Shown here: positions 1 through 26,243 of the stretch, one piece after another
Layout: each line of letters starts with the position of its first letter
Position numbering within the stretch: position 1 is the first letter of the stretch
Virus record (IMG/VR): IMGVR_UViG_3300045243_000020
Coordinates: 1-26,243 of that record
Direction: 5' to 3' (one strand)
DNA from: a virus
DNA length: 26,243 nt
Notes under the pieces: model-generated
Databases searched by the model: none
What the model was told of the DNA's origin: nothing
The model's input: the letters and a program-made list of their open reading frames with translations, nothing else
Translations under genes and position numbers: made by a program

Positions 1-55
1 TTTCGAGAGAAAACAGAACTGCGCCGCTGAACCGTGATTTGATTTCAAATTTCAT
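1..55 (-). CDS. 5' end of a phage protein, possibly pentapeptide-repeat type (partial)
   Basis: The first 18 codons of a leftward gene run off the left edge. They read MKFEIKSRFSGAVLFSLE. A strong ribosome binding site (GGAGGGAGA) sits about six bases before the ATG. From memory, phage pentapeptide-repeat proteins often begin with a similar 'MKFEIKNRF(S/T)G' segment before the repeats, but the repeats would lie outside the window, so the family call is inference. It is the last visible gene of the leftward operon, 27 bases beyond the stop of the gene ending at 83. Confidence 0.6.
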   Translation of the reverse strand, partial: MKFEIKSRFSGAVLFSLE

Positions 56-82
56 TTTGCGTCTCCCTCCATTAAATAAAAT

Positions 83-337
83 CTAGCTGCCTTGCTTCAA
101 CGGCCGGCCGGCCAGGTCCAGGTCGCCCGACTCGGTGGTGACGTGCTTATCGGCGATTTCGCAAGGTTTGTCATCGTGAAAATCGGCTGGCGTCAGATTG
201 AGTGCCCAGTAAGCTCCGCGGGCGAATCCGAGCATGTACAGATCGTCAATCGCAGGTATGCGAATAATTTTTGGCATTTCCGCGAGGTCCACTTCAAGTT
301 GGGCGCGGGCGGCGGCTTTAATGTCGGATAAATTCAT
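83..337 (-). CDS. Small phage protein of unknown function (84 aa)
   Basis: I do not recognise this protein. It is acidic to neutral and soluble-looking, with no membrane segment or Cys cluster. A short aromatic stretch (residues about 34-48, GFARGAYWALN) is its most distinctive part. Its ATG overlaps the stop of the preceding gene by four bases (ATGA), so the two are probably translationally coupled. It lies near the distal end of the leftward operon of small early-type phage genes. Confidence 0.75.
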   Translation of the reverse strand: MNLSDIKAAARAQLEVDLAEMPKIIRIPAIDDLYMLGFARGAYWALNLTPADFHDDKPCEIADKHVTTESGDLDLAGRPLKQGS

Positions 338-528
338 TTCTCGCGCTCCTTGATGAGCAGTTCTTCGTAAGGGTCGCCGTCCACGTCCTCGGCTGCGATT
401 TCCGCCGCCACGCAGCGCGAGCAGATATACCGCGTATGAACGTACAACGGACCGCGCTCGAACCGCCCACCCTCGTCGTTATCGGTCTCGCCAGACTTCC
501 CGCAGGCGTCGCAGATTTCGTAGCTCAT
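334..528 (-). CDS. Small zinc-ribbon-like protein (64 aa)
   Basis: The start chosen is the ATG at 528, which overlaps the upstream stop by four bases. An in-frame ATG at 561 would overlap the neighbour by 37 bases. The protein begins MSYEICDACGKSGE and has two Cys pairs, CDAC near residue 6 and CSRC near residue 38, the spacing of a zinc ribbon or treble clef. An acidic tail follows. It is probably a nucleic-acid or protein-binding accessory protein, but no specific function can be assigned. Confidence 0.75.
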   Translation of the reverse strand: MSYEICDACGKSGETDNDEGGRFERGPLYVHTRYICSRCVAAEIAAEDVDGDPYEELLIKEREK

Positions 529-827
529 ACGATCAACACCTTTCGAATGTTGATGCTGCACTGATCTGGTTTATCCGATTCACCGTACCAGCACAGCAGC
601 CATTGCCAATCAGCGGGCGCGCATTGCCGATCGAAAATCCCATCATGCCGCCGCCACATTTTGCCGGGGTAAACGCCGGTCGGCAGGGTACTTGAGTATT
701 CATGTAGCGCCTTGAATGTGCAATCGGTCATAAGCGCGTGCGTCTCGTCAATCGTAATTGCGCTCAACGGTGGCTGATCCCAATGCGCGCCGAGCGGATC
801 AGTAATCGCAGGAATCACGCTTTCCAT
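525..827 (-). CDS. Conserved-looking phage protein of unknown function (100 aa)
   Basis: This is a single soluble domain with no signal peptide or membrane helix. The central part, around residues 30-62 (DETHALMT, then YSSTLPTGVYPGKMWRR), looks like a phage protein family I have seen without a function. The C-terminal half is rich in Trp and Cys (WQWLLCWYG). The stop shares bases with the start of the next gene, and its own start lies inside the end of the preceding small gene, so it is embedded in a tightly packed operon. Confidence 0.8.
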   Translation of the reverse strand: MESVIPAITDPLGAHWDQPPLSAITIDETHALMTDCTFKALHEYSSTLPTGVYPGKMWRRHDGIFDRQCAPADWQWLLCWYGESDKPDQCSINIRKVLIV

Positions 828-979
828 TTTGGCGCCCTCGAATTGCGGTCAAGCACGTAAATCCCGCGCTTCCTGAGGTAAGCAATCGCCCTCGCCCTCT
901 TTTCGTCCATCGTCGCCGCGCGGGGCAGGGGATCAGTCGGGCGCTCGATCTGCTTTACCAGTCTCAGGCGAAATTGCAT
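815..979 (-). CDS. Small basic protein (54 aa)
   Basis: A short gene found by reading the gap between larger frames. The ATG at 979 has a near-perfect ribosome binding site (AAGGAGG) eight bases upstream, and the stop overlaps the next gene start (827) by 13 bases. The protein is rich in Arg and Lys, beginning MQFRLRLVKQIERP and ending RNSRAPKWKA, with a helical middle (MDEKRARAIAYLRKRG). It may bind nucleic acid, but the function is unknown. Confidence 0.75.
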   Translation of the reverse strand: MQFRLRLVKQIERPTDPLPRAATMDEKRARAIAYLRKRGIYVLDRNSRAPKWKA

Positions 980-981
980 GG

Positions 982-1206
982 TCAATTCCTCCTTATTAGT
1001 CCTTTCGTGCAGTCAAAATCAGGCGCCCCGCGCGAATGCATATAGCCGTTGATCGCAAGCAGGATGCCAATCAGCGTCGCGCCCTCGCCCTCAGGCACGT
1101 CTTGCGGTACGACTGCGCCAGAAACGCGCACGCCAACACCGAATTCGTTTTCCATGATGCCGCCGAGCGGTTTCACAGTGTCAATCTCAATGCTAACGCG
1201 GATCAT
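982..1206 (-). CDS. Small phage protein of unknown function (74 aa)
   Basis: Unrecognised small protein with beta-strand-like alternation in its first half (MIRVSIEIDTVKPLGG, then VGVRVSGAVVP) and a hydrophobic helix-like stretch (TLIGILLAINGYMH, about residues 44-57). It ends with a basic tail. No clear Shine-Dalgarno sequence precedes the ATG, so it may depend on readthrough translation from the gene ending at 1215, eight bases away. Only its position in the operon supports a phage early role. Confidence 0.65.
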   Translation of the reverse strand: MIRVSIEIDTVKPLGGIMENEFGVGVRVSGAVVPQDVPEGEGATLIGILLAINGYMHSRGAPDFDCTKGLIRRN

Positions 1207-1214
1207 GGTGCTTT

Positions 1215-1475
1215 TTACTTATCCGCCTGCATTGCCGCGGCGATCGCGGCGCGGGCCGCATAGCAATCATTGAGGCTAAAAACGCCTTCGTCTTCCCCGT
1301 CGTGGATTACGTATGTACGATCATGCGCGATTCCGCGCAATGGATTTTTGTCCCACTGATCGGCAAAATGCGCGAAGGGTTTCAGCGCATCCAGCAGTTC
1401 CGCATTGATGCCGCGCAGCCGGTCAATCTCAGCGTGTAGAGCCTCGTGCGCTTCCATCTGTTCTACTGTGCTCAT
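1215..1475 (-). CDS. Phage protein with N-terminal coiled coil (86 aa)
   Basis: The ATG at 1475 is preceded by GGAGGGAGA, a strong ribosome binding site. Residues 1-35 form a heptad-rich helix (MEAHEALHAEIDRLRGINAELLDALK), and the C-terminus (CYAARAAIAAAMQADK) matches the pattern of small phage proteins that end in 'ARAAIAKA'. Such proteins are common in accessory early regions, and I know of no assigned function for them. A second copy of the same purine-rich ribosome binding site precedes the gene at 55. Confidence 0.8.
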   Translation of the reverse strand: MSTVEQMEAHEALHAEIDRLRGINAELLDALKPFAHFADQWDKNPLRGIAHDRTYVIHDGEDEGVFSLNDCYAARAAIAAAMQADK

Positions 1476-1493
1476 AATCCCGTCTCCCTCCGG

Positions 1494-1520
1494 TCATCCT
1501 GCCTCAAGTGCGCAGTCCAT
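1494..1520 (-). CDS. Eight-codon open frame with strong ribosome binding site
   Basis: ATG at 1520, stop at 1496-1494, encoding MDCALEAG. It would be ignored except that AAGGAGG stands five bases before the ATG, and its stop lies directly against the ribosome binding site of the gene starting at 1475. It could act as a leader peptide or a translational relay for that gene, or be a remnant. Support is limited to these two features. Confidence 0.25.
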   Translation of the reverse strand: MDCALEAG

Positions 1521-1555
1521 TGCGGCCCTCCTTGGCCGCAAGAGGCTGGAACCTT

Positions 1556-1717
1556 TCAAACTGCCTTTTCTTTGCGTTCTTCTTTTTCTGCGGCTGATCC
1601 ACAGTATTTGCGCATTCCCATCGCCGTTTCAAATGCTCGCTGGAGTCGTTCAACTTCGCGTTTATATTCTGACTGCGATTTATCGACGGCCGCCTTATAT
1701 TTTTGGTCTGCATTCAT
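1556..1717 (-). CDS. Small coiled-coil protein (53 aa)
   Basis: A longer frame in another register covers the same DNA but reads as low-quality sequence. This frame gives a helical, charged protein (MNADQKYKAAVDKSQSEYKR and onward) with regular heptads (YKREVERLQRAFETAMGMRK) and is therefore preferred. GGGGAAA, a moderate ribosome binding site, precedes the ATG at 1717. Function is unknown. It is the second gene of the leftward operon, 36 bases after the first. Confidence 0.65.
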   Translation of the reverse strand: MNADQKYKAAVDKSQSEYKREVERLQRAFETAMGMRKYCGSAAEKEERKEKAV

Positions 1718-1753
1718 TTTCAATTTCCCCCTCTCGCGTTAAAATTCCATCGC

Positions 1754-1972
1754 CTATTCCGTTCTGCCGAGTGCGACCGGCGTTTTGATTCTGAATGCGC
1801 GCTGCGTCGCGAGGCTGGCATTAACGTAATTTTGCTCTGCCGCGTCCCGCAGTTTCTGCGCATCGTTGAATTGTTTCGCGGTCGCGTTCGGCGGTACGAC
1901 AATGCGCGACATTGCGGCGGTCAGATCAGTTCCGGCCTGCGCGAACAATTTCCGGTATTCAGATTTGGTCAT
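1754..1972 (-). CDS. First gene of leftward operon, small helical phage protein (72 aa)
   Basis: The ATG at 1972 is chosen because GGGAGA lies five bases upstream. An upstream in-frame ATG at 2008 has no such site and would sit almost on the promoter. The protein begins MTKSEYRKLFAQAGTDLTAA and is predicted to be mostly helical, with a central 'RIVVPPNATAKQFNDAQKLRDAAEQNY' region given here only in outline. It is promoter-proximal, about 40 bases downstream of the -10 box. I do not recognise a family. Confidence 0.75.
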   Translation of the reverse strand: MTKSEYRKLFAQAGTDLTAAMSRIVVPPNATAKQFNDAQKLRDAAEQNYVNASLATQRAFRIKTPVALGRTE

Positions 1973-2014
1973 TTCGTTTCTCCCTTTTTGCGCCGCCGCG
2001 CAGCGCACAACTCA

Positions 2015-2046
2015 AACATATACGCGCACTTGATACTTGTCAAGTG
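2015..2046 (-). promoter_or_regulatory. Leftward sigma70-like promoter with palindromic operator
   Basis: Read on the minus strand, TTGACA (2043-2038) and TATGTT (2020-2015) are separated by exactly 17 bases, upstream of the gene starting at 1972. A perfect palindrome, CACTTGA-N6-TCAAGTG, covers 2027-2046 and overlaps the -35 box, so a bound repressor would block RNA polymerase. Confidence 0.7.
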
Positions 2047-2231
2047 TTTTTCGCAATATATTTGAAAGGTTTCGGCACAAGCCAGATTGACCCCATGCGT
2101 TTAGCGCCAGGAACACGTTGCGCTTGCAGTAGAAGGTGAATCCAGCTACGCGTGTAGCCGGATTGGACCGATGCTTCTGTTACGGTTTGGAGAGGTTTGG
2201 ATTTGATCGCCATTGAAAAACCCTATCATAT

Positions 2232-2264
2232 CAGTTGACAAATAACAAGTGTGCAACTTAATAT
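2232..2264 (+). promoter_or_regulatory. Rightward sigma70-like promoter with operator
   Basis: TTGACA (2235-2240) and TAATAT (2259-2264) are 18 bases apart. Transcription would begin near 2271, upstream of the ATG at 2296. Bases 2232-2251, read on the minus strand, match the operator at 2027-2046 at 17 of 20 positions, and again overlap the -35 box. The two divergent operons are therefore likely controlled by the same protein. Confidence 0.65.
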
Positions 2265-2295
2265 TCCGTATCCTACAACACTTGAGGACAAAACT

Positions 2296-2736
2296 ATGGG
2301 CGGAGATTATCATCTGGCGCATAATTATGTGTGCCGCGCAGTCAAGAAAGGATTGCTGCCAGACCTCAAAAAACTAACAGTAAAATGCTTTGATTGCGGT
2401 TCGCGTGCTACTGTATTCGATCATAGGGACTATTCGCGGTTTTTAGATGTTGAGCCCGTGTGTCAAAGCTGCAATATAAAGCGCGGCAAAGCAAAAAAAG
2501 AGAAAAAGGGGAAATACGAAATAGTCAGAAAAGAACCAAGACAAGAGCGGGCTGATATGAAAAGAATGAAGTCGGCCGCACAAGCTGCCGCGCAGTGGAG
2601 TTGTTCCGCTGTGTGGGTGCGCCGGTTATGCCAGCACGGGAGAATACGTGAGGCAATCAAGGTAGGCCGAGATTGGGTAATGCCGAAAAATGCAGAATAC
2701 CCGCGCCTCTACAAGCGCGGACGGAAACCGGCATGA
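2296..2736 (+). CDS. HNH-like zinc-finger protein fused to an excisionase-like HTH (146 aa)
   Basis: The ATG at 2296 has GAGG eight bases upstream and lies downstream of the predicted transcription start. An in-frame GTG at 2251 lies upstream of that start and is rejected. Residues 31-60 hold CFDC, DHRDY and CQSCN, the arrangement of HNH/treble-clef zinc proteins common in phages. A Lys-rich linker (63-90) leads to a helix-turn-helix segment at about 92-130 (SAAQAAAQWSCSAVWVRRLC) ending in GRDWVMP, the look of MerR/excisionase-type DNA-binding domains. I infer a DNA-binding or nuclease accessory role. The catalytic HNH histidine pair is not fully clear, so nuclease activity is uncertain. First gene of the rightward early operon. 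Confidence 0.8.
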   Translation: MGGDYHLAHNYVCRAVKKGLLPDLKKLTVKCFDCGSRATVFDHRDYSRFLDVEPVCQSCNIKRGKAKKEKKGKYEIVRKEPRQERADMKRMKSAAQAAAQWSCSAVWVRRLCQHGRIREAIKVGRDWVMPKNAEYPRLYKRGRKPA

Positions 2737-2939
2737 TGAGCCCCACCACGCCGGAACTGCCGATGGAGCGCTGCGGCAACTGCGCATGCTCCCGCCCGGC
2801 TGACGACGCGAGCGGCGTATTGCACTCGGCGGGATGGATGCAGTGCGGCTATCAGCGTCAGTGGTGCTACGTGTCGCCGCGGCATCCGTGCCACTTTTCG
2901 CCCTCAAAATGGCAGGCAAAACCGGAAGTGCGCGGGTGA
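2733..2939 (+). CDS. Cysteine-rich small phage protein (68 aa)
   Basis: Starts at ATGATG overlapping the previous stop (2734-2736), so it is translationally coupled. Six Cys residues, at about 14, 17, 19, 38, 45 and 53, plus His 51 and 54, suggest one or two bound metal ions. The motif ERCGNCACSRP followed by WCYVSPRHPCHFSPSKW is typical of small phage Cys-rich proteins of unknown function. No membrane segment is present. It probably acts with the zinc-finger/HTH protein encoded just upstream. Confidence 0.75.
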   Translation: MMSPTTPELPMERCGNCACSRPADDASGVLHSAGWMQCGYQRQWCYVSPRHPCHFSPSKWQAKPEVRG

Positions 2940-3214
2940 AAAACGACATCCCGCCGCTGCTCATGCGCCTCGGGCCGCTGACTCTCGACCAGCTCGGCGT
3001 GGAATTGGGCGGGCCGCACGAGCGCACGCTGCGACGGCAACGCGCCGCGCAACCCAAGACTGCTGCTCTCATGCCGGTATGGTTGTACCCAGGCGCTGCG
3101 GCAATCCCTGCTGGCGGAACGCGGCGAACGGTTCTGCTGGCCGGGTGGCAGGCGCCGATTTCGGGATTCGCGGCAAGTATGAAAGGCGATCCGCTGCCCT
3201 ACGGAGAACCGTGA
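2936..3214 (+). CDS. Possible winged-helix-like protein, GTG start (92 aa)
   Basis: A GTG at 2936 overlaps the previous stop by four bases (GTGA), which supports coupling. Residues 1-35 (IPPLLMRLGPLTLDQLGVEL) look like a winged-helix beginning in which 'GPLTLDQL' forms the second helix. The remaining 55 residues are Pro/Gly/Ala-rich and less convincing, so the end of the gene may be degraded or frameshifted. In another frame the DNA of the second half also stays open for about 40 codons. Treat the N-terminal third as likely and the rest as doubtful. Confidence 0.4.
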   Translation: MKNDIPPLLMRLGPLTLDQLGVELGGPHERTLRRQRAAQPKTAALMPVWLYPGAAAIPAGGTRRTVLLAGWQAPISGFAASMKGDPLPYGEP

Positions 3215-3841
3215 ATATGCAGATTGGACTTTTGCGGAAAACCGTGTGTATCCTACAAACAACAGCGCCCCAAGGACTCGCATCCCTGGGGCGCCTAATC
3301 TCCAGTGTCTGTTGCCGCAGGCCACCGGAACAATGCCGCAATTCTACGGCGTTCCGCCCAAAAAGCGCAAGACCTTGGCGTACTCCGCACGAAAGCAGGC
3401 GGGTTGTCGTCCCGGCTCGGAGCATGAAAGCGATGCGCTTTGCTGGACCGGCCGGCGCAGGCGGACTTTGCCAGGTATCGCCACAAACAGGTTCCCACGT
3501 AAGAAGCGACTGGCCCACGATACGGGCACCTGCAAGACGAATGGCAGCCGAGAGGCAGGAAGCTACGGCTTCAACACCGCAACCCCAGGAAGGTCCGGTG
3601 CGGCCGGTCCTATGGCCGAGTGCTAAACTGCGCCCCAACCGGCGCGCGGCGGTTCCCTCCCCACAGCCGGCCAGGCCCCGGATTTAACGGAGCTCGCGTA
3701 CCGTCTGGGGCCGACTAGAACGCTCGACCGCGCGGCTTTTCTCCTATCGCCGTGCTGGAAAAGCTAGGCCGGGGTCGGGCGTGACGTTCGCCCCGGCCGC
3801 CTACGCATGGAACCGCTCAATTTTCGTGTGCGATTTGCAAA
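3215..3841. other. Long ORF-poor, hairpin-dense region
   Basis: Frames on both strands stay open because the DNA is GC-rich, but their products are low-complexity Arg/Pro/Ser sequences with no domain, no plausible start and no ribosome binding site. The region instead carries many short hairpins on the plus strand. They include GGAAC..GTTCC with GCCG/CGGC (3327-3355), GCAT/ATGC (3422-3436), CAGGT/ACCTG enclosing GCCC/GGGC (3488-3532), GAAGC-TACG-GCTTC with a UNCG-type tetraloop (3559-3572), CGGCC/GGCCG (3601-3618), GCGCC/GGCGC (3630-3645), GCTTTTC/GAAAAGC (3735-3764) and GGCCGGGG/CCCCGGCC (3767-3798). It may encode a structured RNA. Confidence 0.5.
3245..3356 (+). repeat. Structured intergenic element, copy 1
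   Basis: Aligns over about 110 bases with 21995-22110 (copy 2). Shared blocks include TGTGTA, TACAA, CGCCCC, AGGA, TCCC, GGGCGCC, GTGTC, CGCA, GGCCAC, GAAC, TCTA and CGTT. The core hairpin at 3265-3294 has arms GCGCCCC/GGGGCGC and an inner stem GGA/TCC. A second hairpin covers 3327-3355. It starts about 30 bases after the stop at 3214. Type, strand and function are inferred. Confidence 0.55.
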
Positions 3842-4021
3842 ATGATCGTCAGCCGCAGAAAGCCAGGACCTGACCATTCGGCGGTCATGCGCGGGATTGC
3901 CAGAATGAAACGATTCGAGCGCGAGCGGGCGCAGTGGATACGCGAGCATCCGGGCGCGAGTCACGACGAACTGCGCCGGGCGATGGATGAGCTGGCGGCG
4001 CGGCTGACGCCAGGGGCGTAG
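3842..4021 (+). CDS. Small basic helical phage protein (59 aa)
   Basis: Reads MIVSRRKPGPDHSAVMRGIA, then a charged helix (MKRFERERAQWIREHPGASH) and a second helix (DELRRAMDELAARL). The 'REHPGASHDELRRAMDEL' pattern looks like a real two-helix domain found in small phage proteins. No strong ribosome binding site precedes the ATG at 3842. Internal ATGs at 3887 and 3905 are alternative starts. It is convergent with the gene ending at 4023, with one base between the stops, so no terminator fits between them. Confidence 0.6.
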   Translation: MIVSRRKPGPDHSAVMRGIARMKRFERERAQWIREHPGASHDELRRAMDELAARLTPGA

Positions 4022-4022
4022 G

Positions 4023-4247
4023 CTACTTCAAGCGTTCGGCGAGCATCGCGTCGGCGACTTTGTAGCAGTTCTGCGCTAGCACGTCAGCCCACGTCATGCC
4101 GAGGGCGGTTTGCTCTCGTGTCGGCGCGAAAACGCTATCAGGATTATCCAATTCGGTCAGCGCGGCCGCTGCAAAATAATCCCGCACGGTCAAGCCAAGT
4201 TCTTTCTCGGATGCGCCGGGGAAGGCGGGGCCGCCGTCGTGTTTCAT
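4023..4247 (-). CDS. Conserved phage protein of unknown function (74 aa)
   Basis: Begins MKHDGGPAFPGASEKELGLT and continues VRDYFAAAALTEL. The 'DGGPAFP...G(L/M)T(L/V)RDYFA' signature and the C-terminal 'YKVADAMLAER' are typical of a widespread small phage protein that often sits near replication genes. No biochemical role is known to me. Its start overlaps the helicase stop by four bases (ATGA), making it the last gene of the Cro-replication operon. Confidence 0.85.
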   Translation of the reverse strand: MKHDGGPAFPGASEKELGLTVRDYFAAAALTELDNPDSVFAPTREQTALGMTWADVLAQNCYKVADAMLAERLK

Positions 4248-5140
4248 TCGTCGAAGTCCTTGCGCAGATTGGAAACGGGCGCGGTCTTGATGATCTCTGC
4301 ATACTGGCCGGTAATGCGGCTGTAGCGCAGCGTTGCAAGTCCGATTCTGCCGATATGCCGGAACCGGACTTTCTGGACGTGAATATCAACCTCGGCAGAG
4401 TCCTCAGCCTGATCGCGCCATACCGTGATGCAGTTGTCTGCCTTGTTCCAGAAATGTGCCGAGCCTGATACGTCGCTTGGCGTGGGGACCGGCAGTTTCC
4501 CGGTGGCGCGGTCACGGAACATCTTCGCCGGGTGCGCAACGAGCCATACGTGAATATTCGCTTCCCGGCAGACGCGAATTAGTTCAGATAATTCGAGGCT
4601 TATCCATTCCGTCTCACTCATTCCTTGAATTCTGAAATGTTCCAGTTGGTTCCACGGATCGACCACTACCCCGACGTTGTAACTGCGCACCGTTGAAGGC
4701 GGGTACTGAAAATGCGTCACCGCCTCTTGCAGGATCGAAACCAGGTCGGGCTTTTCAGGCTTGGCGAAGTTGAACTTCCCCCGCAACCATTCTTCGCCTT
4801 CCTCGACATCTTCGGGGTTCATGCGCGGGGTCAATCCTGGGTTGAACGGCTTGCCCAGGTACTTTTCGAGCAGGGTCGAATGGTGCAGAGCCAGCGGCCA
4901 GTTCTCCGGACTGTAGATGATGAATTTCCACTCGCTGCGCTTGGCGAGATTCACCAGCAGCGCATCGAGCCAATTCGACTTGCCGCTTGCGGGTGTTCCG
5001 GTAATCAGCGTCCATTGCCCCATCGCCACGGTGTAGAGCTTATCCACGCTCGGCCAGCCGGTAGAGCAGCCTTTGGGGAAACCACCATCCTCGTAAAGCC
5101 TGATAACCTCGGCGCGGATTTGATCGTGCGGAATTATCAT
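4244..5140 (-). CDS. DnaB/Twinkle-type replicative helicase, RecA-fold ATPase (298 aa)
   Basis: A RecA-fold ATPase. Walker A is GTPASGKS at residues 48-55, Walker B is VGVVVDP ending at Asp161-Pro162, and a sensor-type VAHP is at 201-204. A Lys/Arg-containing strand (VQKVRFRHIG, about 256-265) fits the position of the arginine-finger loop of hexameric helicases. The N-terminus 'STGWPSVDKLYTV' matches the start of the DnaB/Twinkle C-terminal domain. At 298 residues it lacks both a primase domain and the DnaB N-terminal domain, so it is a helicase-only form. It probably unwinds phage DNA after loading by the DUF1376 protein encoded upstream, whose stop overlaps its start by four bases. Confidence 0.92.
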   Translation of the reverse strand: MIIPHDQIRAEVIRLYEDGGFPKGCSTGWPSVDKLYTVAMGQWTLITGTPASGKSNWLDALLVNLAKRSEWKFIIYSPENWPLALHHSTLLEKYLGKPFNPGLTPRMNPEDVEEGEEWLRGKFNFAKPEKPDLVSILQEAVTHFQYPPSTVRSYNVGVVVDPWNQLEHFRIQGMSETEWISLELSELIRVCREANIHVWLVAHPAKMFRDRATGKLPVPTPSDVSGSAHFWNKADNCITVWRDQAEDSAEVDIHVQKVRFRHIGRIGLATLRYSRITGQYAEIIKTAPVSNLRKDFDE

Positions 5141-5772
5141 ATTGCGACCGTCCTTTCAGGTGGTTTGGGTGATTCATCTTCCCATCTGCGCCCGGTCAAC
5201 CAAGTGGCCGGATAAGGGATAAATTTTCCGTTTTCTTTCGACCATTGTCCGTTGTTTTTTTGCGCTGCGACGGCGGCAACGATGCGCGCCTGTAATGCAT
5301 CATCAGGATTTAACTTTGACCAGGCTTTAATCGCGTCCGCTTTCGCTTGCTTGCGCGGATAGGGCTCCCAGAAAGCAGAGAATCCTGGCAATGCGGCGCC
5401 ATTGCCTTTATGTGTCGTGTTTTTTTTGGCTGGAGTTTTACGGCGCGCGGCCGCTGACGCTTTGCCGGCCTCGGATTGATGCACTAGGAATTCGCGCAAG
5501 TTTTCCAAGTCACGCTCAATGCGATGGTGGATCAGTTTTCCATCGGATTCGTGGAAATACCGTTTGATGATTCGTTCAACAATTGTCTGAGACGATGATT
5601 CGTGTGCTCTCGCAACGCGATATAACTGCTCTCGATCACAAGGCAATCCGCCTTGCCAATAATAGGTAAAAACCAGGATGCAATAAACTCCGTGTTCGGC
5701 GTGGGTAAGGTCCAAAGTGTCCAGCAGATAATCAGCCGGGCAAAACTTGAACCACGGCAAGCGTTCAAGCAT
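5137..5772 (-). CDS. DUF1376-type phage replication protein (211 aa)
   Basis: The start at 5772 is preferred because AAGGAAG lies nine bases upstream. An in-frame ATG at 5790 lies deeper in the cro gene without a ribosome binding site. Residues 1-90 show the DUF1376 pattern: 'LPWFKFCPADYLLDTLDLTHAEHG' in outline, then a YCILVFTYYWQGG helix. A basic linker of KK/RR residues (about 100-120) leads to a C-terminal domain with FWEPYPRKQAKADAIKAW and YPATWLTGRRWED, shared by phage replication-initiation proteins. I infer origin binding and helicase recruitment. It overlaps cro by eight bases. Confidence 0.88.
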   Translation of the reverse strand: MLERLPWFKFCPADYLLDTLDLTHAEHGVYCILVFTYYWQGGLPCDREQLYRVARAHESSSQTIVERIIKRYFHESDGKLIHHRIERDLENLREFLVHQSEAGKASAAARRKTPAKKNTTHKGNGAALPGFSAFWEPYPRKQAKADAIKAWSKLNPDDALQARIVAAVAAQKNNGQWSKENGKFIPYPATWLTGRRWEDESPKPPERTVAI

Positions 5773-5968
5773 TGACCGCTTCCTTGGCATCCTTATCGTA
5801 AAGTGACGGATCGACCCGCAGCAATCCGCCGGTGACTACTTGGAGTTTGTAGGCTCGACCTTCCGGCACAAAATCGCCCCAGTCGGAAACGGCTTGAACG
5901 GTGATATTTAGCGCACGAGCGAGCGCAGTAGCGGTTCCGAAGTGCTGAATAGCCAAAGCCTTAAGCAT
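5765..5968 (-). CDS. cro: P22 Cro-family repressor (67 aa)
   Basis: Small single-domain helix-turn-helix protein. Residues 10-31 (FGTATALARALNITVQAVSD) form the HTH, and the rest follows the P22 Cro layout: 'PEGRAYKLQVVTGGLLRVD', then a short tail. P22 Cro is about the same length. It probably binds palindromic operators to repress early promoters. A perfect palindrome lies directly upstream of its own ATG at 5986-6007. There is almost no ribosome binding site, and the predicted transcription start falls on or next to the ATG, so the message may be leaderless. The usual divergent CI-type repressor gene is absent. Confidence 0.88.
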   Translation of the reverse strand: MLKALAIQHFGTATALARALNITVQAVSDWGDFVPEGRAYKLQVVTGGLLRVDPSLYDKDAKEAVNA

Positions 5969-5975
5969 ACTTTAG

Positions 5976-6007
5976 AGCGTAAGCCAGCTTGATATTTTTG
6001 TCAAGCT
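5976..6007 (-). promoter_or_regulatory. Promoter and palindromic operator upstream of cro
   Basis: On the minus strand TTGACA (6004-5999) lies 17 bases from TACGCT (5981-5976), a weak -10. The palindrome AGCTTGA-N8-TCAAGCT (5986-6007) covers the -35 box and spacer. It shares the CTTGATA and TTGTCAAG blocks with the operators at 2027-2046 and 2232-2251, which suggests one regulator, most simply the Cro encoded next to it. Confidence 0.6.
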
Positions 6008-6028
6008 ACCTTGAAAAAACCAAACCAC

Positions 6029-6119
6029 GGTTAAACGCCGGTTCAACGCCGGTTCAACCACCGTTCAACAAGTGTTTAACCGACGTACCAACCGGATGGT
6101 CAACCGGAATTCAACCACC
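6029..6119. repeat. Iteron array, 11-12 bp units
   Basis: Eight consecutive units start at about 6029, 6040, 6051, 6063, 6074, 6085, 6096 and 6108. The best two are GGTTAAACGCC and GGTTCAACGCC, followed by GGTTCAACCACC and GTTCAACAAGT. Later units are degenerate but keep a (T/C)CAACC or TAACC core. The 11-12 bp period puts sites on one face of the helix, as in plasmid and phage origins bound by an initiator. Two stray copies occur near 6148-6162. The DUF1376 gene next door is the obvious candidate initiator. Confidence 0.6.
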
Positions 6120-6341
6120 AGACCAGACCATAACCAGAACATTGCGCGGTTCGACCACCGTTCCAAAAACTAGCGCCATGAGGCCGCGCAATTGCTCGCT
6201 GCGCTCGCTTGTGTGTCGGTAATTCGGCGCGGGGTATCAAGCACCAAAACAGTGCGCCCACTATTTGACTGCCTGGCTGGCCGATTTGGACCGCGCCTTG
6301 CAGGCAGACTTTCGGCCAGCGAGCGGCTCCGGCAAATCACC

Positions 6342-6372
6342 TGTGCGCAAATCTGTGGATAACTGTGGAAAA
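6342..6372. other. DnaA-box cluster
   Basis: TGTGGATAA (6354-6362) is the exact complement of the consensus DnaA box TTATCCACA. TGTGGAAAA (6364-6372) differs by one base. TGTGCGCAA (6342-6350) keeps the TGTG..AA frame. The three lie 10-12 bases apart in the same orientation, a spacing expected for cooperative DnaA binding. With the iterons 220 bases away and replication genes adjacent, this supports an origin that uses host DnaA. Confidence 0.6.
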
Positions 6373-6485
6373 CTTTTTGCGCTATAGTTGCGCTGTGCGT
6401 CCCGACGGGGGCGCGCATGTTGTTCCCAGGCCGCCGGCGGCGCTCGTATCGCTGCTGGCGCCTTCAACCCATACGAGGGGTTCCC

Positions 6486-6854
6486 ATGGAAAACAAGCAG
6501 TGGGTGATCTACGCTATCTTGGACGAAGATGGCGTGCCGGTGTACGTCGGTTGTACGAGCGAATTAAAAACCAGAGCGAAGCAACACAAGTGCGCAAGTG
6601 ATAACCGGGAGTTGCGGCAGTGGATACGTTCGCGTCCTTGTCCGCCGGTATATGCCGTAGTCGGTCTGATTAGCGACCGCGACAAGGCGCTGAGAATCGA
6701 GCTTGCGTATATTCGATCGCTGCTGCCTGAATTCAACAAGAACGCGGGGCCTGGGAGCAGGGCAAGAAGCGGAATTGACATGCGGCGGAAAATGAGTAAG
6801 AGTAGATCGCATGAAGTGGTGCGCCAACTGCCAGCAGAAGCTCTCGGTGACTAA
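6486..6854 (+). CDS. GIY-YIG domain protein, putative nuclease (122 aa)
   Basis: The ATG at 6486 follows AGGGG. A longer frame to 6417 adds a basic, unlikely tail. The GIY-YIG layout is visible: VIY at residues 7-9, YVG at 20-22, Arg30 in LKTRAKQHK, a catalytic-position Glu72 in RIELAYI, and an Asn at 86 in FNKNAG. The domain fills residues 5-88, and the C-terminal 30 residues are Arg/Lys/Ser-rich. Such single-domain proteins may be homing or repair-type nucleases. It begins the rightward transcript leaving the origin and overlaps the next gene by 44 bases. Confidence 0.82.
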   Translation: MENKQWVIYAILDEDGVPVYVGCTSELKTRAKQHKCASDNRELRQWIRSRPCPPVYAVVGLISDRDKALRIELAYIRSLLPEFNKNAGPGSRARSGIDMRRKMSKSRSHEVVRQLPAEALGD

Positions 6855-6999
6855 GTTCGCGGGAAACGTGAGCACGCGCGACGGTCTGCAAAGCTACTGC
6901 AAGACGTGCATGGCGCGCATCGTCCGCGAGCACCGGGTGCGCGTTGGAAAGACGCAGCCAGGCCGGAAAGTCGGCAGGCCGAGGAAGGCGGCGCCGTGA
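6811..6999 (+). CDS. Zinc-ribbon protein with AT-hook-like tail (62 aa)
   Basis: Begins MKWCANCQQKLSVTKF. A second pair, CKTC, sits near residue 31, giving a CxxC-x(n)-CxxC zinc ribbon of the kind found in many phage proteins (KxCxxCxxxKxxxxF...YCKxCxxxxxR). The tail GRKVGRPRKAAP contains the GRP core of an AT-hook, which binds the minor groove. It probably binds DNA together with the nuclease-like proteins on either side. The next gene starts with GTG inside its stop codon. Confidence 0.8.
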   Translation: MKWCANCQQKLSVTKFAGNVSTRDGLQSYCKTCMARIVREHRVRVGKTQPGRKVGRPRKAAP

Positions 7000-7433
7000 G
7001 TGGACGATGGATGAGCGACGCGCAGTACGAGGCCCATCAGCGCAAATTCGGCAAGGTGTCGCTCGTCACGCTGGCGGCGAAGGCGAGCTTGGCGCCGGTG
7101 AAGTGCGCAACCCGCAGCGAGCTCGAGGCCGAGCTTGAGCGGCAAATCACCGAGGCCGGGATCGAAGGCGCGCAGTTTGATGTTCCCTATCTCGTTGGCA
7201 GCCGTTGCCGTGCGGACGTTTTGTTCCAGGCGCAGCGCCTTGTCGTGGAGGCGCAAGGCGGCTGCCACGTCGTGCGGGCGAAGGCGCACGCGGACATCAA
7301 CAAAGCCGCGCTGTCTCTCTTGCAAGGATGGCGCCTCTTGCCGGTGGACAAGGAGGCGATACGAAGCGGCCAGGCGCTTACCTGGATCAAGCAACTTTTG
7401 AAAGGAGGATGCAATGGAAAAGACGCTGCATAA
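6996..7433 (+). CDS. PD-(D/E)XK-type endonuclease-like protein (145 aa)
   Basis: The GTG at 6996 overlaps the previous stop (GTGA) and has GAGGAAGG seven bases upstream. An ATG at 7011 is the alternative. The C-terminal 90 residues resemble the Vsr/DUF559-like nuclease fold: RADVLF supplies an Asp, VVEAQGG the E-x-Q in place of E-x-K, then NKAALSLLQGWRLLPV and SGQALTWIKQLL. This order matches a common phage family that reads 'VE.(D/E)GG...D..K.n.A...GW.v.r...v.sG'. It may cut branched or foreign DNA. The Gln in place of Lys leaves catalysis uncertain. Confidence 0.75.
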   Translation: MSGRWMSDAQYEAHQRKFGKVSLVTLAAKASLAPVKCATRSELEAELERQITEAGIEGAQFDVPYLVGSRCRADVLFQAQRLVVEAQGGCHVVRAKAHADINKAALSLLQGWRLLPVDKEAIRSGQALTWIKQLLKGGCNGKDAA

Positions 7434-7692
7434 CAGTGATGTGAGCGGCACGAAGGTGAACGTGCCGGACGTAAAAGTGGTCGGCAACGGCGATATGTTC
7501 CGTCTGCTGTGCAAGGCGAGCAGCAAGGCCGAAGGCTGGATGAAAAGCTGCAAGGCGATGCAAGTGCCGGGCGGCTGCGTGGTGCAGGTAACAACGCAGC
7601 AGGGGGATAACGTGGCCGAGGCGTTGTGCTTTGTTCCTGGAGTCGTCATTGAGGATGACGTCAACAGCGGGCGCAAACTCGTATCGGCATAG
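7414..7692 (+). CDS. Phage protein of unknown function (92 aa)
   Basis: AAAGGAGG stands just upstream of the ATG at 7414, so the start is secure even though it overlaps the nuclease-like gene by 20 bases. The protein is beta-rich and soluble (VSGTKVNVPDVKVVGNGDMF), with a helical centre (LLCKASSKAEGWMKSCKAM) and three Cys in all. I do not recognise a family. The consistent spacing with its neighbours suggests a shared transcript. Confidence 0.8.
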   Translation: MEKTLHNSDVSGTKVNVPDVKVVGNGDMFRLLCKASSKAEGWMKSCKAMQVPGGCVVQVTTQQGDNVAEALCFVPGVVIEDDVNSGRKLVSA

Positions 7693-7703
7693 GAGACCGA
7701 TTC

Positions 7704-7979
7704 ATGGAGGCCACTGAGGAACGAACGCAGGTCCGCGCGCTCGCGGCGGGCATCAACATCATGGCGCTGCGCGGGAGCATTGAGGAACTGGAGCAGGCGT
7801 GCTTGAGGAAGATCGATGCGCAGGAGCAGTTCAAGAACGTGATTCAGGTAGCGGCGCTGACGTGCGGGATTTTGCCCGGCGTGCTGTCGCAGTATATCGT
7901 CGCGCGATGCACCGATACCGTGAAAAAGAAAGCGCAGTCGGCGGGCCAGTTGCAATTGCTGTTTGATGAAATCAGGTAG
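7704..7979 (+). CDS. Helical phage protein of unknown function (91 aa)
   Basis: An all-helical protein: residues 1-50 are charged and amphipathic (IEELEQACLRKIDAQEQFKN), followed by AALTCGILPGVLSQYIVARC and a C-terminal AQSAGQLQLLFDEI. The second half matches a pattern seen in small phage proteins ('G..pgvLs.Yi.A.v.d....k...aeqL..Lfdei') near early/late boundaries. No function is known to me. GGAGACC precedes the ATG at 7704. The next gene overlaps its 3' end. Confidence 0.82.
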   Translation: MEATEERTQVRALAAGINIMALRGSIEELEQACLRKIDAQEQFKNVIQVAALTCGILPGVLSQYIVARCTDTVKKKAQSAGQLQLLFDEIR

Positions 7980-8556
7980 GGCATTGACCGACTTCACCCT
8001 CGTCGGCGAGCTCCCGCGCCATCTCTACGTTTTCGTGGACGCCGCGCACACGCACACGGAGCGCACCGGATTCGTGCCGGCGCTCTGGTACGGCCTCGTC
8101 AGCCTGCGCGCCCGAGTCTGGGGCTGCACCGTGATATTCGAGTCGGGCGCCGTCTACCGCAACATCCCGCCGCACGCGATCGCGTTCTACCCGGAAGCGG
8201 AACCGAATTGGACCGTGCAGGATGCGCAGCGATGGGATTGCTACGGCGAGCGGTTCTCAACGATCGAGTACCGGTATCTCGCCGGCCTGGAGGTTTTGGC
8301 GCACTGCAACAGCGGCGCGAACAGCAAGAATCTCCCGGGCACGTACCTTTTCACGGCCGCGCCGGTCGCGGACGGCTTTTCGATGGCGCCGGAGCAGGCC
8401 AAGGAATTCTCATTTATCGCCCTCGACAACGGCCGGCTGACGATCCAGCCGACGAATCACGTGCTTTTCCGCGAGCGGTCTTTCACGACGAATCAGGGCA
8501 TGGAGTTCCCGCTGAAGGATTTGAAGCGGCAGACTGAGGTTTGGAGCTGCGAATAG
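7966..8556 (+). CDS. Conserved-looking phage protein of unknown function (196 aa)
   Basis: The start at 7966 overlaps the previous gene by 14 bases. No ribosome binding site is visible, so coupling is likely. It is one compact alpha/beta protein with long uninterrupted sequence of good quality, for example YVFVDAAHTHTERTGFVPAL, ALWYGLVSLRARVWGC and RYLAGLEVLAHCNSGAN. I recall similar proteins just before terminase genes in short-tailed phages of high-GC hosts, with no function attached. No signal, membrane helix or nucleotide-binding motif is visible. It ends the pre-terminase cluster. Confidence 0.82.
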   Translation: MKSGRALTDFTLVGELPRHLYVFVDAAHTHTERTGFVPALWYGLVSLRARVWGCTVIFESGAVYRNIPPHAIAFYPEAEPNWTVQDAQRWDCYGERFSTIEYRYLAGLEVLAHCNSGANSKNLPGTYLFTAAPVADGFSMAPEQAKEFSFIALDNGRLTIQPTNHVLFRERSFTTNQGMEFPLKDLKRQTEVWSCE

Positions 8557-8873
8557 TGCCGCGCCAAGCCCGCGAAAGGGCTGCCTGGAGGCATTTAAGC
8601 CGCGATCGACCGTCCGGAGGTATCCAGGTATCAACCGGCGCGATCGCGGCTTAAATCGCTTGAGACAGCGGACTTGACGGCGCGGAACAGTTTCGGAATA
8701 ATATTCACCCATCGGACCAAAATTCCCGCCTGCGGCCATAGTGGTTCACCGCCGCACCTCCCTCGCTCGCAGCCGTCACAGCGCATCCCCCGGCAGGGGG
8801 AATTTGACATAATCCGGCGCTGCGCCGCTCTAACAGATTTGACATTTATTAAAAAAAGGCGCGAAAATGGTAC
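8557..8873. other. Structured intergenic region before the HNH-like gene
   Basis: No convincing gene is present. A hairpin AGCCC/GGGCT with loop GCGAAA occurs near 8572-8588. A perfect 16 bp inverted repeat lies at 8593-8608 and 8641-8656 (ATTTAAGCCGCGATCG and its complement) with a 32-base loop. Further hairpins are CCCCC/GGGGG (about 8787-8800) and CGGCGC/GCGCCG (8815-8827). TTTGACAT occurs twice, near 8803 and 8838, and TTGACA at 8839 may be a -35 box with GAAAAT at 8863 as a -10. This may be the promoter region for packaging genes or a structured RNA. Confidence 0.5.
8593..8656. repeat. Perfect 16 bp inverted repeat
   Basis: Arms 8593-8608 and 8641-8656 are exact complements and include GCGATCG. 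The 32-base loop contains GGTATC twice. There is no downstream T-run, so it is not a standard terminator. It could form a long RNA hairpin 3' of the gene ending at 8556, or be a binding site for a dimeric protein. Confidence 0.7.
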
Positions 8874-9470
8874 ATGTCAACATTGCAAGAAAAAGAAGCT
8901 CGTGACCAAAATATCGCAGTGTTATTCAGGCATGGAGTGAGCCAGCCAATTATTGCCGCGCAGTTGCATCTTACGCGACAACGCGTTAGTCAAATTCTGC
9001 TGCGAAAGTTTAGCTTGGATTCAAAATCCGGCGGCCAGCATTTGCTTGCACTAAGAAAAAAGTCCGAAGCGCGTAAGGCTTTCCGAAAAAAAACAAGTGT
9101 CACGTTGGAGCAGTGGAAATTCCTAACGCTGAATGGCGTAACTAGAAAATATAGAAATCAACAGAGCGGAGCCAAAGCCCGCGGAATAGCATTCAATCTG
9201 TCATTGGCGCAATTTTGGAAAATATGGTGCGAGTCAGGCAAGTTTGCGGAGCGCGGGAGGGGAGCGGATAAATATTGCATGGCTAGATTTCTGGATAAAG
9301 GGCCGTATGAAATTGGGAACGTGAAGATAATAACCAATCGAGAAAACTCGTCAGAAAGAGAAAAAAATAAGCGTTTATTGCAATTTAAACGACGTAGGAG
9401 TAACGTGCGCTCTTTCAAGTCATTGAAAGTTAGCGCAAATGGCGAAGCGCGGCGCCCCGCTCGGAAATAA
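8874..9470 (+). CDS. HTH plus phage HNH-like protein, stand-alone mobile-type gene (198 aa)
   Basis: Residues 12-45 form a helix-turn-helix (IAVLFRHGVSQPIIAAQLHL then TRQRVSQILLRKF), like DNA-binding regions of sigma-type or homing-nuclease accessory domains. Residues 85-180 follow a phage HNH-like pattern: SGAKARGIAFNLSLAQFWKI, W.ESGKFAERGRGADKYCM, ARFLDKGPYEIGNVKIIT and NRENSSEREKN. Catalytic status is unclear. The DNA is AT-richer, with many A-runs, than the flanking genes, which suggests later acquisition. Its 3' end overlaps the next gene by 32 bases, and no clear ribosome binding site precedes the ATG. Confidence 0.75.
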   Translation: MSTLQEKEARDQNIAVLFRHGVSQPIIAAQLHLTRQRVSQILLRKFSLDSKSGGQHLLALRKKSEARKAFRKKTSVTLEQWKFLTLNGVTRKYRNQQSGAKARGIAFNLSLAQFWKIWCESGKFAERGRGADKYCMARFLDKGPYEIGNVKIITNRENSSEREKNKRLLQFKRRRSNVRSFKSLKVSANGEARRPARK

Positions 9471-9732
9471 AAACAACAACGATCGCAAGCGCGGGCCGAT
9501 TTTCCTAGAGGCGCTTTACCGCGCGATTGCGCAGGACGACGGCGAGCGGGTGCGCGAGTGCGCCGAGAAATTGCTGATTCTCGCGGCATCCGGCGTGCCG
9601 TGGGCGACGCAGATGCTTGCGGAGCGGCTGGACGGGAAAGTGCCGCAGGCGATCACCGGAATGGCCGGCGGTCCGGTCGAATTCAATCACCTCGTCAGAA
9701 AAATCGTGGACGCCGTTGATGCTGCGGCATGA
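9439..9732 (+). CDS. Putative small terminase subunit / DUF5681-like protein (97 aa)
   Basis: Begins MAKRGAPLGNKNNNDRKRGP, the 'GAPLGNKNA' opening seen in many phage proteins encoded directly before large terminases. The middle is helical (LYRAIAQDDGERVRECAEKL) and the end reads VEFNHLVRKIVDAVDAAA. Its position, with a four-base overlap into terL, supports a DNA-recognition role in packaging, but no HTH is obvious and it is shorter than typical small terminases. A 7 bp hairpin (CTTTCAA-gtca-TTGAAAG, 9412-9429) lies just upstream and may affect its translation. Confidence 0.65.
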   Translation: MAKRGAPLGNKNNNDRKRGPIFLEALYRAIAQDDGERVRECAEKLLILAASGVPWATQMLAERLDGKVPQAITGMAGGPVEFNHLVRKIVDAVDAAA

Positions 9733-10955
9733 GCACGCTATGCATCGAAACCGCCCGCGTATTCAAGCCGCTGCTTGCGCCGGCGCGGTACAAGGGAGCA
9801 TACGGCGGAAGGGGTGCAGCCAAAAGTCACTTCTTCGCCGGCATGATGATCGAAGAGTCCATCATGGGGCCGCTCGATTGCGTGTGCCTGCGCGAACATC
9901 AAAAATCGTTGCAATTCTCCGTCAAAAAACTGCTTGAAGTGAAGATCGAATCAATGAACGCAGGCGGCTACTTCGAAGTGCAGGACAAGCGCATTTTGTC
10001 GAAGCAGGGCGGCGTGATTATCTTCGAAGGGATGCAGACCCAGACCGCCGAGAGCATCAAGTCGCTGGAAGGCTTTGACCGCGCGTGGTTTGAGGAAGCG
10101 CAGACAGCAAGCCAGCGCAGCCTCGACTTGCTGCGGCCGACGATTCGCAAAGATGGTTCAGAAATGTGGTTCTCGTGGAACCCGGAAAAGAAAACAGATC
10201 CGATAGACGCGCTGTTGCGTGGGGTCAATCCTCCACCTGATTCAATCATTGTCGAATGCAACTACCGCGACAATCCGTGGCTATCGGACGTGCTCAAGAC
10301 GGAAATCGCCTACGACCAGCGGCGCGACCCGGACAAGTTCGCGCATATCTGGCTAGGACAATACCAGCGCAACAGTGAGGCGCGGGTATTCAAAAACTGG
10401 ACGGTGGAGGAATTCGACCGTCCGCCTGGAACGATTCACCGGCTCGGCGCGGATTGGGGATTCAGCGTTGACCCTTCCGTCCTGATTCGCTGCGACATTG
10501 AAGGCAACCGGCTCTATGTCGATTACGAGGCGTACATGATCGGGTGCGAGATTGTGAACCTGCCCGACTTATTCGACCGCGTGCCGGAATCGCGCAAGTG
10601 GTTCATCACGGCGGACAGCGCGCGGCCGGAAACGATCAGCCACATGCGTAATCACGGCTTTCCGCGAATCAACGCTGCAATCAAGGGGCCGAAGTCACTT
10701 GATGAAGGCGTAGAATTTTTGAAGTCATTCGATATCGTGGTGCATCCGCGTTGCGTGCATACGATCGACGAATTGAGCACCTACAGCTACAAACTCGATC
10801 CGCTGACGAGCGAAGTATTGCCGATATTGGACGATAAGAAAAACCACGTCATTGATGCGCTTCGATACGCCTGCGAGGCAGCGCGACGAGTGACGCGCCG
10901 CGAGAAAAAGCCGCTGGAGCAGCGCGCGATTATCGGTGGGGGATGGATGTCGTGA
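9729..10955 (+). CDS. terL: Terminase large subunit (408 aa)
   Basis: The packaging motor ATPase and nuclease. Walker A GGRGAAKS is at residues 26-33, Walker B at about 117-123 (DRAWFEE), and motif III FSWNP at 148-152. The RNase H-like nuclease domain carries Asp242 in GADWGFSVDPS, Asp296 in ITADSA and Asp376 in HVIDALRYA. The layout fits the PBSX/Terminase_3 family, and the length is normal. It would cut concatemeric DNA and pump it into the procapsid through the portal encoded downstream. Its start overlaps the previous gene by four bases (ATGA). Confidence 0.96.
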   Translation: MSTLCIETARVFKPLLAPARYKGAYGGRGAAKSHFFAGMMIEESIMGPLDCVCLREHQKSLQFSVKKLLEVKIESMNAGGYFEVQDKRILSKQGGVIIFEGMQTQTAESIKSLEGFDRAWFEEAQTASQRSLDLLRPTIRKDGSEMWFSWNPEKKTDPIDALLRGVNPPPDSIIVECNYRDNPWLSDVLKTEIAYDQRRDPDKFAHIWLGQYQRNSEARVFKNWTVEEFDRPPGTIHRLGADWGFSVDPSVLIRCDIEGNRLYVDYEAYMIGCEIVNLPDLFDRVPESRKWFITADSARPETISHMRNHGFPRINAAIKGPKSLDEGVEFLKSFDIVVHPRCVHTIDELSTYSYKLDPLTSEVLPILDDKKNHVIDALRYACEAARRVTRREKKPLEQRAIIGGGWMS

Positions 10956-11290
10956 GCCCCGGCAAACGCACGCACAAATCAGCGTCGCTGCGGGTGGCGA
11001 TCGCCGAGTCATTGCCGGTTGAATTCTGGGAACGCACTCGAGAAATCGTCGCCGTGCAATCAACCGACCAAGGCCGGGGCGAAGCAACCGCGCTGCTCTG
11101 GAAAACTTGCCGCGAAGCGGATGAAGCGGAACTCGCGCTGATCGTAAAACCGGAACCCTTCGCAAGCGGCCTGAGCATGGTTCAGTTGCTCAAGTTCTAC
11201 AGCAAGTTTAGATTCGTTCCGATCCAGCAGCAACCGTGCGTGCTGCTCGCGCGCCGGCCAGAGCGTGTAGTGAGAATCGCGCATGGATAG
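10943..11290 (+). CDS. GNAT-like acetyltransferase domain protein (115 aa)
   Basis: The start ATG at 10943 overlaps terL by 13 bases; a GTG at 10952 is the alternative. The protein resembles the C-terminal part of GCN5-type acetyltransferases: QGRGEATALLWKTCREAD (residues 43-60) fits the acetyl-CoA pyrophosphate loop (Q/R-x-x-G-x-G/A), and LLKFYSKFRFVPIQ (82-95) with a following LLARRP fits the 'FY...GF...M.R' end of the fold. Similar short GNAT-like proteins occur among phage head genes. The substrate is unknown. Confidence 0.72.
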   Translation: MDVVSPGKRTHKSASLRVAIAESLPVEFWERTREIVAVQSTDQGRGEATALLWKTCREADEAELALIVKPEPFASGLSMVQLLKFYSKFRFVPIQQQPCVLLARRPERVVRIAHG

Positions 11291-11444
11291 CACTCTGACC
11301 GACGCTGAAATCGAGCAATTGCTTGCAGCGTTGAAGCGCGCGATTGAAAGAGCGGACGCATGGTATGAGGATAGTACCGGTTGGCCGGTAGAACCAAATC
11401 TGGACGCTGAACGAGCACTCTTGAAACGGCTTTCCAATGGATAG
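11283..11444 (+). CDS. Small acidic helical protein (53 aa)
   Basis: A short gene that overlaps the previous stop by eight bases and the next start by eight. It reads MDSTLTDAEIEQLLAALKRA, then IERADAWYEDSTGWPVEPNL and a final helix DAERALLKRLSNG. This is clean helical sequence with no low-complexity stretches. Its exact packing between two genes argues that it is translated. Function is unknown; a head-assembly accessory role is possible from context only. Confidence 0.7.
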   Translation: MDSTLTDAEIEQLLAALKRAIERADAWYEDSTGWPVEPNLDAERALLKRLSNG

Positions 11445-11775
11445 GCGCGGATTCCTCGGCGCAATTCTGGCGGCTGGTATTGCGCCTGCGTTCGTTCGCA
11501 TCGGGAGCCTGATGCGCCCCGCGATGCCTGCTGACGGCGGACTGATATTCCATCCTGATTCCATTTCGCTAGAGGTGCCTGCGATTGAATTGGCATATGG
11601 GAACAGGTTGCTTACGCCGGAGGTGGTGGCGAGGGAAGCATTGGTAATACTGGAATCAAAACTTTGGCTTTATGGACCGTTGCAGTCTATGAGTAGTGTC
11701 GTCAATGATCCGTCGATGTATCAGGCAGAAACGATAGCCTTGCGCAAAGCGCATAAGTTCATCTATGGCCTATAG
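11437..11775 (+). CDS. Small protein with Tat-like leader and coat-like helix (112 aa)
   Basis: Residues 1-24 look like a twin-arginine signal (RRGFLGAILAAGIAPAF), which is odd in a head-gene cluster. Residues 60-76, TPEVVAREALVILESKL, match coat protein residues 7-23, TSSLVAKEALAVLKNML, at 8 of 17 positions with several conservative changes. The next residues (WLYGPLQ) also keep the hydrophobic character. The protein may therefore carry a copy of the coat N-terminal arm, perhaps a minor capsid or assembly factor, or interact with the same partner. The C-terminal part (YQAETIALRKAHKFIYGL) is helical. It overlaps portal by 11 bases. Confidence 0.7.
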   Translation: MDRRGFLGAILAAGIAPAFVRIGSLMRPAMPADGGLIFHPDSISLEVPAIELAYGNRLLTPEVVAREALVILESKLWLYGPLQSMSSVVNDPSMYQAETIALRKAHKFIYGL

Positions 11776-14137
11776 CACAAACGAACCCGACGCCGAAGAC
11801 TTGCCGGATGCTGGCGAGCAGTCGGACGAGGAAATATTGGTCGAGGCGCGCGAACGCTACGCCATTGCCGAAGCCGCCGAGAGCGAGAACCGCGTAGACG
11901 CGCGCGACGATCTGCTTTTTCTCAAAGGCGGGACAAACCAGTGGGATCCCATCGCGGTGCAGCAGCGCACGATCGCGCGCCGGCCGATGATTACCGTCAA
12001 CTCGCTGCCCACGTACCTGCATCAAGTCACGAACGACCAGCGGCAGACTACGCCAAGCATCAAGGTTCATCCGGTCGGGGACTCGGCCGACGACGACACG
12101 GCGAAGGTGCGCCAAGGCATGATCCGGCACATCGAGTATGAATCGAACGCGGATGCAGCGTATGACACGGCAGTCAACAGCGCGGCCGGAATAGGCTTCG
12201 GTTATTTCCGCCTTGTGCCGGAATACTACGACGATAAAACATTCAATCAAAAGTTGTGCTTCAAGCGCATCCGCAACGCGCTATCCGTGAAGATTGATCC
12301 ACTGAGCACGGAGCCTGACGGCTCCGATATGCAGTGGTGCTTTATTGAATCGCTGCTCGATCGGAAGGAATTCAAGCGGCAGTTTCCGAAAGCGAAGGCG
12401 TGCGATTCGAGTCTATTCAACAGCGCATCCGGCTACAGCGCGTGGGGCAGTCTCGACAATGTACTGATCTGCGAATATTACCGGATCGAAAAGACCGCTG
12501 CGACGGTGGTACTGCTCTCCAATGGCGAGAGCGGATTCAAAGATGATCTGCTTGAGTTGCCGCCGGGCGTGACGATCGAGAAATCGCGTTCCGGCACGCG
12601 CTGCAAGGTGATGTGGCACAAAATCACCGCCGTCGATATTCTCGAAAAAACAGAAATCAAGTGCAAGTGGATTCCGGTCTTTTGCGTGTACGGCGACGAA
12701 ATCGACATCGAGGGCAAGGTTACGCGCAGCGGCATGATACGCAATGCCAAAGGGCCGGCGCAGATGTACAACGTCATGATGACGTCCGCAACGGAAGAAG
12801 TCGCCGCGCGCAGTAAATCTCCGTGGGTTATGGCCGAGGGCCAAGAGGAAGGCCACGAGGACGAATGGGGCGCCGTCGCTAGTTCGATACTGCCTTATGT
12901 GCTCTACAAGCCGACCACGGTTGATGGGCATGTAGTGCCAGCGCCGCAGCGTCAGCCGATGGCGGATATTCCTGTCGGATACCTCAATCTCGCACTACAC
13001 GCGGGCGACAATGTAAAACAAACAACCGGAGTTTTTACTGGAACCTTTCAAGGGCGACTCGGTGCCGCTGGTACGGCGAAATCCGGCATTCAAGAGCAGC
13101 GCCAGCAGAGCCAGGGCGAAATGGCGTCGTTTCACTACGCCGATGGATTGATGCGCGCAATCAAGCAAGCCGCGCGGTGCCTCAACTACATGATCCCGTA
13201 CTACTACGACTGGCAGGGGGTCGCCAAGATCATGAACGAGGACGGCACGATCGGACATGCGCAAATCAATACGCCGCAGGTTGAGCAGGACGAGCAGGGG
13301 CAAGCGATTACGCGCATCCTGAACGATATGACCGGCGGCGAGTACGACACGACGGTATCGAGTGGGCCGAGCTACAGCACGCTGCGCCAGGAGGCCGCTG
13401 ACGGCATGGCCGAGAACATGGCGAAGAATCCGGGCCTGTGGAATGTGATAGGCGATCTGTACGTCAAGAACCAGGACTGGCCGGGCGCCGACGAAATGGC
13501 CGAGCGCATCGCCAAGACGATTCCGCCAGAGATTCGCGGGCCGGACAAAGATGGGAAAGAGCAGGAACCCATGATCCAGACGCCGCAAGGGCCGCTGCCA
13601 GTGTCGCAGGCGGGGCAGGCGATAGCGCAGATGCAACAGCAGTTGCAACAGGCGCAGGAGACGCTAAAGAAGGCCGATATCGCGGGGCAGCAGCTCGCCG
13701 CCATGAAGCAGAAAGAAGTGCTGAACGAGCAGCAGCTTGAACCGCAGCGCCAGCAGGCAGAGCAGATGAAACTTGCCGCGGCGATCGAGGAAGCCAAGGC
13801 CAAGACCATGACCGCGCAGGCGGACTTGCTGCGGGCGCAGGCCGAGGCGATCGCCGTGCCGCACAATGCGCGCAAAGCGGCACAGGAGGCCGAGACAGCG
13901 CACATGACGGCGCAGGCAACGCTGCTCCAGCAGCAGCAGCAAATCGAGATCGATGCAGCGAATGCCGCCGCCGAAGGCTTGAACGGCGAAAAGGGCGAAG
14001 CATTCGAGGCGTGGAAAGCCGCGCTTGAAGCGCACACGAGAATCCGCGTTGCCGAGATCATGGCTGGATCGAAACTCGCGGTTGCGGACAAGGGTGCGAA
14101 GGCGAAACCGAATGGCGCCAAGCCCGCAGCGCCGTGA
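11765..14137 (+). CDS. P22-type portal protein (790 aa)
   Basis: The dodecameric ring for DNA entry and exit. The N-terminal region shows the P22 portal pattern: an acidic start, then a helix with NRVDARDDLLFLKGG..QWD, MITVNSLPTYLHQVTNDQRQ, and VNSAAGIGFGYFRLVPEYYD with KIDPLSTEPDGSDMQWCF. The P22 portal is about 725 residues. The extra length here is a Gln/Ala-rich C-terminus (about residues 610-770) with QQQQQQ runs, matching the long coiled 'barrel' of P22-like portals. A small inverted repeat TGAAATT/AATTTCA follows the stop. Confidence 0.95.
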   Translation: MAYSTNEPDAEDLPDAGEQSDEEILVEARERYAIAEAAESENRVDARDDLLFLKGGTNQWDPIAVQQRTIARRPMITVNSLPTYLHQVTNDQRQTTPSIKVHPVGDSADDDTAKVRQGMIRHIEYESNADAAYDTAVNSAAGIGFGYFRLVPEYYDDKTFNQKLCFKRIRNALSVKIDPLSTEPDGSDMQWCFIESLLDRKEFKRQFPKAKACDSSLFNSASGYSAWGSLDNVLICEYYRIEKTAATVVLLSNGESGFKDDLLELPPGVTIEKSRSGTRCKVMWHKITAVDILEKTEIKCKWIPVFCVYGDEIDIEGKVTRSGMIRNAKGPAQMYNVMMTSATEEVAARSKSPWVMAEGQEEGHEDEWGAVASSILPYVLYKPTTVDGHVVPAPQRQPMADIPVGYLNLALHAGDNVKQTTGVFTGTFQGRLGAAGTAKSGIQEQRQQSQGEMASFHYADGLMRAIKQAARCLNYMIPYYYDWQGVAKIMNEDGTIGHAQINTPQVEQDEQGQAITRILNDMTGGEYDTTVSSGPSYSTLRQEAADGMAENMAKNPGLWNVIGDLYVKNQDWPGADEMAERIAKTIPPEIRGPDKDGKEQEPMIQTPQGPLPVSQAGQAIAQMQQQLQQAQETLKKADIAGQQLAAMKQKEVLNEQQLEPQRQQAEQMKLAAAIEEAKAKTMTAQADLLRAQAEAIAVPHNARKAAQEAETAHMTAQATLLQQQQQIEIDAANAAAEGLNGEKGEAFEAWKAALEAHTRIRVAEIMAGSKLAVADKGAKAKPNGAKPAAP

Positions 14138-14177
14138 TGAAATTGAATCTTGAATTTCACCCTGGAGGATAACTCTG

Positions 14178-14387
14178 ATGCCAGCTATCACACTAACCGC
14201 AAGCGTCCCGCAATCCGCGCTCGTTGTACACGCGGTAGGCGTGGCAATGGGTCTGCCTGGAGGCAGAGACGCGACCATTGCCGAAGTGCAGCAGTTTTTG
14301 CGCGACTACTTGCAATCCGTGGTGTGGCAAGTGCAGCGCAACGAAGCTAACGCTGCGCTAGTTCAGGCGCCGTTGGGTTTGACGTAG
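14178..14387 (+). CDS. Small phage protein between portal and scaffold (69 aa)
   Basis: GGAGG lies nine bases upstream of the ATG, a strong start. The protein begins MPAITLTASVPQSALVVHAV and continues with a helical part, ATIAEVQQFLRDYLQSVVWQ. I do not recognise it. Its place between portal and scaffold and its tight spacing (eight bases to the next ATG) suggest a virion or assembly role, but no domain supports a specific function. Confidence 0.8.
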   Translation: MPAITLTASVPQSALVVHAVGVAMGLPGGRDATIAEVQQFLRDYLQSVVWQVQRNEANAALVQAPLGLT

Positions 14388-14395
14388 GAAAAATC

Positions 14396-15268
14396 ATGGA
14401 AAATACGGCGGATTTGACAAATTCAGCGCCTGCGGGTACAAACACATCTGATGCCACATCTACAAGCGGCGTCCTACCGGCCCCCGGCGCCGAAGACCAA
14501 GCCGGCGTACCCGCCACGACGGAAGACCTCGCGCAAAACGCAGCAGAGACTACCGAGCAGCAGGAAGCTCGGAAGCAGTCCGCATTCCAGCGTAGGCTAG
14601 ACCGGCAACGCACCGCCCGCGTCGCAGCCGAAACCGAAGTCAGGCTACTCCGAGAGCAAAACCAGCGGCTCGAAGCGCAGTCTCGGCCGGCGCAGGAAAC
14701 AGGCGAGCCAAAGCGCGAGCAATTCGAGGATTACGAGAGCTACTTGCGCGCCGTCACGCGGTACGACGCGGCGCAGGTGGCGAGTCAAAGCCTCCAGAGC
14801 GACCGCCAGGCACGCCAGCAAGCCGAACAGCAGGGCCGCGAGGTAGCGAGCACGCAAAAGCTCGCCGCCGACTGGCAGGCGCGGGAAACCGCGTTTCAGG
14901 CGCAGCAGAAGGATTACGCAGCGGTCGTCTCAGCGTACGTTGAGGAAGGGCTACCCGACCTCTCCGGCGCCGCGCGAAGGGCGATCGTTGAATCCGAAGT
15001 GGGGCCTGCGCTCCTGCACCATCTTGCGAAAAACCCTGACGTGGCCGAGCGGATTACGGACCTCTCTCCGCTGCGGCAAGTGGCCGAACTCGGGAAACTG
15101 GAAACCAGCTTAGCGAGCCCGGCCGGAAAGAAAGGCACGAACGCGCCGGCGCCGCCTTCGCCGTTAAACGGCGGGCGCAGCATCTCCCGAGAACTCTCCG
15201 GGGATATGAGCCAGAAAGAGTACGAGGCGCTACGCGCGAAGCAAGGCGCGCGATGGGCGCGAAGATGA
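14396..15268 (+). CDS. Scaffolding-like protein (290 aa)
   Basis: Features of a phage internal scaffold: a long disordered acidic N-terminus (residues 1-60, Ser/Thr/Ala/Pro-rich), a heptad-rich central coiled coil (about 60-170, with FQRRLDRQRTARVAAETEVR and many Gln/Arg/Glu), and a basic C-terminus ending ALRAKQGARWARR, where P22-like scaffolds bind coat. It lies directly before the coat gene, as expected. P22 scaffold is 303 residues, so the length agrees. It would be expelled or degraded after assembly. Confidence 0.85.
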   Translation: MENTADLTNSAPAGTNTSDATSTSGVLPAPGAEDQAGVPATTEDLAQNAAETTEQQEARKQSAFQRRLDRQRTARVAAETEVRLLREQNQRLEAQSRPAQETGEPKREQFEDYESYLRAVTRYDAAQVASQSLQSDRQARQQAEQQGREVASTQKLAADWQARETAFQAQQKDYAAVVSAYVEEGLPDLSGAARRAIVESEVGPALLHHLAKNPDVAERITDLSPLRQVAELGKLETSLASPAGKKGTNAPAPPSPLNGGRSISRELSGDMSQKEYEALRAKQGARWARR

Positions 15269-15276
15269 AACAAGCG

Positions 15277-15309
15277 GTGCGGGGCATCGCAGGGATGCGA
15301 CCTCCGCAC
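15277..15309 (+). other. Hairpin in the coat-gene leader
   Basis: GTGCGGGG pairs with CCTCCGCAC (one G-U pair and a bulge), enclosing a second stem TCGCA-GGGA-TGCGA. It stands eight bases after the scaffold stop and about 50 bases before the coat ATG. No T-run follows, so it is unlikely to terminate transcription. It may protect or process the coat message to raise coat expression. Confidence 0.5.
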
Positions 15310-15360
15310 TAAAACGCTGTAAGGCTACCGCCGCGAGGCGTCGCTGGAAGGAATCGCAAG

Positions 15361-16575
15361 ATGTCCAACGTTTTAGTCACGTCAAGTCTGGTGGCGAAGG
15401 AAGCGCTCGCCGTCCTCAAAAACATGCTCACATTCTCGGCCGCGGTCAACCGCGACTATGAGGACGAGTACGCGAGCAACATGAGCCGGGGCTATGCGCC
15501 AGGCGCCACGATCAACATCAAGCGTCCGCCGCGCTACACCTACCGCGCGGGCAGAGTCGCGGCGCCCCAGACCACGGTGGAAACGACGATTCCGCTGACG
15601 GTCAGTCAAGGCGGTTGCGATATTTTCTTCAACTCGTTCGAGCGCACGCTGTCGCTTACGCAGTTTGAAAAGAAGGTACGCGCCGCGATGGCGCCGGTTG
15701 CGAACGAGATCGATCGCCAAGGCTTGCAGCTCGCCCACTTTGCCACGTACAACACGCTGAATCCGACCGGCGCGCTGCCGACGACGCAGGCGCTTGCGAT
15801 CAACGCGCTGACGAGCATCAATCAGAGGTTGGACGAAATGGCGGCGCCCGTCAAGGATGGCAACCGCTACGTGGTAATGAACCCGGCGCTCAATGGCGCC
15901 ATGATCCAGGGCTTCGCCGGCCTGTTCAACATGCAGGAGAGGATTAGCGGCCAATACCGCACCGGCTACATGCAGGACTCGTTCGGCATCCATCCGAACA
16001 TGGATCAGAACGTGGACGTGCATACGAACGGCGCGGGCACGGCATCCAACATCAACGGCGCGAATCAAGTCGGATCGACGATTACGGTGGCCGCAACCGG
16101 CGCGGGCACGATCACGCGTGGCACCACGATTACCCTGCCTGGCGTCTTTGCGGTCAACCCGCAGTCGCGCACGTCAACCGGCGCTCTTGCCAATTTCGTG
16201 ATTACCGCCGACGTGGCGCAGGGCGCGGTATCGCTGCCGATTTCACCGGCAATCGTGACCTCTGGGCCGTTCCAAAATGTCACGGCTTCGCCGACTACCG
16301 CGCAGCCGTTCGTCATTCTCGGCGCCGCAAGCACGGCGTATTCGACGAACATCGGGTTCCATCAGGACGCGTTCACGCTGGCGATGGTGCCTTTATATGA
16401 ACCACCGGCAACTGGCGTGATGTCCGTGAAGCAGGTTTCCGATGAAGGATTCCGACTTCGCGTGCTGGAGTACTTCGATGGCGCGCAGGATATCGCCAAC
16501 ATGCGGATAGATATTCTTTTTGGATGGGCGGCAACTTATCCCGAGTTATCGGTACGCTACTTCACAATCCCTTAA
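15361..16575 (+). CDS. P22-family major coat protein (404 aa)
   Basis: Begins MSNVLVTSSLVAKEALAVLK and continues NRDYEDEYASNMSRGYAPGA and NIKRPPRYTYRAG, the N-terminal arm and first strands of P22-type coat proteins ('..it.eaL.vLknnl.f...v.rdye..f.....G.tI.ikrP..y..r.G'). The C-terminus LRVLEYFDGAQDIANMRIDI is also typical. At 404 residues it is close to P22 coat (430). A Thr/Gly-rich middle (about 230-300) probably corresponds to an inserted domain. GGAAGGA precedes the ATG. Its stop overlaps the stop of the convergent HNH gene. Confidence 0.95.
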   Translation: MSNVLVTSSLVAKEALAVLKNMLTFSAAVNRDYEDEYASNMSRGYAPGATINIKRPPRYTYRAGRVAAPQTTVETTIPLTVSQGGCDIFFNSFERTLSLTQFEKKVRAAMAPVANEIDRQGLQLAHFATYNTLNPTGALPTTQALAINALTSINQRLDEMAAPVKDGNRYVVMNPALNGAMIQGFAGLFNMQERISGQYRTGYMQDSFGIHPNMDQNVDVHTNGAGTASNINGANQVGSTITVAATGAGTITRGTTITLPGVFAVNPQSRTSTGALANFVITADVAQGAVSLPISPAIVTSGPFQNVTASPTTAQPFVILGAASTAYSTNIGFHQDAFTLAMVPLYEPPATGVMSVKQVSDEGFRLRVLEYFDGAQDIANMRIDILFGWAATYPELSVRYFTIP

Positions 16576-17063
16576 AGCGTGTTCCCTTCGTGGTATTTGC
16601 GCTTTTTTTCGAGATAGACAGCATGAGCTTCTTCTGGCGTGTCGTAAGTTCCAAGCCATACGCGCTTGCCGTCGATCTTAATTTGTGCGCCAAAGCGTGC
16701 GCGATTCGGAGTCACGCCAATGAATTTCAGCCGGTTAGCTTTTGTCGGTCCCTGTCTGTTTTGCTGATTTACTTGATGTGGAACATCGCGCAAATTGGAA
16801 AAGCGATTGTCTGCCATGTTTCCGTTGCGATGGTCAACATCATGTTTCGGCCATTCTCCAGTCACGTACAACCACGCGAGCCGATGCGCTTTGTAGGGGT
16901 GATTGTTGATGTTCACAAGGACTCTGCCGTCATTAGCCACGTATCCGGAAACGCTTCCAGCGCACACACCTCCTGCGGTGCGCAGGCGTGTAAAAACTCC
17001 GGTATCCGGATTGTAGTGCAGCAACTCGCGCAGGCGTTCGGCAGTAAGATTGCGGTCAATCAT
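16572..17063 (-). CDS. HNH endonuclease with AP2 domain, probable homing type (163 aa)
   Basis: The only sizeable minus-strand gene inside the late operon. Residues 1-35 resemble the small N-terminal domain of these nucleases (MIDRNLTAERLRELLHYNPD). The HNH_3-type core lies at about 58-100: AHRLAWLYVTGEWP, DVDHRNGNMADNRFSNLR. The AP2-type DNA-binding domain lies at about 113-155: FIGVTPNRARFGAQIKIDGK, RVWLGTYDTPEEAHAVY. AGAGG precedes the ATG. Antisense insertion directly behind the coat gene is typical of free-standing homing endonucleases that target conserved virion genes. The stop codons overlap (TTAA). Confidence 0.92.
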   Translation of the reverse strand: MIDRNLTAERLRELLHYNPDTGVFTRLRTAGGVCAGSVSGYVANDGRVLVNINNHPYKAHRLAWLYVTGEWPKHDVDHRNGNMADNRFSNLRDVPHQVNQQNRQGPTKANRLKFIGVTPNRARFGAQIKIDGKRVWLGTYDTPEEAHAVYLEKKRKYHEGNTL

Positions 17064-17170
17064 GATGCATACCTCTCTAACAGGTTGCAGAGTGATAGGG
17101 GTCGCATGACGTTTGAAGCGTCTGCGGCCCCGCTTGTGGCATAGTCACTGTATCAGAAAAGGAACAAGAA

Positions 17171-17614
17171 ATGACAATCAAGCTCTTGAAGGAGTACGAC
17201 GGCTACGCAGCGGGCACGATACTCACGCTGCCGCCTCCGAAAGAGGAAGAACTAGTCGGAAAGCAAATCGCCTCCGTCGCAACGCCGCAGCCTCCGGGTA
17301 TGCCGCCTCCGGAGCGCAAGGCCGTTCCGCTGCCGCCTCCGAAGCCGCTCACTGTCCCCGAATCCCTCGGAGCACTACGCGCGCATGTTGTCTCATTGCG
17401 CAATCAACTGGCGCTCGGCTCCAAGAGCGACATCGATTCGATCGGCGCGCATCTGACGCAAGTTGTCGCATGGATCGACGCGGTGATCGACGACAAGCAT
17501 CACAATCCTGGCTCACTCGCTACGATCGCCGTTGATCCTGTCGCGGCGCACGCGGCCGAGGTGAAGGCGGAAAAGGATCGAGTCGCAGCGGAAAAAGCCG
17601 AGAACCACACGTAA
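17171..17614 (+). CDS. Small virion-region protein with Pro-rich linker (147 aa)
   Basis: Residues 4-36 (LLKEYDGYAAGTILTLP and onward) are related to the start of the next gene (LLNRAYGGYASGTIVELP). A Pro-rich linker (about 37-65) is encoded by three near-identical TGCCGCCTCCG repeats at 17229, 17301 and 17331. The helical C-terminus (ESLGALRAHVVSLRNQLALG and AEVKAEKDRVAAEKAE) ends in a charged coil. A GGA-type ribosome binding site precedes the ATG. Its place after coat suggests a head decoration or stabilising protein, by context only. Confidence 0.8.
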   Translation: MTIKLLKEYDGYAAGTILTLPPPKEEELVGKQIASVATPQPPGMPPPERKAVPLPPPKPLTVPESLGALRAHVVSLRNQLALGSKSDIDSIGAHLTQVVAWIDAVIDDKHHNPGSLATIAVDPVAAHAAEVKAEKDRVAAEKAENHT

Positions 17615-17644
17615 TCGCCAACGAAAAGGAAAAGGAATCACATC

Positions 17645-18028
17645 ATGGTGCTTTTGAATCGCGCGTATGGCGGCTATGCCTCGGGGACAATTGTTGAATT
17701 GCCGGCAGACACGGAAGCCGCACTCATTGCGCAAGGGCTCGCGGTGACGAACGCGGGGCCGGCCACATCCGGCGCAGTATCTACAACGTACAACAGCGGG
17801 ACCGTCACCGTCGCTATCGGCGCATCTTCCGTGGTAGTGACCAATCCACAATGCACGGTGAGCAGCAAAGTCTGCGCCTACGTTTCGCAGGCTGCGGCGG
17901 ATGGCACACTTTTGCGCGTAGAGCGCATCGTGTGCGCAGCCGGATCATTTACTATCTTCGGCACCGCTAACGCCACTGCTGCCACGGCGATAGATTGGAT
18001 CCTCTTCCCCGCACCGGGCGGCGTGTAA
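17645..18028 (+). CDS. Small beta-rich virion-region protein (127 aa)
   Basis: Residues 1-33 share the LL..Y.GYA.GTI..LP segment with the preceding gene. The rest is Ser/Thr/Val/Gly-rich beta sequence (YNSGTVTVAIGASSVVVTNP and TLLRVERIVCAAGSFTIFGT), looking like a compact beta-sandwich such as a capsid decoration domain. No catalytic motif is present. AAAAGGAA precedes the ATG. It lies between coat and the gp4-like tail factor, consistent with a structural role, although a function cannot be proved from sequence. Confidence 0.82.
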   Translation: MVLLNRAYGGYASGTIVELPADTEAALIAQGLAVTNAGPATSGAVSTTYNSGTVTVAIGASSVVVTNPQCTVSSKVCAYVSQAAADGTLLRVERIVCAAGSFTIFGTANATAATAIDWILFPAPGGV

Positions 18029-18050
18029 CCTCGCGCCATGAGGATTGCTG

Positions 18051-18776
18051 ATGCCAAGCTCAACTGCGCTGGAGATAATCAGTGATGCGCTTGGCCTGAC
18101 CTCTAGCCTGGGCACAGATCAGGTACTCACTTTTGACGAAACTCAAGATTGCCTGCGTAAATTCAATCAGCTCATTGATTCGTGGAGCGCGCAAAATCTC
18201 GCGGTCTACGGTTCGGCGAATCAGTCATTCAACACCGTCGCCAATCAGGCGACATACCTAATCGGCCCAGGTTCCACGTGGAACGCAGATCGCCCACAGC
18301 GTATCTGGGAGCCCGCGTACACCGTAATCAACGGCGCGTCGTTCATCTGCCTGCCTTGGTCGCAGGCAGAATACAACATGGTCGGCGTGAAGGATCAGCC
18401 CGGCCAGTTCCCGCTGCGTTACCTCTTCATAAATTCGTTTCCGGCTGCATCGGTGACGCTCTGGCCGGTGCCATCTGCAATTGTCCCAATCACGTTCTCG
18501 ATTGACCGGCTGCTGACGCAAGTCGCGGCGGTCGGGACTACGGTTTCGTTTCCCCCCGGATACGCGAAAGCGTTCGTAGAAAACTTGGGGATTGATCTCG
18601 CGCCAATCTTTGGTAAGAAGCTGTCGAACTACCCGGAACTGATCCAATCTGCGCGCGAATCACTCGGCATCGTCAAGCGATCAAATCGCAAGCCGCGCGT
18701 GCTGCAACTGGATGCTGCGATTGCCGGGCTTGGCGGGCGGCGCGGTTGGTGGGGACCAAACGGATTCAGCGGGTGA
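18051..18776 (+). CDS. P22 gp4-like tail accessory factor (241 aa)
   Basis: The ATG at 18051 has GAGG seven bases upstream. Recognisable features of the gp4/head-completion family are the helical start (STALEIISDALGLTSSLG), FDETQDCLRKFNQLIDSWSA with NLAVYG, the strand region FNTVANQATYLIGPGSTWN, and KSFPPGY-like SFPPGYAKAFVENLGIDLAP near residue 165. P22 gp4 (166 residues) binds the portal and closes the head. This protein is longer because of C-terminal additions ending RRGWWGPNGFSG. The next gene (gp10-like) is the neighbour expected in P22-type genomes. Confidence 0.9.
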   Translation: MPSSTALEIISDALGLTSSLGTDQVLTFDETQDCLRKFNQLIDSWSAQNLAVYGSANQSFNTVANQATYLIGPGSTWNADRPQRIWEPAYTVINGASFICLPWSQAEYNMVGVKDQPGQFPLRYLFINSFPAASVTLWPVPSAIVPITFSIDRLLTQVAAVGTTVSFPPGYAKAFVENLGIDLAPIFGKKLSNYPELIQSARESLGIVKRSNRKPRVLQLDAAIAGLGGRRGWWGPNGFSG

Positions 18777-18779
18777 AGC

Positions 18780-20201
18780 GTGCCTAGAATTTCTCTCCTG
18801 GGCCTCGGTCAACTCGCGCGCTCGCCATTTGTCACGGCGAACTCGTTGCAGAACATGGCCGTCGAAGCGCGGCCGCAAGGAGAAAAGTCGCAGCTCGTAG
18901 CCTTCGCCACACCCGGCCTTCGCCTTTTCGTAGACTTTGGTCCAACTCCAGTTCGCGGCGGCATCGCATTCGAGGAACTGGACGTTTGCTTTGTCGTCCA
19001 CCTCGGCAACCTGTTTGAAATTAATAATATCGGCGTCACCACGCTGCGCGGCACCCTGCTGACAACGCAAGGCCGCGTGGGCATGTCGCACAATACGGTG
19101 CAAGTGATGATCGTCGATGGGCAGTTCGGCTACATCTACAACACCGTGACGCACGTATTCGCCAAGATCACGGACGCGGATTTTCCTGCGAATCCGGCAA
19201 CTGTCACCTATATGGGGCGCCGTTTCGTAGTCAGCATTCAGGATTCCAGCCGCTTTCAGGCGAGTGATATCGACGACGGCCTTTCGTGGGATGCGCTCAA
19301 CTTTGCGAATGTCGAAGTGAGCCCGGATCAAATCGTGCGCGTCTATGCGAGCAACGGGCAACTGATTCTGCCGGGCTATTTGACCACTGAATTCTGGGGC
19401 AATTCCGGCACGGCGGATTTCCCGTTCTCTCAGTTGCAGGGCACCGCGAATGAGTGGGGCTTGGCCGCGCGCTACAGCATCGCACGCTTCGATAACACTT
19501 TCGTCATGCTGGTGCAAAACCGCATGGGCCAAGTCATGATCGGGAAGATGAACGGCTATCTGCCTGAAAAAATCTCGTCTCAGGATATGGATTTCGTCAT
19601 CAATCAGTACGCCGTGACGACGGATGCAACCGCACTTTCCTACATGTGCAACGGGCATCCGATGTACCAGATCAATTTCCCGAGCGTGCCCGCTTCATGG
19701 CTCTACGACGGCTCGCAGAATCCTGGGCAATGGTCGAAGGTGAAAAGTTTCGGCATTGCGCGGCACCTGGCCGATTTCGGTTTCACGCTGTTGGGACAGC
19801 AGATCGTGGCCGAATTTGCAACTGGGCGCCTGCACCGGCTCGATTGCAATGCACTTACAGACAACGGCGCGTCAATCGAACGCGAGATCGTCAGCGAGAC
19901 CGTGGCGAATCCGGGCCTGGAATACCTGCAAGCTGATTGCCTGCGCGTGGATATGGAAGTCGGCAACGGCACGGCGACGGGGCAAGGATCGAATCCGCAG
20001 ATTGGTCTATCCGTGTCGCGCGACAACGGCAAAACCTGGGGCGCGCAGATGTGGAAGACGATGGGCGCGATCGGGCAGTTTCGTACGCGCGTGGAGTGGC
20101 GCAGGCTTGGGACTGCTCGAGCTTTTACCTTCAAGCTCGCTGTTTCTGATCCGGTTCCGTTCGTCGTCGTCAGTGCGACACTCAATCCGGAAAGCGACTG
20201 A
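18780..20201 (+). CDS. P22 gp10-like packaged-DNA stabilisation protein (473 aa)
   Basis: Starts with GTG at 18780 (VPRISLLGLGQLARSPFVTA); no closer ATG is in frame. The opening, with SLQNMAVEARPQGEKSQLVA and TPGLRLFVDFG, followed by beta-propeller-like repeats, fits the Phage_stabilise family (P22 gp10, 472 residues), nearly the same length. It would form the hexameric tail hub below gp4 that holds DNA in and carries the tailspikes. The C-terminus contains a probable beta-domain (GSNPQIGLSVSRDNGKTWGA). Its stop overlaps the next start by one base. Confidence 0.92.
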   Translation: MPRISLLGLGQLARSPFVTANSLQNMAVEARPQGEKSQLVAFATPGLRLFVDFGPTPVRGGIAFEELDVCFVVHLGNLFEINNIGVTTLRGTLLTTQGRVGMSHNTVQVMIVDGQFGYIYNTVTHVFAKITDADFPANPATVTYMGRRFVVSIQDSSRFQASDIDDGLSWDALNFANVEVSPDQIVRVYASNGQLILPGYLTTEFWGNSGTADFPFSQLQGTANEWGLAARYSIARFDNTFVMLVQNRMGQVMIGKMNGYLPEKISSQDMDFVINQYAVTTDATALSYMCNGHPMYQINFPSVPASWLYDGSQNPGQWSKVKSFGIARHLADFGFTLLGQQIVAEFATGRLHRLDCNALTDNGASIEREIVSETVANPGLEYLQADCLRVDMEVGNGTATGQGSNPQIGLSVSRDNGKTWGAQMWKTMGAIGQFRTRVEWRRLGTARAFTFKLAVSDPVPFVVVSATLNPESD

Positions 20202-20473
20202 TGGCAGCTTTGATTAACGCTCCCCCCGGCACGCCAGTTGACCGAATGGACGATGACGGTTCCATGCTCGCGGTCAACGAATCGTGGCGTAATTTCTTTG
20301 GTTCCGTGTTCATGATCTGCAATGCCATGGTGCAATCTGGAACGACGGCGCAGCGCCCGGTCAAGTTACTTTGGGTCGGGCGTTTTTTCATGGATACTTC
20401 TATCGGCAAACCGATTTGGATTCAATCGCTGACGCCTACGGTCTGGGTTACGTCCGACGGCACGCCCGCATAG
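20201..20473 (+). CDS. Small virion-associated protein (90 aa)
   Basis: The ATG shares a base with the gp10-like stop (TGATG). After a helical start (NESWRNFFGSVFMICNAMVQ) it shows SGTTAQRPVKLLWVGRFFMD and TSIGKPIWIQSLTPTVWVTS, a motif ('sGtTa.RP...l.vG..yfDt.lg.PIw...' ending W...G) that I have seen in small phage tail-region proteins and at the ends of larger tail proteins. It is probably a tail or neck component. No function is proven. Confidence 0.82.
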   Translation: MAALINAPPGTPVDRMDDDGSMLAVNESWRNFFGSVFMICNAMVQSGTTAQRPVKLLWVGRFFMDTSIGKPIWIQSLTPTVWVTSDGTPA

Positions 20474-20482
20474 GAACACATC

Positions 20483-21970
20483 ATGGCTGCAAACACGTTC
20501 AGCGCACTGACCAATCCGACGCCTTCGGCGACGATGGGCGGGATGCAACAACCTCAAGCCGCTCCCACAGGGCCAGGAACAGGCACTTGGTCTAATCCTT
20601 CTGGCGCTTCCCCGGAGTTTATGAAAGTCTTGCAGATGATTCAAACGCAAGACCCGATGCTCCAATTTGCCGATCCGAATGTTGTTCAAGCTGTTTATCA
20701 GTTTGTAAACAACTCTCCTAAAACTGGCGGCGGCGGATTCGGCAGTTTCCTTTCCGACACGTTCCGCAACACCGCGCCGGTAGCGGCCATGATTGGCGGC
20801 GGCGTCCTCGGCAGCGTGGCAGGCCCGGCCCTTGGCGAGTTTTTGGGGGGCGCAGGGGAACTTGCAGGCGGTGCCGGCGGTGCCGGCGGTGCGGTTGGTG
20901 GTTATGGTGCCGGTGCCGGCACGCTGGAGGCCGCGAATGCGGTAGGCGCGGCCGGAGGCGATGCGCTTGGATCATTCATCGGCGGCAATACCGCGAATTG
21001 GGGTCTTGACGCCGCTACCGCAGGGGCATTAGGTGGTGCCGCTGGTGGGCTCGTGGCGCAAGCAGCCCCTGGTGCTGCTAGCGATGCCGGGCTATCGACT
21101 GCTGCCAACGCCTCGGCGCAGGGTTTGCCGGCCGCTGCTGCGCCCGCAGCATTGGCGGCAGCAAAGGCAGGCGGTGCAGGGGAAGCCTTGAACCGCATCA
21201 TTGCCGGCACCGGCACGCCGGGCGATTACCTGACGCTCGGCATCCCGGCCACAGGCGCCATTGCGTCGCTGCTGGCCGGCGCCAACGCGAGCAATGCCAG
21301 CAGCAAGGCGGCGCAGGCGCAGGAGCAGGCCGCGCAGGCGGCGATCGCCGAGCAGCGCAGGCAGTTCGACGTGACGCAGGCGAACAACGCGCCATTCCTT
21401 GCTACGGGCACCGCGGCCAATGCGCGCCTGTCTCAGTTGCTCGGCACGGCGCCGGGTTACACCGGTTCGGACGCGGGCTCGCTGACGAAGCCGTTTACCT
21501 CGGCGGACTTGAACGCCGATCCGGTCTACAACTCCGGGCTCCAGTTTGGGCTGGATCAGGGCACAAAGGCGATCAACGCGCGAGCGATCGCCGGCGGGAA
21601 TTACGATTCTGGCGCTACCTTGAAGGCGCTGACGCAGTTCGGGAACGACTACGGCTCGACCAAGGCGAATGATTCGTTCAATAGGTATCAGACGCAGCAG
21701 GGGAACACGTTTAACCGGCTGAGCGGGGTCTCTGGGACCGGGCAGACAGCGGTCGGGCAGGTGGCGCAGGCGGGCACGAACGCGGCGAACACCGTCTCCG
21801 GGCTGCTGACAGATCAGGGCACGGCGCGTTCGGCGGGCATTGTTGGTGGCAGCAATGCCTTTACCAATGCCGCCGGAAATATCAACTCGCTGGCGAACAA
21901 TTTCAGCAGCAACGCGACCTTGCAGGCGCTTTTGGCGCAGCGGCAACCGACTTACTTCGCAAACGGGTGA
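20483..21970 (+). CDS. Internal virion / DNA-ejection-type protein (495 aa)
   Basis: The N-terminal 90 residues are Pro/Gln-rich and helical (MKVLQMIQTQDPMLQFADPN). Residues 95-260 are Gly/Ala-rich and weakly hydrophobic, able to insert into membranes. Residues 265-325 are an Ala/Gln coiled coil, then FDVTQANNAPFLATGTAANA and the ARAIAGGNYDSGATLKALTQ, FGNDYGSTKANDSF, RYQTQQGNTFNRLSG series. This C-terminal pattern is shared by phage 'DNA transfer' proteins ejected ahead of the genome. I infer an ejection role like P22 gp7/gp20/gp16, with which it shares gene order but little visible sequence. Confidence 0.8.
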   Translation: MAANTFSALTNPTPSATMGGMQQPQAAPTGPGTGTWSNPSGASPEFMKVLQMIQTQDPMLQFADPNVVQAVYQFVNNSPKTGGGGFGSFLSDTFRNTAPVAAMIGGGVLGSVAGPALGEFLGGAGELAGGAGGAGGAVGGYGAGAGTLEAANAVGAAGGDALGSFIGGNTANWGLDAATAGALGGAAGGLVAQAAPGAASDAGLSTAANASAQGLPAAAAPAALAAAKAGGAGEALNRIIAGTGTPGDYLTLGIPATGAIASLLAGANASNASSKAAQAQEQAAQAAIAEQRRQFDVTQANNAPFLATGTAANARLSQLLGTAPGYTGSDAGSLTKPFTSADLNADPVYNSGLQFGLDQGTKAINARAIAGGNYDSGATLKALTQFGNDYGSTKANDSFNRYQTQQGNTFNRLSGVSGTGQTAVGQVAQAGTNAANTVSGLLTDQGTARSAGIVGGSNAFTNAAGNINSLANNFSSNATLQALLAQRQPTYFANG

Positions 21971-21994
21971 CTCTGTTGACAACCTTTGAGGCAA

Positions 21995-22110
21995 TGTGTA
22001 GCGTTACAAGTAACGACGCCCCGAGGAGTTGCTTCCCCAGGGCGCCAAATCCTGTGTCAGTTCGCACCTGGCCACAGAACCATGTCCGAAGTCTAAAGTC
22101 GTTTTCCGGG
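21995..22110 (+). repeat. Structured intergenic element, copy 2
   Basis: Homologous to 3245-3356. The core hairpin (22017-22044) pairs CGCCC with GGGCG and an inner GGA with TCC. An A-T pair in copy 1 (CCCC-A-AGGA ... TCCC-T) is replaced by G-C here (CCCC-G-AGGA ... TCCC-C), a compensatory change. TTGACA at 21976 may be a -35 box. It lies between the stop at 21970 and the GIY-YIG gene at 22135. Confidence 0.55.
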
Positions 22111-22134
22111 TGCGTCAACTGCCACAATTTCAGA

Positions 22135-22911
22135 ATGGGTGAAATTATGGCATTCATGGATCCGTCTACGGCGTGCGTTGTGTATAGGCTTACATCTCCG
22201 AGTGGAAAAAAATATATAGGTATTTCCACTTTGGGCGTTGCTCGAAGAATCTCATATCATAAAGATCAAGCAGGCTGTATTAACCGCAAATATCTAATCC
22301 ATGTTGCAATTGCAAAATATGGACTGGAAAACTTTGTAGTAGAAGAGGTTTTAAGGGGAACATTAGAAGAGTGCAGGAATATGGAAATAAGGTTAATCCG
22401 AGAAGAACATACGCGAGCACCGGAAGGATACAACTGCACTGACGGCGGAGATGGATGCCGTGGATTGACCGTGAGCGATGCCACAAAAGAAAAACTTCGT
22501 GTTGCCAATTTGGGAAAGAAGCAATCAATAGAGACGATAGAAAAAAGGCGTATTTCCACAACCGGAAAGAAACGCTCGGCTGAGTTTTGCGCAAACTTAG
22601 GCGACAGAATGCGCGGGAGACAAAAAAGCGAGCAAGAACGCATCAATTTGAGAGAAGGAGGTAAAAAACGAGCGGCTGATCCGGTCGAGCGGGCTAGATT
22701 GCTTTTTATGGTATGTCATCCAACGGATGCAACAAAAGAGAAAATGAGGCTTGCAAAAATAGGGAGAAAACCTTCTGAGGAAACCCTGAAAAAAAGAAGT
22801 ACATCTTTAAAGAAAACATGGGAAGACCCGCAGCGTCGCGCGACTATGAGCGCACGTGTTAAGGCGCAATGGGCAGAACGCAAAGCAAAGGGGTTGTCAT
22901 GGGCCAGCTAA
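22135..22911 (+). CDS. GIY-YIG homing endonuclease with NUMOD3 motifs (258 aa)
   Basis: Start candidates are ATG 22135 and ATG 22147. The nuclease domain spans about residues 10-95: VVYRLTSPSGKKYIG gives the GIY and YIG motifs, Arg follows in VARRISYH, the catalytic Glu lies in NMEIRLIREE, and an Asn in YNCTDGG. Behind it come at least two NUMOD3-type DNA-binding repeats (TKEKLRVANLGKKQSIETIE, and TKEKMRLAKIGRKPSEETLK) and a basic tail. Codon use is much more AT-rich than in the flanking genes, indicating acquisition. Its stop overlaps the next gene by 13 bases and supplies that gene's ribosome binding site (AGGGG). Confidence 0.93.
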   Translation: MGEIMAFMDPSTACVVYRLTSPSGKKYIGISTLGVARRISYHKDQAGCINRKYLIHVAIAKYGLENFVVEEVLRGTLEECRNMEIRLIREEHTRAPEGYNCTDGGDGCRGLTVSDATKEKLRVANLGKKQSIETIEKRRISTTGKKRSAEFCANLGDRMRGRQKSEQERINLREGGKKRAADPVERARLLFMVCHPTDATKEKMRLAKIGRKPSEETLKKRSTSLKKTWEDPQRRATMSARVKAQWAERKAKGLSWAS

Positions 22912-24236
22912 ATCCCGAAATTATCCTCGGCGTGCAGCAACCGAAACTGACTCTTCCCGACCCGGTTGAGCAATATTCGAAGGCGCTGACCATCAAGACG
23001 CTGCTCGGCCAGCAAGATTTGCAGGGCTTGCAGATCAGCGAGGCGACGCGCAAGGCCGATGCCGAGCGGCGCATTGCCGCACTCTTTTCCGGCAATCCGA
23101 ACGCGAGTTCCGCCGAGGTGATGGGAATTGATCCGGTGCAAGGTTTGGCATTCAGGAAGGCCGAACTTGAAAACCTGATGCACCAATCGACCATCGGCAA
23201 AAATCAGGCCGAAATACCGAAGATTCAGCAGGAAACCAGCGATAAGGCGGACGCTGCGTACCGTAACGCCTGGGGCAGCGTGACCAATCCGCAGCAAGCC
23301 GCGCAGTTGATTACGGCAGGCTTCAATAATCCGATATTGGCGCCTCGGCTCGCCATGAGTGGCACCTTGGAGGATCACCTTGCGCGTATTCCGAATGATC
23401 CGCAGACTTTCGGCCAATGGGTGCAGCACATCACGCTCGGCGGGGCGAAATACGCGGAACTGAACAAGCCGCACATCACAAGCCAGAATCTCGGCGGTAC
23501 TGAACAATTGACAGCCACACCGGGCCTTGGCGGGGCGCCCACGGTACTGAGCAGCACGCCGCGCACGGCGACGCCTGGGGAACGGATGATCGATGCGCGC
23601 ACACGCGAACGCCTCGCCTACGACCAAGCGCAGCCAAAGGGCCAGGTGGTGCAGACAGAGCAGGGAATCATGCTCGCCGACCCGCGCGCCGGGACGGCTC
23701 AGCCGATGCTAGGGCCTGACGGCCAGCCTCTAGAACGGCCGCTAAAGGCGATTCCGCCGAGCGCGAATACCGGCATCTTGGAGAACGCGAATAACCTGCG
23801 CCGGGCCGAGCAGGCGCTGGCGCTGGTAGAGGGTAAGACTGTCAACACGGCGAAGGGCAGCACGACGGCGACTGGGTTCAAGGGATATCTGCCGGGTGCA
23901 ATCCTGAACCGCACGGACCCGACCGGGGTGGAAACGCGGGCCGCGATTGCTGACCTTGGCAGCTTGATTATCCACGAGCGCAGCGGCGCGGCGGTGACGG
24001 CGAGCGAGTCGCCGCGGCTTGTACCGTTCATCCCCCAGGTGACGGACGATCACGCGACTGTGGTCAAAAAACTGCGCCGGTTCACGGAAATCTATCGGGA
24101 CATGGCGAAAAACTTGGATGAGACCTATTCCAAGGATCAGGGGTATAGGCCGAATCCGGTATCGGCGCGCAGTTCGGAGGCTCCTACAGAAACCGCAAAA
24201 CCAACGGGCGGCATCAAATTCCTGGGGTTCGAGTAA
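22899..24236 (+). CDS. Internal virion / ejection-type protein (445 aa)
   Basis: The ATG at 22899 follows AGGGG inside the end of the GIY-YIG gene; a longer in-frame start (22869) lies further into that gene. The N-terminus (LNPEIILGVQQPKLTLPDPV and SKALTIKTLLGQQDLQGLQI) is a motif seen in phage internal proteins. The middle is Gln/Ala/Pro-rich helix. The C-terminal part (ATGFKGYLPGAILNRTDPTG, VETRAAIADLGSLIIHERSG, SPRLVPFIPQVTDD) is the best conserved segment by eye. No enzyme motif is seen. Gene order suggests it is co-injected with the flanking proteins. Confidence 0.82.
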   Translation: MGQLNPEIILGVQQPKLTLPDPVEQYSKALTIKTLLGQQDLQGLQISEATRKADAERRIAALFSGNPNASSAEVMGIDPVQGLAFRKAELENLMHQSTIGKNQAEIPKIQQETSDKADAAYRNAWGSVTNPQQAAQLITAGFNNPILAPRLAMSGTLEDHLARIPNDPQTFGQWVQHITLGGAKYAELNKPHITSQNLGGTEQLTATPGLGGAPTVLSSTPRTATPGERMIDARTRERLAYDQAQPKGQVVQTEQGIMLADPRAGTAQPMLGPDGQPLERPLKAIPPSANTGILENANNLRRAEQALALVEGKTVNTAKGSTTATGFKGYLPGAILNRTDPTGVETRAAIADLGSLIIHERSGAAVTASESPRLVPFIPQVTDDHATVVKKLRRFTEIYRDMAKNLDETYSKDQGYRPNPVSARSSEAPTETAKPTGGIKFLGFE

Positions 24237-24279
24237 TGCCCTATAAAGACCGCGCCACAGATTCGTTTGGAGACACGTA

Positions 24280-25935
24280 ATGCCCATCGCCCGCGTTGAG
24301 ATGCCGGATGGCAGCATAGGCCGGTTTGATGTTCCAGAAGGAACGACGCCACAGCAGGTAGAGGCGTTCGTATTGGAGCAGTCACGCCCAAGCGCTCCCG
24401 AATCGACCGGCTTTGCCAGGGCTGGAAACATCGCGGCCGGCGCCGTGCGCGGTGCGGCTGACATTGGCGCAACGCTCCTGTCGCCGATCGATGCGGCAGC
24501 CAGGGCTGCTGGCGTGCAAAATGACTTTATCGGGCGATCTGATCGCAGGGAGGAAGTCGATCAGGCGATGAAAGCGCTCGGCGCCGATCCTGCATCCATC
24601 GCCTACGCGGGCGGGAAATTGGCGAGCAATATCGCGGGTACGGCCGGCGTGGGCGGCGTATTGGCGAAAGGCGCCGGCGCGATTCCGGTTATAGCGCAGT
24701 ACGCACCGAAACTCTCGGCCGCGCTTGAAAGTGGCGGGTTCAGCCTTGGCAATGCCCCGCCTGCAACCGGCGCAGTCGGCTCGGCAGCAAACGCCGCGAC
24801 GCGGGTAGGGGCTGGCGCAACCGTGGGCGGCGCATCTGCGGGACTCGTCAATCCAGAGGATGCCTCTACCGGCGCAGTCGTCGGCGGCGCTTTCCCGGTT
24901 GCCGCAAAGATGGCGGGCACGGCTGGCGCGGCATTGTCGCCCAAAGTATCGCCCGAAGTCGTTGCGCTGTACCAAAAAGCAAAGGCGCTTGGAATTGATA
25001 TTCCGGCGGACAGGATCGCAAACAACCGGCCGCTAAACGCGGTTGCCTCGTCCCTGAACTACGTGCCCTTGAGCGGGCGCGCGGGCGCAGAGGAAAAGAT
25101 GATGTCTCAGGTAAATCGCGCTGTGTCGCGTACGTTCGGTCAGGACTCTGACAACGTAACGGCGGCGCTTCGTAAGGCAGGGGACGAACTTGGGGCAAAG
25201 TTTGAGGTTACGCTAAAAAACAATCCAGTGAAGGCAGACAATCAGCTTCTGACGGACCTTGCCGACAGTATGTCGAAGGCAGACCGCACGCTCGGTAAAG
25301 ACGGAATTCGCATTATTGGCAAACAAGTAGATGAAATTCTCAACAAGGTAGGCGCCAACGGCGAGATAGACGGACAGGCTGCATACAATATCAAGCGGGA
25401 ACTTGACGACATCTCAGGAAGTAACGGAACAGAAGCCAAAGCCGCGCGAGATGTAAAAATGGCACTCATGGGCGCTTTAAATCGTTCGCTCGGGCCGACT
25501 CAGGCGGCGGAATTCGCCACGGTACGGAAGCAATACGGCAATATGCTGCACCTTGAAAACCTTGCAGCCAACGGCGCCGAGGGCGGCATTTCCATAGGCA
25601 GGCTTGCAAACTTGAAGCATATCAACAATCCAGAGCTTCAAGACATCGCCGACATTGCGGCGCAGTTCGTAAGGACGCGCGAGAACCCGCACGGGGCCGC
25701 TCAGCGCGTGGTTCTGGGCGCGGGCGGCCTTGGGCTTGCCGGGGCTACCGGAACACTGCCAGCGCTTGCGGGAGGGGTCGCAGCGGGGAGAATTGCGAAC
25801 ACCGCGCTAAACAGCAACGCATTGAAGGCGCTTTTTCTTGATCCGCCAGTCGCCGGGCGCCGAGTCAAGGATGTGGTCGGGAGCCCCGCATTCAGGGCGC
25901 TCGTCTACGAAAGCCCTAACGCAACAAGCCCATGA
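24280..25935 (+). CDS. Large internal virion / injection-type protein (551 aa)
   Basis: Begins MPIARVEMPDGSIGRFDVPE followed by GTTPQQVEAF, a short N-terminal domain common to phage injection and other internal proteins. Residues 45-230 hold repeated Ala/Gly hydrophobic stretches (for example GARG-rich AGNIAAGAVRGAADIGATLL and SNIAGTAGVGGVLAKGAGAI) that may enter membranes. Residues 230-470 are charged helices (KEVALYQKAKALGIDIP-like, ADSMSKADRTLGKDGIRIIG). A second Ala/Gly hydrophobic block lies at about 485-525. GGAG precedes the ATG. I infer the third ejection protein of the set. Confidence 0.8.
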   Translation: MPIARVEMPDGSIGRFDVPEGTTPQQVEAFVLEQSRPSAPESTGFARAGNIAAGAVRGAADIGATLLSPIDAAARAAGVQNDFIGRSDRREEVDQAMKALGADPASIAYAGGKLASNIAGTAGVGGVLAKGAGAIPVIAQYAPKLSAALESGGFSLGNAPPATGAVGSAANAATRVGAGATVGGASAGLVNPEDASTGAVVGGAFPVAAKMAGTAGAALSPKVSPEVVALYQKAKALGIDIPADRIANNRPLNAVASSLNYVPLSGRAGAEEKMMSQVNRAVSRTFGQDSDNVTAALRKAGDELGAKFEVTLKNNPVKADNQLLTDLADSMSKADRTLGKDGIRIIGKQVDEILNKVGANGEIDGQAAYNIKRELDDISGSNGTEAKAARDVKMALMGALNRSLGPTQAAEFATVRKQYGNMLHLENLAANGAEGGISIGRLANLKHINNPELQDIADIAAQFVRTRENPHGAAQRVVLGAGGLGLAGATGTLPALAGGVAAGRIANTALNSNALKALFLDPPVAGRRVKDVVGSPAFRALVYESPNATSP

Positions 25936-26008
25936 ACCCGGCGATGAACGCGGCAACGCAGACCACGATCAGTTTTACGACCAAGTAACCGATGTACAGA
26001 GATTCCAT
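25916..26008 (-). CDS. Possible 30-residue membrane microprotein (antisense)
   Basis: ATG at 26008, TAG at 25918-25916, encoding MESLYIGYLVVKLIVVCV followed by a hydrophobic run ending GLLR. Residues 9-29 contain a single charged residue (Lys12) and would form one transmembrane helix with a basic end. It fills the 90-base gap between two plus-strand virion genes. No Shine-Dalgarno site or minus-strand promoter is visible, so expression is uncertain. The plus-strand frame gives only a short, weak peptide. Confidence 0.35.
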   Translation of the reverse strand: MESLYIGYLVVKLIVVCVAAFIAGFMGLLR

Positions 26009-26025
26009 GAACGGAGATTAGCAGA

Positions 26026-26243
26026 ATGGCCGCAGTCAATCCAAGTCCGTTCGGGATCAAGCCCCAGTTCGAGCTTGCATCCGGTTTGCCCGCTGTAGGC
26101 AACCAGATTTTTACATACGTGGCTGGCAGCGTAGGGCAAAAACAGACGACCTTTGCCGACTCGACCGGCGCTGTTCCTAATCCGAACCCAATCGTGCTGA
26201 ACGCGCTCGGCCAAACGCCGAACGAGTTTTGGCTGTCCGCTAC
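26026..26243 (+). CDS. N-terminus of a tailspike or tail fibre (partial)
   Basis: Runs off the right edge after 72 codons. GGAG lies eight bases before the ATG. The protein starts MAAVNPSPFGIKPQFELASG and then shows VGNQIFTYVAGSVGQKQTTF with NPNPIVLNALGQ, the pattern of head- or tail-binding domains at the start of tailspikes and fibres ('..g.i..Y.aGt...k..tytd..g...ntnPivld..G'). The receptor-binding part lies outside the window. It follows the ejection genes, a late position that fits a P22-type genome. Confidence 0.82.
   Translation, partial: MAAVNPSPFGIKPQFELASGLPAVGNQIFTYVAGSVGQKQTTFADSTGAVPNPNPIVLNALGQTPNEFWLSA

Follow-up and report, generated by a model that had tools for sequence, protein, structure and literature searches.

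Does one early repressor silence several promoters of this phage together, or are its early genes under two separate controls? The window, by which we mean the whole stretch of DNA analysed, is a linear virus record of 26,243 bp. A reading made from the sequence alone had proposed that a palindromic operator on the -35 box is common to three promoters and that a Cro-like protein acts on all of them. The account we prefer, to which we assign a probability of about 0.42, replaces this three-site regulon with two repressor controls: Cro would act at positions 5999-6016, and a pair of sites, here called S1 and S2, would serve another regulator, most likely a host protein of the CRP/FNR type. We favour it because a Cro-family frame is found at 5999-6016, because S1 and S2 have the opposite orientation, and because the S1 motif recurs beside CRP/FNR-family genes. 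Searches of an incomplete literature collection gave no published work on the switch of this phage.

Gene content of the window

Judged by its genes for a terminase, a P22-type coat protein and a P22-like portal protein, the window is a P22-like podophage. The nearest relatives of the portal protein (50-52% identity) are those of Manatee Spring phages, EBPR podovirus 1 and Rhodoferax phage P26218. The genomes of these relatives measure 36-39 kb as against 26 kb here, so the record is presumably a fragment from which about one third of the genome is probably absent. No DNA relatives of positions 1-2750 were found among phages, and tRNA and Rfam scans returned no matches.

Downstream of S1 lies a leftward early operon of seven small ORFs (83-1972, minus strand); one has a PHROG of unknown function and none of the seven has a known role. 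The first gene to the right of S2 (2296-2736, plus strand) encodes a protein with a zinc/HNH-like N-terminal part, a motif assigned by eye, and a weakly HTH_17/excisionase-like C-terminal part. No relatives of this protein were found in viral contigs, and a separate locus scan gave a weak likeness in locus L012. Convergent with this gene is a leftward operon that starts at 5968 and consists of cro (5765-5968, minus strand, 67 aa) and, by domain match, genes for a DUF1376/primosomal (O-like) protein (5137-5790, minus strand) and a DnaB-C/primase-helicase-like protein (4244-5140, minus strand). Genes for GIY-YIG and HNH-like endonucleases, possibly homing, were also seen at 6486-6854 and 8874-9470, in the early-to-late region.

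The cro product matched the Pfam family P22_Cro with 77.1 bits (E 8.9e-22), where the curated cut-off is 30.2, and its nearest solved structure by phmmer was 1rzs (E 1.5e-11). By these matches the gene is a true P22-type cro. A single-sequence fold of the protein was set aside (mean pLDDT 57). We saw no cI-like gene upstream of cro among those ORFs of this fragment record that were scanned, and no HTH_Crp_2 (CRP-family) gene within the 26 kb.

A matched pair of sites on two divergent promoters

S1 is a 20-bp palindrome, CACTTGATACTTGTCAAGTG, at 2027-2046 (minus strand CACTTGACAAGTATCAAGTG), with arms that agree at 7/7 positions around a spacer of 6; letters and coordinates were as the sequence-only reading had them. 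S2, CAGTTGACAAATAACAAGTG at 2232-2251 on the plus strand, has arms of 5/7. The minus strand of 2232-2251 was said to match S1 at 17 of 20 positions, and it does. It is the sole other match with at most three mismatches in the 26,243 bp, and 100 dinucleotide shuffles yielded none; many equally good matches inside genes, which would have counted against the proposal, were thus not found. The half-sites are TGTCAAGTG and TATCAAGTG in S1 and TGTCAACTG and TAACAAGTG in S2, and a scan for the S1 half-sites (spacer 6, at least 12/14) recovered these two sites and nothing else, against a mean of 0.0 in 30 Markov shuffles.

The hexamer TTGACA occurs 13 times in the window and, as claimed, within both sites and within S3, the palindrome at the cro promoter. 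The best partner arm was 7/7 for S1, 7/7 for S3 and 5/7 for S2, and at most 4/7 for the remaining 10. Simulated odds per hexamer were 0.0005 for 7/7, 0.010 for 6/7 and 0.10 for 5/7. The significance of S2 therefore comes from its likeness to S1, its own symmetry (5/7, P 0.10) being insufficient. That likeness is 17/20 inside the site as against 32/100 across 50 + 50 flanking bases. The identity does not extend beyond the 20 bp, a pattern that a binding site would show; a copied promoter was ruled out on the flank identity.

Both sites overlie strong promoter-like sequences. The S1 promoter (minus strand) has its -35 box TTGACA at 2043-2038, a spacer of 17 and a -10 box TATGTT at 2020-2015; the S2 promoter (plus strand) has TTGACA at 2235-2240, a spacer of 18 and TAATAT at 2259-2264. 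In a consensus scan blind to palindromes, these were the top two sigma-70-like sites (10/12) within the first 8 kb. S1 and S2 each begin 3 bases ahead of the -35 hexamer, so that their placement is identical, and since they overlap this box, a bound protein should shut out RNA polymerase. The proposal that the two divergent early promoters carry matching operators is supported in this respect, and on these sequence features S1 and S2 are very probably a genuine operator pair.

The cro promoter carries a predicted Cro-family operator

The third proposed site, S3 (AGCTTGACAAAAATATCAAGCT, 5986-6007, minus strand), is a real palindrome, AGCTTGA-tatttttg-TCAAGCT, with arms of 7/7 and a spacer of 8, and it is significant in itself (P 0.0005 per hexamer). 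Its proposed likeness to S1 stood less well: the two agree at 4/20 positions ungapped and are alike only with a 2-bp gap, and much of the likeness is owed to TTGACA plus symmetry. The spacer of S3 exceeds that of S1 by 2 bp, and the outer bases of S3 are AG..CT as against CA..TG in S1 and S2. A matrix built from the three sites ranked them 1-3, as expected for the sites on which it was trained; the next in rank, at 16.9 bits, falls within the DUF1376 gene.

To define the operator frame of the family, we collected regions upstream of P22_Cro-family genes from phages, from viral contigs and from sampled genomes (sets of 398, 369 and 394 genomes, with no more than 30 loci taken per search). Filtering at E 1e-8 and requiring a start codon preceded by 80 bp or more left 52 regions, 50 of them nonredundant. 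Among the matches listed, an inverted repeat of the form 7+N4+7 (at least 6/7) was present in 33 of the 50 regions, where shuffles predicted 11.1. Other even spacers were also enriched among these 50 (0 in 28, 6 in 24 and 8 in 21), partly because nested frames have a common centre. Typical operators of the family are AGTTAAGacatCTTAAAT (from the enterobacterial phage CUS-3, between cI and cro), AGTTTAGcaatCTTAACT and ATGTAAGagagCTTACAT, in which AAG is innermost. The sequence TCAAG-N4-CTTGAA in loci L010 and L029 was taken as chance; in L010 at least, it falls within a terminase-like gene.

An 18-bp sequence in the family frame is present at the cro promoter of the window: O1, TTTCAAG-gtag-CTTGACA (TTTCAAGgtagCTTGACA, 5999-6016, minus strand), a predicted P22-type Cro operator whose right half covers the -35 TTGACA (6004-5999). 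Its symmetry is 6/7, or 9/11 counting flanks and core, and it was the best N4 inward site in the window under a matrix trained on O1 itself. The promoter as a whole reads TTTCAAG-gtag-CTTGACA-aaaa-TATCAAG, with a half-site every 11 bp. We therefore read S3 as a probable outward-facing pair, made of the right half of O1 and an extra half-site, TATCAAG, 11 bp further on. In a locus whose Cro is 97% identical (L003), the counterpart TTTCAAGctagCTTGACA keeps both half-sites and the change is confined to the N4; in another whose Cro is 48% identical (L014), the counterpart TGTCAACtcttTTTGACA has the same offset to TTGACA as in the window, and an S3-type palindrome is absent from the best three palindromes of L014. 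The view that the replication operon begins with a Cro-family gene whose own -35 box carries an operator was thus borne out at the level of prediction.

S1 and S2 do not have this frame. Scored as an N4 inward site, S1 has a single good half (13.5 vs 22.9 bits) and S2 has none, so the leftward early promoter lacks an operator of the Cro-family type. The half-sites of S1 and S2 are oriented outward, whereas those of the Cro-family operator face inward. The seven-base cores of the cro half-sites TTTCAAGGT, TGTCAAGCT and TATCAAGCT agree with those of S1 and S2, and a terminal TG is found in 4/4 half-sites of S1 and S2 as against 0/3 at cro.

The predicted cro promoter (TTGACA-17-TACGCT, 5976-6004, minus strand) was missing from the consensus scan because TACGCT matches at just 3/6 positions. 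Its -10 box lies 7 nt from the ATG, which predicts a leaderless cro mRNA. This distance is 6-7 nt, and cro is apparently leaderless, in the window (5968-6004) and in loci L003 (at 3291), L014 and L006 (EBPR podovirus 1 is among the leaderless cases); it is 26-31 nt in five enterobacterial or marine P22-type phages (L030-L034).

Repeat arrays near the replication genes

Directly upstream of the cro promoter lies an array of GTTNAAC-like repeats at 11-bp spacing (6021-6116, minus strand; GTTNAAC+N4, lag-11 autocorrelation z 6.2). Repeats phased at 11 bp also occur just ahead of the replication operon's first gene at L003 3154-3236, where the array is shorter by exactly one 11-bp unit, and at L009 4765-4829 (TAGCGTGCTAA). 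Tandem arrays of 10-12 bp were found in the 1 kb preceding the helicase gene in 10 of 20 helicase loci (L009-L028 and L003; 2 of 22 loci were dropped as too close to a contig end), and elsewhere in the same loci there were 6 arrays in 170.7 kb. The upstream arrays often lie beside an AAGAG/AGAGA purine tract (for example in L014, L022, L024 and L027). They look like a signature of phage replication origins.

The S1 motif recurs beside CRP/FNR-family genes

Boxes of the CRP/FNR family are of the type TTGAT-N4-ATCAA. S1, CTTGA-N6-TCAAG, satisfies the frame TTGAY-N4-RTCAA exactly (TTGACAAGTATCAA, TTGAC-N4-ATCAA). This match by S1 alone is weak, since any TTGACA palindrome with a spacer of 6 is nearly an FNR-like box by construction. 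S2 (TTGACAAATAACAA, TTGAC-N4-AACAA) fails the frame and agrees with TTGAT-N4-ATCAA at 8/10 positions; S3, with N6 between TTGAC and ATCAA, also fails it.

The pattern CACTTGACAANTATCAAGTG, in which 19 bases are fixed, occurred in 6 stretches of 84,980 bacterial and archaeal genomes, and 4 of the 6 adjoin a gene with cNMP_binding and HTH_Crp_2 domains. In L035 and L037, a near-identical locus in two MAGs, the site (1734-1753 in L035) lies about 41 bp upstream of the CRP/FNR-family gene. In L040 the site (6150-6169) precedes such a gene by about 39 bp, measured to its likely start, a codon chosen by hand, as the mechanical ORF reads through the site; an MFS transporter gene diverges on the far side. 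The L038 site lies 69 bp downstream of the gene, and the remaining two stretches (L036 and L039) showed no CRP/FNR-family neighbor in the part read. Between L035 and L040 the encoded proteins share 55% identity, and the site is conserved at 19/20 amid diverged flanks, so in these loci it has the character of an operator bound by the regulator itself. From its placement and conservation, the motif is likely to be an autoregulatory operator of this CRP/FNR subfamily.

The search favoured S1-like sites because 19 of 20 bases were fixed, and the independent CRP/FNR contexts number about two, since L035, L037 and L040 form one orthologous group and the L038 site is downstream. A looser pattern, ACTTGAYNNNNRTCAAGT, gave 42 sites in 39 of 398 genomes and its reversed control 14 (a hand count from the table); among the 30 loci read, a CRP-like gene was near the site in just one (L185), and there the site is on the downstream side of the gene.

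The exact S1 sequence was not found in viral contigs, and a relaxed S1/S2 pattern gave 6 stretches there, five of them inside coding ORFs (L172-L176). The sixth, CACTTGACAAATATCAAGTG at L177 9075-9094, matches S1 at 19/20 and lies in an unrelated phage contig, where a gap of about 490 bp separates two forward ORFs. The ORFs that span this site appear to be spurious, and its surroundings showed no recognisable regulator of relevance. Among the phage loci scanned, an FNR-like box could be placed at a promoter in the window only.

One control or two

In the account we favour, Cro would most likely bind the 18-bp O1 and shut its own promoter and hence the replication operon. A separate protein bound at S1 and S2 would keep RNA polymerase off both divergent promoters at once, the one for the leftward operon of small ORFs and the one for the HNH-like gene to the right. 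The likeliest such protein would be a host CRP/FNR-type regulator of the FNR/ANR/DNR clade, and it would tie early transcription of the phage to oxygen, nitric oxide or a similar signal. Binding, repression and signal are all inferred here. That a host CRP/FNR-type protein binds S1 and S2 is a tentative proposal drawn from the motif. Unlikely as a whole is the fuller scenario, in which this sensor on both -35 boxes delays early transcription until the respiratory state suits and Cro limits the replication operon only.

It could instead be that Cro binds and silences the S1, S2 and cro promoters alike. This is the standard role of Cro, which acts at both PL and PR of lambda. S1 and the cro promoter have the half-site 7-mers TGTCAAG and TATCAAG in identical form, with S2 at 6/7 of each, the three sites share their placement on TTGACA, and the string CTTGACAA..TA.CAAG is common to all three (with one mismatch per S2 half), which favours a single binder over two controls. 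P22-type Cro is also reported to dimerise weakly compared with N15 Cro (PMC4997575), and this could relax the spacing needed. However, the spacer, the outer bases, the orientation of the Cro-family frame and the recurrence at CRP/FNR genes all speak against one operator common to three promoters, and Cro of PY54 is reported to bind one operator only (PMC4488713). We consider it somewhat unlikely that Cro acts at all three.

Another possibility, and a distinctly less probable one, is that S1 and S2 serve another phage regulator, either the HTH protein encoded at 2296-2736 or a repressor encoded in the absent part of the genome. The weak HTH_17/excisionase-like part in the product of the gene behind S2 makes autoregulation plausible, and a 26-kb linear fragment with relatives of 36-39 kb may lack the gene for a phage-encoded regulator of S1/S2. 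On the other hand, the search of viral contigs gave no relative of the 2296-2736 protein, and proteins of the HTH_17/excisionase type are not known to favour 20-bp palindromes as targets. Finally, S1 and S2 might be a functionless chance likeness around two strong -35 boxes, as the hexamer supplies 6 of the 17 shared bases and S2 alone is not significant. This is very improbable: outside the hexamer 11/14 bases agree (P for at least 11/14 about 4e-5), the identity stops at the 20-bp edges, and the full arms of S1 and S3 each have low odds.

Comparison with known systems

The cro region resembles that of P22-type phages (the P22/CUS-3 group; PF14549) in that a 67-aa P22_Cro protein heads the replication operon and an 18-bp 7+N4+7 site is found at its promoter. 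It differs in that neither a divergent cI nor a three-site OR was seen beside cro in this record, which has one full operator and one half-site, and in that cro is predicted to be leaderless. In PY54, a linear plasmid prophage, cro is transcribed as a leaderless mRNA; the operator of PY54 Cro is upstream of cI, and the protein is reported as probably not shutting off its own production (PMC4488713). PY54 is similar in its leaderless cro (predicted here) and very restricted operator use; it is unlike this phage in that our predicted site is on the cro promoter.

As for boxes of the CRP/FNR family, S1 has their exact frame and agrees at 19/20 with the site conserved upstream of two CRP-family genes. 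Unlike them, S1 and S2 lie in a phage and over early -35 boxes, S2 matches at 8/10, and the record is without a regulator gene. That an FNR-family protein can influence a prophage has a precedent in Shewanella, where deletion of Fnr (EtrA) raised expression of LambdaSo prophage genes, at which there is one predicted EtrA site; the authors judged the effect mostly indirect, and an operator pair on early promoters is not described in the part of that paper available (PMC3078092).

If Cro alone acts, the early circuit of this uncultured phage is of the ordinary lambdoid kind, and its main use would be as a clean example of how adjacent half-sites make a misleading palindrome. If, on the other hand, a host sensor of the CRP/FNR type binds S1 and S2, these sites would be a direct link, at the level of sequence, between the respiratory state of the host and the start of phage infection.

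Follow-up and report, generated by a model that had tools for sequence, protein, structure and literature searches.

The window, the whole 26,243-bp stretch of virus-record DNA that we analysed, is a contig of an uncultivated phage; it encodes a P22-type portal and a stabilisation protein that shares ~33% identity with its counterpart in Rhodoferax phage P26218. Two segments of the window resemble each other, and each starts soon after a plus-strand stop codon, as the first-pass annotation had stated. The similarity that it saw between 3245–3356 (copy 1) and 21995–22110 (copy 2) is borne out: the best local alignment joins ~3228–3354 to 21982–22103 in the same orientation with a score of 46, compared with a maximum of 22 in 1,000 shuffles (mean 10.5, sd 1.75). 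No third copy elsewhere in the 26,243-bp window comes near the alignment score of this pair. Copy 2 lies ahead of a gene for a GIY-YIG homing endonuclease, which has phage matches at ~27–39% identity and a GC content of 45%, against 58% for the window; no close relative of its protein was found in IMG/VR. The features of both loci are collected in the table.

Table. Features of the two loci. Promoter-like sites, hairpins and RNA ends are predicted; promoter scores are matches out of 12.
Feature	Position	Strand	Basis
sRNA2 (copy 2), ~80-nt two-hairpin RNA	22006..22085	-	fold z -3.94; 24/24 pairs kept with two homologues
sRNA2 promoter-like site, TTGACG-17-TAGACT	22090..22118	-	promoter scan, 9/12
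sRNA2 hairpin 1, GC/A internal loop, CAG/CUG inner stem	22048..22081	-	fold, pair comparison
sRNA2 terminator hairpin (13 bp) and U-rich tail	22006..22046	-	terminator scan, fold
sRNA1 (copy 1), ~82-nt two-hairpin RNA	3255..3336	-	fold z -4.13; 53.9 bits, E 7e-16 (rough) from sRNA2-only model
sRNA1 promoter-like site, TTGCGC-18-TAGAAT	3341..3370	-	8/12; good -10, weak -35
sRNA1 hairpin 1, inner stem CUG/CAG	3300..3330	-	fold
sRNA1 terminator hairpin (13-14 bp) and tail GUUGUUUGU	3255..3295	-	terminator scan, fold
Opposing promoter-like site, TTGACA-17-TAGCGT, into sRNA2 complement	21976..22004	+	9/12; predicted
Opposing promoter-like site, TGGACT-18-TATCCT, into sRNA1 complement	3225..3254	+	8/12, weak; predicted
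Foreign insert (~925 bp) with sRNA2 and homing gene, between two structural-region genes	21971..22898	+	site empty in L007 and further contigs
GIY-YIG homing endonuclease gene, Seg-like, with repeats that resemble NUMOD3 by eye	22147..22911	+	PHROG 314, E 5e-26
Replaced segment with sRNA1	3033..3615		comparison with relatives

Both copies sit in exchanged DNA, as indicated by empty or replaced segments in relatives. Several IMG/VR contigs are 91–100% identical to the window in a structural protein, and near relatives lack both sRNA-bearing segments, which supports the association with foreign DNA suggested earlier. The right-hand insert lies between the stop of the gene at 20483–21970 and the start of the next gene, a site that is empty in relatives such as L007 (AACGGGTGATTCCATGGGCC). 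On the left, 3033–3615 takes the place of what in relatives is the remainder of an HTH-like gene plus a C-5 cytosine methyltransferase. A close relative that is 99.7% identical just downstream (L003) has other cargo at the sRNA2 site, a minus-strand HTH-like ORF of 118 aa (4505–4915), so the site is an insertion hotspot. A sister copy of sRNA1 exists in the contig L071, whose first bases fall within copy 1 and which is 99.8% identical to the window as far as 3805; the same contig has an extra ~750 bp (512–1297) between the equivalents of window positions 3805 and 3842. Just before that point, window 3615–3806 is non-coding, ~82% conserved in relatives and ends in a strong hairpin symmetric on both strands (~3769–3803), probably a bidirectional terminator between convergent gene blocks.

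Elsewhere, the window holds further homing-type genes, at 16572–17063 (minus; HNH_3 and AP2-like domain) and 6417–6854 (plus; a second GIY-YIG), and HNH-like proteins at 2251–2736 (plus; with an excisionase-like HTH) and 8874–9470 (plus). These additional HNH and GIY-YIG genes make the phage rich in mobile endonucleases. An ORF of 92 aa with no family match, at 7414–7692, is probably mobile as well, given its different position in the relative L004 (2951–3216, after the portal gene).

Judged by folding models, both segments appear to be diverged copies of a gene for a ~80-nt RNA on the minus strand, opposite to the strand first assumed. We place the RNA there because G·U pairs take the place of mismatches, because the copies share a two-hairpin fold with strong z scores, and because a shared TCTA block, which the first-pass annotation had listed and which is indeed present, reads on the minus strand as a −10 box. 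That annotation had described a CGCCC/GGGCG stem with a GGA/TCC inner stem, a conserved A-C mismatch, and an A-T pair in one copy that is G-C in the other. Both stems and the compensatory pair are confirmed, and the mismatch is seen in both copies on the plus strand but is a G·U pair on the minus strand. Its broader claim of a structured RNA under selection for pairing is supported by kept pairs and compensatory changes, with the correction that the strand is minus, not plus. More generally, when A-C mismatches are conserved on one strand, they can be a sign that the opposite strand encodes an RNA.

The minus-strand folds of sRNA1 and sRNA2 have the same design. In transcript order, 5′ CAUUGUUC is followed by hairpin 1 (8–9 bp, containing a GC/A internal loop and an inner stem of 3 bp), a short GAUU linker, a GC-rich terminator hairpin of 13–14 bp and a U-rich tail in which the U-run is broken (GUUGUUUGU). 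Over the RNA units, z scores on the minus strand are −4.13 for sRNA1, −3.94 for sRNA2 and −4.55 for a third homologue, L103, described below, versus −3.28, −1.29 and −2.79 on the plus strand; longer stretches give −4.27 (minus) versus −3.34 (plus) for copy 1 and −2.73 (minus) versus 0.05 (plus) for 126 nt of copy 2. When helices are mapped between the two window copies, 22 of 22 minus-strand pairs are kept despite 10 substitutions, compared with 19/22 and 18/22 on the plus strand; the simulated probability of such survival is 5e-5, for a structure that had been taken from these same sequences. The inner stem of hairpin 1, CUG/CAG in sRNA1 and CAG/CUG in sRNA2, is a second compensatory region.

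The terminator scan finds a terminator-like match on the minus strand in all three copies, and each also has a predicted promoter-like site, matching at 10 of 12 positions in L103, 9 in copy 2 and 8 in copy 1, where the −35 is poor. Among random 46-nt stretches of the window, 9.6% reach 8/12 and 1.7% reach 9/12, and the site of sRNA1 was not picked up by a stricter promoter scan. Together, these predictions make it very probable that each copy is a free-standing minus-strand small-RNA gene, with a sigma-70-type promoter, a ~80-nt transcript and a U-rich 3′ tail.

The third homologue came from an IMG/VR scan with the hairpin 1 pattern, which returned 25 contigs, all but one of them chance matches. 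The true relative, L103 (contig IMGVR_UViG_3300031669_000043, 50,164 bp; RNA at 2169–2090, minus strand), aligns with the two window copies at scores of 42 and 36. A covariance model built from sRNA2 alone and its structure gives L103 58.4 bits (E 2e-17) and sRNA1 53.9 bits, with the E-values of such home-made models being rough; sRNA2 scores 97.5 bits with model R3, in which it is itself included. L103 has a promoter-like site, TTGACA-17-TAGACT, and a minus-strand terminator. Where the inner stem reads CUG/CAG or CAG/CUG in the window copies, it reads CGA/UCG in L103, and at the base of the terminator stem L103 has AGAGCC in place of the GGCGCC of the window.

The L103 phage has none of the tested main genes in common with the window, to which it is linked by no more than 30 matching residues in one small ORF, and its ParB-like protein is nearest to that of Burkholderia phage AH2, of the Casjensviridae. 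Its RNA stands between a short plus-strand ORF (stop at 2065) and the ParB-like gene, which follows after ~290 bases, and no homing gene lies directly beside it. The proposal that the element is the end of a mobile element is therefore not supported: with a third copy in an unrelated phage without an adjoining homing gene, the RNA seems rather to be a small part that phages can exchange. Since it is found in unrelated phages, the cassette has probably been exchanged between them as a small accessory module. On the plus side of the RNA, ~290 bases lack a convincing gene both in the window (3337–3626) and in L103 (2205–2490); the two stretches have no clear mutual sequence similarity and no clear structure. 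The block after copy 1, once described as hairpin-dense, has no structure beyond its composition (z +0.40), is non-coding by codon use and has no family match, and the matching L103 stretch is weakly structured (z −1.46).

Other searches returned little. With blastn, copy 1, copy 2 and L103 had no real match in phages or plasmids, nor did copy 1 have one in E. coli genomes. Scanning IMG/VR for the hairpin and linker as written on the plus strand gave chance matches only, and two further pattern scans gave the sister copy in L071 plus chance matches. GTDB pattern scans yielded 0 matches in one case and 8 chance matches without the second hairpin in another. A covariance search of 399 Pseudomonadota genomes, of low sensitivity, found none. 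GC-rich terminators in bacterial genomes produce a background of up to ~33 bits in such searches, so the weak matches L123, L127 and L130–L132 were left uncounted. Exact-pattern scans miss most homologues at ~70% identity, and the few matches do not prove that the element is rare.

The covariance test that had been suggested earlier, carried out with the third homologue, supports the RNA reading. All 24 pairs are standard in all three sequences, and 6 are changed on both sides, three of them in hairpin 1. The shuffle mean for both-side changes is 2.3, and 1 of 500 shuffles reaches 6; at most 5 of 500 reach any covariation measure, and no both-side-changed pairs are left when partners are slid by 1–3 columns. 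These values come from three sequences only, in an alignment fitted to the structure. Conservation is uneven: 32 of 48 stem columns and 7 of 9 tail columns are invariant, compared with 1 of 15 in the hairpin loops, and the unpaired 5′ end is conserved like the tail.

A plus-strand transcript across the element, as an antisense partner, is possible: promoter-like sites facing into the complement of the RNA stand at the homologous place in all three copies, matching at 8, 9 and 9 of 12 positions, although these sites are homologous and hence not independent. We therefore considered a model in which the sRNA acts on an opposing transcript in the manner of the FinP/RepX and OOP/Sar classes, a tentative proposal whose chances we put slightly below even. 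Host RNA polymerase would make the sRNA, and the opposing promoter, at the terminator end of the sRNA gene, would drive a plus transcript that opens with ~80 nt perfectly complementary to the sRNA. The amount of this opposing transcript would then fall, either because the two RNAs pair loop to loop and form a duplex or because the promoters interfere. At copy 2 this transcript would be the leader of the GIY-YIG homing gene, which sRNA2 would keep quiet, and sRNA1 may be similar enough to pair with the copy-2 leader in trans: that duplex is predicted at −101.8 kcal/mol, versus −77.6 for the best of 200 shuffles. If the target of the RNA is its own complement, varying loops with kept stems and tail are what would be expected. 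Against a shared cis target, the opposing strand has no obvious gene directly downstream at copy 1 or at L103, and hence no single cis target is common to the copies. The opposing promoters are also weaker than the best sRNA promoters, and sRNA2 would not cover the ribosome-binding site of the homing gene, as its 5′ end (22085) lies 62 nt upstream of the ATG at 22147. None of the six phage records tested encodes a ProQ/FinO-domain protein (PF04352); the host may supply one.

The main rival is a trans-acting phage sRNA that pairs with host mRNAs or with other phage mRNAs, or sequesters a host RNA-binding protein (Hfq, ProQ), the opposing promoters being accidental and the neighbours irrelevant. 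We regard this as a substantial possibility, if one we would not bet on. The three contexts, unrelated to one another (next to a homing gene, within an ORF-poor block, and between a short ORF and a ParB-like gene), the strong promoter-like site in L103, and the conserved unpaired 5′ end and tail all agree with it, and phage sRNAs of this size include trans regulators (PMC12197685). However, conservation is lowest in the hairpin loops, where seed regions usually lie, and a crude screen of the window gene starts gave no target common to both copies. A further idea, which we consider unlikely, is that the gene is mobile cargo, an "RNA moron" moving between unrelated phages, and that the two differing window copies are a cross-talking pair with specificity set by the freely varying loops; if so, it might act in trans to restrain, for example, homing endonucleases or rival phages.

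Readings that dispense with a minus-strand regulator fare worse. Copy 2 does precede a GIY-YIG gene, and hairpins before free-standing homing genes are known (I-TevI, segB and Aeh1 mobE in T4-type phages; PMC2988022), as would suit a plus-strand RNA leader controlling the homing gene. That reading, proposed at first, now seems improbable, as the minus strand folds better in all three copies, with mismatches becoming G·U pairs, copy 1 and L103 adjoin no homing gene, and the RNA that covaries stands apart on the minus strand, where it has a promoter-like site and a terminator of its own. We give equally little credence to a bidirectional or antisense terminator with flanks and no functional RNA: hairpin 2 is a good minus-strand terminator, but hairpin 1, the internal loop and the −10 box are conserved too, and hairpin 1, needless for a terminator, covaries. 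Least credible by far is a protein encoded through the element on the plus strand. Open frames do cross all three copies (21967–22911, 3246–3626 and L103 2075–2497), yet copy 2 and L103 differ at all three codon positions (7, 9 and 12 mismatches of ~38 each), indels shift the frame in copy 1, and codon use around copy 1 is non-coding. Taken whole, a free-standing minus-strand sRNA gene with FinP/RepX- and OOP/Sar-like antisense action is the best explanation, and we think it rather likelier right than wrong.

On the present sequence comparisons, the element represents a new family within a known kind of RNA: it is a predicted phage-borne two-hairpin small RNA and is absent from Rfam. No Rfam 15 family matches the window at gathering score (0 matches), relaxed thresholds give nothing convincing, and the group I intron and HEARO (omega RNA) models find no match even at a relaxed E-value. 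RAGATH-23 (RF03099) matches copy 2 and L103 weakly on the same strand, with the same order of hairpin, AGGAUU linker and hairpin, but at 14.7 and 15.9 bits (E-values 2 and 1) versus a gathering score of 92.6; membership was rejected on these scores, far below threshold. For phage biology, the family would be an additional small RNA, backed by compensatory changes among three sequences that come from two unrelated phages, and its precise start, end and strand coordinates make it readily testable.

In architecture, the RNA resembles FinP of F-like plasmids and RepX of IncQ plasmids: two stem-loops, a joint of a few nucleotides, a 3′ uridine-rich or single-stranded tail and a length of about 75–80 nt. 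It differs in that no sequence relationship is shown, in being phage-borne, and in that sRNA2 misses the translation start of the opposing gene, which RNAs of the FinP/RepX type cover. OOP and Sar, by comparison, are transcribed from their own promoter to their own terminator, against the direction of the two co-oriented genes that flank them, and they overlap the coding region or start site of their target. In the present case, by contrast, 36–41 nt separate the end of the RNA from the upstream stop codon, and 62 nt separate its start from the downstream start codon. FinP (79 nt) and RepX (75 nt) are encoded opposite the leader of another transcript (PMC8136791), and lambda OOP RNA and P22 Sar RNA are phage antisense RNAs of 68–77 nt (PMC12197685). 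In the lytic cyanophage S-PM2, the antisense RNA CfrI lies opposite a homing endonuclease gene and psbA (PMC2984593). CfrI is ~225 nt long and connects both genes, whereas the RNA here is ~80 nt, structured, and also occurs without a homing gene. At copy 2, it may nonetheless be directed, as an antisense RNA, at a free-standing homing endonuclease, comparable to CfrI in cyanophage.
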